Of a stretch of 64,000 nt of DNA, positions 1-64,000 are shown in pieces. A program made the translations under genes and the position numbers. The notes under the pieces were generated by a model that was given only the letters and a program-made list of their open reading frames with translations, was not told the origin of the DNA and searched no databases. Source of the stretch: Leuconostoc falkenbergense (GTDB lineage: Bacteria > Bacillota > Bacilli > Lactobacillales > Lactobacillaceae); contig NZ_BMBS01000003.1 in assembly GCF_014634805.1 (NCBI RefSeq), forward strand, positions 1-64,000. Direction: 5' to 3'. Position 1 is the stretch's first letter; each line of letters starts with the position of its first letter.

Positions 1-63
1 ATGAAAACACTCAACTGGCAATCACCACGAAAGGTTTTTCAGCAGTTTGCAGTGTTCGGTTAA
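1..63 (+). mobile_element. 3' end of an IS30-family-like transposase gene (partial)
   Basis: The first 20 codons of the window run in frame to a TAA at 61-63 and read like the extreme C-terminus of IS30-type transposases, with a LNWQSPxxVF pattern where the family typically has a LNxxTPxEVF motif. The reading frame presumably continues upstream of the window, so the ATG at position 1 is probably internal. The bases after the stop (about 64-80) resemble the terminal inverted repeat zone of such elements, but the other end is not visible. Family placement rests on one short motif and is tentative. Confidence 0.5.
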
Positions 64-94
64 TTCTTGCAATCTACCATATCTTTTTGTTAGA

Positions 95-2347
95 TTATGG
101 CGTCTCACTCAACGTCCATGTTAATTCTGATTCTAGTTGTTTGCCAAGCAATGCTGTATCAATCACAGTGCTTGGGTTCAACCAAATGCTGAAGTTTTTG
201 GTATCATCATGATTAAAAGCAATACTCTTGGTCGCAGCCGCTGATGTGCCCGACCAGAAACTGCTAGCACCAGTGGCTAAATCACTAGTGCCATATTTAA
301 TCTTCAAGTTTGACTTGGCAATCGTAGCTGATTCACCATCAGTTGTCCAATCACTTGTTTGCGCCACTGTAACATTATACGTTGTACTGTAATCTAAATC
401 TATTAAGGCCACCGAACCAGTTGCCATGTTGGTTGCCAGCGGGCTATTGCCATTAAAGAAGTCACTGGCTGCTAACGTGCCAAAGGTAAGTGATGAAATC
501 GTATTGATAACATCCTCTTGTGCCCACACGTACGTAACTGCTTCAGTTCTATCAGCGTACATTTCTGTCGTTGTGACCATTGCACCCTTAGGATTAAATA
601 CTTTTCCTGTGCCAACAATCTGCCAACTGGCTGCAGTTGTTTTGTGGCTTGACGTAATCGTTGTCCCAATGGGGGGAGCTGCTGTGAAGCTAGGATCATC
701 GGCAAATTTAATGTTTTCCCCCAGCTTGATGTGCCAGAGTTTAGAAGTCTTTGCAAACATGTTAGTAACTATCGCACCGGATGTATTCCAGTCGGACAGA
801 TATAGCATACTAATATCAGACAGTCTAAACATATTGCTAAACGTTTGCACTTTGGTGACATCCCAGCTAGAGATATAAGGGATATCACTGTAGATAAAAC
901 AATAAAACATATAACTCATATCCGTGACATTGGTCGTCTTAAAATTGTATAGGTCCAAAGGGATGTCGTAATAACCACGTGTGATCTTAGTGTAAGCAAA
1001 CATATAAGCCATATTAACTGATGTTGCGGTCCGACCGACACCCCAAGTCGAGAGATCTAACTTACGTAAATTTGTCGCACCGTAAAACATATAGCTAAAA
1101 TCTGACACTTGGGTGACATCCCAGCTACTTAAGTCCAAAGCAGACTCACTACCGCGAGCAAACATATAACTCATATTAGTGACATTGGTCGTCTTAAAAT
1201 TGGTTAAGTTGAAACTGAAAGAGTTAGGAGTGGAATAAAACATATAAGCCATATTAACTGATGTCGCGGTCCGACCAACCCCCCAAGTCGATAGATTTAA
1301 AGTGGTTAACTTATCCGCATCGTAAAACATATAGCTAAAATTTGACACTTGGGTGACATCCCAGCTATTTAAATTCAAACTAGACAACTTACTGTAAGCA
1401 AACATATAACTCATATTAGTGACATTGGTTGTCTTAAAATTGGTTAGGTTTAAATTGGTTAATAGACTGGTGCCATAAAACATATACCACATTTCAACTG
1501 ATGTCGCGGTCCGACCAACCCCCCAAGTCGATAGATTTAAGGTGGTTAACTTTGTCGCATTTCTGAACATATTGCCAAAACCTGACACTTTGGTAACATC
1601 CCAGCTACTCAAATCTAAACTGGTCACACCACTCTCCTCGAACATAGAGCCCATACTGATCACGTTACTTGTATCGAACGTGCTCAAATCTAGCGTGGTG
1701 GCTAAAGCGCTATCCTTATAAAACAACCCGCTCATGTACTTTACTGATGAGGTGTCAAAATTACTCACATCAATTAATTGAGATAGCCCTGTTAATTGCG
1801 AAAACAAATTGCTTGAATTTGCTGGCGCAACAACGCCACTTTCAAATTGAATGCTCTTGACGTCTGCTGGTGTCACACCTGCATTAGTTAAATTTGTTTT
1901 AAGTATCTGCGACAGCGTGCCCGCACCAAAGACCAACAAGCCAGTAGCAGAATCAAACGTCCAAGTACTTGTCCCGTTGGTATTAGTTGTGATGGCTCTT
2001 GGTGCTTTATTTTTGGCAACCGGTTTCTGGCTATCAGTTGCTTCAGGCGCTTCTTTGACTGTGGGTTCTGACACCCCACTATTTTCAACCGGTTCCTCCA
2101 CTGTTTCATGCTCATCTGTTTCTGGCTCTGATGATCTTCCCTCAGCAGAATCATCACCAACATTAGCATCCACCCGTTGAATCAATTCCTGCAAATCAGA
2201 ACGCCCCTCATTAGGTAACCGCATTGTCGTTGCTGGTTGGTTATTATTTTTTTCTGATAGTTGAGACGCTGTCACAGCTTGCAGAGGGCCTGATAAAGTC
2301 ATTAATAAGGTGATGATGATAATATATAATGATTTTCTAACACGCAT
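95..2347 (-). CDS. BspA-like leucine-rich repeat surface protein with C-terminal WxL domain
   Basis: The 750-residue secreted protein starts with a signal peptide (hydrophobic residues about 7-24, cleavage near QAVTA). A low-complexity acidic linker follows (about 30-120), then roughly ten DUF285/BspA-type repeats with the pattern LDLSxWDVTxVxxxSxMFY (about 140-560). The C-terminal 180 residues form a WxL domain: a proximal SDW motif and a distal TWTL motif four residues from the end. WxL domains bind peptidoglycan non-covalently, so the repeats are displayed on the wall, probably for adhesion; the ligand is unknown. The ATG at 2347 has GGAGTGG just upstream. It sits next to a transposase remnant, alone behind a terminator, so it is a single-gene unit. 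Confidence 0.85.
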   Translation of the reverse strand: MRVRKSLYIIIITLLMTLSGPLQAVTASQLSEKNNNQPATTMRLPNEGRSDLQELIQRVDANVGDDSAEGRSSEPETDEHETVEEPVENSGVSEPTVKEAPEATDSQKPVAKNKAPRAITTNTNGTSTWTFDSATGLLVFGAGTLSQILKTNLTNAGVTPADVKSIQFESGVVAPANSSNLFSQLTGLSQLIDVSNFDTSSVKYMSGLFYKDSALATTLDLSTFDTSNVISMGSMFEESGVTSLDLSSWDVTKVSGFGNMFRNATKLTTLNLSTWGVGRTATSVEMWYMFYGTSLLTNLNLTNFKTTNVTNMSYMFAYSKLSSLNLNSWDVTQVSNFSYMFYDADKLTTLNLSTWGVGRTATSVNMAYMFYSTPNSFSFNLTNFKTTNVTNMSYMFARGSESALDLSSWDVTQVSDFSYMFYGATNLRKLDLSTWGVGRTATSVNMAYMFAYTKITRGYYDIPLDLYNFKTTNVTDMSYMFYCFIYSDIPYISSWDVTKVQTFSNMFRLSDISMLYLSDWNTSGAIVTNMFAKTSKLWHIKLGENIKFADDPSFTAAPPIGTTITSSHKTTAASWQIVGTGKVFNPKGAMVTTTEMYADRTEAVTYVWAQEDVINTISSLTFGTLAASDFFNGNSPLATNMATGSVALIDLDYSTTYNVTVAQTSDWTTDGESATIAKSNLKIKYGTSDLATGASSFWSGTSAAATKSIAFNHDDTKNFSIWLNPSTVIDTALLGKQLESELTWTLSETP

Positions 2348-2469
2348 ATTTCCACTCCATAGTAGTCTAGACCCTCATTCTACTAGGGGGGGTGGAAGAT
2401 AAGACGACTTTTAAGTGAATAAATTGTGAATTTTAGCGTCGAAATATGACTGAAATAAGTACGCGAATT

Positions 2470-2500
2470 AAAAAAAGACGAACACCGTCCGCCTTTTTTA
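2470..2500 (-). terminator. Intrinsic terminator of the small minus-strand gene
   Basis: A 7-bp stem (GACGAAC at 2477-2483 with GTCCGCC at 2487-2493, two G-U pairs, 3-nt loop) has an A-run on one side and a T-run on the other. It directly follows the stop of the 68-residue gene and lies before the BspA-like gene, and could work in both directions. Confidence 0.65.
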
Positions 2501-2504
2501 TCAA

Positions 2505-2711
2505 TTATGCCCAACCGTTTTTTTGAAAATCAGACAAAATACGTGCTTGTTCTTTAATGCGATTGTCACGTGGTAGTGTACGTGCATGTGATGAATCACG
2601 CCATAAATGGTGGACACGATCTGATACATTGACCAATTGCGTATCGCCAGTCGCAATAATATACGCAGTTTTTTTCCAATCTGTTTCCAAAATATATTCT
2701 ATACCAATCAT
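2505..2711 (-). CDS. Small hypothetical protein (68 aa)
   Basis: The 68-residue protein is soluble, with no signal peptide or membrane segment. It begins MIGIEYILETDWKKTAYII and ends with a basic-acidic helix. The ATG at 2711 follows an AGGAAAAATT ribosome site, and a terminator closes the frame, so it is probably a real monocistronic gene. I do not recognise the family and infer no function. Confidence 0.6.
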   Translation of the reverse strand: MIGIEYILETDWKKTAYIIATGDTQLVNVSDRVHHLWRDSSHARTLPRDNRIKEQARILSDFQKNGWA

Positions 2712-2819
2712 AATTTTTCCTCGTCAAAATAGCTTTATATATTGCTTTAATTATCTTATTAGCACCTAGTATAAGGCAATATTTTCATTCTGTCTATGGT
2801 ATTACTATTAATATATATA

Positions 2820-2935
2820 ATATTACTGAAAATTGGTACATATTTTTCATCAATGTTTATCTGTTAGACCAACTATGAAAAAAAGTACCAAATTATGGCA
2901 TTTTCCCATCCGATTAGCTTTCGATGTGGTAAAAT
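2820..2935 (+). promoter_or_regulatory. Putative oppA promoter (extended -10) and weak CodY-like box
   Basis: An extended -10 element, TGG followed by TAAAAT (2927-2935), lies 35 bp before the oppA start; no good -35 is visible. Further upstream, 2820-2834 matches the CodY consensus AATTTTCWGAAAATT at 12 of 15 positions. Peptide-binding protein genes are common CodY targets in Gram-positives, but I cannot tell whether this organism has CodY, and AT-rich DNA gives chance matches. Confidence 0.35.
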
Positions 2936-2970
2936 GAGTAAATACGGAAGAAAATAGTGAGGATATTTTA

Positions 2971-4605
2971 ATGAAAACATGGCAAAAACTAACAATTGGT
3001 GGTGTGGTTGTTGTGGCTGTGGTCGGTGGCACTCGTGCAGCTGGCTTATGGGGTGGTTCCAACAGTAGCAGTGATAAAACGATACACTTTTCGTTGCCGA
3101 CACCTTTGAATGGGTTGGATTCAGCAACGATTACTGATGAATACTCAATGGACGTCGTTGGTAATGCTGGAGAAGGCTTACTTCGAGCTGATAAGAATGG
3201 CAAGCCACAACTGGCGCTTGCCAAATCAATCAAGTCATCAACTGATGGCAAAACATGGACAATTACTTTGCGTAATGGGCTCAAGTGGTCTGATGGCAGT
3301 AAGTTAACGGCCAAAGATGTTGTCTACGCTTGGCAGCGTGCTAACGACCAGAAGACTGCTTCAGAGTATGCCTATTTGTATAGTGGTATCAAGAACGCAG
3401 ACGCCATTCAAGCTGGTAAGGTCGACAAAAAGACGTTAGGTATCACAGCCAGCGGCAATACGTTGACAGTGTCATTGGAAAAGCCGATGCCACAATTTAA
3501 GAGTTTGTTGACGTTCCCAACTTTCTTCCCACAAAAGCAAAGCTTTGTTGAAAAATATGGCAAAAAGTACGGGACAACCGCTAGCAAGACGCTTTATAAC
3601 GGGCCTTACGTATTTAAGGGTTGGAACGGAACAAACAATAAGTTTAAGTTAGTCAAGAATAAGTATTACTGGGACGCGAAAGCGGTTAAGACACCGGAGA
3701 TTGACTTGCAGGTCATTCAGAAACCAGAAGTAGCTGTGCAAATGTATAAGACGGGTAAGCTGGACTCTGCGTTGGTTAACACGCCACAATTATCAGAAGC
3801 GAATAAGAATAACAAAGGATATCGCATCACGCCACAAGCAACAACGGTATTTTTGGCTTATAACCAGTCCGGAAATGTCAAGGCGTTGAATAATACGAAG
3901 ATTCGTCAAGCGCTGAATTTGGTGACGAACCGTTCAGAGTTGAATTCACAAGTATTGTCAGGTACGTCAACGCCAGCCACGTCATTTACACCTAAAGGAT
4001 TGAGCTCGGTAAATGGAACTGATTTTGCGACTTATGCAAAGCAAGACTATAAGTATAATAAAGCAAAAGCTCAGAAGCTTTTCCAAGAAGGCCTGAAGGA
4101 ATTAGGCGAGCAGTCCATTACATTAGAAATCGAAGCCGATACAGATCGTGTTGCCAACGCGAAAGATGTTGTCAACTATTTGCAAGGTCAATGGAGTAAG
4201 AATTTGCCCGGCTTAAAAGTGACTGAGAAGTTCGTGCCATTCAAGCAACGCTTGCAAGATGGATCGAATGCTAATTTCCAAATTATGCTGACGCAGTGGG
4301 GCGCTGATTATGCCGAACCAACGACATTCTTAGATTTGGCTTCGACTGGCAACGCTAATAACTACAACCACAATTCAAACGCGGATTACGATGCACTATG
4401 GAACAAAGCAAAGGGTGTCGATGCCACAAATGATACTAAACGTGCAGCTGACGAAAAGGGATTGGAAAAGATTATCAATCAACAAGCCATTTTGAATCCG
4501 CTGTATTACCAAGCACAACCAGAACTAGTTAATCCTGATGTTACAGGATTCTATCACCATGCAGTTGGTGTTCCACTGGACTTTAAACTTGCAGCACGCA
4601 AGTGA
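2971..4605 (+). CDS. Peptide ABC transporter substrate-binding protein (OppA-type, SBP_bac_5)
   Basis: The 544-residue extracytoplasmic binding protein is of the oligopeptide (cluster C) family, which captures peptides for import by an Opp/Dpp ABC transporter. Residues 8-25 form a short hydrophobic signal/anchor. The mature part has typical family features: a QLALAKS stretch, WTITLRNGLKWSDG at about 92-105, and a C-terminal QWGADYAEP region near 450. No lipobox cysteine follows the hydrophobic segment, unlike the usual lipoprotein form, so anchoring may be by an uncleaved N-terminal helix. No permease or ATPase genes adjoin it; it is an orphan binding protein. GTGAGGAT precedes the ATG. The last 97 bp are duplicated downstream at 5516-5612. 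Confidence 0.9.
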   Translation: MKTWQKLTIGGVVVVAVVGGTRAAGLWGGSNSSSDKTIHFSLPTPLNGLDSATITDEYSMDVVGNAGEGLLRADKNGKPQLALAKSIKSSTDGKTWTITLRNGLKWSDGSKLTAKDVVYAWQRANDQKTASEYAYLYSGIKNADAIQAGKVDKKTLGITASGNTLTVSLEKPMPQFKSLLTFPTFFPQKQSFVEKYGKKYGTTASKTLYNGPYVFKGWNGTNNKFKLVKNKYYWDAKAVKTPEIDLQVIQKPEVAVQMYKTGKLDSALVNTPQLSEANKNNKGYRITPQATTVFLAYNQSGNVKALNNTKIRQALNLVTNRSELNSQVLSGTSTPATSFTPKGLSSVNGTDFATYAKQDYKYNKAKAQKLFQEGLKELGEQSITLEIEADTDRVANAKDVVNYLQGQWSKNLPGLKVTEKFVPFKQRLQDGSNANFQIMLTQWGADYAEPTTFLDLASTGNANNYNHNSNADYDALWNKAKGVDATNDTKRAADEKGLEKIINQQAILNPLYYQAQPELVNPDVTGFYHHAVGVPLDFKLAARK

Positions 4606-4606
4606 T
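4510..4606 (+). repeat. 97-bp direct repeat, copy 1 (3' end of oppA)
   Basis: Positions 4510-4606, covering the last 32 codons and stop of the peptide-binding protein gene, are identical base for base to 5516-5612 (offset 1006). The match breaks on both sides (4509 C versus 5515 T; 4607 A versus 5613 T). Confidence 0.95.
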
Positions 4607-4626
4607 AGTTGGGATGGAAGAGAGTG

Positions 4627-5433
4627 ATGAAATTGCGTTTTGAAAATAAAGTAATATTAATTACAGGGACAAATAACCCCAAAGGTATCGGGGCGGCCAT
4701 CGCTAGAAAATTTGCTAACGCCAACGCAAAACTTGTACTCGTTTATAAACGCTTAGACTATTCTTGGGACGAAGCAAAGGCTAATGAACCAGGATATGAT
4801 TTATATTTTAAAAGCCTTGCGAGTGATGGTGGCGAAGTCAAAGATGAGTTAGAGGGAGCTGGTGCTAAAATATTAACAATAGAAGCTGATATCACTGAAA
4901 AAGATGCACCAGCAAAAATATTTAAGCAAGCTGTCAAAAAATTTGGTCATGTAGATTTCCTAATCAATAACGCAGCCGAGTTTAGCGAACATGATTCTCT
5001 TGATAAAATTACTCCTGAAGCAATTGATTTGATTTTTGATGTAAATACCAAAGCGACATTGTTGATGTCACAACTTTACCTTCAAAATTTTCAAGGACAA
5101 AGTGGGAGAATTATCAATTTTTCAACAGATTCTGCGCAAAATATGGCAGGTCAAATTGCTTATGGTGCAAGTAAAGCTGCTAACGAGTCAGTAACTAGGT
5201 CGCTTGCAGTGGAACTGGGTTCAAAAGGTATAACTGTTAACTGTATTGCGCCAGGACCAACGCAAACAGGATGGATCAACAAAGATTTAGAAACAATTGT
5301 TTTACCAGATATTCCGACAGGTAGGTTGGTTCAACCAGAAGATATTGCTGACGCGGTTGCGTTTTTATGTAGTGACGAAGCAAACCAAATTACGGGGCAG
5401 ATCATTAAGGTTAGTGGGGGACATAACATTTAA
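4627..5433 (+). CDS. Short-chain dehydrogenase/reductase (FabG-like)
   Basis: From the preferred ATG at 4627 the product is 268 residues; GGAAGAGAG just upstream serves as ribosome site. An upstream in-frame TTG at 4609 would add six residues. It is a classical SDR: an N-terminal Rossmann dinucleotide-binding motif of the TGxxxxxGIG type, an NNAA motif (about residue 113), an active-site serine in NFSTDS, the YxxxK pair in YGASKAA, and a PGPTQTG segment. The end (ITGQIIKVSGG) resembles 3-oxoacyl-ACP reductases. The substrate cannot be read from sequence; a role in fatty acid synthesis is unlikely away from fab genes. It lies exactly between two copies of a 97-bp repeat and is probably an acquired gene. 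Confidence 0.85.
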   Translation: MKLRFENKVILITGTNNPKGIGAAIARKFANANAKLVLVYKRLDYSWDEAKANEPGYDLYFKSLASDGGEVKDELEGAGAKILTIEADITEKDAPAKIFKQAVKKFGHVDFLINNAAEFSEHDSLDKITPEAIDLIFDVNTKATLLMSQLYLQNFQGQSGRIINFSTDSAQNMAGQIAYGASKAANESVTRSLAVELGSKGITVNCIAPGPTQTGWINKDLETIVLPDIPTGRLVQPEDIADAVAFLCSDEANQITGQIIKVSGGHNI

Positions 5434-5515
5434 TAGTTTACTAACAAACAATTACTTATCAAAGAGATAGATGCTTGTTTCATACCAAAAATGAGGTAAC
5501 ATAAATTATTTAACT

Positions 5516-5612
5516 CAAGCACAACCAGAACTAGTTAATCCTGATGTTACAGGATTCTATCACCATGCAGTTGGTGTTCCACTGGACTTTAAACTTGCAG
5601 CACGCAAGTGAT
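5516..5612 (+). repeat. 97-bp direct repeat, copy 2 (orphan oppA 3' end)
   Basis: This second perfect copy of the oppA terminal segment is untranslated remnant coding sequence. It is followed immediately by a strong terminator that most likely belonged to oppA before the intervening DNA arrived. Confidence 0.95.
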
Positions 5613-5620
5613 TATTCGTG

Positions 5621-5648
5621 AAAGCATGCCATTTGGTGTGCTTTTTTA
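5621..5648 (+). terminator. Intrinsic terminator (ancestral oppA terminator)
   Basis: AAAGCATGCC (5621-5630) pairs along 10 bp with GGTGTGCTTT (5635-5644) around an ATTT loop, followed by a T-run. It sits just behind the second repeat copy and now ends the oppA-SDR transcript. Confidence 0.85.
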
Positions 5649-5673
5649 TTTGGTGAATTTCATGTAAAAGGCA

Positions 5674-5818
5674 ATAAAAAAACCACGAAGCAGAATCTAA
5701 ATCAAACTTGCTTCGTGGTTGCTGCAATCGAATCGACCGCTTTTCCTATTAAGCGGCCAAAACGATTGAGCGTTTTCCATTAGAATTACTCAAAAGTTAT
5801 GACCCCCTTTCCTAGATT
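5674..5818 (-). ncRNA. Putative orphan small RNA (about 145 nt), possibly with a tiny leader peptide
   Basis: A strong minus-strand promoter (5825-5853) is followed after about 145 nt by a perfect 12-bp terminator stem (AACCACGAAGCA at 5681-5692 with its complement at 5709-5720) and a T-run. Inside is a nested hairpin: CAATCG/CGATTG (5725-5730, 5763-5768) enclosing CCGCTT/AAGCGG (5737-5742, 5751-5756). Near the 5' end a Shine-Dalgarno-like AAAGGGGG lies 9 nt before a TTG at 5793 that would encode 14 residues (MSNSNGKRSIVLAA); an ATG at 5780 would encode 27. No gene follows on this strand, so it is not an ordinary leader. I could not match it to 6S, SRP RNA, T-box or a known riboswitch. Confidence 0.6.
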
Positions 5819-5824
5819 AAGACC

Positions 5825-5853
5825 ATAATAAAACGGACTTTCAAAAATGTCAA
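5825..5853 (-). promoter_or_regulatory. Strong sigma-A promoter for the small RNA
   Basis: On the minus strand the sequence reads TTGACA (5853-5848), a 17-bp spacer, then TATTAT (5830-5825). This is a consensus -35, ideal spacing and near-consensus -10. It points away from the nucleoside hydrolase gene and overlaps the upstream side of that gene's promoter. Confidence 0.75.
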
Positions 5854-5864
5854 GTTGAAAGCTT

Positions 5865-5873
5865 TGGTATAAT
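5865..5873 (+). promoter_or_regulatory. Extended -10 promoter of the nucleoside hydrolase gene
   Basis: TGG plus a consensus TATAAT (5868-5873) lies 28 bp upstream of the start codon. There is no good -35; its place is taken by the divergent small-RNA promoter, so the two may interfere. Confidence 0.55.
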
Positions 5874-5901
5874 AATAACAATAATAACTAAAGGGGAAAA
5901 T

Positions 5902-6846
5902 ATGACAATTCCAATTATTTTTGATACTGATCCGGGTATTGATGATGCTGCGGCACTCAGTATATTACTGACAAATTCTGCTTTTGATGTGCGATTGGTG
6001 ACGACGGTTGCGGGGAACGTTTCCGTCGATAAAACAACGCTGAATGCTTTGAAGTTAACACATTATTTTAATCGGCAAGATGTTAAAGTAGCTCGTGGCG
6101 CAGAAAAACCATTGGTCAAGCCATTTAAGGATGCTGCGGCAATTCATGGTGAAAGCGGCATGCCGGGCTATGATTTTGGCACACTATCTACTCAAACAAT
6201 TGCCGAAGAAGCAGTTGTGGCCATGCATCAGACCATACAGGCATCACGTGAACCAATTACGTTGGTTGCAGTTGGGGCATTTACTAATATCGCGATGTTG
6301 ATACAGCGATTCCCAGACGATTTGCAGAAAATTGAACGATTAGTCATTATGGGTGGCAGTTTGTCCGGCGGTAATTTGACATCAGTTGCTGAATTTAATG
6401 TTTTTACCGATCCGGATGCCGCCAAAATTGTGTTTGAAAGTGGCTTGTCTATTACAATGTTAGGTCTTGATGTAACAGAAAAGGCCGTTTTGACAACTGA
6501 TTCTTTAGCAACATTAGCACAGATCAATGAAACGGGACGAATGCTGTCAGCGTTATTTGACCACTACGCTGATCACACAGGTACTGGCAAGCCAATGCAT
6601 GACGTTAACACACTATATTACTTATTACACCCTGAAAAATACCAAATGAGGGATATTTGGATTGACGTGGTGACAAGCGGACCGGCAATTGGTGCAACAG
6701 TTGGGGACATTTTGCAAAGTAGCCACGACACGACAAACGCACATGTGGCCCTTGATATTGACGGACCAGCGTTTAATGCTTGGTTTTTGTTGATGGTTGC
6801 ACAAATTGATGACGCAAATATCAACGCGGGAAAACTTGAAAAATAG
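5902..6846 (+). CDS. Nucleoside hydrolase (inosine/uridine-preferring family)
   Basis: The 314-residue cytosolic enzyme cleaves the N-glycosidic bond of ribonucleosides to free base and ribose. The diagnostic calcium-binding motif DTDPGIDDA is at residues 8-16, and conserved segments of the family follow, including VAxGAFTNIA, GGSxxxGN and AEFNVFTDPDAA. The length is typical. AAGGGG precedes the ATG at 5902. It is the first gene of its own unit, closed by a terminator before rsmG, and complements the deoxyribose/purine nucleoside operon at 21.8-27 kb. Whether it prefers pyrimidine or purine nucleosides (RihA/B/C types) is not decidable here. Confidence 0.9.
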   Translation: MTIPIIFDTDPGIDDAAALSILLTNSAFDVRLVTTVAGNVSVDKTTLNALKLTHYFNRQDVKVARGAEKPLVKPFKDAAAIHGESGMPGYDFGTLSTQTIAEEAVVAMHQTIQASREPITLVAVGAFTNIAMLIQRFPDDLQKIERLVIMGGSLSGGNLTSVAEFNVFTDPDAAKIVFESGLSITMLGLDVTEKAVLTTDSLATLAQINETGRMLSALFDHYADHTGTGKPMHDVNTLYYLLHPEKYQMRDIWIDVVTSGPAIGATVGDILQSSHDTTNAHVALDIDGPAFNAWFLLMVAQIDDANINAGKLEK

Positions 6847-6891
6847 CCCATTTTTAGGTATTCTAGTAGTAGTTGAAAATGGCGCTTTTTG
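6844..6891 (+). terminator. Probable terminator after the nucleoside hydrolase gene
   Basis: AGCCCATTTTT (6845-6855) pairs with GAAAATGGCGCT (6875-6886) and a T-run follows. The loop is long (about 20 nt) and the stem has a bulge, so strength is uncertain. Confidence 0.5.
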
Positions 6892-6923
6892 TGTGCTGAA
6901 CTAATTGAAATTGGAGAACACAA

Positions 6924-7643
6924 TTGACAAACGAAGACTTCATGAATGCACTCAAACAAGCCGGCATGACATTAAGTGATGCGCAATTAGCGCAATTTGA
7001 ACAATATTATGAATTATTGGTGACAACTAATGCCAGTGTTAATCTGACGGCAATCACTGAAAAATCAGAGGTCTATCTCAAACATTTTTATGATTCACTG
7101 ACAGTCGCATTTTATGAAAAAAGCTTGCAAGATGGTGAGCATAGTTTAATTGATATTGGTACTGGCGCCGGTTTCCCAGCGATACCACTAAAAATTGCCT
7201 TTCCAAATCTTAAAATCACCTTGGTGGACGCTTTGCAAAAACGGGTTAAGTTTTTACAAACCGTTGTCGACGAGCTCAAGTTGAGCGACGTGACTATTGT
7301 TCATGGGCGTGCCGAAGATATTGGACAAAATCCAACGTTCAGGGAGCAATTTGACTATGCAACAGCGCGTGCTGTTGCACGGACAAGCGTATTGGCCGAG
7401 TATACGTTGCCATTTGTCCACATTGGTGGTGAATTTCTAGTCATGAAAGGTGCAGCAGCACAACAAGAGTTGGCTGATGGGCAAAAGGCGTTGCAAACGC
7501 TAGGCGGTAAATTACGTGATGAATACGCGTTTGAATTGCCTAATGGTGATTCACGATTTATACAAATTGTTGATAAAGTGACGAAAACACCCAAGAAGTA
7601 TCCGCGCCAAGCGGGTACACCAAGTAAAAAACCAATTGCTTAA
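6924..7643 (+). CDS. rsmG: 16S rRNA (guanine-527 N7)-methyltransferase RsmG
   Basis: RsmG (GidB) is 239 residues, the SAM-dependent enzyme that methylates G527 of 16S rRNA; its loss gives low-level streptomycin resistance in many bacteria. The SAM-binding motif DIGTGAGFPAIPL is near residue 74, followed by VDALQKRVKFL and the conserved ATARAVA segment. The start is a TTG at 6924 with TTGGAGAA ten bases upstream; the first ATG would lose the conserved N-terminal helix. Position ahead of parA and parB is the classic arrangement near the chromosomal origin. Confidence 0.95.
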   Translation: MTNEDFMNALKQAGMTLSDAQLAQFEQYYELLVTTNASVNLTAITEKSEVYLKHFYDSLTVAFYEKSLQDGEHSLIDIGTGAGFPAIPLKIAFPNLKITLVDALQKRVKFLQTVVDELKLSDVTIVHGRAEDIGQNPTFREQFDYATARAVARTSVLAEYTLPFVHIGGEFLVMKGAAAQQELADGQKALQTLGGKLRDEYAFELPNGDSRFIQIVDKVTKTPKKYPRQAGTPSKKPIA

Positions 7644-7665
7644 ACTAAAATAGGAGGCGCCTAAA

Positions 7666-8427
7666 ATGGCACAAATAATTGCATTAGCCAATCAAAAAGG
7701 CGGTGTCGGTAAGACCACCACAAGTATCAATTTAGGCGCGGCATTAGCACAGGCTGGGCAGCGCGTTTTATTGGTTGATATTGATGCCCAAGGTAATGCG
7801 ACTAGTGGTTCTGGTGTTGATAAATCTGCTTTAACCGTTGATAGTTATGACGTTATCGTTGAGCAAACACCATTGCATGATGTTATTGTGCCAACGGACA
7901 ATTATGATTTGGTGCCTGCCACCATTCAATTATCAGGCGCCGAAATTGAATTATCCAATCAAGAAAAACGTGAATACCGCTTGAAAACAGCACTTGAAAA
8001 AGTGCGTGATGATTATGACTTTATTTTGATTGATAATCCACCAGCTTTGGGATTGTTAACTGTCAATGCATTTACGGCAGCAGATGCTATTCTTATTCCT
8101 GTACAAACTGAATTTTATGCGTTAGAAGGTTTGGGCCAATTGTTGAATACAATTGAGCTGGTTCGTCAGCAATTTAATCCAGAGTTAGATGTTGCCGGAA
8201 TTCTGTTGACAATGTATGACGGACGCACGAATTTGGCTAAGCAGGTTGCGCAAGAAGTGCGTAATTACTTTGATGACAAAGTCTATGAGACAATCATCCC
8301 AAGAACAGTTCGTTTGAGCGAGGCGCCATCTTATGGACAAGCAATCATTGATTTTGATCCAAGAAGTGTTGGTGCTCAAGTGTACAATGATCTGGCACAG
8401 GAGGTCTTGAAGCAATATGGCAAATAA
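7666..8427 (+). CDS. parA: Chromosome partitioning ATPase ParA/Soj
   Basis: ParA is 253 residues and carries the deviant Walker A motif KGGVGKTT (about residues 11-18) at the N-terminus, DxDAQGN, and the IDNPPALGLLT Walker B region. It is a nucleoid-binding ATPase that works with ParB on origin segregation and initiation control. AGGAGG precedes the ATG. The reading frame overlaps parB by 11 bases, which implies translational coupling. Confidence 0.95.
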   Translation: MAQIIALANQKGGVGKTTTSINLGAALAQAGQRVLLVDIDAQGNATSGSGVDKSALTVDSYDVIVEQTPLHDVIVPTDNYDLVPATIQLSGAEIELSNQEKREYRLKTALEKVRDDYDFILIDNPPALGLLTVNAFTAADAILIPVQTEFYALEGLGQLLNTIELVRQQFNPELDVAGILLTMYDGRTNLAKQVAQEVRNYFDDKVYETIIPRTVRLSEAPSYGQAIIDFDPRSVGAQVYNDLAQEVLKQYGK

Positions 8428-9325
8428 AAAAGGTGGCCTTGGAAAGGGCATGAGTTCGCTATTTGGCGCCAATAATGTGTCAAAATCAGCAGTTGAACAT
8501 ACAAAATCTGCAACAAAAGAGCCGACTGCAACCGAGAATGTTGTGCAGCTTAACTTGAGTGCTATAAAGCCTAATCCATTTCAACCACGCCGTCATTTTG
8601 ACGAGACGAAGTTACAGGAATTGGCAACATCCGTTCAAGATAGCGGTGTTTTAACACCGATTATCGTTCGTGAAGATGGTAAAAGCTACCAAATTATTGC
8701 TGGTGAACGACGTGTACGTGCTTCACGATTAGCAAAATTAACTACAATACCAGCTATTGTGCGTCAGGTTGATGATGACACGATGGCAGCCGTGGCACTA
8801 ATTGAAAACTTGCAGCGTGATGATTTGAATGTCATTGAAGAAGCGCAAGCTTTCGATGCTTTAATGACAAGATTGTCACTTAGCCAAGCTCAACTGGCTG
8901 AAAAAGTTGGTAAAGATAGAGCAACTGTGGCAAATGCATTGCGACTGTTGAAGTTACCAGAAAATGTCCAAACATTGTTACAAGATGGTGATTTATCAAT
9001 GGGACAGGCAAGAGCTTTATTAGGTTTAAAGAAAAAATCACAAATTGACAAGGTTGTTGCCACGATTATGGCGCGTGGTTTAAATGTCCGTCAAGTCGAA
9101 GCATTAGTTAAACAAATCAATGAATCTGGTGACGAGCCTGCTGCCTCTGAAAAGCCACAAATTTCACCTTTCATTGCGGCAGTTGCAACACAGCTGGAAG
9201 AAAAATTTGGCACAAAAGTTAAGGTCAATACAGCCACCAAGGGAAATGGCAAAATTGAAATTAACTATGTTTCAAATGATGATTTAAGTCGTATTTTAGC
9301 ATTATTAAATATTGAGGTAGATTGA
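8417..9325 (+). CDS. parB: Chromosome partitioning protein ParB/Spo0J
   Basis: ParB is 302 residues. The N-terminal GLGKGMSSLFG motif that stimulates ParA is followed by the ParB CTPase domain with NPFQPRRHF (about 55-63) and GERRVRAS, a helix-turn-helix (SQAQLAEKVGKDRATVANALRLL), and a C-terminal dimerisation domain. It loads onto parS sites and spreads as a CTP clamp. I found no good parS site in the window. Its TGA stop overlaps the next ATG. Confidence 0.95.
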   Translation: MANKKGGLGKGMSSLFGANNVSKSAVEHTKSATKEPTATENVVQLNLSAIKPNPFQPRRHFDETKLQELATSVQDSGVLTPIIVREDGKSYQIIAGERRVRASRLAKLTTIPAIVRQVDDDTMAAVALIENLQRDDLNVIEEAQAFDALMTRLSLSQAQLAEKVGKDRATVANALRLLKLPENVQTLLQDGDLSMGQARALLGLKKKSQIDKVVATIMARGLNVRQVEALVKQINESGDEPAASEKPQISPFIAAVATQLEEKFGTKVKVNTATKGNGKIEINYVSNDDLSRILALLNIEVD

Positions 9326-9534
9326 TGGCAACACCATTAACATACAATTTACATGACATTGTTGAAATGAAAAAGCCACATGCTTGTGGTGCCAATGCTT
9401 GGGAAATTACGCGTGTTGGCGCAGACATCAAATTATCTTGTACAAAATGTGGACGTGGAATTATGATGACGCGTTTTGATTTTAACAAACGATTGAAAAA
9501 AATACTTGAAGAAGCAAGTCAGAAAGAAGATTAA
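9325..9534 (+). CDS. DUF951 family protein
   Basis: This 69-residue protein is nearly always found between parB and ychF in Firmicutes. Features are KKPHACGANAWEITRVGADIK and a CxKCGR zinc-like knuckle (paired cysteines around residue 40). The function is unknown; it is proposed in some annotations as a small nucleic acid-associated protein. The ATG at 9325 overlaps the parB stop (TGATG), with TTGAGGT as ribosome site. Confidence 0.9.
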   Translation: MATPLTYNLHDIVEMKKPHACGANAWEITRVGADIKLSCTKCGRGIMMTRFDFNKRLKKILEEASQKED

Positions 9535-9535
9535 C

Positions 9536-10636
9536 ATGGCACTTACTGCTGGAATCGTCGGCCTTCCAAACGTCGGCAAATCAACATTATTTAACGCAAT
9601 TACGAAAGCTGGTGCAGAAATGGCCAACTATCCTTTTGCGACGATTGAGCCCAACGTTGGTATGGTAGAAGTACCAGATGAGCGTTTGGCACGTATTCAA
9701 GCCATTGAACCTGCTGATAAAGTCATCCCAACAACTTTTGAATTCACGGATATTGCTGGTATTGTTAAAGGCGCCTCACAAGGTGAGGGATTGGGCAATA
9801 AATTCCTAGAAAACATTCGTCAAGTGAATGCTATTGTCCACGTTGTCCGCGCTTTTGACGGTGATGAAATTATTCATGTTAATGGTGTTGTTAATCCGTT
9901 GGATGACATTGAAACAATCAACACTGAGCTGATTTTGGCTGATCTTGAAACGGTTGATAAGCGTTATGCCAAAGTAGCGCGTGCCGCTAAGGGTAGCGAC
10001 AAGGCTGCTAAAGCTGAGTTTGCAGTCCTTGAAAAATTAAAGCCAGCGTTAGAAGCTGGTCAATCCGCTCGAACTGTTGCGTTTAGTGATGATGAACAAA
10101 AAATCGTCAAAGGCTTGTTCTTATTAACTACCAAACCCGTTTTGTATGTCGCCAACTTGGCTGAAGATGATATGGCTGATCCTGAATCTTCAAAGTACTT
10201 TAATGAAATCAAAACGTTTGCTAATAGCGAAGGTGCTGATGTCATTGGTTTGTCAGCAAGTGCAGAAGAAGAAATTGCCGAATTACCAGATGATGAACGT
10301 GCTGAGTTTTTGGAGATGGCCGGGGTTGATGAACCCGGATTGAATAAGTTGACTCGAGCTGCCTACCATCTGCTTGACTTGCGAACATTCTTCACAGCTG
10401 GTGGCAAAGAAACACGCGCTTGGACTTTTAGAGCAGGTGCCAAAGCGCCACAAGCCGCTGGTGTCATTCATTCTGATTTTGAACGTGGTTTTATTCGCGC
10501 TGAAACCATTAGTTTTGACGACTTAGATGCTTTAGGCTCAGTTAAAGCAGTGAAGGAAGCTGGAAAATTGCGCTCGGAGGGTAAAGAATATGTCGTACAA
10601 GACGGCGATATTATCGAGTTCAGATTTAACGTTTAA
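9536..10636 (+). CDS. ychF: Ribosome-associated ATPase YchF
   Basis: YchF is 366 residues, an Obg-family P-loop protein that prefers ATP and binds ribosomes; it is redox-regulated and tied to stress responses. G1 is [14 protein letters not shown] near the N-terminus, G3 is [10 protein letters not shown], and a coiled coil and C-terminal TGS domain follow ([24 protein letters not shown]). The start at ATG 9536 ([12 protein letters not shown]) matches the family; a longer in-frame start inside the DUF951 gene is not needed. Confidence 0.95.
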
Positions 10637-10687
10637 TCAATATAAAGGTGCACTCGCACCGTACATAACCTAGGGAGGCAACAACGC

Positions 10688-11383
10688 ATGTCAGAAAATC
10701 GTGAATTAACGAAAAAAAATCAGGATTTCATGTTCCAATTCAAAAAACTATTGGCTCAAAATACAAAATTAGATGGTGAAAAAATAGACACAATTGTATC
10801 AGAGGTAGAAGCTAAACTTTTGGCAACACAAGGCCAAGGACAAACAGCGACGCAATTGTTTGGTACACCAACACAAGCTGTTCAACAGTATCTTGACCCT
10901 AAAAAGACAGCCAAAAAGCTTTTTGACTTCAAATTTAGTACTTTAGCAATTGATACGTCATTAGCCATATTTATGTTATTTGCTTTAGTCTTTGGCTTGA
11001 CTTTGTTTTTCTCAAAAAACAATCGTAATCAAGGCGCAGGGATTATTTCTCTGTTGCTGATTGCCGGACTGGGTGGGTCAATTTATACAGCAGTGGTTTT
11101 GAAGTTGACACCTAATCCAAAAGTACCTGAACAAACTAATTCTCGTAGTCGTCGCTGGGGCTACCTCATTGCTGCGATGGTAGCTTGGATTTTGGGATTC
11201 GTCGTTTTGGGTATGTTGCCAGCTGTTATTAACCCAACATTGCCTGCGATTGTCTATATTATCTTGGCAGCCGTGGCTTATCTTGCTTTCCGTTGGAACC
11301 GCCAACGTGCTGGCTTAAAGGGTGGTTTCTTCGCCATAAGTCAATTATCACAACAAGCGCGCCTAGAAGCTGCGCAAAAGTAA
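10688..11383 (+). CDS. DUF1129 family membrane protein
   Basis: The protein is 231 residues. The N-terminal 80 residues are soluble and helical with a segment like the family's N-terminal domain (KKNQDFMFQFKKLL, QLFGTPTQAVQQYLDP). Four or so hydrophobic segments follow (about 85-105, 115-135, 155-175, 180-200) and a basic tail. Function is unknown. It has its own strong ribosome site (GGGAGG) 18 bp before a two-component system, with which it may be co-transcribed. Confidence 0.8.
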   Translation: MSENRELTKKNQDFMFQFKKLLAQNTKLDGEKIDTIVSEVEAKLLATQGQGQTATQLFGTPTQAVQQYLDPKKTAKKLFDFKFSTLAIDTSLAIFMLFALVFGLTLFFSKNNRNQGAGIISLLLIAGLGGSIYTAVVLKLTPNPKVPEQTNSRSRRWGYLIAAMVAWILGFVVLGMLPAVINPTLPAIVYIILAAVAYLAFRWNRQRAGLKGGFFAISQLSQQARLEAAQK

Positions 11384-11401
11384 TTGAAAGGAAATTGAAC
11401 C

Positions 11402-12094
11402 ATGAAAATTCTAGTCGTTGATGATGATCTTGAAATTGCAGAGCTGTTAGAAATTTATTTAAAAAATGAAGGCTATGATCCAATTATGGCCAGCGATGGT
11501 AAAGAGGCAATGTCAAAGCTGAATACAAACCCAGACATTGCATTGATGATTTTAGATGTCATGATGCCAAATATGAATGGTCTAGAAGTTGTCAAAGCAG
11601 TACGAAAAGATAGTCGTATTCCGATTTTGATGCTGTCAGCTAAGTCAGGCGACATGGACAAAATTCAGGGCTTGATCACAGGCGCTGACGATTATGTTAC
11701 CAAACCATTCAATCCGCTGGAAGTAATGGCGCGCGTTAGGTCACTCTTGCGTCGAGCTGAAAATGCCGTACAAGATCAAACACCCGACGTATTAGACATT
11801 GGATCACTTGTTATCAATAAAGACAGCCATGAAGTCAAAACATCAGATGGTGATTTGGTCAATTTGACAGCATTGGAATTTGGTATTTTGTACTTGCTAG
11901 CTTCTCATCCTAATCGTGTTTTCTCGGCTGATGATATTTTTGAGCGTGTTTGGCAACAAGAATCGGTTGTGTCTGCAAAAACAGTTATGGTGCACGTTTC
12001 TCATTTACGTGACAAAATTGAAGAAGCAACTAATGGTGACCAAGTCATCCAAACAGTTTGGGGTGTTGGCTATAAAATTGAAGTGAACCAATGA
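11402..12094 (+). CDS. Response regulator, OmpR/PhoB family (VanR-like)
   Basis: The 230-residue protein has a receiver domain with acidic pocket DDD (residues 6-8), phosphoacceptor Asp52 in LDVMMP, and Lys102 in TKPF; a winged-helix DNA-binding domain follows (ALEFGILYLLASHPNRVFS, then VWGVGYKI). Its four-base ATGA overlap with the kinase gene shows they form one system. Overall similarity recalls VanR-type regulators of envelope functions, an impression not tested by search. Confidence 0.92.
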   Translation: MKILVVDDDLEIAELLEIYLKNEGYDPIMASDGKEAMSKLNTNPDIALMILDVMMPNMNGLEVVKAVRKDSRIPILMLSAKSGDMDKIQGLITGADDYVTKPFNPLEVMARVRSLLRRAENAVQDQTPDVLDIGSLVINKDSHEVKTSDGDLVNLTALEFGILYLLASHPNRVFSADDIFERVWQQESVVSAKTVMVHVSHLRDKIEEATNGDQVIQTVWGVGYKIEVNQ

Positions 12095-13203
12095 AAAAAA
12101 TAGCGATATTTTTTAAGCATAATCGCACAAAAAATTATTATATCATCGTTACGCTACTGTTGCTTTGCCTATATAGTTGGACAACTATGACAGGTTTTGA
12201 TGTTTTAGCACAGCGAGTTAATAGATTTTCCAGTAATACTTGGCAGATACTGGAATTTTTTGTATTTGTACTAGGCAATTTTGCGATTATTATCGTTCAA
12301 TATGTTAAATGGCGACGAGATGAAAGTTTGTTGCGATTAATTAGGGAATTACGACAAATATCTGCAGATAATGCGGATATGACTATTGATTGGCATGCTA
12401 CTTATGCGCCTAAAACACAAGCGTTGATTGATGTTTCTAACACAATTGCGACTAACACGCGACGTATTCGAGAAGAAGAACGTGCCAGTGAACGTTCTAA
12501 AGATGAAATGATTACTAATATTTCACATGATTTGCGTACGCCATTAACAGCGATTATTGGTTACCTAGGATTGGTAGAAATGGGTGACAATCTTAGCGAC
12601 GATAACCGCAAAAAGTATATTCATACGGCTTATGATAAATCCAATCAAATGAAAGTGTTGGTTGAGGATCTATTTGAATTTTCAAAGACACAGGCTCAGG
12701 ACGCGTCTTTGAATCTGACATCATTAAGTTTAAGCGATTTGTTTGGTCAATTATTAGCGAGCTACGAACTTGAGGCACAGGAAAAAAATATTAAGTTGAC
12801 GCAATTAACCAATCCAGAGATGATTGTGATTGAAGCTGATTCTGATAAGTTAGCGCGGGTGTTGATGAATCTGATTACGAATGCTTTTAAGTATGGTGAT
12901 GGGGCCACTTTTATTAAGTTAACAGCTCAAGTACGAGATGAAAATGTTGAGATTCGTGTGATTAACGACGGGGCTAAAATTCCGGGGGATGCGCTAGACG
13001 ATATTTTTGACCGTTTTTATCGTGTAGAAAGTTCTCGTAATAGTAAAACAGGGGGAACGGGGCTTGGCCTCGCAATTGTTAAAGGTATTGTGACACAACA
13101 TCACGGTGTTGTGTCTGCCGAATCGGATGATGATTTAACAACTTTTGTCATCAGTCTCCCACTCAAACAAAAGGGAGTGAGTTATGAAAAGATACAAAAC
13201 TAA
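12091..13203 (+). CDS. Sensor histidine kinase (VanS-like)
   Basis: This 370-residue membrane kinase has two hydrophobic helices (about 16-36 and 50-68) separated by a short external loop, so little extracellular sensing surface. The H-box NISHDLRTPLT contains His146; N-box NLITNAFKYG, G1 box and GGTGLGLAIVKGI follow in order. It autophosphorylates and passes phosphate to the adjacent regulator. The H-box pattern with IIGYLGL is the VanS type. Its 3' end overlaps the D-Ala-D-Ala carboxypeptidase gene by 20 bp, suggesting that the system senses or controls peptidoglycan side-chain trimming. Confidence 0.92.
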   Translation: MKKIAIFFKHNRTKNYYIIVTLLLLCLYSWTTMTGFDVLAQRVNRFSSNTWQILEFFVFVLGNFAIIIVQYVKWRRDESLLRLIRELRQISADNADMTIDWHATYAPKTQALIDVSNTIATNTRRIREEERASERSKDEMITNISHDLRTPLTAIIGYLGLVEMGDNLSDDNRKKYIHTAYDKSNQMKVLVEDLFEFSKTQAQDASLNLTSLSLSDLFGQLLASYELEAQEKNIKLTQLTNPEMIVIEADSDKLARVLMNLITNAFKYGDGATFIKLTAQVRDENVEIRVINDGAKIPGDALDDIFDRFYRVESSRNSKTGGTGLGLAIVKGIVTQHHGVVSAESDDDLTTFVISLPLKQKGVSYEKIQN

Positions 13204-14488
13204 GTTAATAGTCGCGGGCGTGATTGTCCTAATAATTGGTTTGATTATTGGACTATCGACAAATAAAAAGGATGTTTCAAAGCCAACTAATGTCAAGCAC
13301 GTGACTGATAAACCAATCAATTTGAGTGTTGATGCCACTTCAGCGGTTGTGATTGACGCAAAAACTGGACAAATACTTGGTGTCAAAAATGCTGATAAGC
13401 AGGTGCCAATTGCTTCACAAACTAAAATGTTGACTGCTTATGGTGTGCTACAAGGCATTAAGTCCGGCAAAATTAAATGGACAACCAAAGTGCCCATTAC
13501 CAGTAAATCAGATTTATCTGATCAGGACAGCCATCTTTTTTCCCATATTGCCGTGAAAGCTGGTGACAAATTATCTGTCAAAGAATTATATGACGTTATG
13601 TTTGCTAATTCTGCTAATGATGCCGCATTTGCACTAGGTGAATTTATGACACCTAAAGGCAAAACAACTCAGCAAGCATTGCAAATGTGGGCAAAATCAT
13701 TACATTTGACCGGCTCACAGTGGTATAATTCTGCGGGGCAAGTCAATGGGGATGCCTTTGAAAATCAAATTAAGAGTGCTTCAAAGACAGCTGCCAACCA
13801 TGCGACTGCAAAACAATTAGCGATGATTGCTAAAGCTGATTTAGAGTTGGATCCCACTCTAAGAAAATTGTCTGAAAAAATGACTATTTCATACCATTTA
13901 ACTGCCTCTTATGTGGTGACAGACAAAACTGATTACTGGCAGCTAATGACACAAACAATGCCAAAGCTGTCTAATCCAAACAAACTGATAATTGAAGGGC
14001 TAAAAACCGGATCAACACCTGAATCTGGCGCAGCATTCACAGGCATTATCAAAGACCAAAATGGACATGTATTTATTACGGTTGTCAATGGTGCCGGTGA
14101 TTATATGGATGAAAAGACACGCTTTCAGGCCACGTTGGATGTAGTCAATGAGGTGTTAGCCAAAAAGCAAGGGCATACATTCACAAGTAATCAAACAATA
14201 CAAAAGTTAAATTTTCAAGCACTAAAGAAGACTGAAGTTCCGGTCAAATTGGCGGAAACTAAAACTTTTTGGACAAACAAAAAGACACAACTTAAATTAT
14301 CGAATTTGAGTGTTGACACTAAGCTTGCCAAACTAAATAAAAATCAAAAGATTGGGCATATTAGTCCAGCTTTAGACGCACAATATTTGCCTTATACTTC
14401 AAAAACAGACAAACAATTAACTGTAAAATCTGGTGTTAAAGGCACGCAAGCTAACTGGTTTGTGAGACTTTGGCGGAATCTGTTTTAA
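13184..14488 (+). CDS. D-alanyl-D-alanine carboxypeptidase (PBP5/DacA family)
   Basis: The 434-residue protein belongs to the S11 peptidase family, which removes the terminal D-Ala of peptidoglycan pentapeptides outside the membrane. An N-terminal membrane anchor (about 8-24) is followed by the three active-site motifs: SQTK (Ser78, Lys81), SAN in NSANDAAF, and KTGS. About 110 C-terminal residues form an extra domain ending in an aromatic/basic tail (WFVRLWRNLF), likely an amphipathic membrane-binding helix as in PBP5. The gene starts inside the kinase gene and is followed by a strong terminator, so it is the last gene of a regulator-kinase-effector operon. Confidence 0.92.
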   Translation: MKRYKTKLIVAGVIVLIIGLIIGLSTNKKDVSKPTNVKHVTDKPINLSVDATSAVVIDAKTGQILGVKNADKQVPIASQTKMLTAYGVLQGIKSGKIKWTTKVPITSKSDLSDQDSHLFSHIAVKAGDKLSVKELYDVMFANSANDAAFALGEFMTPKGKTTQQALQMWAKSLHLTGSQWYNSAGQVNGDAFENQIKSASKTAANHATAKQLAMIAKADLELDPTLRKLSEKMTISYHLTASYVVTDKTDYWQLMTQTMPKLSNPNKLIIEGLKTGSTPESGAAFTGIIKDQNGHVFITVVNGAGDYMDEKTRFQATLDVVNEVLAKKQGHTFTSNQTIQKLNFQALKKTEVPVKLAETKTFWTNKKTQLKLSNLSVDTKLAKLNKNQKIGHISPALDAQYLPYTSKTDKQLTVKSGVKGTQANWFVRLWRNLF

Positions 14489-14493
14489 TATAC

Positions 14494-14519
14494 AATCGAT
14501 CGAAAGATCGATTTTTTTG
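14494..14519 (+). terminator. Intrinsic terminator of the two-component/carboxypeptidase operon
   Basis: AATCGATC (14494-14501), GAAA tetraloop, GATCGATT (14506-14513) and a T-run form a perfect 8-bp stem. Confidence 0.9.
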
Positions 14520-14540
14520 TGAACTGATCCAACCATAACC

Positions 14541-14600
14541 TTGTTATTCCATTAAAATAATGCTATTATATTGGTATAGACCAAAGCGGTATAGACCAAT
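14541..14600 (+). promoter_or_regulatory. nagB promoter with two tandem NagR/DasR-type operators
   Basis: A TTGTTA -35 (14541-14546), 17-bp spacer and TATTAT -10 (14564-14569) precede nagB. Directly downstream, covering the transcription start, lie two palindromes: TTGGTATAGACCAA (14571-14584) and GGTATAGACCAATT (14588-14601, its left half shortened). Both match the GntR-family NagR/YvoA (dre) operator core TGGTNTAGACCA. Binding there would block transcription until released by an amino-sugar phosphate. Confidence 0.85.
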
Positions 14601-14620
14601 TAAAGAATGGAGACCACATC

Positions 14621-15322
14621 ATGAATATTATCAAAGTAAAAAACGCTGACGAAGGGGCTCAAAAGGCATTTGAAATTTATCAGAATGTGATTAAAAGTGG
14701 CGCAAAAGTGTTAGGCTTGGCAACAGGTTCCTCACCAATTGCGTTGTACGATCGTTTATCAGCAAGTGATTTGGACTTTTCAAATATGACATCAGTCAAC
14801 TTGGATGAATATTTGGGACTAGACGGTGATAATGACCAAAGTTATCGTTATTTTATGAATCAACATCTCTTTAATCAAAAGCCTTTCAAGCATTCTTACG
14901 TTCCAGATGGTAAAAGTGATGACCACGAAGCTGCCGCCAAAGCGTATGATCAAATTATTGCGGAAAATCCAATTGACCTACAATTATTAGGCATTGGTCG
15001 TAATGGGCATATTGGTTTCAATGAGCCAGGGACATCATTTGACTCAACCACGCATATTGTTGATTTAACGCAATCTACAATTGATGCAAATGCACGCTTT
15101 TTTGAAAAAGAATCTGACGTGCCAACGCAAGCTATTTCAATGGGTATTGCGTCAGTCATGTCAGCTAAACAGATTCTTTTGGTAGCCTATGGTGACAGCA
15201 AAGCCGATGCGATTGCAGCAACAGTAAATGGACCAGTATCTGAAACCGTGCCAGCTTCTGTTCTACAAAATCACGAAAATGTTACAATCATTGTTGATGA
15301 AGCAGCTGCGTCAAAGTTGTGA
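14621..15322 (+). CDS. nagB: Glucosamine-6-phosphate deaminase NagB
   Basis: NagB is 233 residues, the short form typical of Firmicutes without the C-terminal allosteric extension. It converts glucosamine-6-phosphate to fructose-6-phosphate and ammonia. Motifs are ATGSSP (phosphate binding), NLDEY with the catalytic aspartate, and [14 protein letters not shown] with the catalytic histidine. TGGAGA lies 12 bases before the ATG. Two NagR-type operators control it. The neighbour pgi uses its product. Confidence 0.95.
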
Positions 15323-15333
15323 TAAAATAATAG

Positions 15334-15347
15334 TGAAAACGATTTCA
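15334..15347 (+). promoter_or_regulatory. Perfect CcpA cre box upstream of pgi
   Basis: TGAAAACGATTTCA fits the catabolite response element consensus TGWAANCGNTNWCA at every position and lies 12 bp after the nagB stop and 24 bp before pgi. It suggests CcpA control of pgi, or a roadblock for read-through from nagB. Confidence 0.7.
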
Positions 15348-15371
15348 TAATATTAATAATAGGAGCGAATA

Positions 15372-16724
15372 ATGGCACACATTACATTTGACACAAAGAA
15401 CATTGAGAATTTTTTCGCACCACATGAATTGGACGAGATGCAACCGTTAATTACGATGGCTGACCAACAATTGCGCAATCGTACGGGCGCTGGTGCGGAA
15501 TATTCTGATTGGTTGACTCTACCTACTGATTACGACAAGGACGAATTTGCACGTATTCAAAAGGTGGCCAAACAAATTCAATCTGATTCAAAAATTTTGG
15601 TTGTCATTGGCATTGGTGGTTCATATTTGGGCGCAAAAATGGCAGTTGATTTCTTGAATCCAATGTTTAATAATGAATTGGCGGATGATCAACGTCAAGG
15701 TGTTAAAATTTATTTCGCAGGAAACTCAACTTCTGCAGCTTACTTGAATGATTTGGTTCGTGTCATTGGTGATCAAGACTTTTCTGTCAACGTTATCTCA
15801 AAGTCTGGTACAACAACAGAACCATCAATTGCTTTCCGCGTATTTAAGCAATTGCTTGAGAAAAAGTACGGTTCTGATGCTGCTAAGAAGCGCATTTACG
15901 CAACAACAGATGCTAATCGTGGTGCTCTGCATGATGAAGCTGCGGCTTCAGGTTATGAAACATTTACAATTCCTGACGGTGTTGGTGGTCGTTTCTCTGT
16001 TTTGACAGCCGTTGGTTTGTTGCCAATTGCTGCTTCAGGTGCTGATATCCAAAAATTGATGGATGGCGCTTGTGATGCGCAAAACGAATATACTGATTCT
16101 GATTTGAAAAAGAATGAGGCATATAAGTATGCTGCCGTTCGTCGTATTTTGTATGATAAGGGTTATACAACAGAATTGTTGATTAACTGGGAACCTTCAA
16201 TGCAATATTTGTCAGAGTGGTGGAAGCAATTGATGGGTGAGTCTGAAGGTAAAAACCAAAAGGGTATCTACCCATCTTCAGCTAACTTCTCAACCGACTT
16301 GCACTCACTTGGACAATATATTCAAGAAGGACGCCGTGACTTGTTTGAGACCGTGGTTAAGTTAGATAATCCTGTATCTAATTTGGATCTACCACATGAA
16401 GAAGGCAACAATGATGGTTTGCAATATTTGGAAGGTATCACGATTGATGAAGTGAACACAAAGGCTTCTCAAGGTGTTACTTTGGCTCACGTTGACGGTG
16501 GTGTACCTAATTTGGCTGTCCACTTGCCAGCACAAGACGCTTACTCATTGGGTTACATGATTTACTTCTTTGAAATGGCTGTTGGTGCTTCTGGTTATAC
16601 ATTTGGCATTAACCCATTTAATCAACCTGGTGTCGAAGCTTATAAGACAGCGATGTTTGCGCTATTGGGCAAGCCTGGCTATGAAGAAGCCACAAAAGCA
16701 TTCCGTGCGCGCTTAGATAAATAA
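15372..16724 (+). CDS. pgi: Glucose-6-phosphate isomerase
   Basis: Pgi is 450 residues, the short Gram-positive form. It interconverts glucose-6-phosphate and fructose-6-phosphate. Motifs include [24 protein letters not shown] for phosphate binding, the GGRFSV segment, the catalytic glutamate in MGESEGKN, and [10 protein letters not shown] with the ring-opening histidine. AGGAG precedes the ATG. Heterofermenters use it mainly to route fructose-6-phosphate from amino sugars into the phosphoketolase pathway, which fits its place after nagB (inference). Confidence 0.96.
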
Positions 16725-16748
16725 AGTTGTGTTGATTTAATATTTTAG

Positions 16749-16789
16749 AAAGGCCAAAACAATGTGTTAATTGTTTTGGTCTTTTTTTG
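16749..16789 (+). terminator. Intrinsic terminator of pgi
   Basis: A 15-bp stem (16749-16763 with 16770-16784, one G-U pair) with a 6-nt loop is followed by a run of T. Confidence 0.9.
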
Positions 16790-16854
16790 TTCAAATTTAT
16801 TAAATTTTGTTCAAATGTGCTTATATGTGTTATTAAAACGATAAATATGAACAA
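16785..16854 (+). promoter_or_regulatory. TTTTGTTCAAAT direct repeats before the giant surface protein gene
   Basis: The 12-mer TTTTGTTCAAAT occurs at 16785-16796 and 16805-16816, exactly 20 bp apart, and its core TTGTTCA recurs inverted (TGAACAA) at 16848-16854 just before the -35. Two-turn spacing on one face of the helix suggests an activator or repressor site; no regulator is identified. Confidence 0.4.
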
Positions 16855-16857
16855 ATA

Positions 16858-16886
16858 TTGACTTTTTTGTGAATAAATGATATTAT
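16858..16886 (+). promoter_or_regulatory. Promoter of the giant surface protein gene
   Basis: TTGACT (16858-16863), 17-bp spacer, TATTAT (16881-16886), 48 bp ahead of the preferred start codon. Confidence 0.75.
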
Positions 16887-16934
16887 TACACTGGTTACAA
16901 TTTGTAAGTTGAGTTAAAAATGGGGAATAAAAAT

Positions 16935-19900
16935 ATGAGTAAGCAAGAGCATAATTTTACAGCAACGCCAACCGTTAAATTTAAGATGTATAAGGCAAAA
17001 AAGCAATGGGTAATGGCCGCGTTGGCCTTTATGACTGGTGCTGCAATTATGGTTGATCACGCCACAGTTAGCGCAGATACAATAGACGCACAGGCTGTTA
17101 CGCAAGTTACAGACAATACTCAGCAATCAGATATTTCGGACACAAACACTAATTCTGTTGTTAGTCATGTGAATGTTTTAACAAGTGAAAGCGCAAATGC
17201 TGCTGACACATCTGTATCAACTAATGTTCAGACTGATTCAGATAATAGTTTGGTTGACAATAGTCAGAACCAGACCGCACAAAATACTCAGCAAAGTATT
17301 AATACTGTCAGCAATCAAGACAACTCGTCAACAGTCAGCACGTCTACAACAAGTGAGCCAACAAAAGTTGATTCGCTTGACGATAATAATTTGAAGTCAC
17401 AATATAGTGATGACATGAAAGCATCAAATATAGACTATGTTAATGATGTTGTATCATCAGAGACTACGGTAAATGACTTGAGCGAGGTTCCTGATGGGAA
17501 TCAGTCAACGACGCGTGTGTACTATACAGAGACGCAGAAACTTAACCCACCAAAGGGATATATTAGTGGCACATTACCAGGATCTGCTGGTAGTATGAAG
17601 GCACATGTCGAGTTTGATCCACAGGTTGACAACATCACAATGACTGCCTTGACTGATAATGGCTACTTAAATATTGAAGATTCAGATGGGGAATGGGTAC
17701 ATTTAGACCCAGCTACTTTTAAAGTTCAAGTACCGACTGGAACTTTGAAGGTAAATGTACAAAAAATGACGGCTGATGATATACAGAAATTAATTACTGA
17801 ATTAGCCAATAACACAAAAATTAGCTATCAAGGTACAATGTATGATGCTGAAGTAAATGCCGATAGTAATGGTCATCGCTTTATGCTATTTAAAGATAGC
17901 AATCACAATGTTTTGAAAATATCCGCATTAACGGGCACTAATGTTCCAAGTGAAAAAAATGAAATAACAGTTGCTGTTGATATCGCCGATTCTTTACAGG
18001 TTGGTCAGCAACTAAATATGGATACAATGTTTGCGCTTGGTACTAACTTGTATGGCAATCAGGTTTCATATACGACTACTTACACCTATAAGACTGTTAC
18101 CAGTGAACAAATCGTTACTGGAAATATTGTGCCAAAGGATCCAGCAGGTAATCCAGTAGGACCAGAGACACCATACGGCCCAGTAGCACCAGGGACAACA
18201 ATTGACACACCGTATGGCCCAGTTGAAGTACCAGCAAATGGTGGCGATATTACAGTTACAGTAGCCACGGGCACGCCAGGGATTGCGGTTTATGAAAAAG
18301 TAGCTGTCGACGTCCCAGAACACATTGAACTGCCAGCAGAGACTGAACCAGGGATTGCGGTCTATGAAAAAGCAGCTGTCGACGTCCCAGAACATGTTGA
18401 ATTGCCAGCAGAGACTGAACCAGGAATTGCAGTCTATGAAAAAGCAGCTGTCGACGTCCCAGAACACGTGGAATTGCCAGCAGAATCCGAACCAGGGCTT
18501 GCGGTTTATGAAAAGGTAGCCGTGGATGTCCCAGAAGCACAAGGTTCAGCCGTAGATGTGCCAGAATACGTAGTAGCTGGAAACATTGTGCCAAAAGATC
18601 CAGCAGGCAATCCAGTAGGACCAGAGATACCATACGGCCCAGTTAAGCCAGGGACAACAGTTGACACACCATATGGCCCAGCTGAAGTACCAGCAAATGG
18701 TGGCGATATTACAGTTACAGTGGCCACGAGCACGCCAGGAATTGCGGTTTATGAAAAAGTAGCCGTAGACGTCCCAGAACACGTGGAATTGCCATCAGAG
18801 ACTGAACCAGGAGTTGCAGTCTATGAAAAAGTAGCCGTAGATGTCCCAGAACACATTGAACTGCCAGCAGAGACTGAACCAGGAATTGCAGTCTATGAAA
18901 AAGTAGCTGTCGATGTCCCGGAACACATTGAATTACTATCAGAGACTGAACCAGGGATTGCGGTCTATGAAAAAGTAGCTGTCGACGTCCCAGAACACAT
19001 TGAATTGCCAGCTGAAACTGAACCAGGAATTGCGGTCTATGAAAAGGTAGCCGTGGACATACCGGAACATGTTGCATTACCATCAGAGACTGAACCAGGG
19101 ATTGCAGTCTATGAAAAGGTAGCTGTAGACGTCCCAGAACACGTTGAATTGCCAGCAGAATCCGAACCAGGGCTTGCGGTCTATGAAAAGATAGCCGTGG
19201 ACATACCGGAACATGTTGAACTGCCATCAGAGACTGAACCAGGAATTGCAGTTTATGAAAAGGTAGCCGTGGACGTCCCAGAACATGTTGCATTACCAGC
19301 AGAAAACGAACCAGGAATTGCGGTCTATGAAAAAGTAGCTGTCGATGTCCCCGAAGCACAAGGTTCAGCCGTGGACGTCCCAGAATATGTAGTAGCTGGC
19401 AATATCGTACCTCAAGATGAGCATGGTAACCCAGTAGGACCAGAAATTCCATATGGCCCAGTTAAGCCAGGGACAACGGTTGACACACCGTATGGCCCAG
19501 TTGAAGTACCAACTAATGGTGGTGATGTTGTGATTCAAATCAAGACACCAGCAGTCGATGTCCCCGAAGCACAAGGTTCAGCCGTGGACGTGCCAGAGTA
19601 TGTAGTAGCTGGCAACATTGTGCCCAAAGATCCAGCAGGAAACCCAGTAGGACCAGAGATACCATACGGACCAGTAGCTCCTAAGACACCAATTGACACA
19701 CCATATGGTCCAGTGGTTGTCCCGGAGACAGGTGGCGATGTGGTAGTAACAATCAAGACAGCCGTCGATGTCCCAGAACATGTGGAATTGCCAGCAGAAA
19801 ACGAACCAGGTATTGCAGCCTATGAAAAGGTAGCTGTAGACGTCCCAGAACACGTTGAATTACCAGCAGAAAACGAACCAGGGCTTGCGGTTTATGAAAA

Positions 19901-21365
19901 GGTAGCCGTGGACATACCGGAACATGTTGCATTACCATCAGAGACTGAACCAGGTATTGCAGTCTATGAAAAGGTAGCTGTAGACGTCCCAGAACACGTT
20001 GAATTGCCAGCAGAAAACGAACCAGGGCTTGCGGTTTATGAAAAGGTAGCCGTGGACATACCGGAACATGTTGAACTGCCAGCAGAAACTGAACTAGGAA
20101 TTGCGGTCTATGAAAAGATAGCCGTAGACGTCCCAGAACACATTGAATTACCATCAGAGACTGAACCAGGAATTGCGGTCTATGAAAAGACAGCCGTGGG
20201 CGTCCCAGAACATGTTGAACTGCCAGCTGAAACTGAACCAGGAATTGCGGTCTATGAAAAGACAGCCGTGGGCGTCCCAGAACACATTGAATTGCCAGCA
20301 GAAAACGAACCAGGAGTTGCAGTCTATGAAAAAGTAGCCGTGGACATACCGGAACATGTTGCATTACCATCAGAAAACGAACCAGGAATTGCAGTCTATG
20401 AAAAGGTAGCTGCCGATGTTCCAGAAGCGCAAGGTTCAGCCGTAGATATGCCAGAATACGTAGTAGCTGGCAACATTGTGCCAAAAGATCCAGCAGGAAA
20501 TCCAGTAGGACCAGAGATGCCATACGGACCAGTTAAGCCAGGGACAACAATTGACACACCATACGGCCCAGTAATTGTCCCAGAGACAGGTGGCGATGTG
20601 GTTGTGACAATCAAGACAGCCGTAGACGTCCCAGAACACGTTGCATTGCCAGCAGAAAATGAACCAGGGATTGCGGTCTATGAAAAGGTAGCCGTAGACG
20701 TGCCAGAGTATGTAGTGGCAGGAAATATCGTACCTCAAGATGAGAATGGTAACTCTGTCGGGCCCAAAATTCCATATGGTCCACTTGAACCCAATTCTGG
20801 AATTGTGACGCCACATGGTATCGAGACGCCAGGCATTATCATTAACACACCGTATGGCCCAGTTGAAGTACCAGCAAATGGTGGGGATATTGTCGTTACG
20901 GTCGCTTCAGAAGTACCAGGGATTGCGGTCTATGAAAAGACAGCCGTAGACGTGCCAGAGTATGTAGTAGCTGGCAACATTGTGCCAGAAGATGAAAATG
21001 GTAATCCTGTTGGTCCAGAAATACCATACGGTCCAGTAGCACCGGGTACTACAATTGATACACCCTATGGTCCGGTCATTGTACCAGACGCAGGTGGTGA
21101 TGTTGCCATTGTCGTAAAAGTTGAGGAAAAGAAAAAATCCCCAATCGACGACATAAAAGAGAACAAAGATAATGATGTTGTGCTACCTGTTGCTAATCCT
21201 AGTAATGATGGTCAGCAAATCAATAGTGATCATAGTGAAAGCACAGACAAGCAATTACCAAAAACGAGTGCATCACAAAATAACGGCCATGTTGTAATAA
21301 GTGGCTTGATTTTGACAAGTTTGCTAGGCTTGTTAACACTCTTGAAAAGAAAAAATAACAACTAA
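16935..21365 (+). CDS. Giant repetitive wall-anchored surface protein (KxYKxGKxW-type signal, LPxTS sorting signal)
   Basis: The protein is about 1,476 residues from the ATG at 16935, which has GGGGA eight bases upstream; an ATG at 16920 would add five residues. The N-terminus carries a long signal peptide of the KxYKxGKxW type (KMYKAKKQW, then a hydrophobic stretch ending at ATVSADT). Residues 60-180 are Ser/Thr/Asn/Asp-rich. A unique region (about 190-390) may be the ligand-binding head. From there a stalk of about 1,000 residues holds some 21 copies of a 24-residue unit, VAVDVPEHVELPAETEPGIA followed by VYEK, interspersed with 7 copies of a roughly 55-residue AGNIVPxDxxGNPVGP...PYGP module. 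The C-terminus has LPKTS, a hydrophobic helix and a KRKN tail for sortase. Likely an adhesin; the ligand is unknown. Confidence 0.88.
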   Translation: MSKQEHNFTATPTVKFKMYKAKKQWVMAALAFMTGAAIMVDHATVSADTIDAQAVTQVTDNTQQSDISDTNTNSVVSHVNVLTSESANAADTSVSTNVQTDSDNSLVDNSQNQTAQNTQQSINTVSNQDNSSTVSTSTTSEPTKVDSLDDNNLKSQYSDDMKASNIDYVNDVVSSETTVNDLSEVPDGNQSTTRVYYTETQKLNPPKGYISGTLPGSAGSMKAHVEFDPQVDNITMTALTDNGYLNIEDSDGEWVHLDPATFKVQVPTGTLKVNVQKMTADDIQKLITELANNTKISYQGTMYDAEVNADSNGHRFMLFKDSNHNVLKISALTGTNVPSEKNEITVAVDIADSLQVGQQLNMDTMFALGTNLYGNQVSYTTTYTYKTVTSEQIVTGNIVPKDPAGNPVGPETPYGPVAPGTTIDTPYGPVEVPANGGDITVTVATGTPGIAVYEKVAVDVPEHIELPAETEPGIAVYEKAAVDVPEHVELPAETEPGIAVYEKAAVDVPEHVELPAESEPGLAVYEKVAVDVPEAQGSAVDVPEYVVAGNIVPKDPAGNPVGPEIPYGPVKPGTTVDTPYGPAEVPANGGDITVTVATSTPGIAVYEKVAVDVPEHVELPSETEPGVAVYEKVAVDVPEHIELPAETEPGIAVYEKVAVDVPEHIELLSETEPGIAVYEKVAVDVPEHIELPAETEPGIAVYEKVAVDIPEHVALPSETEPGIAVYEKVAVDVPEHVELPAESEPGLAVYEKIAVDIPEHVELPSETEPGIAVYEKVAVDVPEHVALPAENEPGIAVYEKVAVDVPEAQGSAVDVPEYVVAGNIVPQDEHGNPVGPEIPYGPVKPGTTVDTPYGPVEVPTNGGDVVIQIKTPAVDVPEAQGSAVDVPEYVVAGNIVPKDPAGNPVGPEIPYGPVAPKTPIDTPYGPVVVPETGGDVVVTIKTAVDVPEHVELPAENEPGIAAYEKVAVDVPEHVELPAENEPGLAVYEKVAVDIPEHVALPSETEPGIAVYEKVAVDVPEHVELPAENEPGLAVYEKVAVDIPEHVELPAETELGIAVYEKIAVDVPEHIELPSETEPGIAVYEKTAVGVPEHVELPAETEPGIAVYEKTAVGVPEHIELPAENEPGVAVYEKVAVDIPEHVALPSENEPGIAVYEKVAADVPEAQGSAVDMPEYVVAGNIVPKDPAGNPVGPEMPYGPVKPGTTIDTPYGPVIVPETGGDVVVTIKTAVDVPEHVALPAENEPGIAVYEKVAVDVPEYVVAGNIVPQDENGNSVGPKIPYGPLEPNSGIVTPHGIETPGIIINTPYGPVEVPANGGDIVVTVASEVPGIAVYEKTAVDVPEYVVAGNIVPEDENGNPVGPEIPYGPVAPGTTIDTPYGPVIVPDAGGDVAIVVKVEEKKKSPIDDIKENKDNDVVLPVANPSNDGQQINSDHSESTDKQLPKTSASQNNGHVVISGLILTSLLGLLTLLKRKNNN
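18109..21120 (+). repeat. 72-bp and ~165-bp coding repeats of the surface protein stalk
   Basis: About 21 near-identical 72-bp units (24 codons; variants PAET/PSET/PAEN, VEL/IEL/VAL) fall in four blocks of roughly 3, 8, 9 and 1, each block bounded by a longer module beginning AGNIVP and containing two PYGP motifs (7 copies). Synonymous sites vary between units, so the array is not brand new. Such arrays change length by recombination and are prone to assembly collapse. Confidence 0.9.
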
Positions 21366-21382
21366 TACAATAAATGAGTTGA

Positions 21383-21426
21383 AAAGACAGATTTAGTTTA
21401 TGATGAACTAAATCTGTCTTTTTTAA
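21383..21426 (+). terminator. Strong terminator after the giant surface protein gene
   Basis: AAGACAGATTTAGTT (from 21384) pairs perfectly with AACTAAATCTGTCTT across a 7-nt loop and runs into TTTTTT. Confidence 0.95.
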
Positions 21427-21836
21427 AATCTATAATTTGCTGAAAAACGAACGTTTAAAAATATAAGTTGAAAATTGTTCAAAAATAAAGAAGAATTTTT
21501 CTATGATAATGTGAATTAATGTACAAAGCCGTCTTAATAGAGATGTGTCTTTTTTTAATGTCAATATTTGGGTGTGCCAATCGTTTATTAACAAGATAAT
21601 ATAATGATACTGAAAGGGTTAATAAGTTAGATATCATCGTTATTATTCCCGTAAATATGAGGAAATGAACAATAGCATGTCAACACTTTGTGAAAAAAAT
21701 ATTCTATCATGACCGGCTCGTCGGGAACATCAGTGCGATGAATTACGAACAAATGTTTGTGAAGACGATTATTGTCATTGTACGCTCTCAAAAGGTCAAC
21801 TATGCTATGTAAATAGTGACATTGGAGGAGAAAATA
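21427..21836 (+). promoter_or_regulatory. 410-bp leader region of the deoxyribose/nucleoside operon
   Basis: No convincing gene lies here. The region should hold the operon promoter, but I cannot settle on a -35/-10 pair. A perfect palindrome, ACAAATGTTTGT (21749-21760), is the best operator candidate. It lies inside a 24-codon frame (ATG 21738) that has no good ribosome site. Confidence 0.35.
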
Positions 21837-23189
21837 ATGACAATATTTAAAACAAAAGCAGTTGTTCAGGCAGATGGCTACCTGAATAAAACACCACCTT
21901 TTCAGTTTATTTTACTATCACTCATGTTTCCATTATGGGGTGCTGCAGCTAGTTTGAACGATATTTTAATTACGCAATTTAAAGCAGTGTTTACGCTGTC
22001 AAATGTTGCCAGCGCATTTGTACAAAGTGCATTTTACTTGGGATATTTTGTACTGGCTATTCCAGCCAGTCGCGTGATTCAAAGAACGAGTTATAAAATT
22101 TCCATTTTAATTGGACTCGGGCTGTACATGGTCGGGTCGCTATTGTTCTTTCCAGCCAGTCAAATGGGAACATATAGCGTATTTTTAATTGCAATATTTG
22201 TTTTGGCAACAGGGTTGAGTTTTTTGGAAACTAGCGCCAATACCTATTCTAGTTTGTTAGGTCCTAAGCAACACGCCACTCTGAGACTCAATATTTCGCA
22301 AACATTTTATCCTGTGGGATCGATTTTAGGCATTATATTGGGAAAATATCTTATTTTTGGCAATGGAAAAAGTTTGGCGCAACAGATGGCAGGAATGAAC
22401 GCCAGCGAGAAACTCTCATTTGGGCACAAAGCTTTGGCACATACATTATTGCCTTATCAATGCTTGCTGGTGGTGTTAGGTGTTGCTTTTATCATCTTGG
22501 TTTTGACACAATACCCAAAGAAAAGGCAGCAATCACTAACTGTTGGACAACCAAATGCAAAGCTTCTGGACACACTCAAGTATTTATGGCAAAACAAGCC
22601 TTTTAAACAAGGCATTTTGGTTGAATTTTTCTATGTTGGTATGCAAACAGCGGTTTGGAGCTTTACAATTCGACTTGCTTTGACGTTGAATAGTCATTTT
22701 AATGAACGATATGCTAGTAATTTTATGATTTATGCCTATGTTGCTTTCTTTGTTGGTAAATTTATTGCCAACTTGTTAATACCAAAATTTGGTGCGGTTC
22801 ATGTTCTACTGTCGTATGGTGTGATGGGTATTGTAGCGTTGCTCTACGTCACATTGGTACATGATGTTTCAGCATTATATGCCTTAGTGCTAGTGAGTGG
22901 CTTGTTTGGACCGGGTTGGGCAACTATTTATTCGGAAACGATTAATACGGTTCAGGTGCCAATTCATTGTGAAACAGCCGGTGCTATTTTGGTTATGAGT
23001 ATTGTTGGTGGTGCGATTTTGCCACTGATACAAGGTGCTGTCGCTGATATGACGGATATGTCTACTAGTTTCAGCATTGATTTAATCGCTTTTGCCGTTG
23101 TCGCTTGGTTTGCCAAGACAATGGTACAGCAAGAAAGAGAGGCGCAACAGAATGACACAAAGAATCAATTTGCCGGAGAAATTATTTGA
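21837..23189 (+). CDS. deoP: FucP-family MFS sugar:H+ symporter, probable 2-deoxyribose permease
   Basis: This is a 450-residue, 12-helix major facilitator of the fucose permease subfamily: an N-terminal FPLWGAAASLNDILI segment, and LSFLETSANTYSSLLGP and LRLNISQTFYPVGSILG in helices 4-5, which are FucP hallmarks. The ATG at 21837 is preceded by GGAGGAGA; an upstream GTG is less likely. It heads a five-gene operon with epimerase, pentose kinase, phosphopentomutase and purine nucleoside phosphorylase; the same trio of permease, epimerase-like protein and kinase handles 2-deoxyribose in Salmonella (deoP, deoX, deoK). Fucose transport is unlikely because no fucose genes are present. Its 3' end overlaps the next gene by 38 bp. 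Confidence 0.75.
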   Translation: MTIFKTKAVVQADGYLNKTPPFQFILLSLMFPLWGAAASLNDILITQFKAVFTLSNVASAFVQSAFYLGYFVLAIPASRVIQRTSYKISILIGLGLYMVGSLLFFPASQMGTYSVFLIAIFVLATGLSFLETSANTYSSLLGPKQHATLRLNISQTFYPVGSILGIILGKYLIFGNGKSLAQQMAGMNASEKLSFGHKALAHTLLPYQCLLVVLGVAFIILVLTQYPKKRQQSLTVGQPNAKLLDTLKYLWQNKPFKQGILVEFFYVGMQTAVWSFTIRLALTLNSHFNERYASNFMIYAYVAFFVGKFIANLLIPKFGAVHVLLSYGVMGIVALLYVTLVHDVSALYALVLVSGLFGPGWATIYSETINTVQVPIHCETAGAILVMSIVGGAILPLIQGAVADMTDMSTSFSIDLIAFAVVAWFAKTMVQQEREAQQNDTKNQFAGEII

Positions 23190-24171
23190 CCAAGAACCTT
23201 ATAACATTTATCAAGATGAGCATTTTACGGTGACGACCATGCAATATGATACAGGCGTTGCCGGCTTGAAAATTAGTAATAATCGTGGCTACATTATGAT
23301 ACTACCTTTTCAAGGTTTCATGATTTGGGATGCCGTTTTTGATCAATTGTCTCTGAAAATGACATCAGCGTTTGATAAACCATACTCAGGAACGCAGGTG
23401 ACCGATACGTATGGCATGTTTCAATTTACATCTGGTGTTTTAGCTAGTGGTACGCCTAGTGAGACAGATACTCACTCATTGCATGGCGAATATCCTATGA
23501 CCAAACTTGATCATATTTATTTAGAAATTGACCAAGATAATATCATAATTGGCGGCGAGTACGAGTATGTAAAAGGATTTGGATATCATTATCGAACCCA
23601 TAATACTGTTATCATGCACGCAGGTTCAGCATTGATAGATATTGGATTAAAAGTGACTAATCTCAGCAACTATCAAACAATGCCTTTGCAATATTTGAAT
23701 CATCTTAATTATTGCTATGTGGATGGCGCAATGATGACAGCTAACATACCAGAGAATGCACTGACATTAAGACAATCAATCCCGTCCCATGTCAAACCGA
23801 CAGCCAGCTGGCGGGCATTTAATCAAGCGTTACAAGCAAGTGGTGAAGTCATTGAGGTGCTAGATAATGGTAGTCGTTTTGACCCGGAAATTGTATACAT
23901 GTCAACAGATTTGCGTCCGTTAGTTGACCGAGCTGTTTTTAAAATGTCACTACCAAATGGACCGACATTTGTTACGTCATTTAACACAAAAGAATTACCG
24001 TTTGTTACGAGGTGGTTGTTAAATAATCCTGATCAACAAGTAGCGGCATTTGCCATTCCGGGTACTAGTCACCCTGATGGGTATAACGCTGCTAGTCAAG
24101 CAGGTACTTTGATTCATCTTGCGGCTGGTAAAACACAGTCATTTACGGTTACGACTGGAATTGGAGAATAA
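23152..24171 (+). CDS. DUF4432 aldose 1-epimerase-like protein
   Basis: The 339-residue cytosolic protein has a galactose mutarotase-like fold. Segments such as NNRGYIMILPFQGFMIWDA, LHGEYP and QYLNHLNYCYVDGA, with the histidines at HGEYP and LNHLNY, suit a sugar-binding epimerase site. The ATG at 23152 (GAGAGGCG upstream) is preferred over a longer frame beginning inside the permease gene. Between a FucP-type permease and a deoxyribokinase-like kinase it is probably the DeoX/DeoM-type mutarotase that supplies the anomer used by the kinase (inference). Confidence 0.75.
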   Translation: MTQRINLPEKLFDQEPYNIYQDEHFTVTTMQYDTGVAGLKISNNRGYIMILPFQGFMIWDAVFDQLSLKMTSAFDKPYSGTQVTDTYGMFQFTSGVLASGTPSETDTHSLHGEYPMTKLDHIYLEIDQDNIIIGGEYEYVKGFGYHYRTHNTVIMHAGSALIDIGLKVTNLSNYQTMPLQYLNHLNYCYVDGAMMTANIPENALTLRQSIPSHVKPTASWRAFNQALQASGEVIEVLDNGSRFDPEIVYMSTDLRPLVDRAVFKMSLPNGPTFVTSFNTKELPFVTRWLLNNPDQQVAAFAIPGTSHPDGYNAASQAGTLIHLAAGKTQSFTVTTGIGE

Positions 24172-24172
24172 T

Positions 24173-25099
24173 ATGGTAAAAGATATTGATGTATTAGTCA
24201 TTGGGTCAAATGTAATGGATTTAATCAGCTATGTTGAGCGTTTACCGCATAAAGGCGAGACAGTTGAAGCACCAAGCTTTGAGATGGGATTTGGCGGTAA
24301 AGGTGCCAACCAAGCAGTAGCAGCCAGTCGATTGGGCGCTCGGGTTGCAATGCTAACGTGTGTTGGCAATGATGGCTTTGGCGTAAAAACACGTGCCAAT
24401 TTTGTGGCCAATCATATTGACATCAGTGGTGTATTAACAGGAAATCAGAGCAACGGCGTGGCACCAATTTTTGTCGAAAGTAACGGTGACAACCGTATCT
24501 TGATTGTGCAGGGTGCAAACACTGAACTCACACCAGAAGTATTGTTGGATAAAATCGACTTGATAAAACAAGCAAAGGTTATTGTGCTGCAACAAGAGAT
24601 ACCCATGCCAACTAATATTAAGGCCATTCATTTGGCAAAAAAATATAATATTCCAATTATTTATAACCCTGCACCGGCGCACAAATTACCGTTAGACGTT
24701 TTGCAAATGGTTGATTATCTGATTCCTAATGAATCTGAGCTTACTGCTATTACCAATATGCCAGTGTCAACAGTTCAGGAAACCAAATCTGCGGCGCGAC
24801 GTTTGTTGTCATTTGGCGTGGCAAATGTCATTGTGACAATGGGCGAACGTGGTGCGCTTTGGATGACGGCAGGCCAGAAAGAAACACTAGTTGATGGTCA
24901 AAATGTTAATGCCATTGATACCACCGGTGCAGGTGATGCGTTTGTCGGTGCGTTTGCACATTATTTTGCTCAAGGTCAGTCACTTGATGCAGCAATTGCT
25001 CAAGCTAATGCCTATGCTGCGCTGTCTGTCATGGCGCGTGGTACGCAAAAATCTTATCCCAATATATGCAGTCACGTGACAAAGGAGGTTCAAGCATGA
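24173..25099 (+). CDS. deoK: PfkB-family pentose kinase, probable deoxyribokinase
   Basis: The 308-residue kinase shares the ribokinase fold: GGKGANQAVA near residue 43 and the DTTGAGDAF anion-hole/catalytic motif near 253. The N-terminal sugar-binding segment reads GSNVMDLISY, where ribokinase normally has GSxNxD; the GSNxxDLI form and the VTMGERGALWM and RGTQKSYP segments are, from memory, those of deoxyribokinase DeoK. It would make 2-deoxyribose-5-phosphate. Start ATG 24173, two bases after the epimerase stop, with TTGGAGAA. Ribokinase remains the alternative. Confidence 0.75.
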   Translation: MVKDIDVLVIGSNVMDLISYVERLPHKGETVEAPSFEMGFGGKGANQAVAASRLGARVAMLTCVGNDGFGVKTRANFVANHIDISGVLTGNQSNGVAPIFVESNGDNRILIVQGANTELTPEVLLDKIDLIKQAKVIVLQQEIPMPTNIKAIHLAKKYNIPIIYNPAPAHKLPLDVLQMVDYLIPNESELTAITNMPVSTVQETKSAARRLLSFGVANVIVTMGERGALWMTAGQKETLVDGQNVNAIDTTGAGDAFVGAFAHYFAQGQSLDAAIAQANAYAALSVMARGTQKSYPNICSHVTKEVQA

Positions 25100-26286
25100 A
25101 GCCTTTTAAACGGATTATGGTCATTGTTTTGGATTCGGTGGGTGCTGGCGCGGCACCTGATGCAGCTACCTTTAATGATGTTGGCGCTGACACGATCGGG
25201 CATGTTGCGCAAGTGTATCATGGTCGGTTGCATTTGCCACATTTACAAGCAATGGGACTAGCTAATTTACACAAAGGCGGTCTGCAAGGTGTTGCTGTTG
25301 AGAGTCGGCCAATTGGTGATTTTGGGACTATGCAAGAAATATCAGCAGGCAAAGATAGCATGGATGGTCATTGGGAAATGATGGGCCTACCGGTTAAGCA
25401 ACCCTTAGCAACATTTCCAAATGGCTTTCCAGATGAGCTGGTAAGCAAAATTTCTGAATTTGCAAATCGGAAAATTTTGTTGAATCAACCCTATTCGGGG
25501 ACAGAAGCGCTAAAGGACTATGGTGAAGAACAGATGGTAACTGGCGGACTGATTGTCTACACATCTGGAGATTCGGTGTTACAAATTGCAGCGCATGAAA
25601 ACGTTGTGCCAGTAACTGAACTATATCGAATTTGTGAGTATGCACGTACATTAGTTAATCAGCCACCCTATCAAATGGGACGGGTAATCGCTAGACCGTT
25701 TGTGGGTCATGATGCGAGTGATTTTAAGCGTACGGCCAATCGGCGTGATTTTTCTCTGAAGCCCACTGGCAATACCGTATTGACAAGGTTACAAAAAATG
25801 AGTGTACCAGTGATTGGTATTGGTAAAGTTCAGGATATTTTTTCCGGTGAGGGAATTGATACGACTTATCATAATGACAGCAATGATAATGGCATGGTCC
25901 ACTTGCTGCATGTGATGGAGACTACACCAAAGGGTTTTGTGTTTACTAATTTAGTCGATTTTGATGCTATGTATGGTCATCGCAGGGATCCAATTGGTTT
26001 CGGACGTGCTTTAATGACATTTGATCAAGAGCTTGGTGATGTGTTAGGTAAGATGAATCACGATGATCTCATCATGGTTACAGCTGATCATGGCAATGAC
26101 CCGACTTTTCATGGTACTGATCATACACGTGAAGTGGTACCATTGTTGAGCTATTCACCAAGACTGATTAAATGCGGGAAAACGTTAGGCAGACGCCGAA
26201 CATTTGCTGACCTTGGGGCAACAATTTTAGATAATTTTGGTGGGCAACTAGACAATGGGACAAGTTTTTTAGGAGAATTACAATGA
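25096..26286 (+). CDS. deoB: Phosphopentomutase DeoB
   Basis: DeoB is 396 residues of the alkaline-phosphatase superfamily, dependent on Mn. It interconverts (deoxy)ribose-1-phosphate and -5-phosphate. Metal-site motifs are visible: DSVGAGAAPDA at the start, GKDSMDGHWEMMG with the phosphorylated residue region, and TADHGNDPTFHGTDHTRE near the C-terminus. AAGGAGG lies before the ATG, which overlaps the kinase stop (ATGA). It links the purine nucleoside phosphorylase product to central metabolism. Confidence 0.96.
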   Translation: MKPFKRIMVIVLDSVGAGAAPDAATFNDVGADTIGHVAQVYHGRLHLPHLQAMGLANLHKGGLQGVAVESRPIGDFGTMQEISAGKDSMDGHWEMMGLPVKQPLATFPNGFPDELVSKISEFANRKILLNQPYSGTEALKDYGEEQMVTGGLIVYTSGDSVLQIAAHENVVPVTELYRICEYARTLVNQPPYQMGRVIARPFVGHDASDFKRTANRRDFSLKPTGNTVLTRLQKMSVPVIGIGKVQDIFSGEGIDTTYHNDSNDNGMVHLLHVMETTPKGFVFTNLVDFDAMYGHRRDPIGFGRALMTFDQELGDVLGKMNHDDLIMVTADHGNDPTFHGTDHTREVVPLLSYSPRLIKCGKTLGRRRTFADLGATILDNFGGQLDNGTSFLGELQ

Positions 26287-26990
26287 GTACACATATTGAT
26301 GCAAAACAAGGTGACATTGCAGAAGTCGTATTATTACCGGGCGATCCTTTACGGGCAAAGTTTATCGCTGAAAACCTTTTGTCGGATGTCACCCAATACA
26401 ACACGGTTCGTAACATGTTTGGATATACAGGGACTTATCAAGGCGTGCGGGTTAGTGTGCAAGGTTCTGGCATGGGAATTCCGTCATTATCAATTTATGC
26501 CACAGAGCTTATTCAAGATTTTGGTGTCAAAAAAATAATTCGTGTTGGCACAGCTGGTGGTTTATTACCTGAGTTAGAAATTGGGGATGTCTTGATAGCC
26601 GAAGGGGCCTCAACAGATTCCAATGTCTTACAAGCCACTTTTGGACAATCAATTGCTTTTGCACCTTTAGCTAATTTTGATTTGTTGTGTCAAGCGCATC
26701 AATCTGCTAAACAACTTAATATTCCTGTGCGTGTTGGTAATATTTTTGCTGCTGATCGCTTCTATAATGATGAAATTGATAATCATAAATTGGCGCAGTA
26801 CGGTGTTATGGCTGTCGAAATGGAGTCAGCTGGTTTATTCTTGATTGGCGCTAAATATCATGTTCAAACGCTCAGTATTTTGACAGTGAGTGACAATTTA
26901 GTGACTCAAAAATACGCTGATGCTAAAATGCGCGAGACTGCATTTCAGGATATGATGCGCTTGGCTCTGTCAACAGCTGTGGTCGCGTAA
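26283..26990 (+). CDS. deoD: Purine nucleoside phosphorylase DeoD
   Basis: DeoD is 235 residues, the hexameric bacterial type. It releases purine bases from (deoxy)nucleosides by phosphorolysis. Motifs: VVLLPGDPLRAKFIAE at the N-terminus, QGSGMGIPS, GTAGGL, and EMESAGLF that binds the ribose hydroxyls. Its ATG overlaps the deoB stop by four bases, and a strong terminator follows, so it closes the operon. No deoC aldolase gene is present in the cluster. Confidence 0.96.
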   Translation: MSTHIDAKQGDIAEVVLLPGDPLRAKFIAENLLSDVTQYNTVRNMFGYTGTYQGVRVSVQGSGMGIPSLSIYATELIQDFGVKKIIRVGTAGGLLPELEIGDVLIAEGASTDSNVLQATFGQSIAFAPLANFDLLCQAHQSAKQLNIPVRVGNIFAADRFYNDEIDNHKLAQYGVMAVEMESAGLFLIGAKYHVQTLSILTVSDNLVTQKYADAKMRETAFQDMMRLALSTAVVA

Positions 26991-27024
26991 AAAAACGATT
27001 TGATCGACATCAAATCGTTTTTTT
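26989..27024. terminator. Bidirectional terminator between deoD and busR
   Basis: AAAACGATTTGAT and its complement ATCAAATCGTTTT flank a 4-nt loop (CGAC) with A- and T-runs on either side. It serves both converging genes; the busR stop lies at its edge. Confidence 0.9.
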
Positions 27025-27640
27025 ATTGATAGAAGAAATGTTGGACGGCTTGGTAACTGGTATCATTACCAACGAAATATAGCGTGTCACCGGTTTCAAT
27101 GACGGCGTACGGACCGGGTGAAACGATGAGATCTTCATTGTGCAAAATGCCAATGACGGTGGCACCGGTATTTTGCCACAGATTTAAATTACCAATTGAT
27201 TGGTTTAACTTTGCGCTTGGTTGCTCTAACACTAATTCATAGGGTGTGAGTGGATTGTGCTGTTGGACACGTTGTGTTTGTTCAAATAATGTTGATAATG
27301 CGCCTGACAAATTGTCTAGTGCAGATTTTTGCTCATCAATGAGATCATTGATTTGAACATGAATATTTTGAATGTTAGTCGTTTCTGCTGCCTGATTCAA
27401 AAATGACTTGGCTTTTTCCCGTGACAAAATTTCGACACCACTACCATGAACGGCACGCACAATATCCAAATCTGACAAGACATTAATTGCTTTACGAGCT
27501 GTTTCCGCAGACACGCCAAATGTAGTTGATAGCGTCGAGCGCGCATGGAGTTTAGTACCAACACGGTATTCATTATTAACAATTTTTTCTGCAATAAGAA
27601 AAGCAATTTTTCGGTAACGCGGTTCTCTGATTTTTGGCAT
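27023..27640 (-). CDS. busR: BusR, c-di-AMP-responsive repressor (GntR HTH + RCK_C/TrkA-C)
   Basis: The 205-residue regulator has a GntR-type winged helix (about 1-70; GVSAETARKAINVL), a helical linker (80-130), then an RCK_C domain (about 135-205) with GATVIGILHNEDLIVSPGP and GDTLYFVG. This domain order is that of BusR, which represses glycine betaine import when c-di-AMP is bound. Its divergent position beside busAA-busAB supports the name. AGGAT precedes the ATG at 27640. Confidence 0.9.
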   Translation of the reverse strand: MPKIREPRYRKIAFLIAEKIVNNEYRVGTKLHARSTLSTTFGVSAETARKAINVLSDLDIVRAVHGSGVEILSREKAKSFLNQAAETTNIQNIHVQINDLIDEQKSALDNLSGALSTLFEQTQRVQQHNPLTPYELVLEQPSAKLNQSIGNLNLWQNTGATVIGILHNEDLIVSPGPYAVIETGDTLYFVGNDTSYQAVQHFFYQ

Positions 27641-27699
27641 TTTATATTATCCTAATAATTAAAAATTTGACACAAGTGGCAATCTGTGTAAAAATATAA

Positions 27700-27746
27700 G
27701 TTGTCACTTGAAGTAACAACCTAATAAATGCAATGGGTTGTCACTT
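27700..27746. promoter_or_regulatory. BusR operator candidates in the busR-busA intergenic region
   Basis: A near-palindrome spans 27700-27720: GTTGTCACTT, one central base, then AAGTAACAAC, differing from perfect symmetry by one mismatched pair. The half-site GTTGTCACTT recurs at 27737-27746. GTGACA/TGTCAC-containing pairs are the known BusR recognition pattern. The -35/-10 elements of the two divergent promoters are not clear to me but must overlap these sites. Confidence 0.7.
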
Positions 27747-27791
27747 TATTTTATAGTTAAATTCGAAAAGAATCAAGGAGGAATGTGGCGC

Positions 27792-27824
27792 ATGCAGTGG
27801 TATTTTATCTCAATCACTGTGTGA
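27792..27824 (+). CDS. Putative leader peptide upstream of busAA (10 aa)
   Basis: A perfect Shine-Dalgarno AAGGAGG (27775-27781) sits 10 bases before an ATG that encodes MQWYFISITV and stops at 27822-27824. The stop overlaps another ATG (TGATG) whose short frame overlaps the busAA start. busAA itself has no ribosome site directly before its ATG at 27840, so ribosomes probably load here and reinitiate. No peptide evidence exists in the sequence beyond the signal strength. Confidence 0.45.
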   Translation: MQWYFISITV

Positions 27825-27839
27825 TGTGCATGCTAAAAA

Positions 27840-29036
27840 ATGTCTAAAGTAGAAATTAAACATTTAACCAAGATTTTTGGTAAGCGCCCTAAAGCGGCAC
27901 TCAAAATGGTTAAGCAAAACAAAAGCAAAAATGAAATTGTCGAAAAGACAGGGAGTACAGTTGGTGTTTATGACATCAACATGTCAATTGAAGAGGGCGA
28001 AATATTTGTCATCATGGGGCTTTCCGGATCAGGAAAGTCAACGCTGATTCGCTTGTTAAACCGGTTAATTGAACCGACAGATGGCCAACTATTCATTGAT
28101 GGTCAAGAAATTACTAATTTGACAAAAAAACAAATGTTATCAATTCGTCGCAAAAAGATGAGCATGGTTTTCCAAAACTTTGGTCTATTTCCACACCGTA
28201 CACTACTGGAAAATACAGAGTTTGGATTAGAAATTCAAGGTGTGCCAAAAGCGCAACGTCGTCAACGTGCGGAACAGGCGTTGGATAATGCACAATTATT
28301 ATCATTTAAGGATCAGTATCCTAACCAGTTATCTGGTGGTATGCAACAACGTGTCGGTTTAGCACGTGCGCTGACCAATGATCCTGACATTTTGTTGATG
28401 GATGAAGCTTTCTCGGCATTAGATCCACTAGTGCGTGGTCAAATGCAGGACGAATTATTGGATTTGCAGGCGAATGTTCAAAAAACAATTATTTTCATCA
28501 CGCACGACTTGAACGAAGCGTTGCGCATTGGTGACCATATTGCCATCATGAAAGATGGTCAGTTACAACAGGTTGGCACTGGAGAAGAAATTTTGACTAA
28601 TCCTGCCAACGACTATGTTAAAACTTTCGTTGGTGATGTTGACCGTACTAAGGTTTTGACGGCTGATAGTATTATGATTCCGGCATTGACCTCTAATATT
28701 TCAGTTGATGGTCCAACTGTTGCGCTTCGTAAGATGTCTGCTGAAGAAGTCTCTGGTGTTGTGGCGGTTAACCGCCACCGTCAATTTGTCGGTTATTTGT
28801 CATCTGAAGCAGCGGTTTCAGCTCGACGTGAAAAATTGCCACTGGCTGATGTTGTTGTTGAAATGCCGACTGTCAAGCCAGATACATTGATATCTGATAT
28901 CATGCCGATTATTTATGATGCCCAAACACCAGTGGCTATTATTGATGATGATAATCGTTTGAGAGGGGTTATCATTCGTGGTGCTGTGCTTAAGGCGTTA
29001 GCAGATACGGAGGGAGACAGTGATGACAACGCATAA
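27840..29036 (+). CDS. busAA: Glycine betaine ABC importer ATPase with CBS domains
   Basis: BusAA is 398 residues. Walker A (GLSGSGKST, about 61-69), signature LSGGMQQR, Walker B ([13 protein letters not shown]) and H-loop region ([10 protein letters not shown]) form the ATPase. The C-terminal 120 residues hold a tandem CBS domain pair that in OpuA senses ionic strength and, in some species, c-di-AMP. It drives uptake of compatible solutes under osmotic stress. It overlaps busAB by 14 bp. Translation appears coupled to a short upstream reading frame, as the start has no adjacent ribosome site. Confidence 0.93.
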
Positions 29037-30744
29037 TCTGATAAATATTCCAAAACTGCCACTTGAAGATTGGGTTAGTGGGTTCGTTTCATGGTTAACG
29101 ACCGATTTGTCTGGCTTTTTCAACGCAATTCAGCAAGGCGGTCAAGCAATTATGGACACCATCACAAGTGCGCTGATGGCGGTGCCGATGCCATTGATGA
29201 TTATTGGTATCACAGCGTTAGCATTTGCAATGACCACTAAAAAATATGGTTTTCCCATTTTTGCTGCTTTGGGTTTAATGTTAATTGCCAACCAAGGACT
29301 TTGGTCTGATTTGATGAATACAGTGACATTGGTATTGATGGCATCAGTTGTGTCATTAATTATTGGTGTTCCTTTAGGTATTTTAATGGCCAAATCGCCA
29401 AAAACGGCTGCTGTTGTACAGCCAATTTTGGACTTTATGCAAACAATGCCTGGCTTTGTTTACTTAATTCCGGCCGTTGCTTTCTTCGGTATTGGTGTCG
29501 TACCAGGCGTTTTTGCCTCAATTATTTTCGCCTTACCGCCAATGGTTCGTATGACTAACTTAGGTATTCGTCAAGTACCAGTTGATTTAGTTGAAGCAGC
29601 AGACTCGTTTGGTTCAACAACGTGGCAAAAGCTGATTAAGTTAGAGTTACCAAATGCCAAAAATACAATTCTGGCTGGAGCTAACCAAACGATTATGTTA
29701 GCCTTATCAATGGTTGTAACAGCTTCTATGATTGGTGCGCCTGGACTTGGTCGTGGAGTTTTGTCGGCGGTGCAACACGCTGATGTTGGTTCTGGTTTTG
29801 TGAATGGATTAGGACTAGTTATTTTAGCCATCATTATTGATCGATTCGCACAAAAGTTCAATACAAAACCCGGACAAAAAGCGCCACTCAAGCCATGGCG
29901 TCGTTGGACAATTGTCGTTGCTTTGCTCGCTATCGTTGCTGGTGGTACAGTTAATGCCATGACAACTAGTCAAACGACTGGTCAAAAAATTAACATTGGT
30001 TACGTCGAATGGGATTCTGAAGTGGCTTCATCAAATGTTCTGGCTGAATCACTTCGTCAGCATGGTTATGATGTTACTTTGACACCATTAGATAATGCTG
30101 TTTTATGGCAATCATTGGCAAATAATCAAGTTGATGTTTCTGTGTCCGCATGGCTACCAAACACCCACAAAGCCCTTTATCAAAAATATAAAAACGATGT
30201 GACACTTTTGGGACCAAACCTAAAAGGTGTCAAAACCGGCTTAGTGGTGCCGGATTATATGTCAGCAAACTCAATTAGTGATTTAACCACGCAAGCTAAT
30301 AAAACAATCACTGGTATTGAACCCGGAGCAGGAGAAATGGCAACTGCTGAGAAGACGCTGAAGGCTTATCCGAACCTTTCGGGTTGGAATTTGTCATCAT
30401 CATCATCTGGTGCTATGGTGTCTGCTTTGGCGAAAGCCTATAAAAATAAACAAGATATTGTCGTAACAGGGTGGTCACCACACTGGATGTTTGGTAAGTA
30501 TCACTTAAAGTATTTGGCAGATCCTAAAAACACTTTTGGCTCTTCAGAAACAATTAATACTATTGTTAGTAAAAAGCTCAAATCATCAGATCCAAAAGCT
30601 TATCAAGTATTAGACAAATTCCATTGGACGAAAGATGACATGGAATCAGTCATGTTAGAAATTCAAAATGGTAAATCTCCTAAACAGGCGGCGGCTGATT
30701 GGATTAAAAAACACAAAAAGTTAGTTGATAGTTGGTATCAATAA
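29023..30744 (+). CDS. busAB: Glycine betaine ABC importer permease-substrate-binding fusion
   Basis: BusAB is 573 residues. The first 300 residues form an OpuA-type permease with several membrane helices and the EAA loop ([20 protein letters not shown]). After a last helix (about 295-315) comes the OpuAC binding domain (from about 325), anchored outside the membrane. The aromatic cage for betaine is suggested by tryptophans in YVEWDSE, SAWLP and TGWSPHWMF. The ATG at 29023 has GGAGGGAGA upstream; a GTG one codon earlier is less likely. Fusion of permease and binding protein is standard for lactic acid bacterial BusAB/OpuABC. Confidence 0.95.
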
Positions 30745-30760
30745 TTATCATCGACAATTT

Positions 30761-30806
30761 AAAAAGTTTGACCGATTGTATCAGGCAATTGGTCAAACTT
30801 TTTTTG
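30761..30806 (+). terminator. Terminator of the busA operon
   Basis: AAAAAGTTTGACCGATTG pairs with CAATTGGTCAAACTTTTT over a 7-nt loop, with one G-U pair, and ends in T-rich sequence. Confidence 0.92.
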
Positions 30807-31036
30807 TGATGATAGTAGCACCTAAACATTGCTAACGATATCAAATGAAAAATAATCATACAATTCATAATTAATTCTCTTCTCTTCACGATTTCTTAGC
30901 ATTCATGTCGCAAGTAGCGCAAATTCAATTGGTATCATTGTGTTATCAGACACACAAACAAGCCTAAAGTTGGTGACATATTGTTCTTGTAAGAATAATA
31001 TATTGCCACATTTGACAAGAATCTGGAGAAATTAAG
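30807..31036 (+). promoter_or_regulatory. Intergenic region with promoter and inverted repeat
   Basis: I see no gene. A plausible promoter is GTGACA (30973-30978), 17-bp spacer, TAATAT (30996-31001). The -10 is flanked by the inverted repeat TTCTTGT (30984-30990) and ACAAGAA (31015-31021), which could be an operator. CTGGAG precedes the next ATG. Confidence 0.45.
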
Positions 31037-31336
31037 ATGCAACAAAATAATAAACAAAAAATAAGAAAACGCTTAACGATTGGTGCAATCATCATGAGTG
31101 CTGTGGTATGGATATTATTTGTCATATTTGCTCATCATTCGTATGTGATGTTATCTGAAGGCTTTATCAATAGTGTTGGGTTTCCGTTCCATCCTAATAT
31201 GAATACTGTGGCATTAATCCGACAAGTTATTCTGGTAGCGACTGCAGTGACATTATTGTATACGGCGTTGATGACCTTTAGTCACAATCTTGCAGTTAAG
31301 AAAGTGAGCGCTACAAAAAATGTTACTAACAATTGA
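31037..31336 (+). CDS. Small two-helix membrane protein, PgaD/IcaD-like position
   Basis: The 99-residue protein has two hydrophobic segments (about 13-32 and 60-80), a basic N-terminus and a basic C-terminal tail. It overlaps the glycosyltransferase gene by 17 bp. Small two-helix proteins accompany PgaC/IcaA-type polysaccharide synthases as PgaD/IcaD subunits, so the same partnership is likely here, but I see no sequence similarity that proves it. Confidence 0.6.
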   Translation: MQQNNKQKIRKRLTIGAIIMSAVVWILFVIFAHHSYVMLSEGFINSVGFPFHPNMNTVALIRQVILVATAVTLLYTALMTFSHNLAVKKVSATKNVTNN

Positions 31337-32570
31337 AATCATTTTAATCTTATTAGCGATTTATCCTGTTTTAGGGGCACTCAAATGGTCGTGTGGCTTA
31401 CTCTTTTATTTAATTTTGAGTAAGAGAAATCATGAATTTCCAAAACAAAATCACGATTTAGATGAAGTTTTTGCTGTGATTCCAGCCTATAATGAAGAAA
31501 AAACCTTACTAACAACGATTCAGTCAGTCAAAAATCAAGGGTTGGATAACGACCATATTATGGTTATTGACGATAACAGTAGTGATGAAACGGTCAAAAT
31601 TGCCACAATGGCAGGTGTTAGAGTATACACGAAAGACCAAAACAAGGGAAAAGCTGATAGTTTAAATTATGCGATTAAATTAATTGATGAATTAGCTGAC
31701 CCAAACAAAACTGCTTATTTGCTCTCAATTGATGCTGATACGATTCTGCAGGCTAATGGTGTGCAGCGATTATTAGACTATTTTTACGGGCATAATTATG
31801 GCGGCGTGACAGCTAATATGGATGTTGCCAATCGTGAAAATGCTTTAGCAAAGTCTCAAGTTGTCGAATTTAGTTCCATAGTTGGTATTATCAAACGTGC
31901 TCAGGTCGCCATGACGGGCACAATGTACGCTTATTCCGGCGCAACGACATTGTATGCAATGGCTGCTTTAAAAGAGGTTGGTGGTTTCAGAGAAGATCGC
32001 GCGACGGAAGACATTAGTATAGCGTTTGATCACTCTTTGAATGGCTATGATGCTGGTTTCGCCCCAGATGTTAAATTTTATATGAATGTGCCAACAACAT
32101 TGAGAGATTTATACCGTCAACGGAAACGTTGGGCAAAGGGTGGCATTGAAGTGTTATTCACTAATCTATTGACTTCATTTAAGCGTCCTAAAGTTATTAT
32201 GATGTTATTTGATCAATTTTTAACGATTGCTTGGTCGTTTTCATGGCTAATTATGTCAATTTATTTAGCCTATCGATTAGTTACAGAATTTTTGAGCGGG
32301 GATTTTTATGCCTTGGGTGGCACCATTGGTATTTCGTTGATTGTCATGACCTTACAAATTGTTGTGGGTACTGTGCAAATATTTATTGCGCTACTAGTTG
32401 ATGATAATGGTAGTAAGTTGAATTACTTCATGTTTGCGCCATTATACCTATTGTTTTATTGGATTGTAAATCCTTTGACAATTATTACACAGTTCATACC
32501 CGCGTTGTTGTCGGTTTACGCTGGCATGGGTAAGGGGACGTGGCAGTCTCCTGAAAGAAGCGTTGATTAA
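31320..32570 (+). CDS. Processive family 2 glycosyltransferase (PgaC/IcaA/hyaluronan synthase-like)
   Basis: The 416-residue membrane enzyme has an N-terminal helix (about 3-25), then a GT2 catalytic domain with AYNEEKTL, DDNSSDET, DADT, the acceptor motif TEDISIAFD and the processivity motif QRKRWAKGG (the QxxRW type), then three or four C-terminal helices. It should polymerise a beta-linked polysaccharide, perhaps poly-N-acetylglucosamine, and extrude it. Product identity cannot be read from sequence. No deacetylase or hydrolase (PgaB/IcaB) gene adjoins it, so the system here is two genes. Confidence 0.85.
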   Translation: MLLTIEIILILLAIYPVLGALKWSCGLLFYLILSKRNHEFPKQNHDLDEVFAVIPAYNEEKTLLTTIQSVKNQGLDNDHIMVIDDNSSDETVKIATMAGVRVYTKDQNKGKADSLNYAIKLIDELADPNKTAYLLSIDADTILQANGVQRLLDYFYGHNYGGVTANMDVANRENALAKSQVVEFSSIVGIIKRAQVAMTGTMYAYSGATTLYAMAALKEVGGFREDRATEDISIAFDHSLNGYDAGFAPDVKFYMNVPTTLRDLYRQRKRWAKGGIEVLFTNLLTSFKRPKVIMMLFDQFLTIAWSFSWLIMSIYLAYRLVTEFLSGDFYALGGTIGISLIVMTLQIVVGTVQIFIALLVDDNGSKLNYFMFAPLYLLFYWIVNPLTIITQFIPALLSVYAGMGKGTWQSPERSVD

Positions 32571-32586
32571 AGCAATATTGCAGTCC

Positions 32587-32620
32587 AAAAAATAGCGACA
32601 TCATGTCACTATTTTTTTTA
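32587..32620 (+). terminator. Terminator of the glycosyltransferase pair
   Basis: AAAAAATAGCGAC pairs with GTCACTATTTTTT around a short ATCAT loop, with one C-A mismatch; a T-run follows. Confidence 0.8.
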
Positions 32621-33005
32621 ATGGTGTTGAATTTTTTTATAAAATTCCGTGATATATTACAACGTTTAGGTATATATGTTACAATATAAGTATCATACTA
32701 ATTATAAAAGTAATCATTTTTATTCTTTTTTTATCATTATCTCATGATATCCACAAGAATTAAATTTTGACAGTGAGTGACATTAACAAATGCAATGACT
32801 AATTAAGATGACGATGGTTCATTTTTATTTGCACAGCACATCATGATAGCGATTGTTTTATGCAGTCAAACTCATTTTGTACGGAAGTGCTTGCACGAGA
32901 TAGTATGCAACTGCCAACATGACAGCGCTGGGGAAAACGTGTCATGGCTACATCATGTAGTTTTATAATCTTCCCATTAATAGTAAACCAACAGGAGGAC
33001 ACTAA
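32621..33005 (+). promoter_or_regulatory. Long 5' region of the P-type ATPase gene
   Basis: No supported gene. A possible -35 (TTGACA, 32767-32772) lies about 230 bp before the start codon, so the mRNA would have a long leader. It contains several small hairpins: GTGCTTGCAC (32887-32896), TGACA/TGTCA (32919-32923 and 32940-32944), and CTACATCATGTAG (32948-32960) followed by TTTTATAATC. I could not match it to the Mn-sensing yybP-ykoY or the M-box class. AGGAGG precedes the ATG at 33006. Confidence 0.4.
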
Positions 33006-35645
33006 ATGGAAGCGTTCCGAAAGGGTATTAAAGAAACAATATCAGCACATCAAGTTAATGTGCAAAATGGCTTATCATCACAACAGGTGACACAAAGTCG
33101 GCAAGAAAATGGTGCTAACGTATTTGATGCTGAGAAAAAAGTTTCATTATTTAAAAAAATATTACTCAGTTTAAATGACGTTGCTACCATTATTTTATTG
33201 ATTGCAGCGGTGATTTCATTTGTTGCAACCTATTTAGAATCAAGCGGTAATTATTTTGAAAGTTTGTTAATTATAGGTATCGTCGTCATCAATTCTGCAT
33301 TGGCCATTGTCCAAGAAGGTAAAGCAGAAGATTCCTTAGCGGCACTCCAAAATTTAAACCGCACCCAAGTGAAAGTTTTGCGCGATGGTCATATTGTGCA
33401 AATTGACGCTGATGACGTCGTTTTAGGGGATGTCTTAGTGGTTGAAAATGGTAGTGCCATTGCTGCTGATGCGCGTTTGATTGAATCAGTTGAATTACAA
33501 GCTGAAGAATCGGCATTAACTGGCGAAAGTTTACCTGTTGAAAAAGATGCAAATGCGACATTTGATTCAGACAATAACATTGATTTGGGTGAACGTATTA
33601 CAATGGTGTATCGTGGGACAACAATCGTCAATGGACACGGTCGTGCAGTGGTTACAGCTGTTGGTATGCAAACAGAAATGGGTAAAATTGCCAGCCTGTT
33701 ACGTAATGAGTCTAAGACACCGTTGACACCTTTGCAACGTCGATTAGTACAATTAGGTAAAAACATTTCTTGGTTAGCGATTGGTGCTGCTGTGATTGTT
33801 TTGGGACTAGGCATTTCACAAGGCATGGATCTTAAGCACATCTTTTTGACAGCCATCTCATTGGCAGTTGCGGTAGTGCCTGAAACTTTGGCTGTTATTG
33901 TGACGATGACATTGGCGCTTGGTGTGTAACGGATTGCGCAAAAGCACGCCATCATTCGTCGTTTGCCAGCCGTTGAAACATTAGGGACGACCAATATTAT
34001 TGCGTCTGATAAAACAGGTACCCTAACACAAAATAAAATGACTGTTCGAAAAGTTTGGCATGATCAGCACGACGATTTGTTGGATATCGCTGATGGTTTA
34101 GATACTTCAGCTCAGGAAGTGCTATCATTAGCCGCCCTGTCGACAAACGTTTCTGTTAAATCAGTGGATGATCAAAAGGTCTACGACGGCTTGCCAACTG
34201 AAGTGGCCTTGGTACGTGCTATTGAATCAGAAACGTCACGTGAACATCTTTTATCACAATATCCTCTTGTCGATCAAGTACCATTTAACTCGACAAAGAA
34301 GCGGATGACCACTGTTCACAAACGTCCAGAAGGTGGCTACATAGCAATCACAAAAGGCGCGTTTGATGTTTTATTGCCAATGGTTAAGCATGGCAATCAT
34401 CAACGAGCTGAGCAAGTGAACAAAATATTTGGTGAACAGGCATTGCGTGTTCTAACAATTACACACAAAAACTTTGATGTCATGCCAGAAGAGCCAACAC
34501 AAGCTTTCTATGAGCAGGATTTAACTTTGGTCGGTTTGGTTGGTATCATTGATCCACCACGACCTGAATCAGCGCCAGCCGTCGAAAAAGCACGACAAGC
34601 CGGTGTACGTACCATTATGATTACTGGAGATCACGTCGAAACAGCCAGCGCAATTGCTCGTGAAATTGGCATTTTGCGTGAGGGTGACCAAACAATTACC
34701 GGCTCAGAATTAGCTAAGTTGTCCGATCAAGAATTAGATGACAACATACAAAGTTATAGCGTTTATGCGCGTGTGACACCAACAGATAAAATCAGAATTA
34801 TCAAATCATGGCAACGTCAGGATGCGACGATTGCAATGACTGGTGACGGTGTTAACGATGCACCAGCCTTGAAAGCCGCTGATGTAGGTATTTCTATGGG
34901 TGAAACAGGAACAGACGTGGCCCGTGAAGCATCAGATATTATTTTGACAGATGATAATTTTGCGACGATTATTAACGCCATTTCTGAAGGACGTGGTGTT
35001 TATGTTAAAGTCCGCAAAACAATTAATTTCTTATTGAGTGCTAACATTTCTGAGCTATTAGTGATTTTAATTGCCATGTTGTTAGGCTGGGGTTCACCTT
35101 TGTTACCGGTTCATTTGCTGTTCATCAACTTAGTGGCCGACGGATTACCGGGTTTTGCACTGAGTCGAGAACCAATGTTGACAAATGTTATGAACCAACC
35201 GCCAATGCCCAAAAATGCCAAGTTATTTGGACAAGGGCTTGATCGACAAATTGGGTTGAACGCAATATTGTTTGCGGTTGTGACGCTAATTGCCATTTGG
35301 ATGGGGCAAAACGTAATATTGGGCGGATTACAACCTAATGAACAAGTTGGACAAACAATGGCATTTATCATCTTATCGTTAACTTCGATTTGGCACGTCT
35401 TTAATATTCGATCAGAAAAAACGCTGTTTGCAATCAGCTATGGTGCCAATAAGTCGCTAGTCAATATGGCGATAATCGCGACATTGATTACTTTGGCTAT
35501 TTCGTTAGTACCACTGACACAGACATTATTCGGCTTAACAGGGCTTTCAATTGCTCATTGGTCGGTAATCTTGGTCTTATCAATACTACCAACGATTGTT
35601 ATTGAATTATTAAAGCATATACGCCCAAACTTATTTATAGTCTAA
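33006..35645 (+). pseudogene. Cation (Ca2+)-transporting P-type ATPase, interrupted by an in-frame stop
   Basis: An 879-residue P2A-type ATPase reads in one frame except for TAA at 33927-33929 (codon 308), just after transmembrane helix 4 (VVPETLAVIVTMTLALGV). Homologues have glutamine (CAA) there, so a single C-to-T change explains the stop. Part one has the actuator domain with TGES; part two has the phosphorylation motif DKTGTLTQ, TGDGVNDAPALK and six C-terminal helices. Neither half alone could pump. An internal start at 33963 exists but would not give an active enzyme. It is intact otherwise, so the mutation is recent, a sequencing error, or suppressed. Confidence 0.85.
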
Positions 35646-35679
35646 AAAAACCAGCTGCAATTTATGAGTTGGTTTTTTC
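35643..35679. terminator. Bidirectional terminator
   Basis: AAAACCAGCT and AGTTGGTTTT form a 10-bp stem (one G-U pair) with a 10-nt loop and A/T runs on both sides. It lies between the converging P-type ATPase gene and the minus-strand amidase operon. Confidence 0.8.
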
Positions 35680-35686
35680 TTTGCGA

Positions 35687-36151
35687 TTATTTAAGTAATT
35701 GGTCTTGTGCGATGATAAATTGGGTGAGCGCTTCATCATTAATACGCTGATTATGTTGCTTTAAAAATCGTCGATACAGAAACCCGATTCTTGGTTGAAA
35801 AATAAATGTTGTTGGTGCGCTAAAGTCGTCTTCTAATAGTTGATAAGTTCGAATGGCGCTTGCAATTAAAATTTGTTCTGCCTGACTTGCAATTAACGAT
35901 AAGTCGTTAGCTTCTTCAAATAAAAATTGCTTTTCGGCTGCTGCTAGTGCTTGCTGAAATCGGTTGAGATTATCTGGTTCGATAGCACTATCTTGAGCAA
36001 CGCTCAGCATCGTTTTTTTAAAACTGTCAATGGCAGACGGTGTTGCAGAAGCTGTTAATTCGAATCGTTCAAACGGCATACCATTTGGCGCTGTGTGGGT
36101 TTCGTAGCGAAACCATGTTGGATTAGTTAAAAAATAAGGGGTGTTGGTCAT
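35687..36151 (-). CDS. Hypothetical protein (154 aa), last gene of the amidase/ABC operon
   Basis: The 154-residue protein appears soluble and mostly helical, without a signal peptide. I recognise no domain. Its ATG lies one base after the amidase stop, so the two are translationally coupled. The middle (NLNRFQQALAAAEKQFLFEE) suggests a helical bundle. No function assigned. Confidence 0.65.
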   Translation of the reverse strand: MTNTPYFLTNPTWFRYETHTAPNGMPFERFELTASATPSAIDSFKKTMLSVAQDSAIEPDNLNRFQQALAAAEKQFLFEEANDLSLIASQAEQILIASAIRTYQLLEDDFSAPTTFIFQPRIGFLYRRFLKQHNQRINDEALTQFIIAQDQLLK

Positions 36152-36152
36152 G

Positions 36153-37487
36153 CTAAAACTCCGGTATTAAACGTTGATGATGAGATTCAATTGATTCGCC
36201 AATGACTTTGAGAGCAATCTCATTGAAGGGCTTAGCGACCATAATCACACTTGAGAGGCCATGAAAGTAGAGGTCATCACTACTGCCGGTAGGTACTGTT
36301 AAACTAGGATAACCGGCAATCGCAGCAAGATTAATTAGTTTGGTGTCATCACCAAGTAAAACATTGTTATCTTTGAGCATAGTATCAAGCAACCGTCGTG
36401 CTATGTCTTGGACACGTGGCTTTTCTTGGGTGGCGTCGCCAGCAAGAAGTGCTTTTTCTAGTAATTCTTGTCCAAAAGGTGCACGTTTTTGGATATCGGC
36501 TTGATTGAAATTAATGATATCTTGAAGAGTGTTCATTCTAGTGCTGTGTGTTGTGAGATAGCTGTTTATGCCATGCTGAAATTCCGACAAGAAGACTGCT
36601 TTTTCGTCGTCATCATTTGGTTGTTCTTCCGGCATGTCAACGCGATCGTAGTGATCCACATAATCAGAAACTGCTTCGTGTAATGACGTGGTCCATTTTA
36701 GTGAAGATAGAACGCTTAAATGTGACTTCATCACAGGGACTAGTTTTTGATTTTGATTATATTGATTTAATGCTGCAAATAGTGCAAAAGTGTCAGATAC
36801 TGTACGTCCCATTGGACCAACAGTATCTTGTGATTCAGCTAGCGGCAGTATACCATCATTTGGTAGTAGACCATGAGTTGGCTTTAAACCAACAATACTA
36901 TTCATATGAGCGGGTGCTAAAATAGAACCATTAGTCTCCGTGCCAACAGCTACTGTGGCCATGCTGGCAGCCACAGCAACTGCTGAGCCGGAAGAAGAGC
37001 CACTTGGCGTGATATCTGGCATAATTGGATTGATGACACGTCCACCACGAGAAGAGAAGCCAGAAGGTTGCGTATTGCTCATAAAATGAGCAAATTCAGA
37101 AAGATTGTTTTTACCCAAAATAATAGCACCGGCTGATCGCAAACGCTGGACAATTGTCGCATCTGATTTAGCAATATTATCTGCTAAGGCTAGTGAACCA
37201 GCTGATGTTGGCATACCCGCGACATCAATGTTATCTTTTATTAAAACTGGAATGCCAAACAATAACTGTTTTGGGGTCACCTGACCTTTAAGCCTAGCAT
37301 TATCTGCAGCTAAAGCTTCGTCTAAAGCATTGGGGTTTAAATCGCTAATGGCATTGAGATGGTAAGGCGCTGATTCGAGTTGCTTAATCCGTGCTAAATA
37401 GCTTTCAACCAAAGCAACTGACGTTATTTCACCGGCGCGTAGCATGGCTTGTAACGCAGTGACACTTTGTTCTTTAACATTAATCAT
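36153..37487 (-). CDS. Amidase signature family protein (GatA-like)
   Basis: The 444-residue protein has the amidase signature Ser-Ser-Lys triad: Lys in PVLIKDNIDV (about residue 82), a glycine/serine-rich loop GSSSGSAVAVAA with the cis-Ser, and the nucleophile Ser in VGTETNGSILAP. It hydrolyses an amide bond of unknown substrate. It is shorter than GatA and lacks gatB/gatC neighbours, so it is not the tRNA amidotransferase. The gene overlaps the upstream ABC permease gene by 4 bp. The usual hydrophobic C-terminal region is reduced. Confidence 0.85.
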   Translation of the reverse strand: MINVKEQSVTALQAMLRAGEITSVALVESYLARIKQLESAPYHLNAISDLNPNALDEALAADNARLKGQVTPKQLLFGIPVLIKDNIDVAGMPTSAGSLALADNIAKSDATIVQRLRSAGAIILGKNNLSEFAHFMSNTQPSGFSSRGGRVINPIMPDITPSGSSSGSAVAVAASMATVAVGTETNGSILAPAHMNSIVGLKPTHGLLPNDGILPLAESQDTVGPMGRTVSDTFALFAALNQYNQNQKLVPVMKSHLSVLSSLKWTTSLHEAVSDYVDHYDRVDMPEEQPNDDDEKAVFLSEFQHGINSYLTTHSTRMNTLQDIINFNQADIQKRAPFGQELLEKALLAGDATQEKPRVQDIARRLLDTMLKDNNVLLGDDTKLINLAAIAGYPSLTVPTGSSDDLYFHGLSSVIMVAKPFNEIALKVIGESIESHHQRLIPEF

Positions 37488-38704
37488 TTTCTAAAAAACC
37501 TTCCAGTAATTTGTTTCATAATCGGTTCGTCTGAATATGATAAGACATTTTTGGCATAAATACCTTGTCCAAACCAAGCTAATAGGATTAGGGCAACAAA
37601 TGAAATACCAAGTGAAGCCAAGGCAGTCGGCCAACCCTCAACGTGGGTGACCAGACGCACTGGCATCATGGATTGTGAAACAAATGGGACATAACTTAAT
37701 GCGCGAATAGCGATATTATTAGGCATAAACGTCATGAAATAACTAAACATATAGCCAATCATCGCTAAAAATGAAATAGGTTGAATGGCTTGTTGCACTT
37801 GTGCGTTGTCGTTAATCAATGAAGCAACCATAGCCGTCAGTACCAAATATAAGGCAACAGCAATGAGTATAAAGGCTAACGCGTAGAGCATAAAGCCAGT
37901 TGTCACACCATTTAGATTAGACGTGATCATTTTGACAAAAACATTATCTTTCAAAAAAATAACAGTAGCAAATCCTGCGATAAGATAAATCAGCATGTGC
38001 GTCAAGGCTAATAGAAACACGCCAATTAATTTACCAAAATACTGAATGCGAGCAGAAGTGGCTGCCAACAAAATTTCCATGATACGTGACGATTTTTCGT
38101 TGGCGATCGCGTTGGCAATCATTGAGGTATACCACATTACCACAATCATAGTAATAACACCAATCGCAACAGCGATGGCGTAATTCGCACCCTCAGTATT
38201 GTCACCACTTTCAGACTGATTTGCTTGTTGCACAACGGTTTTGAAGTTAACAGGCTTCATGAAATCAGCTGTCTGTGCAGCAGTTAAGCCATACTGCGTG
38301 GCTTTTTTGGCTTGTGAGAGTTGATTTAAAATAGTGGCGATATCGTCTTTTGGTACTTGGTCACTTTTTGGTTGGGTTGTCAGTGTCGCTAAATCTGACT
38401 TTAAAGTTAAGACACCACCCAATTTTTCTGATTTTAATGCTTTATCAGCTTGTTTTTCGTTAGTGATTTTGGATATCTTCATGTCCAAATTTTTTGCTGA
38501 TTGAACAAAAGGAACCCGTTCACTTGCTTGTCCGATAACGGCCACTGTGGGCGTTGTGTTGCCCTGCAGTTGTGTTACACCAAAGGCGACACAACCAATA
38601 ACGGCTACAAAAATTAAGGGAGATAATACCAAAATCCAGTAGCCACGTGATTTGAAGTTAGCTCTTAGCGTATCTTTAATGACAATATTAAGTTGTTTAA
38701 TCAT
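37484..38704 (-). CDS. ABC-2 type exporter permease (NatB-like)
   Basis: The 406-residue protein starts at the ATG at 38704 with AGGAGG 9 bases upstream. One N-terminal helix (about 20-40), a large external domain (about 45-165), then five or six C-terminal helices match the ABC2_membrane_3/NatB layout. It would export a substrate such as sodium, a peptide or a lipid with the adjoining ATPase. It overlaps the ATPase gene by 8 bp. As that gene is frameshifted, the permease may have no partner. Confidence 0.85.
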   Translation of the reverse strand: MIKQLNIVIKDTLRANFKSRGYWILVLSPLIFVAVIGCVAFGVTQLQGNTTPTVAVIGQASERVPFVQSAKNLDMKISKITNEKQADKALKSEKLGGVLTLKSDLATLTTQPKSDQVPKDDIATILNQLSQAKKATQYGLTAAQTADFMKPVNFKTVVQQANQSESGDNTEGANYAIAVAIGVITMIVVMWYTSMIANAIANEKSSRIMEILLAATSARIQYFGKLIGVFLLALTHMLIYLIAGFATVIFLKDNVFVKMITSNLNGVTTGFMLYALAFILIAVALYLVLTAMVASLINDNAQVQQAIQPISFLAMIGYMFSYFMTFMPNNIAIRALSYVPFVSQSMMPVRLVTHVEGWPTALASLGISFVALILLAWFGQGIYAKNVLSYSDEPIMKQITGRFFRK

Positions 38705-39589
38705 GAATAGCGACCTCCTGACGGAAAATGTCATCTAATGTCGGTGGTTGTTGGCTGAACGCTGGAATATAACCATTTCGCGTTACTAATTCAAAGACGC
38801 GACGTCCAGCAGCTTCATCAGATAAAACTAAATCAAAGCCGGTACCTTGTTTAGTGACGGTGGCGACGCCTTCAATTGCAGCCAGTTCAGTGGCTGTTGT
38901 TGGCGATTCAACATAAATGCGTGTCCGTCCAAATTGTTCACGAATGTTTTGGACTGGTCCTTGTAAGACTGTTTTACCGTTTTTAAGCATCGTTAAGTCA
39001 TCAGAAATTTTTGTGACATTGCTCATGTCGTGACTTGAAAAAATGATCATAGCACCATTGTCACGCATACGGATAATTTCTGACATCATGAGACTGGTGT
39101 TGACTGGGTCAAGGCCTGAAAAAGGTTCATCCAAAATAATGAAGTCTGGTTCAAAAATCAAAGATGCAATCATCTGAACTTTTTGTGCGTTACCTTTCGA
39201 TAAAGTCTGAACCTTATCTGTTGGTTTGCCAACAACATCTAAACGCTTCATCCACTGAATTAACGATGATTTTGCATCAGCACGCGACATACCATGCAAT
39301 TCAGCAAAGTACAAAACTTGTTCTTCGACTGTACGCTTTTGGTATAAACCACGTTCTTCTGGTAAAAACCAATTCGTTGTTTGTCTAGCTGGGTGATTGG
39401 GTGATCATCCCACAAAATACTGCCGGAAGTAGGCTCAATAAAGTTCAAAATCATACGAAATGTGGTCGTCTTTCCCGCACCATTTTGGCCGATGAGACCC
39501 ATGACTTTTCCGGGCGTTAAAGTCATATTCATATCAGCAACGGCAGTATGTGCGCCGAATTTTTTGCTGATGTCAGTTAACTGAATCAT
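38697..39589 (-). pseudogene. ABC transporter ATPase (NatA-like), frameshifted
   Basis: Two reading frames join into one 297-residue ATPase if one base is restored in the AAAAA run at 39364-39368. The upstream part holds Walker A (GLIGQNGAGKTTT) and ends at RIGF; after the lesion the other frame continues PEERGLYQKRTVEEQ into the signature LSKGNAQKV, Walker B IILDEPFSGLDP and H-loop SSHD. In minus-strand terms, GGTTTTTTACCA became GGTTTTTACCA. The true start is the ATG at 39589, preceded by GGAGGAGC. Homopolymer location makes a sequencing error, slippage or phase variation all possible. Confidence 0.85.
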
Positions 39590-39613
39590 ATTACGCTCCT
39601 CCATGTTAATGCA

Positions 39614-39663
39614 GTCCTATGGTATAGGACCTCTCTTATACTCCATTGTGACATAGTTAGCAA
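39614..39663 (-). promoter_or_regulatory. Promoter and operator-like palindrome of the ABC/amidase operon
   Basis: On the minus strand TTGCTA (39663-39658), 17-bp spacer, TATAAG (39640-39635) forms the promoter. Just downstream, GTCCTAT-GGT-ATAGGAC (39614-39630) is a perfect 7+7 palindrome with a 3-base centre between the transcription start and the ATPase gene: a likely repressor site, for instance of a GntR/YtrA-type regulator (inference). Confidence 0.6.
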
Positions 39664-39683
39664 GCTAGGACAAGTTAAGAAGT

Positions 39684-39712
39684 TTGCATTTTAGCCAAAA
39701 AAGAACTATAAC
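39684..39712 (+). promoter_or_regulatory. Promoter of the 69-residue protein gene
   Basis: TTGCAT (39684-39689), 17-bp spacer, TATAAC (39707-39712), followed by an AAAAGGGGG ribosome site before ATG 39740. Confidence 0.65.
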
Positions 39713-39739
39713 GGAGTTAAGAAAAGGGGGCCATAAATC

Positions 39740-39949
39740 ATGGCAGATGAAAAATTCGAAACGTTAGATATTCCAATGAATGAAGTATTTAGTTGGAGCG
39801 AGGACAAAACCCCACTACGTGATGCACTATGGAATCATTTCATGGAAGCCAGCAACAAAGATACTTTGTCAACTTTGAAGCACTTGAAAGCATTTGAAAA
39901 AATGTCTTCTGATGAAGTGAAAACGGAAGCTGCTAAAGTACTAAAATAA
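39740..39949 (+). CDS. Small hypothetical acidic protein (69 aa)
   Basis: The 69-residue soluble protein is helical and charged (SWSEDKTPLRDALWNHFMEA). It has its own promoter, ribosome site and terminator, so it is a real monocistronic gene. I do not recognise the family. It is small and highly charged like some stress or regulatory proteins, but no role can be claimed. Confidence 0.7.
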   Translation: MADEKFETLDIPMNEVFSWSEDKTPLRDALWNHFMEASNKDTLSTLKHLKAFEKMSSDEVKTEAAKVLK

Positions 39950-39963
39950 ATCTAAAATACAAA

Positions 39964-39998
39964 CGTCCAAGCTGTGTTATGCTGCTTGGATTTTTTTT
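39964..39998 (+). terminator. Terminator of the 69-residue protein gene
   Basis: TCCAAGC (39966-39972) pairs with GCTTGGA (39984-39990), followed by eight T. Confidence 0.88.
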
Positions 39999-40099
39999 GT
40001 CTATATTTTGGTCTTAATTAATTCACAAAACGCGCAAAAATCCGCCACAATCATTGTCTATAATAAAAGCATAAACTCTCAATATAGAAGGAATAGGCG

Positions 40100-41127
40100 A
40101 TGAATTTTAAAAAAATAGGACTGATTTTTGTAGCAACTGCAATGACGATGACACCATTATTAAGTACCGCTAATGCGGAAGATAATAGTGTTGGTTTGCG
40201 TGTGAGCGCTGTTTTGCCAGAAAATCAACGATCAAACGATATTTCATATTTTGATTTGTTGGTTAAGCCAAAAGATGAACAGACGCTCATTGTTAACGTA
40301 GTCAATACCAGTAATAAACCACAAACTGTGAACACAGCGGTCAGCGCTGCCAAAACAAACATCAACGGTGTCGTAGAATATGCCCCATCTAAGAACAAAC
40401 TAGATAAGTCAGCACCGTTTGATATGGCAAAAATTGCGACCCTACCTAAATCAGTAGAAATTCCTGCCAATAGCTCAAAAAAATTGGAAGTGAAATTGGC
40501 TATTCCAGATAAAAACTGGGATGGTGTAGTGGCCGGGGGTATTACGGTGACACAAGCTGAAGCTACCCAAAGTAATAGTAACAAAAAAAGCGGTGTAACG
40601 ATTCGAATCGATACGCCTACGCAATTGGTGTTTTGCTACAAACAAAACAGGATTCAACCGTAGCTGAAAAATTGAATTTGGCTAAGGTAACCGCTGGTCA
40701 AATTGATGCACGCAATGCAATCATTTCCGAATTGCATAATACTTCCGAAACATATCTTAAGAAAGTATCTGTGACATCAAAAGTAACGCGTGTTAACAGC
40801 AGTAAAGTGCTCTATGAATCTAAGAAAAGTGATATGAAGATTGCACCGAGTTCGATTTTTAACTACCCAATCAATTTAAAGGGACATGCCTTTAAAGCGG
40901 GTCGTTATACAATGAATATGACTGTAAAATCTGAAAAAAACACTTGGCATTTCAAGAAAAACTTTACCATAATAACCAAAGAAGCGACTGATGTGAACGC
41001 CAAGGATATTACAATTGTCCATGACGAAGGCTTCAATTGGTGGTGGATCGTCTTGATTGTCGCTATCATACTAGCTCTGGGTGCCTATATTTGGAAGCGC
41101 CGTCGTAATCAAACTAACAAGAATTAA
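40100..41127 (+). pseudogene. DUF916/DUF3324 WxL-interacting cell-surface protein, frameshifted
   Basis: A 342-residue WxL-interacting protein can be rebuilt by adding one A at about 40606, where ATTCGAATCG replaces the expected ATTCGAAATCG. Frame one has a signal peptide (residues 1-26, cleaved after ANA) and DUF916 (GVxLRVSAVLPENQ, VNTSNKPQTV). Frame two continues the expected NRYAYAIGVLLQ segment into DUF3324, a C-terminal membrane helix (WWWIVLIVAIILALGAYIW) and a basic tail. WxL-interacting proteins anchor in the membrane and bind WxL proteins and peptidoglycan. The truncated form would be secreted without an anchor. Placed near a WxL gene at 46.6 kb. Confidence 0.85.
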
Positions 41128-41130
41128 ATA

Positions 41131-41210
41131 AAAAAAGCCTAAAAAGAAGCAATGCATATCTGAAAGATAAAGTAACTGTCGCAGATATGTGGCTTTTTTT
41201 TAGGCTTTTT
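41131..41210. terminator. Long bidirectional hairpin terminator
   Basis: AAAAAAGCCTAAAAAGAAGC (41131-41150) pairs with GCTTTTTTTTAGGCTTTTT (41192-41210); inside, GCATATCTG and CAGATATGT form a second stem. It separates the converging DUF916 gene and the lectin-like gene. Confidence 0.8.
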
Positions 41211-41227
41211 GATAGCAAATAATTATC

Positions 41228-42847
41228 TTAACGTTCGGCTAGTAGTGTGTAGTGAGCTAATAGTGTGACGACTTGAGTGAATGAAGATGATTCACTTGCC
41301 GGGCTTGGTTGAAAATTAGGCTGTGTCATTTCGTTAAAATCACTTACTGTATCTTGAAATAATGCGTATGGTTGATTTTTGGAGATCACATGTTTCTTTT
41401 TTGGCGTTGTGACAGCGGGTGATTGTTTGCTGCTGGTTGGTTTTTTAGATTGCGACGTGGCATTTTCAGTAGCTGCTTGACTAGCTGATGACGCCTTAGG
41501 CGTTGATTGTGTGTTGCTTGGATTTGGTTGCGGTCTTATTTGTGCTTGTGAGAGGAATGGGTCTGCAACGCGATCAGTGTGCTGGGAAATCGTACTGTTG
41601 TTGACGGGTTGACTGGCATTCTTTTCGAGGTGAATTGTGAAATGCCAAGTGGTGTTATTATCCTTTGGCAAAACAAAGCTGCCGGGCCAGTCAGTTTGAG
41701 ACATTGTATAGTCTTTTAATTGTGCCAGAGTGGACACTGGTGAAAAATCAATTTGTTCGCCAGTGTGTCCAGAAAAAATAGCCTTGCGTAGTATTTTGCC
41801 TTGATATTCAAAGTTAATCGTAACGTATTGCGTTAAAGGTTCGTAATAATAATTAATGCTACGGTTGTCATGATACGTAAAAATGCCGTTGGCATTATTT
41901 GGTTGCGACGCGAGCTTAAAACCGGGTAATGATAGGGGCTTTGTGTGATAAGGTGTGTTCAAATCACCAGAAATAGTTTGTGAAGCTGCGAGGGGATGTT
42001 GTTGCTCATCGAGATAGTTAATCCTTAGCGAGGTGGTATAAGGGTGGTAGTCGTTGCGTTCAATCATTAATTGTTGCAAGTTATGATTGGTACCCGTTGA
42101 CGCAGAAAAAACAAGCGATATTGGATTGGTTAACAAATCCTCATCAGTGATGTGATAGGACCATACTTTTGACTGATAGGTCACCATTAAATTTTGTGTT
42201 TCAGCATGGTAGACTATCTGCAATGATTCAAAATCATCATTAGTGTGTGGTTTGATAGCCATGGCATCATGTTCATAGGTTTGAATTTCACCATCTGTGC
42301 TAGATCCAAAGAAAGCACCAAATGGTGACCCGTTGCCTTCTGAAGTACCAAATTCTTTGGGATCGCTGGTAAATGATCCTGCTTCGCCGTTGGCATTATA
42401 ATAAGTATCTAATTTGAAACCAAAAACATTCGCAATTTTACCTAAACCAAAGGCACCACCATTTGTATGATTAACTTGACTAACCTTTTCAAAAGGTACC
42501 AATGCGAAAGCTAACCCGTCGCCACCGCATTGTTGTTGCAATTTGCTACCTAAATTAACCTTTAAGTCCAACGAAAAATCTTGTGATAAATCAATGGGCG
42601 TATTTTGATAAGCAGCTCCGGACAGCATAGGGTGGTCATCAGTTAACGTAAAAATATTGTGATTAACTTTGGCCGAACCATTGGTTGTAAAATTTGAAAT
42701 TAATTGTTGTTGTGTTAAGTGGCTTTGTGAAATTAAAGCACTAGCATTAGCCACTGTGTAAGGCATTAATTGATTAACAGTGAGTAGTGTTGAACTAAAT
42801 GCCAAAAGGTAGTAGAGGCGGTTTATTTTATTTTGATTGTTGGTCAT
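41228..42847 (-). CDS. Surface protein with L-type (legume-like) lectin and MucBP-like domains
   Basis: The 539-residue protein has an N-terminal hydrophobic segment (about 10-30) as signal peptide. Residues about 45-265 fit a bacterial L-type lectin domain: DLSQDFSLDLKVNLG, GGDGLAFALVP with the metal-site Asp, and FGFKLDTYYNANG. Residues about 270-400 carry MucBP-like repeats (INYLDEQQHPL, GYxxx...F.YHDN..INYYYEP). A Pro/Ser/Thr/Gln-rich tail follows. There is no LPxTG motif or terminal charged anchor, so wall attachment is unclear. It starts inside the Mga-like regulator gene (20-bp overlap), so both are one operon. A carbohydrate-binding adhesin is likely. Confidence 0.75.
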   Translation of the reverse strand: MTNNQNKINRLYYLLAFSSTLLTVNQLMPYTVANASALISQSHLTQQQLISNFTTNGSAKVNHNIFTLTDDHPMLSGAAYQNTPIDLSQDFSLDLKVNLGSKLQQQCGGDGLAFALVPFEKVSQVNHTNGGAFGLGKIANVFGFKLDTYYNANGEAGSFTSDPKEFGTSEGNGSPFGAFFGSSTDGEIQTYEHDAMAIKPHTNDDFESLQIVYHAETQNLMVTYQSKVWSYHITDEDLLTNPISLVFSASTGTNHNLQQLMIERNDYHPYTTSLRINYLDEQQHPLAASQTISGDLNTPYHTKPLSLPGFKLASQPNNANGIFTYHDNRSINYYYEPLTQYVTINFEYQGKILRKAIFSGHTGEQIDFSPVSTLAQLKDYTMSQTDWPGSFVLPKDNNTTWHFTIHLEKNASQPVNNSTISQHTDRVADPFLSQAQIRPQPNPSNTQSTPKASSASQAATENATSQSKKPTSSKQSPAVTTPKKKHVISKNQPYALFQDTVSDFNEMTQPNFQPSPASESSSFTQVVTLLAHYTLLAER

Positions 42848-44243
42848 TTTTATTTTTCTTTAGCCTTATGATGAGTTCAGCGAGTGATTGCCAATCACTA
42901 ACTGTGGGTGGTTTTTTCCAAATCACTTGAGGTTTTGAGACGTCGTCACAAAGTGTGTCCGACAGGTAAATGTCAGCACTGTCATCAAGGACTTCAGTGA
43001 CAAAATGCACACTGGCGTGACTGATATGATCTTTTAATATCGCTTCGATCATATTATTGGTGAAAGGGGATCCCGAAAAATTAAGACTAATAGTGATGGC
43101 GTCAACATTAGTGATGTCCAAATAGTAAAAGATGATACTAATCATATTTAAAATGGCTGCGTTTAAATAGGTGGGTGGCACGATTTCTTTGGGATAGTTA
43201 ATTGATTGTAAAAAGGATTCAATCAAGTAATAAATTGACGGATAGATATCTTGAAAATAATTCGTTGAAATATTATCTTGCGATAGCAGCGCCCAATGGT
43301 TAGTTGTCGTAAATTTAAGGCAATAACATGCCATTGCGTGACTAATTTTCTCAGCGTCTTCGGGTGTGCAATTTAATTTACTATGACTTAATCTTGGCAT
43401 GATTACCGCCGCCAGTCGATCTACAATTGGTTGGGCGTAATCAGTGAAAGAGATGGGCGCCGATATTTCTAATAGGTCAAAAATATTAAGGGCACTAATG
43501 AGATGTGATAGCACCATGTTATTTAGAGGAATGCCTAAACGTTGACAAATATCATCTGGCAAACCGTCATCAACATGGATGTGCTTGTCTTCGTGTTGCA
43601 TGATATTGCGGCAGTTGTCTGGATTATGGGTTATTTCATTCAAAAAAATAGCGATCAGAAGTCTTTTTTTGTCAGCACCGTGGGTATTGATGTAGCTTTT
43701 GTCAACTAAAAATTGACTGACTGCTTGACTTGCTGACAGGATATAATGATCAAATTTTGGTTTAGCATCGTAGTGATCGTAAATCACAAAAGCGGCCGAA
43801 ATCACAGCTTCGGGTGAGTCAAGATCAATAAGCTCTGATAAGGTATTTTTTTGAATGAAGAAATAAGAGGTGCTCCAGCCAAATTCCGATTGCATAAACG
43901 TGTAATTTGGTATGCTGCCAGAAATTAATCGTTGATCTAGCAATAATTTAAGTGGCGATAAATCAAAGAAATATTGCGATAAACGATAGACATGATAACG
44001 AGTCAATGTCATTTTTTGATAAATGATACCACGTTTTAGTACCATCCAATCGTCACCAAATAACACGTTGATGTCACTATTTAGGGCTTCTAATGACTCA
44101 CGCATCAAATAGTCTGACACTTTGAACTGATTGGTTAAATTACGAAGCTCGTAGGTGTTTTGTTTGTTTTCCAGCAAAGTAGTGAGTAACTTAATCTTTA
44201 AAGCGTCATTTTTATTAATAAATTCATTCAGGATTGAGGGCAT
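42828..44243 (-). CDS. Mga-like transcriptional regulator
   Basis: The 471-residue protein has two N-terminal helix-turn-helix regions (about 15-60 and 65-110; NQFKVSDYLMRESLEALN), a long helical middle like Mga/AtxA PRD-type domains, and a C-terminal EIIB-like segment. Mga-family proteins activate adhesin genes in streptococci and related bacteria in response to sugar phosphotransferase signals. Its neighbours are surface protein genes on both sides, so it probably controls this island. The 20-bp overlap with the downstream lectin gene supports co-expression. Confidence 0.7.
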   Translation of the reverse strand: MPSILNEFINKNDALKIKLLTTLLENKQNTYELRNLTNQFKVSDYLMRESLEALNSDINVLFGDDWMVLKRGIIYQKMTLTRYHVYRLSQYFFDLSPLKLLLDQRLISGSIPNYTFMQSEFGWSTSYFFIQKNTLSELIDLDSPEAVISAAFVIYDHYDAKPKFDHYILSASQAVSQFLVDKSYINTHGADKKRLLIAIFLNEITHNPDNCRNIMQHEDKHIHVDDGLPDDICQRLGIPLNNMVLSHLISALNIFDLLEISAPISFTDYAQPIVDRLAAVIMPRLSHSKLNCTPEDAEKISHAMACYCLKFTTTNHWALLSQDNISTNYFQDIYPSIYYLIESFLQSINYPKEIVPPTYLNAAILNMISIIFYYLDITNVDAITISLNFSGSPFTNNMIEAILKDHISHASVHFVTEVLDDSADIYLSDTLCDDVSKPQVIWKKPPTVSDWQSLAELIIRLKKNKNDQQSK

Positions 44244-44307
44244 AGGAATCTTTCGTTGTAGTGTTTATCGGTATATTACATTCATTATAAAACAGTTGGC
44301 AGGTCAT

Positions 44308-44343
44308 GCAAAAAAAAACCCATCAATTAATTTGATGAGTTTT
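44308..44343 (-). terminator. Terminator of the Cna-B surface protein gene
   Basis: On the minus strand AAAACTCATCAAA and TTGATGGGTTTT form a stem with a short AT-rich loop, followed by a long T-run (44308-44317 as A on the plus strand). Confidence 0.82.
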
Positions 44344-44348
44344 ATCAA

Positions 44349-46292
44349 TTAGTTGTGACGTTTTTGATACCAAACGAGTGTAATCGTAGTCATAGCCAAC
44401 GCTAGGAGAACGAGTGGCACAATTGCCAAAGCTTGAGCACTTGTACTTGGTAACTTAGCTTGCTTAGCAGGTGCTTCAGGTGTGAGTTTTGGTTCACTAG
44501 GTTGAATTGGCTTATCTGGTGTCACTGGGTCTACTGGAATAATTGGCGTAGGCGTAGGCGTGGGAGTAGGAGTAGGAGTAGGCGTAGGTGTTGGCGTGTG
44601 ATGATTAATAATATCGAAGCCAGACACTTCAGTCTTATATCCTGAAACCTTATCTTCAGTGACGGTATAGACAATCTTTTTACCGTTAGTATCGTACTTT
44701 TGTAAATCAGTGAAACTGTATTGCCAATTATCTTTGGCTGTTACGGTTTTTGTATTGATGATTTGACCATTAGCCAATAAATTAACTTTAATGGCGTCAG
44801 GACGGCTACCATCTTGGTTGTTTTGGTCGTCCCAAGTTTTTGTACCTGATACAGAAGTTGTATCAGATAGTGTATTGGTAAAGTTATTACCGTCTTGTTG
44901 AGATGTGTAATGATCAACTGCTTCTTCCTTGACGGTGTAGGTATACGCATTGGCATCGGCATCATACTTTGGCAAGTTAGTGAATGAATATTGCCAGTTC
45001 GTCTCTTCGGAAACGGACTTACTATCAATTTTTACACCATTTTGGTAAAGATCAACGATGATTGCGTCAGGACGTAATCCTTCGGCGTTGTTATCATCTT
45101 GCCAAGTTTTCGTGCCTGATACAGTTTCAGTGGTTTCACCACCACCGCCACCACCATTATCTGGTGTATAGATATCTACGGTCTGCTTTTCTATATTGTC
45201 ACCAGTAAGCTGACCAGAATTTTCATATTTGGAAGATTGACCGCCATCGGTAGCACGAGAGTCATAATTAATTAGAACGGTATCACTAAAATCACCAATA
45301 TTGATATGGAATTGCGTGTCTGAATCATAGGAGATTGCGTCAGCTGGCACATCACTACTTTTTATGAAATCTGTAAAAGTAGCGTTGTAAGAACCATGCA
45401 TTGCTGCCACTGTACCATGGACAACTTGTTGATTTTCGCCTATGAAGTCTGTATAAACACCATTTTTAATTTCTTCTTGTGTTAAATTCAGTCTCACTGT
45501 CCAATGAATAAGTGTTGGATCATTAGAATCAACTGTTCCCCATTTATACAAAACTTCATTTGGATCTGGTGTTGGATTGCCATCAGGGTCAACATGAATA
45601 GTTTGACCATTTGTTCCCCAATCAATCGGGACATCTGTATCTTCTTCTACTTGGCTATGATTCCAGTGAACCCAAATATTGAAGTCACCATTTATGCCGT
45701 TTTTGGCTGATGTTTCTGCATAATCAGTAAACGTAATTGTTACTTTACCTGTTGTATGGTCAGCCACAGCATGACCAATGACATTGCCGGCAGCGTCTTT
45801 GATATCAAATGTGACATCAGATTGTAATGCCAATACTGAGGGCACATTAACCGACATTGTATCTCCGGACTTAATAGCAGTTCCTGCGGGAATGTTATAG
45901 TCCCAGTGGGCTTGCATATTGTCGTAAATGCCAAAATCCGTTTTTGGATTACCGTTTTCATCTTCGAGTTCTGCATGGGTCACGAACTGGTCACCCCAGT
46001 CTGTGGCTCTCAAAGCAGGCGCACGAGATTGTGCTTGTGCATTAGTTATTTGATTAGTAGCTTTTTGATTCTGTGTTGTTGGTATTAGTGAAGACTTGTC
46101 GCTTGTAGCGGGCAAAGTTGTAGCTGCTGTCGTCTCTTCTTTAGTGACATCAGTGTGATTGCTTTGCTCCGTTGTTGCCTGTGATACTGTTGTATCCGTT
46201 GAAGCTGCCTGTGTGGCAGCTGATATAGGCGTCACAGCAAAAGTGCTGATCATCACAACCAAACTGAACAGTGTGGTGAATTTCTTGAACAT
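44349..46292 (-). CDS. Collagen-adhesin-type surface protein with two Cna-B domains and LPxTS anchor
   Basis: The 647-residue protein has a signal peptide (1-25, cleavage near ISA), a Thr/Gln-rich linker, an adhesin A-region of two Ig-like folds (about 95-370; WGDQFVTHAELED, IPAGTAIKSGDTMSVNVPS, typical of Cna/SdrG-type binding domains), two Cna-B repeats (VSGTKTWQDDNN at about 395 and VSGTKTWDDQNN at about 487; 90-residue spacing), a (TP)n stalk, and a sorting signal LPSTS followed by a hydrophobic helix and KRHN. Cna-B domains usually hold Lys-Asn isopeptide bonds. Possible ligand: collagen-like or other host/plant matrix. Start at ATG 46292 with AAGGAGAG upstream. Confidence 0.88.
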   Translation of the reverse strand: MFKKFTTLFSLVVMISTFAVTPISAATQAASTDTTVSQATTEQSNHTDVTKEETTAATTLPATSDKSSLIPTTQNQKATNQITNAQAQSRAPALRATDWGDQFVTHAELEDENGNPKTDFGIYDNMQAHWDYNIPAGTAIKSGDTMSVNVPSVLALQSDVTFDIKDAAGNVIGHAVADHTTGKVTITFTDYAETSAKNGINGDFNIWVHWNHSQVEEDTDVPIDWGTNGQTIHVDPDGNPTPDPNEVLYKWGTVDSNDPTLIHWTVRLNLTQEEIKNGVYTDFIGENQQVVHGTVAAMHGSYNATFTDFIKSSDVPADAISYDSDTQFHINIGDFSDTVLINYDSRATDGGQSSKYENSGQLTGDNIEKQTVDIYTPDNGGGGGGETTETVSGTKTWQDDNNAEGLRPDAIIVDLYQNGVKIDSKSVSEETNWQYSFTNLPKYDADANAYTYTVKEEAVDHYTSQQDGNNFTNTLSDTTSVSGTKTWDDQNNQDGSRPDAIKVNLLANGQIINTKTVTAKDNWQYSFTDLQKYDTNGKKIVYTVTEDKVSGYKTEVSGFDIINHHTPTPTPTPTPTPTPTPTPIIPVDPVTPDKPIQPSEPKLTPEAPAKQAKLPSTSAQALAIVPLVLLALAMTTITLVWYQKRHN

Positions 46293-46352
46293 GTTTCTCT
46301 CCTTATCATTTTTCTATTGTTCATCAGGTATTGTAATAGGGTAAGTCATCAT

Positions 46353-46434
46353 ATCATTCTCAAGAATTTGATTAAAAATTAAAAAAATAAAAACCGTTAT
46401 TATAGTGCTGAATAAGCGAGAATGATAACGGTTT
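46353..46434. other. Hairpin with alternative pairing in the divergent surface-gene region
   Basis: AAACCGTTAT (46391-46400) and ATAACGGTTT (46425-46434) form a 10-bp inverted repeat with an A-rich flank that makes it a terminator on the minus strand. ATCATTCTC (46353-46361) and GAGAATGAT (46418-46426) form a second, partly overlapping inverted repeat. The two pairings exclude each other at the edge. It lies 60-140 bp before the Cna-B gene, in a position for leader attenuation, though the promoter was not located. Confidence 0.4.
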
Positions 46435-46482
46435 CAGTCATATCAAGAGTGCCCGCCAAGTAGTCAAAGAATAGTCACAAAC

Positions 46483-46557
46483 TGAACGATTTTGTTCACT
46501 GTTAGTTCATCAGTTCTCCCGTATATCTTCACAAATTTTAGAGATAATAATCTTGTG
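46483..46557 (+). promoter_or_regulatory. Regulatory region of the WxL gene
   Basis: TGAAC (46483-46487) and TGTTCA (46493-46498) are an imperfect inverted pair sharing the TTGTTCA core found upstream of the giant surface protein. Further on, CTTCACAA and TTGTGAAG (about 46529 and 46553) form an 8-bp inverted repeat flanking a GATAAT that may be the -10. No clear -35. GGAAGAGG precedes the ATG at 46616. Confidence 0.35.
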
Positions 46558-46615
46558 AAGAAGTGAGAGTGTTCTCGCGGTAACACAATATACATAAAAG
46601 GAAGAGGTATATATT

Positions 46616-47161
46616 ATGACGATTTACACAAAGACAATCACTGCTGCTTTGGCATTAATGTTAGGTGCAGCCCCACTTGTTGGTACTGTTAGTGCTGAAA
46701 CTTCAGATGGAACTGTGACATTTTCTGATGAAACAGGTGCACTGTCAATTGATAGTGCAGATGACATTACATTTGGCACAATTGACTTGGCAAGCGTTGC
46801 TGATTTCACACCTACGGCTACAAACCAAGCAACAGGTAAGGTTGTTTTGAGCCAAACTTCAGCTAATCCAACTGGCACTTATGGTATTACAGTGCAACAA
46901 ACAGGTGATTGGATCAATGGTGGAACGCAAGCGACAGCAGCTAACCTGCCAATTCAGTATGATGGTACTTCTATTACAGCTGCTCAAGATTTTGTTACTA
47001 CTGGTACGTCTGCGCCAACAACACGTGGTTTATCTGACAAGAATTTTAACTATGGCTCTAAGGACTTTACTTTAGACTTGACAGGTAGTGGTAATTTGAC
47101 AAATGCTCTTGACAAGGCATTGACATCTGAAGTGACTTGGACTTTGACAGAGGGTGCATAA
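46616..47161 (+). CDS. Minimal WxL domain cell-wall protein
   Basis: This secreted 181-residue protein is almost entirely a WxL domain: signal peptide (1-27, cleavage near VSAET), then the beta-rich domain with a proximal TGDW motif (about 101-104) and terminal VTWTL motif. WxL domains attach to peptidoglycan and pair with DUF916/DUF3324 proteins. It is followed by a weak terminator and four genes on the same strand, so it is likely the highly expressed first gene of that unit. Confidence 0.9.
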   Translation: MTIYTKTITAALALMLGAAPLVGTVSAETSDGTVTFSDETGALSIDSADDITFGTIDLASVADFTPTATNQATGKVVLSQTSANPTGTYGITVQQTGDWINGGTQATAANLPIQYDGTSITAAQDFVTTGTSAPTTRGLSDKNFNYGSKDFTLDLTGSGNLTNALDKALTSEVTWTLTEGA

Positions 47162-47168
47162 TGCTTAG

Positions 47169-47196
47169 AAGACTATTCGATTAGAGTAGTCTTTTT
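47169..47196 (+). terminator. Terminator/attenuator between the WxL gene and the lectin cassette
   Basis: AAGACTATTC (47169-47178), GATTA loop and GAGTAGTCTT (47184-47193), then TTT, form a 10-bp stem. The short T-tract suggests partial read-through into the next gene, which starts 20 bp later with no promoter I can see. Confidence 0.7.
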
Positions 47197-47215
47197 CTGG
47201 TATGAGGTAGAGTTC

Positions 47216-48007
47216 ATGAATGACAACATCATATCAATTGCTGAAAAGATTTACTTTGATGACGATGGCCAATTAGTTATTACTGAAGGACGACCGAACT
47301 TCACATCAGCAGTTGAGAAGCTTTTTGATAATAGTGTTAGTATGCACATCTGTCATTCGATTAGTTGGCAGACGATGGATGATATAGTAGGGGGCATTGT
47401 AAAGTCGGCTTATGATAAGTCACAGAAAGAAAATTTGATAAGCACTTTCTTACGCGCTTTATATGCTGGCGAAGTCAGTCCAACGGTCAATCATAAGGCA
47501 ACAGCTGCCACTTTGAGCGACGATTACAATGCATGGTGTTTGCAAAACATTGAATCACTATGGTCACAAAATAACGGTTTAGTTCAAACATTTTATCAAA
47601 AAATGTTTAGTCAAGTGCACAACTTACGTTTAGATAAAGGTTTTTGGAATATAAGAATTAAGATGAATTTTGACCCACGTCACTGGGTGCACTACAATGA
47701 TGCTGGTGTGGCAGATATGAGTGATGATAATCCGAATCCACCTAGTGGACCAGATGTTTATCGCAACACTTTCGTACTGACAAGCGATGCTGACGCCAGA
47801 CAATTAAACTGGCTAGCAGCGGTCACGAGTGCAATAGGATTCGGTTATCCAGACTTTGTACAAAATAAACTGGGTGTGTCATTTAGTTTTCCAGCAGTCT
47901 ATACGTGGCAACCAGTTTTGTACTCGTCTTCTAATAGCTTCTTAATTAATTGGGATCATAAAGCCTACTTGAACGAATATATTGAGTGGGATACAAGTAA
48001 ATTTTAG
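47216..48007 (+). CDS. Hypothetical protein, first gene of the lectin cassette (263 aa)
   Basis: The 263-residue protein is soluble with no signal peptide or membrane helix. The first 100 residues look helical; the rest is aromatic-rich (KGFWNIRIKMNFDPRHWVHYND, PDVYRNTFVLTSDADARQLNW), like a beta-rich binding domain. GAGGTAG precedes the ATG at 47216. I do not recognise the family. It is followed at 26 bp by another unfamiliar gene, and all four genes are tightly packed, so it probably contributes to one complex or pathway with the LecB-like lectin. Confidence 0.75.
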   Translation: MNDNIISIAEKIYFDDDGQLVITEGRPNFTSAVEKLFDNSVSMHICHSISWQTMDDIVGGIVKSAYDKSQKENLISTFLRALYAGEVSPTVNHKATAATLSDDYNAWCLQNIESLWSQNNGLVQTFYQKMFSQVHNLRLDKGFWNIRIKMNFDPRHWVHYNDAGVADMSDDNPNPPSGPDVYRNTFVLTSDADARQLNWLAAVTSAIGFGYPDFVQNKLGVSFSFPAVYTWQPVLYSSSNSFLINWDHKAYLNEYIEWDTSKF

Positions 48008-48033
48008 CTTAAATTATCACAAAAGGAGAAACT

Positions 48034-48876
48034 ATGGGAATTCTAGGAACAATATTGGGTGCCGGTGCAATGGTGGGTAAGATTTGTGGCGCTTTTGCGA
48101 GCACATTGTCTGATACCAATGCGGGACGCTTAACTATGTGCTACACTGACCATGATGGACAGACACACTTATTATCTGACACTGGCTTATCAATCGGTGA
48201 TGGCTCTTTTATCACAAGTAAAAATGAAACAACTGGTAAGGTTGATCATCTTTTGTTCAATCGCTCCTCTGAAAATGCACTCGAGATTACCCGTGCTAAT
48301 GTTGATGATATCAAGGGTGATGACCCAATGAGTGAAAGCTTGCTCATTGGGCCAACTGATAAAGGTTATATTGAACCATTTTATACGAATTCACATTATC
48401 CAGTTGACACATTTGTGCAAGTCGTGCCAGTTAACGAACCCACCACTTTTAGAGGAAATGCTCTGGCGGCTGGCGGCATGATTTATACTGCGAGTTTTAA
48501 AAATTTAGTTGTTGATTCTGAAAATGTTAAATCAGGTTCTTATTTTCAATTGAATTATAATCAAGGCGCTTTGTTCTTTTCAAATGTTACCCTTGCGCCA
48601 TCAGGCGTGGCCTATTTAAGAGTCACAGCGCATAATGGGATTGCGTTTAGCAATGAGGTTGAATTACCAGTTGTGAAGACTGGTAATAACTATAATTGTA
48701 AGTACTCATTTTCTGAATTTGGCATCAAAAGTGGTGATGTTGTTGACATTGATTTACGTGTGCTGTTTGGGGCTGCAGAAGCTTCAAAGATAAAACAATT
48801 ACAAACAAATCGAGGCTTGAAAACAGCACCAATAAATGAACACGAGATGGATTTCATCTCACAATTACACCTTTAA
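48034..48876 (+). CDS. Hypothetical protein, second gene of the lectin cassette (280 aa)
   Basis: The 280-residue protein begins with a Gly/Ala/Ile-rich N-terminus (MGILGTILGAGAMVGKICGA), hydrophobic but without the basic start of a signal peptide, so it may be a membrane-inserting or self-assembling segment. The rest is beta-rich and ends with a helical tail. AAAGGAGA precedes the ATG. I recognise no family. It ends five bases before the next gene, which has no ribosome site of its own and so is coupled to it. Confidence 0.75.
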   Translation: MGILGTILGAGAMVGKICGAFASTLSDTNAGRLTMCYTDHDGQTHLLSDTGLSIGDGSFITSKNETTGKVDHLLFNRSSENALEITRANVDDIKGDDPMSESLLIGPTDKGYIEPFYTNSHYPVDTFVQVVPVNEPTTFRGNALAAGGMIYTASFKNLVVDSENVKSGSYFQLNYNQGALFFSNVTLAPSGVAYLRVTAHNGIAFSNEVELPVVKTGNNYNCKYSFSEFGIKSGDVVDIDLRVLFGAAEASKIKQLQTNRGLKTAPINEHEMDFISQLHL

Positions 48877-48881
48877 TTGTG

Positions 48882-49442
48882 ATGGATGGATTTGTTCGTG
48901 GGCAATTGTTTGCTAACATCTATATTGGTGTTCCTTATTCAACAGTGATTGCTTACATGACGGACAATGAAGTTAATCCAAATGTGACATTTCAAATAGT
49001 TGCCGGGCAACTACCGGGGGGGATACTGTTTAATGAAACGACTGGTGAATTATATGGAACGGCAACGCCATTTGCGCAGACTCATGATGTGCAAGTGAGC
49101 ACAATCAATGGTCATGATATTTTAACAGTACGTTTAAATATTTGTGCGACGGTTTCGCCACCACTTAAGATTGGACCATTATCTAAAATCATTATTTTTC
49201 AAAAAGGACAGTTTTTTGCACAAAAAATAGCGGTTGATGGCGGTGTTGGCAAGATAAATTATAGTTGTCACGGTTTGCCATGTGGCTTATATTGTCATGG
49301 GACAACTGGTGTGATTTATGGACAACCCATTGCGTTTGGCGGCGATACAACAATTACAATAACGGTGATGGATAGCCAGAACACAACAGATACTGTAAAG
49401 GTGATTATTAGAATGGTACAAGATGATGATGAAAGATATTAG
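48882..49442 (+). CDS. Two-repeat putative Ig (He_PIG-like) protein in the lectin cassette
   Basis: The 186-residue protein has two cadherin/Ig-like repeats with the He_PIG signature LPxGLxxxxTTGxIxG: QLPGGILFNETTGELYG (about residues 43-59) and GLPCGLYCHGTTGVIYG (about 130-146). Such domains occur in extracellular carbohydrate-binding proteins. It has no signal peptide. The ATG at 48882 is preferred; a GTG one codon earlier is possible. No ribosome site is seen, so translation is coupled to the gene before. Its 3' end overlaps the lectin gene by 20 bp. Confidence 0.75.
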   Translation: MDGFVRGQLFANIYIGVPYSTVIAYMTDNEVNPNVTFQIVAGQLPGGILFNETTGELYGTATPFAQTHDVQVSTINGHDILTVRLNICATVSPPLKIGPLSKIIIFQKGQFFAQKIAVDGGVGKINYSCHGLPCGLYCHGTTGVIYGQPIAFGGDTTITITVMDSQNTTDTVKVIIRMVQDDDERY

Positions 49443-49806
49443 AACTGAAACGCTTGAATTTCCAGCTGGTTATTTTGGTTTAGTGACGATGACAACGCAA
49501 GCAGGTTATGCCATAGAAGTTACTATTACTGATCAGAATGGTACGCAATTATTTTATGCGCAGCGATCAAGTAGCAATCCAATACCAACTATTACTGGCA
49601 CATTTATCACATTGACAGACAATCCTACGGTGACAATTCGTTGTGATGATTCGACAGATTTAGATGTGCGCTATGAGCAACTCACTATTTCAAATAATGA
49701 TGACAGTCTGATTACTCGTGATTATGTTTTCGTGGCGGAAGATTGGACCGACTACGATTATAATGACTTATTTTTATCAGTGTCAGCATGGCAACATAAC
49801 GGTTAA
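49423..49806 (+). CDS. LecB/PA-IIL-like calcium-dependent lectin
   Basis: The 127-residue protein resembles Pseudomonas fucose lectin LecB. Near the C-terminus EDWTDYDYND (residues 106-115) reproduces the calcium loop: LecB has Glu95, Asp99, Asp101, Asn103, Asp104, and here Glu106, Asp110, Asp112, Asn114, Asp115 have identical spacing. It also ends in Gly (127), as LecB ends in Gly114 whose carboxylate reaches a neighbouring calcium site. The N-terminus (LEFPAGYFGLVT) parallels LecB FTLPANTRFGVT. It probably binds two calcium ions and a sugar. No signal peptide, as in LecB. The identification is mine from motif alignment by memory. Confidence 0.75.
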   Translation: MMMKDIRTETLEFPAGYFGLVTMTTQAGYAIEVTITDQNGTQLFYAQRSSSNPIPTITGTFITLTDNPTVTIRCDDSTDLDVRYEQLTISNNDDSLITRDYVFVAEDWTDYDYNDLFLSVSAWQHNG

Positions 49807-49853
49807 TAACGTTTACGTTAACACCTAGTTGCCTTTTTTTGTTGCAGTTGCGT

Positions 49854-49883
49854 TTGACAATGTTCGGATTTTTCACGTACAAT
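49854..49883 (+). promoter_or_regulatory. Promoter of tgt
   Basis: TTGACA (49854-49859), 18-bp spacer, TACAAT (49878-49883). Confidence 0.8.
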
Positions 49884-49953
49884 AGTAAAGTAACTAATTA
49901 ACTGAAAAGATTGATTTACAGAAAGATAACTTGCTAAATACGGAGAAATAACA

Positions 49954-51174
49954 ATGGCAAAATCAGAACATCCGGCAGTGTGGTATGAACATCTGCATAC
50001 CGAGAAATACACCGGCGCACGCAGAGGCCGTATCCACACGCCGCATGGCACATTTGAGACGCCTATGTTCATGCCGGTTGGCACACAAGGTGCTGTCAAA
50101 GGTGTTGGTACACGTGAATTAAAAGATATTGGTGCACAATTTATTTTGAGCAATACCTATCACTTATGGGTTCGTCCCGGGGATGAGTTAATTGCGCAAG
50201 CTGGTGGGTTACACAAATATATGGGTTGGGACCAAGCCATTTTGACTGATTCAGGTGGCTTCCAAGTCTTCTCATTGGCTGACGCTCGTAAGCTCAAAGA
50301 AGAAGGCGTCACTTTCCAAAATCACGTCAACGGGGACAAGATGTTTCTATCACCTGAAGTGGCAATGAGAATTCAGAATAATTTGGGTTCAGATGTCATG
50401 ATGCAACTTGACGAAGCCATTCCGTATTTTGAAACTTATGAATACATCAAGGAATCAATGCAACGATCATTACGTTGGGCAGAACGTGCGCAAGTTGCCC
50501 ACAAAAATCCTGACACACAAGCCTTGTTTGGTATTGTACAGGGCGCTGGTTTTAAAGCATTGCGTACAGAGTCTGCTAATGGTTTAGTTGGCATGGACTT
50601 GCCCGGTTATGCAGTCGGTGGCTTATCAGTTGGTGAATCTAAAAAAGAAATGAACCGCGTGCTTGATTTCACTATGCCACTGTTGCCAGAAGACAAGCCT
50701 CGCTACCTTATGGGCGTGGCAGCACCTGATTCATTGATTGACGGTGTTATTCGCGGTGTTGATATGTTTGACTCGGTCTTGCCCACTCGAATTGGTCGTA
50801 AAGGTACCTTAATGACACGCTTTGGTCGCGTCGTCATCAAAAATTCAAAGTACAAAAATGATTTCACACCATTGGATCCAGATTTGAGTTATTACTCACC
50901 TAATCCAATTCGCCGTGAACAATTTGGTAACTTAGCACAATATGATTTGCCGGATTACAACCCATTCCAGAATCTGACACGCTCATACTTACACCACTTG
51001 TTTAACGCCAATGAGTTACTAGGTGCACAATTAGCGTCAGAACATAATTTACGTTTCTTACTGCAATTCATGGAAGATATGCGTACAGCAATCGAGAATG
51101 ATGAGCTACTAGCTTTCCGTGAGACAGTCATGGAAGAATACGGTTACAACAAACCAAATGCACGTCTTTTTTAA
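49954..51174 (+). CDS. tgt: tRNA-guanine transglycosylase, cysteine-free variant without zinc site
   Basis: Tgt is 406 residues and exchanges guanine 34 for preQ1 in Q-family tRNAs. Catalytic aspartates are present: Asp99 in TDSGGFQ, Asp153 in QLDEA and nucleophile Asp273 in MFDSVLPTR. Unusually, the protein has no cysteine at all. The Cys after Asp153+1 is Ala155, the Cys after the nucleophile is Ser274, and the CxCxxC zinc knuckle is replaced by [11 protein letters not shown] plus about 25 extra residues (310-340), although the fourth ligand His (YLHHLF, about 348) remains. Start ATG 49954 with CGGAGA. It precedes yajC as in many bacteria. Confidence 0.9.
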
Positions 51175-51254
51175 ATTTGGTACAATAGAGATACTAGTAA
51201 AATTATGGGCTTTACTCAAAATATGACCACAGAATGAAGAAAGTAGGATATAAC

Positions 51255-51620
51255 ATGTCTTGGAATTTGATTTTGCCATTGGTGATTATCGTGGCAATGT
51301 TTTGGTTTATGTCACGCCAACAAAAGAAGCAACGTGAACAACAACAAACTATGCAAAACAGTTTGCAAAAAGGTAGTTCAGTTGTGACAATTGGCGGCTT
51401 ACATGCGATTGTTGATAGCGTAGATACTGCTGCAAAAACAGTTGATTTAGACGCTGAAGGTGTTATTTTGACATTTGAATTGTCAGCAATTCGTACAATC
51501 AAAAACCCTGTTGCACCAGTAGCAGAAAAGCCAACAGTTGATGACTTAAAGCCAGCCGAAACAGTTGAAGAAACAGAAAAGATTACTGATGATACTGATA
51601 AGCCATCAGATAGCAAGTAA
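51255..51620 (+). CDS. yajC: Preprotein translocase accessory subunit YajC
   Basis: YajC is 121 residues from ATG 51255 (AGGATATAAC upstream; an ATG seven codons earlier lacks a ribosome site). One N-terminal helix (about 5-20) is followed by the family motif RQQKKQREQQQ and a GSSVVTIGGLHAIVDSV beta domain, then an acidic tail. It sits in the membrane and associates with SecDF. tgt-yajC order is conserved widely. Confidence 0.93.
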   Translation: MSWNLILPLVIIVAMFWFMSRQQKKQREQQQTMQNSLQKGSSVVTIGGLHAIVDSVDTAAKTVDLDAEGVILTFELSAIRTIKNPVAPVAEKPTVDDLKPAETVEETEKITDDTDKPSDSK

Positions 51621-51639
51621 ATTTTCTTAACGGTATAAT

Positions 51640-51667
51640 AAAAGGGAGCGAAAGCTTCCTTTTATTT
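51640..51667 (+). terminator. Terminator of tgt-yajC
   Basis: AAAAGGGAGC, GAAA loop, GCTTCCTTTT (51640-51663): 10-bp stem with one G-U pair, T-rich tail. The downstream hydrolase start lies 14 bp further, so some read-through is possible. Confidence 0.8.
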
Positions 51668-51677
51668 TGGAGAAAAT

Positions 51678-52412
51678 ATGAAAACACACGTTTTGACTAT
51701 GCCTGATGGTACAAAAATTGTTTATGATGAATATGGAAATGACACGCTAACGACTGTTTTGCTATTGCATGGCAATGGTAGCTCTGCGCGTTACTTTAAG
51801 CGTCAATTACCAATCTATGCTGCACATTTACATGTCATTGCGATTGACTCAAGAGGGCATGGTCGCTCTAATAATACACAACCGGATATTAAGATTACTG
51901 ATTTAATTAGTGATATTGAACAAATTCGTACGACGTTGCATCTCGACAAAGTGGTTATTTTAGGTTACAGCGATGGTGCTAATATTGCTATGAAATATGC
52001 CATACAATATCCACAGCATGTGGCACGTTTGGTACTCAATGCACCTAATTTGACTTCGGAAGGTGTGTACAAAATTCTCTGGTGGGGAGACAATGTTGCG
52101 CAAGTTGCGACTGCAGCAATGGCACCAGTCAGTGCTTATGCTAAACGTCGCCACCAACAATTACATGTGATGAGTGAACCACTTAATATTACTTGTCAGC
52201 AATTGGCGGATTTAGCCATTCCTACTTTGATAGTCATTGGTGAGTTTGATCTAGTCAAGCGTCGTCATATCGAACATATTGCTGAAATAATGCCACATGC
52301 ACAAGTCATGATTTTAAAGGGACATGGGCATTTTGTCACTTACACGAACCCACGCAAGTTTGCGCAATTGGTGGCACCATTTTTAATAGGGGGAAATGAT
52401 GCAAAAATTTAA
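51678..52412 (+). CDS. Alpha/beta hydrolase
   Basis: The 244-residue cytosolic hydrolase has the oxyanion-hole motif LLLHGNGSS (about 28-36), nucleophile elbow GYSDGAN (Ser about 97), an acid in GEFDLVK and His in KGHGHF. The substrate is unknown; esters or small lipids are typical for the family. It overlaps mprF by 14 bp, so the pair is co-transcribed and a membrane-lipid substrate is conceivable (inference). TTGGAGA precedes the ATG. Confidence 0.85.
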   Translation: MKTHVLTMPDGTKIVYDEYGNDTLTTVLLLHGNGSSARYFKRQLPIYAAHLHVIAIDSRGHGRSNNTQPDIKITDLISDIEQIRTTLHLDKVVILGYSDGANIAMKYAIQYPQHVARLVLNAPNLTSEGVYKILWWGDNVAQVATAAMAPVSAYAKRRHQQLHVMSEPLNITCQQLADLAIPTLIVIGEFDLVKRRHIEHIAEIMPHAQVMILKGHGHFVTYTNPRKFAQLVAPFLIGGNDAKI

Positions 52413-54951
52413 AAACTTATTATTGCGGTTGGTGATTCCGACCATTACGTTGATTTTGGTGACACAATTAATCATTATGACGCGTGAGATTACTTGGCAG
52501 GCAATTTGGTCAAGTATTAATGACGTGGCATGGTGGCAAGCCGCTTTGTTGATTTTGCTTGGCTTTTTAGCGGTGATACCGACATTGTATAACGACCAAA
52601 TATTAAGTCGCTGGCAAGGGTATCAATTGACAAATGGTGAGTTGTTACAGCGTTCATGGCTCGTTAATGTGATCAACCTTAACGTTGGTTTTTTTGGTGT
52701 CTTTAGTGTGTTATTACGGCGTATTTTTTATAGCGACCAAACACGAAAGAATGGTGTTAAGCCCTTTGTACAAATGTATTTTTTGGGACAAACTGGTTTA
52801 TTGCTATTGGCAGTGCTAGTTTTGTTTGATTTGTTAGTTTGGCACAGTCATTATTTTGCCGATGAAATTGGTTGGTTGGCAGTATTAATCATCGTCGGCA
52901 TGGCGGCTTTGGCAGTATCGTTAAGTTCACGTTTGAAAGCTTGGGACGGGCTGACATGGCCAGTTGCAGGACAGTTAATGTTAAATGCTGTGGTTGCTGT
53001 GAGTGCACAAATGATTTTGTTTTTAATCATTGGCATTATCATTAATGTTCAATTAAGCTGGTTAAATATTTTAATCGTCTTTGTTATTGCTAGTACAATT
53101 GCGTTGATTTCAATGGCGCCGGGTACTTGGGGTGCTTTTGAAGTCGCGGTTTTATTGCTAATTAGTTTGCTTGGCATATCTCGCGTGGATGGTGTCATTT
53201 GGCTAATTTTATATCGTGTGACCTTTAATTTGGTGCCGCTATTGAGCGCGCTGGGCTTGTTATTTTTCCGGCTATCAAAGCAGATAAATAATAATTTTCG
53301 TGGTGTACCACATTATGTTGCGCAAGCCGTGGTACATCGTTTGGTGACGATTGCACTTTATTTATCTGGTATTTTACTAGTGCTATCTGGTACGATGCCT
53401 CAAATCGTTGAGCGAATACCATTATTTAACCAACTTAGATTGTGGCCTATTACTTATGCGCTGGCGAATCAGTTACCTAGCATTTTATTGGGATTCTTGA
53501 TTTTGATGAATGCACGTGGCGTAGCTAATCGTGTGGCGCGTGCTTATCAGTCAACCATTATTGTTCTAAGTTTGACGGTTGTATATGTGCTATTTTTCTA
53601 TCGCCATCTATTACCTTTGATTTTGATTGGTTTGGTATTAATGGCAGTTATTTTTAGCAAAAAAACGTTATATCGGTCACAATTTATACACGCGTGGGAA
53701 GAGCAAACAGTTGATGGTGTGATATGGGGTGCCTTGATTGCCGGTTACTTAATGTTAGGCTTCATGCATGTGCCAAGTATTCATCGCCACTTTATTCATG
53801 TTGGTCATTTACCATCAATACACTGGTGGTGGTTAGGCGCCGTTACGATAGCAATTGTTGCGATTTCTGTTTGGCTGCTAGCACAATTTTTACATGCCAA
53901 ACAACGACCATTGGGCACTGAATTTGATGAAATGCGCGTACAAGAAGTCTTATCACTCGGTGACAATCACTATACCAGCTTGATTTTTTTGGGTGATAAG
54001 CGACTTTATTTTTACCAAATTAAGGAACATGATGTTGTTGGGTTGCAGTTTAGATTAGTCAATAATAAGGCCATGGTGATGGGCGATCCATTTGGGGAGT
54101 CACATTATTTTGCTGAAGCCATGCAAGCTTTTGTTGAAGAAGCTGATCGACTTGGTTATGTACCAGTATTTTATGAGGTTAGTGAGCGTGTGGCGATGCT
54201 AGCTCATGAGTTTGGCTATGACTTTTTCAAACTTGGCGAAGAGGCGCATGTTAATTTGGCTGATTTTTCAACGGCTGGCAAAAAAATGCAAAATATTCGT
54301 TCAGAAATAAATCAAGCTGGTCGCGCTGGCTTTGAATTCAAAGTTTTGACACCACCATTCAGCCCAGCCGTCCTCACACAAATGCAGGCAATTAGTGATG
54401 AATGGTTAGCCGGTCGTGATGAAAAAGGTTACTCGTTAGGCTTTTTTGACCCTAATTATTTGCAACGTGGCGAGGTTGCCATTTTGGAAAAAGATGATCG
54501 CATTGAGGCGTTTGCTTCATTAGTTGTTTCACACACAGAAAAGCAGATGGCAGTTGACTTAATGCGTTTCACTGCTTCAGCACCTAATGGGGTGATGGAT
54601 GTCCTTTTTGTTAATGTCTTCAAATATGCAAAGGCACAAAACTATGAAACTTTTAATTTAGGCATGTCACCCTTAGCCAATGTCGGGCTTCATCGACAAA
54701 GCTTTGGACGTGAGCGATTAGCTAACTTAGTCTATCAATTTGGATCCAAAGTCTATTCTTTTGAAGGCTTACATCACTACAAAAATAAATTTTCTCCTAC
54801 GTGGCAGGCAATGTACATTGCTTATTCGAGAAAAAGTAGCATTATTGCTGTGATGATTGGACTACTGAAGGTTGATAATAAGGGAGTGGCACATGCACCA
54901 GAGATAGATTTGCGTTATACTAAAGACAATTTGGATGAGGAGGACAATTAA
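52399..54951 (+). CDS. mprF: Phosphatidylglycerol lysyltransferase/flippase MprF
   Basis: MprF is 850 residues from the second of two adjacent ATGs (GGGGGA upstream). About 14 hydrophobic segments (residues 10-500) form the flippase part, with APGTWGAFE as the conserved UPF0104 motif. The C-terminal DUF2156 synthetase domain (about 510-850) carries GDPFGE, FYEVSE, LGEEAHVNL, SDEWLAGRDEKGYSLGFFDP and the FGSKVYSFEGLHHYKNKF motif. It transfers lysine (or alanine) from aminoacyl-tRNA to phosphatidylglycerol and flips the product, lowering surface charge and giving resistance to cationic peptides. Confidence 0.95.
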   Translation: MQKFKNLLLRLVIPTITLILVTQLIIMTREITWQAIWSSINDVAWWQAALLILLGFLAVIPTLYNDQILSRWQGYQLTNGELLQRSWLVNVINLNVGFFGVFSVLLRRIFYSDQTRKNGVKPFVQMYFLGQTGLLLLAVLVLFDLLVWHSHYFADEIGWLAVLIIVGMAALAVSLSSRLKAWDGLTWPVAGQLMLNAVVAVSAQMILFLIIGIIINVQLSWLNILIVFVIASTIALISMAPGTWGAFEVAVLLLISLLGISRVDGVIWLILYRVTFNLVPLLSALGLLFFRLSKQINNNFRGVPHYVAQAVVHRLVTIALYLSGILLVLSGTMPQIVERIPLFNQLRLWPITYALANQLPSILLGFLILMNARGVANRVARAYQSTIIVLSLTVVYVLFFYRHLLPLILIGLVLMAVIFSKKTLYRSQFIHAWEEQTVDGVIWGALIAGYLMLGFMHVPSIHRHFIHVGHLPSIHWWWLGAVTIAIVAISVWLLAQFLHAKQRPLGTEFDEMRVQEVLSLGDNHYTSLIFLGDKRLYFYQIKEHDVVGLQFRLVNNKAMVMGDPFGESHYFAEAMQAFVEEADRLGYVPVFYEVSERVAMLAHEFGYDFFKLGEEAHVNLADFSTAGKKMQNIRSEINQAGRAGFEFKVLTPPFSPAVLTQMQAISDEWLAGRDEKGYSLGFFDPNYLQRGEVAILEKDDRIEAFASLVVSHTEKQMAVDLMRFTASAPNGVMDVLFVNVFKYAKAQNYETFNLGMSPLANVGLHRQSFGRERLANLVYQFGSKVYSFEGLHHYKNKFSPTWQAMYIAYSRKSSIIAVMIGLLKVDNKGVAHAPEIDLRYTKDNLDEEDN

Positions 54952-54954
54952 ATA

Positions 54955-55617
54955 ATGCCAATGCATGAATACTTTATGGGCATGACACAACTAGAGCTCA
55001 TTAATCGCGCGCCGGGATTTTTCAAATATCAACCCCACAACGTAGCGGCGCACTCTTGGAAAGTGACTCAAATCGCGCAGTTTCTAGCGGATGTTGAGGA
55101 ACAAAATGGCGCCAAAATTAATTGGCAATCGGTTTATGAAAAAGCCTTGAATCATGATTACACAGAACGATTTATCGGTGATATCAAAACACCCGTGAAA
55201 TATGCGACCTCAACCTTACGGTCAATGTTAGCTGACGTAGAAGATTCAATGACCGAAAATTTTATCAAAACAGAAATTCCAGCGCAATTTCAAGCAGCCT
55301 ATACGAGACGGCTTGGAGAAGGTAAAGACGACAGCATTGAAGGACAAATTTTGTCCATTGCTGATAAAATTGACCTGATGTATGAAGCGTATGGCGAACT
55401 TGAAAAGTTTAATCCAGAACCAGTCTATGTTTCAATTTTCCAAAGCAGTTTAGAAGCACTTTCTGAGTATCAATCAATGGCGAGTGTTAAGTATTTAGCC
55501 ACTGAAATTTTACCAGACATCTTCCATGAAACTTTCATCCACAAAGCATTATTATATGATTTGGCGAAAAGTTTGCTACCTGATTTTGCTGCGAAAGTTA
55601 ATAATGCTGAGCACTAA
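54955..55617 (+). CDS. HD-domain hydrolase, YfbR-like 5'-nucleotidase family
   Basis: The 220-residue protein has HD-superfamily metal ligands visible as His33 (AAHSWKV), His-Asp in NHDYTE (about 68-69) and Asp in IADKIDL (about 140). The LNHDYTERFIGDIKTPVKY stretch is typical of YfbR-type deoxynucleoside 5'-monophosphatases. GGAGG precedes the ATG by 11 bases. It follows mprF at 3 bp, so is probably in the same operon. Exact substrate uncertain. Confidence 0.8.
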   Translation: MPMHEYFMGMTQLELINRAPGFFKYQPHNVAAHSWKVTQIAQFLADVEEQNGAKINWQSVYEKALNHDYTERFIGDIKTPVKYATSTLRSMLADVEDSMTENFIKTEIPAQFQAAYTRRLGEGKDDSIEGQILSIADKIDLMYEAYGELEKFNPEPVYVSIFQSSLEALSEYQSMASVKYLATEILPDIFHETFIHKALLYDLAKSLLPDFAAKVNNAEH

Positions 55618-55644
55618 AATTTACCACTTAGAAAGGCAAATATT

Positions 55645-56304
55645 ATGAAATTGTACGTTGTACGTCACGGGCAGACCATCTTTAATCAATTAAACAAAGT
55701 ACAAGGTTGGGCTGATACACCACTTACTAAAAAAGGTGAAAAAGATGGTCAAATGGCTGGCCAACGACTAAAAAATGTCAAATTCAATGCTGCTTATTCT
55801 TCAGATACGTCGCGTGCTATCCACACGGCTGAGTTTGTTTTGGCTGAAAACAATAATTCCACACCACAACTGAAGTTTCTGCCCGAATGGCGTGAATATT
55901 TTTTTGGGAGTTTTGAAGGTGGTAGCAACGATATTATGTGGGGCGCTGTCGCTGATGCGCTCGATGTTAGCGAAAAAACGCCTGATGCGATTGCTGAATC
56001 AATACATGATATGACGGCTATCATGAACAAAATTCATGAAGTAGATCCGCAACATATTGGCGAAACTGCCGCTGATTTTTGGCAACGTATGTCCGGCGCA
56101 CTGGGTCACTTAAACGCTAAGCATCAACCCAATGATAATATTTTAATTGTGACTCACGGCCAATTGATTGGTAACTTAGCGCAACACTATGGCCATCTGC
56201 AAGGCGCCCAGCGTCCTCGAAATGGTGCAGTTGCTGTCTTTGATTTGGATAATAATGGTTTGAAAGTGACTCACTTTAATGACATTGACACCATTTTTTC
56301 CTAA
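55645..56304 (+). CDS. Histidine phosphatase (phosphoglycerate mutase-like)
   Basis: The 219-residue protein is of the histidine phosphatase superfamily: RHGQT with catalytic His8, second-half motif THGQ (about 168), and a conserved Glu in WREYFFGSFEGG. It is more like a broad phosphatase (GpmB/PhoE) than a glycolytic mutase, as the mutase-specific insertions are absent. AGAAAGG precedes the ATG. It is the last gene before a promoter-rich gap, and it probably belongs to the hydrolase-mprF unit. Confidence 0.88.
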   Translation: MKLYVVRHGQTIFNQLNKVQGWADTPLTKKGEKDGQMAGQRLKNVKFNAAYSSDTSRAIHTAEFVLAENNNSTPQLKFLPEWREYFFGSFEGGSNDIMWGAVADALDVSEKTPDAIAESIHDMTAIMNKIHEVDPQHIGETAADFWQRMSGALGHLNAKHQPNDNILIVTHGQLIGNLAQHYGHLQGAQRPRNGAVAVFDLDNNGLKVTHFNDIDTIFS

Positions 56305-56429
56305 AAATAGATATATTTAAAAATTCTTTACTTTTATTGAGAAACAAAATAAACCTTTTAGCAATGATTTTTTCACAATTGTTTCTGAAAACATCATTGT
56401 TATTTTCTTCACAAAAATTTGATAAACGA

Positions 56430-56459
56430 TTGACATTTTAGAGTGGAACCGGTTACAAT
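56430..56459 (+). promoter_or_regulatory. Promoter with a cre/LacI-type operator over the -10
   Basis: TTGACA (56430-56435), 18-bp spacer, TACAAT (56454-56459). TGGAACCGGTTACA (56444-56457) fits the cre consensus TGNAANCGNTNNCA fully and overlaps the -10. CcpA or a LacI-family repressor would block this promoter directly. It drives the MFS-ABC chimera and the ABC exporter half. Confidence 0.7.
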
Positions 56460-56496
56460 ATTATGGTAAGTGATTATCATAATTGAAGGAGATAAC

Positions 56497-57438
56497 ATGG
56501 TTAAACAAGATAGCCTGCTCACTAAGATTGCGTTTTTGGGCATTTCATTTGTCTTGACAAGTGCGTATGCTATTAACGGTGCGTTGCCACAAATGACTGA
56601 GGCATTGCACATTTCATCGACAGAGGCGCAGGTTTTGGCAACAACACCGTCTATCACGGTAACGGTTTTTGTACTCTTGAGCAGCTTCATAGCAGCAAAA
56701 CTTGGTGACAAAAACACTATTATTTTGGGTGTGACGTTAGTGGGTCTAGCTGGTATTGTGCCAATGTTCACTGACTCGTATGCCATTATATTAGTTTTAC
56801 GAACAGTATTGGGCGCTGGACTAGGCATTTTTAATTCATTGGCAGTATCCATGATTGCAGTAATGTACAATGGTAAAACACGCGCGGCGATGTTAGGTTA
56901 TCGTGCGGCTGCTGAGCAAGTTGGACAAGCAGTTTTGACTTTATTAGCAGGCTTGTTACTAGCATTTGGATGGCGTGCGACATTTTTGGTCTATTTGATT
57001 GCCTTTCCAATTTTATTCCTGTTCATCAAGCGTGTGCCCGATACTTCAGAAATGACACCACTACAATCATCAAAAGATGATAACTTTGAACACGAGGTTG
57101 AAGAACGTTCGGCCAATTTTTCCGGTGGGCAAAAACAACGTTTATCAATTGCGCGTGGCGTGGTCGGAAATCCTAAAATTTTGATACTTGATGATTCAAC
57201 ATCCGCCTTGGATGCGCGATCTGAAAAATTAGTGCAAGAAGCGCTTGATCGTGATTTGAAAGGTACCACGACATTTGTGATTGCTGAAAAAATTAGCTCC
57301 GTATTACACGCAGATCGCATTTTGGTGCTTGATAATGGGCAACTTGTTGGTGTTGGGTCACATCAAGAATTATTGCAATCATCTCCTATTTATACAGAAA
57401 TCTATGAGACACAGAAAGCGAAAGGAGCGAACGCATGA
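56497..57438 (+). pseudogene. In-frame MFS transporter-ABC exporter ATPase chimera
   Basis: One continuous 313-residue reading frame joins unrelated proteins. Residues 1-about 195 are the first six helices of a DHA1-type drug:H+ antiporter ([15 protein letters not shown] in the helix 2-3 loop). From about residue 203 ([20 protein letters not shown]) it is the C-terminal 110 residues of an ABC exporter nucleotide-binding domain: signature FSGGQ, Walker [12 protein letters not shown]-loop and switch region. Walker A and all ABC helices are missing, as is the antiporter C-half. It cannot hydrolyse ATP or transport by known mechanisms. An internal deletion of about 2 kb between two adjacent transporter genes explains it. 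It overlaps the next ABC gene by 4 bp, as the lost ABC gene would have done. Confidence 0.85.
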
Positions 57439-59216
57439 CTGATATTAAACGCGCGGTTGTCTATTTTGCAAAATATCTTAAGCGTTATTGGCTCAGCTTA
57501 GCTTTTGTTACGGTTGTAACAGTCATTTCTATTTATTTTGAAGTTAAAGCACCAGTTTATATGGGTCAAGCTATTACGGAATTGGCTAATTATGTTGGAC
57601 AATACATGAATCCTCAGACGCATCAAACTGCCAGCATGACGCCATTTTACAAAGCACTTGGCTTGATGATGTTGTTCTTCGTTGTGACTGCGATTACCAT
57701 GTTCATTTCAAGTTTTATTTCCAGTCGCATTAGTGCGGAAGCTTCTGGTCGTATGCGAATTGGTTTGTTTGCCAAATTGCAGCGGATGACAATTAAGTAT
57801 TTTGATACACATCGAGACGGTGAAATTTTGTCATTGTTTACGTCTGACTTGGATAATATTTTCAATGCGATGAACCAAGCTATTTTCCAGTTATTGTCAC
57901 AATTTGCCCTATTTGTCGGTGTTATCTTGATGATGTTTAATCAAAATGTGAAGCTCGCATTGGTAACAATGGCTTCAACACCGGTTGCAATTATCGTCGC
58001 ATGGTTTGTTATTAGTCGTGCACGTCACTATATTGATCAACAACAAGACGCCACTGGTAAAATGAACGGCTACATCAACGAGCAAATTAATGGTGAAAAA
58101 ATCATTATTACGCAAGGATTACAAAAAGATTCAATTGCTGGTTTTGCCCCACATAATGAAACTGTCAAACAAGCAACTTTCAAGGGTCAAGTATACTCAG
58201 GTATGTTATTTCCTCTGATGCAAGGATTGTCTTTACTTAACTTGGCAATCGTGATATTCTTCGGTTCGTGGCTGGTTGTGCATGATGGTATGGATAAGTC
58301 AGTTGGCTTAGGCTTGATCGTAGTTTTTGTTAATTATTCACAGCAGTATTATCAGCCGATTACGCAAATTACGTCGATTTATAACATGCTTCAGCTGGCT
58401 GTTACTGGTGCACGTCGATTAAGTGATGTTGATGAGCAAGTCGAAGAAGTCACACCGGTCAATGGTCAAAAATTGACTGGCGTTGCATCTAATGTTGCGT
58501 TGAAGGATATTCATTTTGCCTATCAAGAAGATAAAGAAATCTTGCACGGTGTCTCAATTGATGTTCAAAAAGGTGAAATGGTCGCACTAGTTGGGCCAAC
58601 TGGTTCTGGTAAGACAACCGTGATGAATCTATTAAATCGCTTTTATGATGTGACAGGAGGTTCTGTTACATTCGATGGTGTTGATGTCCGTGATCTAGAT
58701 CTTAAGTCGTTGCGGGATCATGTTGGTATTGTGTTACAAGATTCTGTGCTATTTAGTGGCACAATCGCTGATAATATTAAATTTGGGGATCCTGAAGCTA
58801 GTGACGAAGCGATGATCTATGCTGCCAAACAGGCTAATATTCACGATTTTATCATGACATTGCCTGATACTTATCAAACCAAAGTAGATGATGAAAACTC
58901 GATATTTTCAACTGGTCAAAAGCAACTGCTTTCAATCGCTAGAACAATTTTGACAAATCCATCATTTTTAATTTTGGATGAGGCAACCTCAAACGTTGAT
59001 ACAGTTACAGAAGCAAGAATTCAAGCAGCAATGGATAATGTTATTGCTGGACGGACAAGTTTCGTGATTGCACATCGTTTGAAAACGATTTTGGGTGCTG
59101 ATAAGATTGTCGTCTTAAAGGATGGACAAGTCATTGAAGAAGGCTCCCACGAAGCATTAGTTGCTGAAGGTGGCTTTTACGCCGAATTGTATCATAATCA
59201 AATGGTATTTGAATAA
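57435..59216 (+). CDS. ABC exporter half-transporter (LmrD/YheH-like multidrug type)
   Basis: The 593-residue protein has six helices (about 18-320) fused to an ATPase domain: Walker [10 protein letters not shown] (about 391-399), Q-loop [10 protein letters not shown], a signature in the form STGQKQ, Walker [12 protein letters not shown] and H-loop AHRLKT. The catalytic Glu after Walker B is present, and this half would be the consensus partner of a heterodimeric exporter. The first half, expected directly upstream, survives only as a C-terminal piece in the MFS-ABC chimera, so the pair is probably non-functional unless this half homodimerises. Confidence 0.93.
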
Positions 59217-59224
59217 ATCCGTTT

Positions 59225-59258
59225 AGCCACTAATTTTTCGAAAAATTAGTGGCTTTTG
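59225..59258 (+). terminator. Terminator of the ABC exporter gene
   Basis: AGCCACTAATTTTT, CG, AAAAATTAGTGGCT (59225-59254) form a perfect 14-bp stem. Confidence 0.88.
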
Positions 59259-59304
59259 ATTAGGAGAATAAGCGATGGTAAAAAAGGCTAAAAATGGGTC
59301 ATTA

Positions 59305-59334
59305 TTGGAAGGAAAACGCTTAAAATGTTATACT
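59305..59334 (+). promoter_or_regulatory. Promoter of the glycolipid/LTA gene cluster
   Basis: TTGGAA (59305-59310), 18-bp spacer, TATACT (59329-59334), 57 bp before the first gene. Confidence 0.7.
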
Positions 59335-59390
59335 ATTACTATTGCGTTTCATACGTACGTTTAGCGTGCGTTTAATTTTTGGAGGAGACA

Positions 59391-60617
59391 ATGAACATTG
59401 GTTTGTTTACGGACACGTATTTCCCACAAGTCAGTGGGGTTGCGACCTCAATCAAAACTTTAAAAGAGGCATTAGAAGCTCAAGGACATCAGGTTTACAT
59501 ATTTACCTCGACGGATCCCAAAGTGCCTAAAAATAAATTTGAACCACATATTTATCGTTTTTCAAGTGTGCCATATCTCGGTTTTAAGGATCGACGATTG
59601 GCTTTTCGTGGTTTAATTCAAGCTGTTGAAATTGCTAAGTCGGTCCAACTTGATATTGTACACACACAAACTGAGTTTTCACTTGGTTTGTTGGGTAAAT
59701 TTGTGGCGCGACAACTCAAAATTCCGGCTGTGCACACGTATCATACAATGTATGAGGATTACACACATTATTTTGCCAAAGGAATGCTCATTGGACCAAA
59801 TGGTGTGGGTCGCATCATGAAAGCCTATATGATGAGTATGGCTGGCGTTATTGCACCTTCTAAATTAGTACAAGATACACTGGTACGCTATGGTATTACA
59901 GTACCAATGCGAATTATACCAACCGGCGTATCACTACCGAAGCGTCGCTCTACACAAGTTAATTTGCGACATAATTATCATTTTTATGATACACAACCAA
60001 TCATTTTGTCTCTAGGTCGATTGGCTTTTGAAAAAAATGTCGCCATGACAATTTCGGTTTTTTCAGAGTTGCTGCAAGTGATGCCAGATGCGCGTTTAGT
60101 AATTGCCGGTGATGGACCAGCTAGAAAATCTCTGTTTGAGCAAGTGGCAGAGCTTGAATTAGAAGATAAAGTTATTTTTACAGGGATGGTTAATCACGAA
60201 GATATTGGCGATTATTACCAAATGGCAAATGTATTCGTCAGTTCATCAGACACGGAAACGCAAGGCTTAACATTTATTGAAGCTATGGCTGCCAATCGTC
60301 CTTTTGTGGCGATTTATTCTCCATACTTGGATAATTTAGTTGACAATGAAGCAATTGGCACATTAGTTAGTGATTATGATGAATTGTTGGCAGCGGTTCA
60401 AAAATATCTTGAACGACCTAATACATTGGCAGATGAGCAAGTTCGTCAAGCTAAAATGAAAGATGTTGATGCCACAAAATTTGCTGAACGTGTCTTAGCT
60501 TTTTATCAAGATATCTTGGCCGACTATCACGCTGATGATGTTGATGACGAGTATCCCAATGACGAAGAGGTCGGCTACATGAAGCGTATCTTGCGCAATC
60601 CATTTAGGAGAAGTTAA
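59391..60617 (+). CDS. lafA: Glycosyltransferase GT4, probable monoglucosyldiacylglycerol synthase (LafA)
   Basis: The 408-residue enzyme is of the GT-B fold: N-terminal FTDTYFPQVSGVATSI, HTQTEFSLG, HTYHTMYEDYTHY, and the C-terminal nucleotide-sugar site with GDGP, and TETQGLTFIEAMA (EX7E). This signature is typical of the alpha-monoglucosyldiacylglycerol synthase LafA. It glucosylates diacylglycerol as the first step of the LTA lipid anchor. GGAGGAGAC precedes the ATG at 59391. The second transferase follows with no gap. Confidence 0.85.
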   Translation: MNIGLFTDTYFPQVSGVATSIKTLKEALEAQGHQVYIFTSTDPKVPKNKFEPHIYRFSSVPYLGFKDRRLAFRGLIQAVEIAKSVQLDIVHTQTEFSLGLLGKFVARQLKIPAVHTYHTMYEDYTHYFAKGMLIGPNGVGRIMKAYMMSMAGVIAPSKLVQDTLVRYGITVPMRIIPTGVSLPKRRSTQVNLRHNYHFYDTQPIILSLGRLAFEKNVAMTISVFSELLQVMPDARLVIAGDGPARKSLFEQVAELELEDKVIFTGMVNHEDIGDYYQMANVFVSSSDTETQGLTFIEAMAANRPFVAIYSPYLDNLVDNEAIGTLVSDYDELLAAVQKYLERPNTLADEQVRQAKMKDVDATKFAERVLAFYQDILADYHADDVDDEYPNDEEVGYMKRILRNPFRRS

Positions 60618-61625
60618 TTGAAAGTTTTACTTTACTTTGAAAATCAAAAGTTAATTGCAAAATCCGGTATAGGTCGTGCCTTGAAATTACAGCAAGAAGC
60701 GCTATCACATACTGACGTGGTTGTCACAACTGACCCTAAGTCGACAGATTATGATATTTTGCACATTAATACTTATGGTGTTGAGAGTCATCACATGGTT
60801 AATAAGGCACATAAGTTGGGGAAAAAAGTGGTTTATCATGGCCATTCTACCTATGAGGATTTTCGTAACTCATTTATTGGATCTAACATGATTGCGCCGT
60901 TGTTTAAACGTTATTTAGTATCGTTGTATTCGAAGGCTGATGCGATTATCACCCCAACGCCATATTCTAAGCAACTTTTACGTGGCTATCGGCTAAGCCA
61001 ACCAATCATACCAATATCAAATGGTATAGCTTTGGAAAAATATGCACATGATGACGAAAAAATCCGTCAATTCCGAGATTATTTTGATTTGTCGGATGAA
61101 CAGAAAGTAGTCATGAGCGTTGGATTATTTTTTGAGCGAAAGGGTATTTTAGATTTTGTTGAATTGGCAAAACGCCACCCTGAGTATGTGTTTATTTGGT
61201 TTGGCTATACTGATTTAAGATTGGTGCCGGGTAAAATTAGTCGCCTCATTAAGGGGGATCATCCACGAAACTTGATTTTCCCCGGTTACATTACCGGTGA
61301 TGTGATTCGTGGCGCCTTTCAAGGTGCGGATTTATTTTTATATCCATCTTATGAAGAAACTGAAGGTATTGTTGTGCTCGAAGCATTAGCATCAAAGCAA
61401 AATGTGTTAGTGCGTGACATTCCTGTTTATCATAATTGGTTACAGGATGGGATAAACAGTTACAAAGCGCACAGTTTTGATGAATTTGAAAGTAAAATGC
61501 AACAAATATTAAATGGTGAATTAACAGATTTGCGAGATGAGGGGTATCAATTAGCAAAAGCTCGTAATTTACCGGAAATTGGTCAACAGTTAAAAGCTGT
61601 TTACACGAATTTATTGGGGAAGTGA
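60618..61625 (+). CDS. lafB: Glycosyltransferase GT4, probable glycolipid second transferase (LafB)
   Basis: The 335-residue GT-B enzyme starts at a TTG at 60618, right after the lafA stop; TTAGGAGAAG lies just upstream. It contains HGHSTYEDFRNSF near residue 75, an SVGLFFERKGI donor-site segment and YPSYEETEGIVVLEALA. In lactobacilli and related species the partner gene adds a second sugar (galactose or glucose) to the LafA product. Which sugar is added here cannot be read from sequence. Confidence 0.82.
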   Translation: MKVLLYFENQKLIAKSGIGRALKLQQEALSHTDVVVTTDPKSTDYDILHINTYGVESHHMVNKAHKLGKKVVYHGHSTYEDFRNSFIGSNMIAPLFKRYLVSLYSKADAIITPTPYSKQLLRGYRLSQPIIPISNGIALEKYAHDDEKIRQFRDYFDLSDEQKVVMSVGLFFERKGILDFVELAKRHPEYVFIWFGYTDLRLVPGKISRLIKGDHPRNLIFPGYITGDVIRGAFQGADLFLYPSYEETEGIVVLEALASKQNVLVRDIPVYHNWLQDGINSYKAHSFDEFESKMQQILNGELTDLRDEGYQLAKARNLPEIGQQLKAVYTNLLGK

Positions 61626-61634
61626 GTCTTAACA

Positions 61635-62660
61635 ATGTTAAAACGTGATAGATTATCAATCATTATTGTGACCGTTTTAACCGCGGGTGTTATTTATTTT
61701 TTAACGCGGGAATTAAGTGGCAAAGGAAAGCAGCTTGAAGAAGCACTGAAACATCTTGATTGGCGCTGGTTAGTGGGCGGTCTCTTGATGATGATTGTGT
61801 CAATTGCCTTTGAAGCCGCGGCAACACGAGTGCTATTGAACAGAACGGACCGAAAAAACACTTCGTTTTTCGCCTTACTACGTGTACCTTTACTGAACTT
61901 ATTAGGTACAGGTGTAACACCTTTTGCTACTGGGGGGCAACCCGCTCAATTGTACGGATTAGCGAGGGCAGGTGTTGAATCTGGTCGGGCAATGTCTGTT
62001 ATTTTAATGAAATTTTTAGTCTACCAAGTCGTTGTCGTGCTATTCTTTATAGTAGGTTATGTTGCGGCAGATAATTTCATCTATTCACAAGTTGCGCCAA
62101 CCTTTGCGACATTCATTCCATTTGCGATTGCTATTCACGCGGTTGTCATTGTGGGTATTGCCTTGGTGATGTTTTGGCCATCTTTGACTTTACGTCTAGT
62201 CGATTTTGTGGCCCCACTGTTTAAACGCGTTATGTCAAAACAACGGTTTGACAGTGTTATTTCAACGACGAAACAAAAAATTGATAACTTTCATGAAGAG
62301 TCACGACGAGTAATTAGTAGTTGGCAATCATTAGTCGGTTCATCAATATTTACGATGATGCAGCTGGTTGTTTTTTATTTGATTCCTTATTTTGTCATTC
62401 GTGCGTTCGGTTATGCTTCGGTAAATCCTTGGCTAATTGTCACAATGAATATTATGATTGTTATGGTTATTTCGTTATTTCCAATCCCTGGTGGTGTTGG
62501 TGGTGCCGAGTTAAGTTTTCAGCTCCTGTTTTCACCATTCGTTGAAAATTCAGCTACGCTGATTTTAGTCATTTTGATTTGGCGATTAATTACGTATTAT
62601 TTTGGTATATTTGCTGGTATCATTGCATATATAATACCAGCGCGAAAAAATGTGAGGTAA
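61635..62660 (+). CDS. UPF0104/LPG_synthase_TM family membrane protein
   Basis: The 341-residue protein has about eight helices and the family motif GTGVTPFATGGQPAQ near residue 95, plus PIPGGVGGAELSF near 285. It resembles the flippase half of MprF without the synthetase domain. In LAB it follows the laf genes, so a role in moving glycolipid or an LTA precursor across the membrane is likely (inference). It starts 9 bases after lafB with AGTGAG-like spacing. Confidence 0.85.
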   Translation: MLKRDRLSIIIVTVLTAGVIYFLTRELSGKGKQLEEALKHLDWRWLVGGLLMMIVSIAFEAAATRVLLNRTDRKNTSFFALLRVPLLNLLGTGVTPFATGGQPAQLYGLARAGVESGRAMSVILMKFLVYQVVVVLFFIVGYVAADNFIYSQVAPTFATFIPFAIAIHAVVIVGIALVMFWPSLTLRLVDFVAPLFKRVMSKQRFDSVISTTKQKIDNFHEESRRVISSWQSLVGSSIFTMMQLVVFYLIPYFVIRAFGYASVNPWLIVTMNIMIVMVISLFPIPGGVGGAELSFQLLFSPFVENSATLILVILIWRLITYYFGIFAGIIAYIIPARKNVR

Positions 62661-62664
62661 GCGC

Positions 62665-62928
62665 ATGGACAATGACACACGTCACACAAGTGATTTGAAA
62701 CAAATCTTAAACCGACTCAGAGCGATGATCGATTCAACCGATAATGCCGTTCAAACGCGTCGCTTTGATGCATTTGGCATTGAGGCACTACAAGTTACTT
62801 ATGACCAATTAACGCAAATATGGACTGTTCGAGAACATCGAGAGGTGCGACAATTCCAATTTGATGATATCGACCTCGTAGCGATTGAAATTTACGATGT
62901 GCTACATGATTTCAAACTAATTTATTAG
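62665..62928 (+). CDS. YkuJ/DUF1797 family protein
   Basis: The 87-residue cytosolic protein has a C-terminal FQFDDIDLVAIEIYDVLHD motif, which matches the DUF1797 (YkuJ) pattern YxFDNIDMVSIEIFELL as remembered. The N-terminal half is a helix with Asp/Arg/Asn. Function unknown. GTGAGG precedes the ATG, four bases after the flippase stop; it is part of the cluster before ltaS. Confidence 0.8.
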   Translation: MDNDTRHTSDLKQILNRLRAMIDSTDNAVQTRRFDAFGIEALQVTYDQLTQIWTVREHREVRQFQFDDIDLVAIEIYDVLHDFKLIY

Positions 62929-62977
62929 GAGAGCACCAAGCAATTTTCTTAATTTAGCAAGGAGTGCGTTGACGACA

Positions 62978-64000
62978 ATGAAACGTTTATTAAAATTAAT
63001 TTCTAGTCCTAAAACATGGTGGCGACAAATAAAACGTACGATGGATACATCGGCACCAATTGTTTGGTTTTTTATTCTGAATGTGATGTTGGTTTGGCTG
63101 AAAATGTTTGCCGAATATCATATGAACTTTAACTTAGGGGCGGAAGGCGCAACACAGCAATTTTTGTTGTTTCTAAATCCAATTCCAACGGCTATTATAT
63201 TTATTAGTATCGCCCTATATTTTCGTGGTGCATTGAGTTACTGGTTGGCGATTATTTTCAACTTAATTCAATCTGTTTGGCTGTTTGCAAACATGCTGTA
63301 CTATCGAGAATTTTCTGATTTTCTATCGATGGGTATTTTAGGATCAGGGAGTTCGACCGGTAATAACTTGGGCAAATCTATCGCTGCGATTATTCATTGG
63401 ACCGATTATTTGGTTTTCATAGACATCATTATTTTGATTGCTCTGGTTGTTTTTAAGCAGTTAACAATTGACCGCAAAGGTGTTCAGAAAAAATTTGCTA
63501 TTTTGACAACATTGTTTGGTGTGATTTTAATGTTTGTTGACTATGGTATTGCATCGACGAACCGTTCAGGATTGTTGACGCGTTCGTTTGATAATAATTA
63601 CATTGTTAAATATCTTGGGTTGAATGAGTATGTTGTGTTCAATGCAGTTCAAACTTATAATCAAACAGAAAGTCGGAAGCGTGCTAAACCAACCGATTTG
63701 GCTAAAGTTAAAAAATTTGTTGCAACACAAAAATTGCCAGATAATATTCAATACTATGGTACACAAAAAGGCAAAAATGTTTTTATGATTCACTTGGAAT
63801 CATTCCAACAATTTTTGATTGATTATAAAGTTGACGGTCAAGAAGTAACGCCTAATTTAAATAAGTTTTATCATGACCAAAATACGTTGAGCTTTGATAA
63901 TTTTTATAATCAAGTGGGGCAAGGTAAAACTTCTGATGCTGAAATGATGCAGGAAAATTCATTGTTTGGCTTAGCAACTGGTTCAGCAATGGTTAAATAT
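62978..64000 (+). CDS. ltaS: Lipoteichoic acid synthase LtaS (3'-truncated by window end)
   Basis: 341 codons are present and the frame is open to the last base. Four or five N-terminal helices (about 22-45, 60-90, 95-125, 145-165, 185-205), then the extracellular sulfatase-fold domain begins: VFMIHLESFQQF near 275, VTPNLNKF, and GQGKTSDAEM where the active-site threonine lies. RYYREFSDF-like (MLYYREFSDF) is typical of LtaS. It polymerises glycerol-phosphate from phosphatidylglycerol onto the glycolipid made by LafA/LafB. The ATG at 62978 has AAGGAG 17 bases upstream, slightly long; an alternative TTG at 62969 lies nearer. Confidence 0.93.
   Translation, partial: MKRLLKLISSPKTWWRQIKRTMDTSAPIVWFFILNVMLVWLKMFAEYHMNFNLGAEGATQQFLLFLNPIPTAIIFISIALYFRGALSYWLAIIFNLIQSVWLFANMLYYREFSDFLSMGILGSGSSTGNNLGKSIAAIIHWTDYLVFIDIIILIALVVFKQLTIDRKGVQKKFAILTTLFGVILMFVDYGIASTNRSGLLTRSFDNNYIVKYLGLNEYVVFNAVQTYNQTESRKRAKPTDLAKVKKFVATQKLPDNIQYYGTQKGKNVFMIHLESFQQFLIDYKVDGQEVTPNLNKFYHDQNTLSFDNFYNQVGQGKTSDAEMMQENSLFGLATGSAMVKY

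Follow-up and report, generated by a model that had tools for sequence, protein, structure and literature searches.

A tRNA-guanine transglycosylase lineage of Leuconostoc and related genera that lacks the zinc knuckle and appears to remain functional

The tRNA-guanine transglycosylase (TGT) of E. coli was reportedly established as a zinc metalloprotein by Chong et al. in 1995, with its ligands mapped by mutagenesis, and its zinc-ligand mutants are said to be impaired. Loss of the zinc should therefore need compensation. In PMC6165067 the zinc site is counted among two hallmarks of the TGT family, and it is treated as such from bacteria to humans; human QTRT1 and mouse QTRT2, which belong to the same fold family, both retain it. 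A whole clade without it is described here, starting from a Leuconostoc gene whose product shares with the Z. mobilis TGT (PDB 1pud and relatives) the fold, the catalytic Asp pair, the preQ1-pocket valine, the fourth-ligand His and the Y..HH motif that follows the knuckle. The Z. mobilis enzyme has a three-Cys-one-His zinc site and Cys158, whereas the Leuconostoc protein has none of these cysteines and carries a 22-residue insertion.

The tgt gene lies at positions 49954..51174 on the plus strand of the window, that is, the whole stretch of 64,000 nucleotides of Leuconostoc falkenbergense DNA that was analyzed, and encodes a TGT of 406 residues without a zinc knuckle and, as the first-pass annotation had stated, without any cysteine. 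The protein matched TIGR00430 with 491.9 bits, above the cut-off of 306.75 for an equivalog, and PF01702 with 483.9 bits; no long ORF occurs on the opposite (minus) strand across 49954-51174. A Shine-Dalgarno-like GGAG (49942..49945, plus strand) is found 8 nt 5' of the ATG, and a promoter-like TTGACA-18-TACAAT (49854..49883, plus strand) is found 70-100 bases 5' of tgt, a match to the consensus only (11 of 12 positions) and with a site count in the region no higher than in shuffles. The yajC gene (51234..51620, plus strand; PF02699) follows directly 3' of tgt and adjoins it in 114 of 114 loci, and an Rfam scan of the whole 64-kb window gave no match. By sequence identity the organism belongs to Leuconostoc pseudomesenteroides or stands close to it: 99.75% at the protein level, and 91% at the DNA level in a 5.3-kb comparison with strain LMG 11482.

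Ribosomal proteins L31 and L33 have zinc-free (C-minus) counterparts that work without zinc and coexist with a zinc-bearing paralogue. They likewise function without a zinc site, yet as paralogue pairs, whereas tgt is single-copy here: the genome (1.96 Mb, 94 contigs) contains one TGT match and no zinc-bearing paralogue, and one TGT match was found in each of the 19 genomes of the genus. A C+/C- zinc-sparing pair is thus ruled out in these genomes by the sole TGT match in each. We consider it probable, at about 0.8, that the gene encodes an orthologous, working TGT that, like its counterparts in other bacteria, places preQ1 at position G34 of tRNAs with a GUN anticodon, and whose C-terminal subdomain is stable without structural zinc, which suggests that zinc is not strictly needed by TGT.

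At the residue level (all codons on the plus strand), the catalytic aspartates and the fourth-ligand histidine had been noted as retained, and D99, D153, D273 and H364 are all present. D99 (50248..50250), the catalytic general acid/base that corresponds to D102 of the Z. mobilis TGT, is invariant, as are D153, D273 and V226, in 59 zinc-less and 75 zinc-bearing TGT sequences. The replacements reported at the two usual cysteine positions could also be verified. A155 (50416..50418; context LDEAIPY) occupies the position that is usually an active-site Cys (C158 in Z. mobilis), and this position is Ala in 59 of the 59 distinct zinc-less TGTs and Cys in 72 of 75 knuckle-bearing ones. S274, next to the nucleophile D273 (50770..50775 for both; context MFDSVLPTR), stands in place of C281 of Z. 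mobilis; among the zinc-less rows, position 274 is Ser in 22 and Cys in 37, with D273 in all. Since a Z. mobilis C158S/C281S/W326E/E339Q mutant was crystallized (3uvi), the two Cys beside the catalytic Asp are replaceable with the fold retained.

A further change concerns residues 308-345 (50875..50988), where relatives read D..CxCxxCxxYTRAY. The CxCxxC knuckle is replaced, as announced, and the extra residues, first put at about 25, amount to an insertion of 22 near residues 316-337, so that D308 to Y345 spans 38 residues against 16 or 17 in zinc-bearing TGTs. The structural zinc site CxCxxC...H is therefore missing, with three of three Cys absent and the His kept, and on its sequence the protein would be labeled a "zinc-site-less bTGT" and not a "typical bTGT". 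H364 (51043..51045), the equivalent of the fourth zinc ligand, is invariant with and without the zinc site and is found in 59 of 59 zinc-less TGTs. Given that Y345 and H348 are also kept, H364 may have a role beyond zinc or may be held by packing. H364 and the Asp, Glu, Ser and His of the changed segment might still coordinate a metal, if weakly.

Structure prediction around residues 300-345, one of the checks proposed with the first-pass annotation, gave a canonical fold overall (mean pLDDT 90.5), with pLDDT of 60-82 in the changed segment against about 97 around it. The model aligned with the Z. mobilis TGT with a Z of 54 and an rmsd of 1.2 A over 368 residues at 47% identity (Z 54.2 to 1ozm), and the predicted architecture is the TIM-barrel TGT fold with its C-terminal helical subdomain. 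In a Weissella model, which has no insertion, pLDDT was 96-98 through the former knuckle segment. Because AlphaFold models carry no zinc atoms and zinc-bearing relatives were part of the alignments behind them, the confident predicted fold would indicate compatibility with the TGT fold and not absence of the metal. We infer that the protein binds no zinc and that it has normal TGT activity. The metal would be replaced by packing of the changed segment, namely DPDLDDYGSTHFTKAY in Weissella and Oenococcus, plus the 22-residue loop in Leuconostoc and its kin.

The comparison drew on TGTs at 179 loci, a number in which some genes are counted twice. Every TGT read from Leuconostoc, Fructobacillus, Convivina, Weissella and Oenococcus (59 distinct sequences) lacks the knuckle and has A155, in agreement with the earlier suggestion of a family-level trait; in Leuconostoc, the knuckle-less TGT occurs in 19 of 19 genomes of the genus. 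Among the clade genomes examined, the one without an intact TGT is G071 (a Weissella, genus g18), which gave only a weak partial match and has no QueA. CxCxxC is present in all TGTs read from other Lactobacillaceae, Enterococcus, Carnobacteriaceae and Listeria, and the alignment across the clade and its relatives that had been proposed at the outset showed no such cysteine loss in well-characterized TGTs in anything examined. A survey of Bacillota covered 398 genomes; a TGT match occurred in 381 of them, and a match to a knuckle DNA pattern, which had been correct on 114 of 114 loci tried, in 359. Of the 22 TGT-positive genomes without the pattern, 19 were read, and 17 of these do have a knuckle, its flanking codons or its spacing being variant. 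Beyond the genome under study, knuckle loss was found in none of the 398 Bacillota genomes, four broken or fragmentary genes being left unjudged (G458 and G637, cut by contig ends; G623 and G678, fragments unread). The open-access papers searched yielded no report of a zinc-less TGT, though one may exist elsewhere, and none that links Leuconostoc to TGT, zinc, DnaJ or queuosine. Leuconostoc, Weissella, Oenococcus and their kin form a group of food bacteria. Among other Bacillota TGTs, one (L145, genome G692) has DHL for DEC beside the catalytic Asp and an intact knuckle, and the matches in G456, G581, G605 (genus g175), G395 and G108 read through one in-frame TAA.

In a tree of 57 TGTs from which the trait columns were excluded, a single branch with 100/100 support separates all knuckle-less rows from the rest, and the insertion forms a single group (96/91). 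Knuckle loss is thus clade-wide and of single origin. The TGTs of the genus labeled g19 (genomes G036 and G128, of the same family), in which queA adjoins tgt, are 66-67% identical to the Leuconostoc protein and already have A155; they differ from it in an intact CDCYVC knuckle, in C274 and in the absence of the insertion. Because A155 is found there with an intact knuckle, the order of events is A155 first, then knuckle loss, then the insertion, with C274 changed repeatedly; the tree has one change at position 155 and about six at position 274. Cys155 was exchanged for Ala before the split from g19, the three knuckle Cys were lost on the stem of Leuconostoc, Fructobacillus, Convivina, Weissella and Oenococcus, and the insertion was gained on the stem of Leuconostoc, Fructobacillus and Convivina, Cys274/Ser changes being recurrent. 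The Weissella and Oenococcus TGTs have the knuckle exchanged residue for residue, from DENCDCYVCRNYSRAY to DPDLDDYGSTHFTKAY, without an insertion; therefore, the insertion is not the replacement of the zinc. A loss of all cysteines together is ruled out by this tree, and what the first-pass annotation had called a coordinated loss is stepwise instead. The dozens of zinc-site-less TGTs and their zinc-bearing A155 sister provide a ready natural comparison.

These staged changes bear on the cause of the loss. By neutral drift, the knuckle would have become dispensable after compensating changes on a fast stem branch, with no selection on zinc or thiols, and we give this explanation nearly even odds. 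The stem branch is long (0.34 changes per column), C274 has changed recurrently and the background is low in cysteine, all of which fit drift; it accounts less well for the coincidence with the neat excision of the zinc domain from DnaJ, described below, and for the fact that no other sampled lineage of Bacillota was found to have lost the knuckle.

The cysteine background itself was examined in the window, where Cys makes up 0.19% of the residues of the ORFs (0.8 Cys expected in a protein of 406 residues) and, among the 30 ORFs that reach 300 residues or more, 19 are Cys-free. The absence of cysteine from the TGT alone is therefore compositionally unremarkable, and what goes beyond chance is the clade-wide loss of three otherwise invariant zinc ligands. 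In small samples of ORFs, taken from flanks only, Cys amounted to 0.05-0.24% in Leuconostoc, Fructobacillus, Convivina, Oenococcus and Weissella (0.05% in the Weissella sample), to 0.27% in Companilactobacillus and to 0.6-1.1% in Listeria and Sporolactobacillus.

A second zinc protein is altered in the same genera. In 7 of 7 clade genomes tested (loci L201-L207; G000:C17:5242-6093 for the genome under study), covering Leuconostoc, Fructobacillus, Convivina, Weissella and Oenococcus, the whole CxxCxGxG zinc domain of DnaJ is cleanly cut out, and it is kept in two outgroups, g19 and another Lactobacillaceae genome; dnaK lies beside dnaJ in clade genomes and outgroups alike. The zinc-site-less DnaJ of the clade is a new observation here. 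In E. coli, deletion of the whole Cys-rich domain of DnaJ had no dramatic effects on co-chaperone activity, and the clade DnaJ has the same domain arrangement as this delta-DnaJ and CbpA-type J-proteins (PMC4428491), a likeness that concerns another protein and says no more than that a structural zinc domain can be dispensed with. The Cys4 zinc sites of LigA and ClpX are intact in every clade genome tested, which rules out a genome-wide loss of zinc sites. With four zinc proteins compared, two losses (TGT and DnaJ) and two retentions (LigA and ClpX) are suggestive of a selective shedding of dispensable structural zinc. The parallel loss in DnaJ raises the wider, testable question of whether structural zinc can be given up across the whole proteome of a lineage.

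An adaptive origin, in which selection on the clade ancestor favored the shedding of dispensable structural zinc or of oxidizable thiols, with TGT and DnaJ as two outcomes, is conceivable, and we would advance it tentatively. It would explain why two unrelated proteins lost their zinc sites in one clade while g19, the nearest zinc-bearing genus, keeps both, and it agrees with the very low Cys content of the clade; it has to contend with the retained sites of LigA and ClpX and with Companilactobacillus, which is nearly as Cys-poor and has kept the knuckle, and the comparison comprises four zinc proteins only. That ancestral selection removed zinc-cysteine sites from several conserved proteins, giving a TGT lineage that works without zinc, is rather doubtful; if true, such a zinc-shedding ancestor gives a natural test set for the contribution of structural zinc. 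The peroxide-producing, low-zinc lifestyle put forward earlier as the cause is unproven, given that LigA and ClpX keep their Cys4 sites, though DnaJ has lost its zinc domain, and that the proteome of the clade is Cys-poor in general. For the working TGT that we favor, the likely setting would be a Cys-poor lineage that dropped some dispensable structural zinc sites and kept others.

That the enzyme is in use is suggested by its evolution and by the genes that accompany it. Pooled pN/pS of TGT was 0.063 in Leuconostoc and 0.07-0.11 in the other genera, and that of the knuckle/insert segment was 0.06-0.19, values that point to strong purifying selection on the zinc-less TGT. QueA, which acts on the TGT product, is present in all 20 TGT-bearing genomes tested and was found in none of 15 genomes from the same family that have no full-length TGT; QueT, the precursor transporter, is present in 20 of 20 TGT-bearing genomes. 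A preQ1 riboswitch 5' of queT exceeds the curated threshold in Leuconostoc (G009) and Weissella (G298); in the genome under study, a sub-threshold one (25.5 bits) lies 5' of queT on contig C15 (G000:C15, L218:1641-1686, minus strand), and Fructobacillus and g19 have one below threshold in the same place. On genomic grounds alone, the protein thus takes the role of a bTGT in the queuosine pathway with QueA. Given the purifying selection, QueA and QueT, the preQ1 riboswitch in relatives and the confident canonical fold, the enzyme looks functional. The statement that the cysteine loss is not random decay is supported by pN/pS of 0.06-0.11 and by the Q pathway kept alongside. A clade under purifying selection and tied to the Q pathway poses directly the question of what zinc does in TGT.

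The substrate can be approached from the preQ1 pocket. V233 (Z. mobilis numbering) of bacterial TGT blocks queuine (PMC6165067, PMC11570991), and its equivalent V226, in the context GGLSVGE, is present in 59 of 59 zinc-less TGTs. Human QTRT1, which uses queuine, has V161 and a glycine at the V233 position, where the Leuconostoc protein keeps valine. With V226 kept in all, QueA and QueT present and the riboswitch 5' of queT, preQ1 is the likely substrate, and the route is likely salvage of preQ1 or a precursor, followed by TGT and then QueA. Base specificity depends in part on position 158 in Z. mobilis numbering (PMC4425180, PMC6165067), and Ala155 might on this account mark a change of substrate, with queuine taking the place of preQ1 as it does in the TGTs of eukaryotes or Chlamydia; we regard such a shift as very improbable and reject a queuine-inserting enzyme of this type, since the queuine-blocking valine is retained in the context GGLSVGE and not the GG[LS][AS]G motif of enzymes that use queuine (PMC11570991), every genome tested has QueA and a preQ1 riboswitch precedes queT. 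A decaying or inactive TGT, to which the loss of otherwise conserved residues and the disappearance of tgt from some Lactobacillaceae might point, is hardly credible and was rejected on the pN/pS of 0.06, the co-occurrence with QueA and a gene intact in all clade genomes examined bar G071.

Weak partial TGT matches only were found in genomes of genus g6 (G023, G062, G225 and others) and in G071. QueA is absent in the four of these tested (G023, G062, G225 and G071); the Q pathway therefore seems lost in the g6 genomes and G071, and tgt may be decaying there. In the window, the region directly 5' of tgt (47216-49806) holds four genes mostly without known function, one with putative Ig domains. 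The three closest to tgt were beside it in 0 of 113 other tgt loci, and this gene block seems species- or strain-specific. A cell-surface gene cluster at 40100-46292 encodes a WxL-interacting protein, a lectin/MucBP protein and a collagen-binding Cna_B protein.
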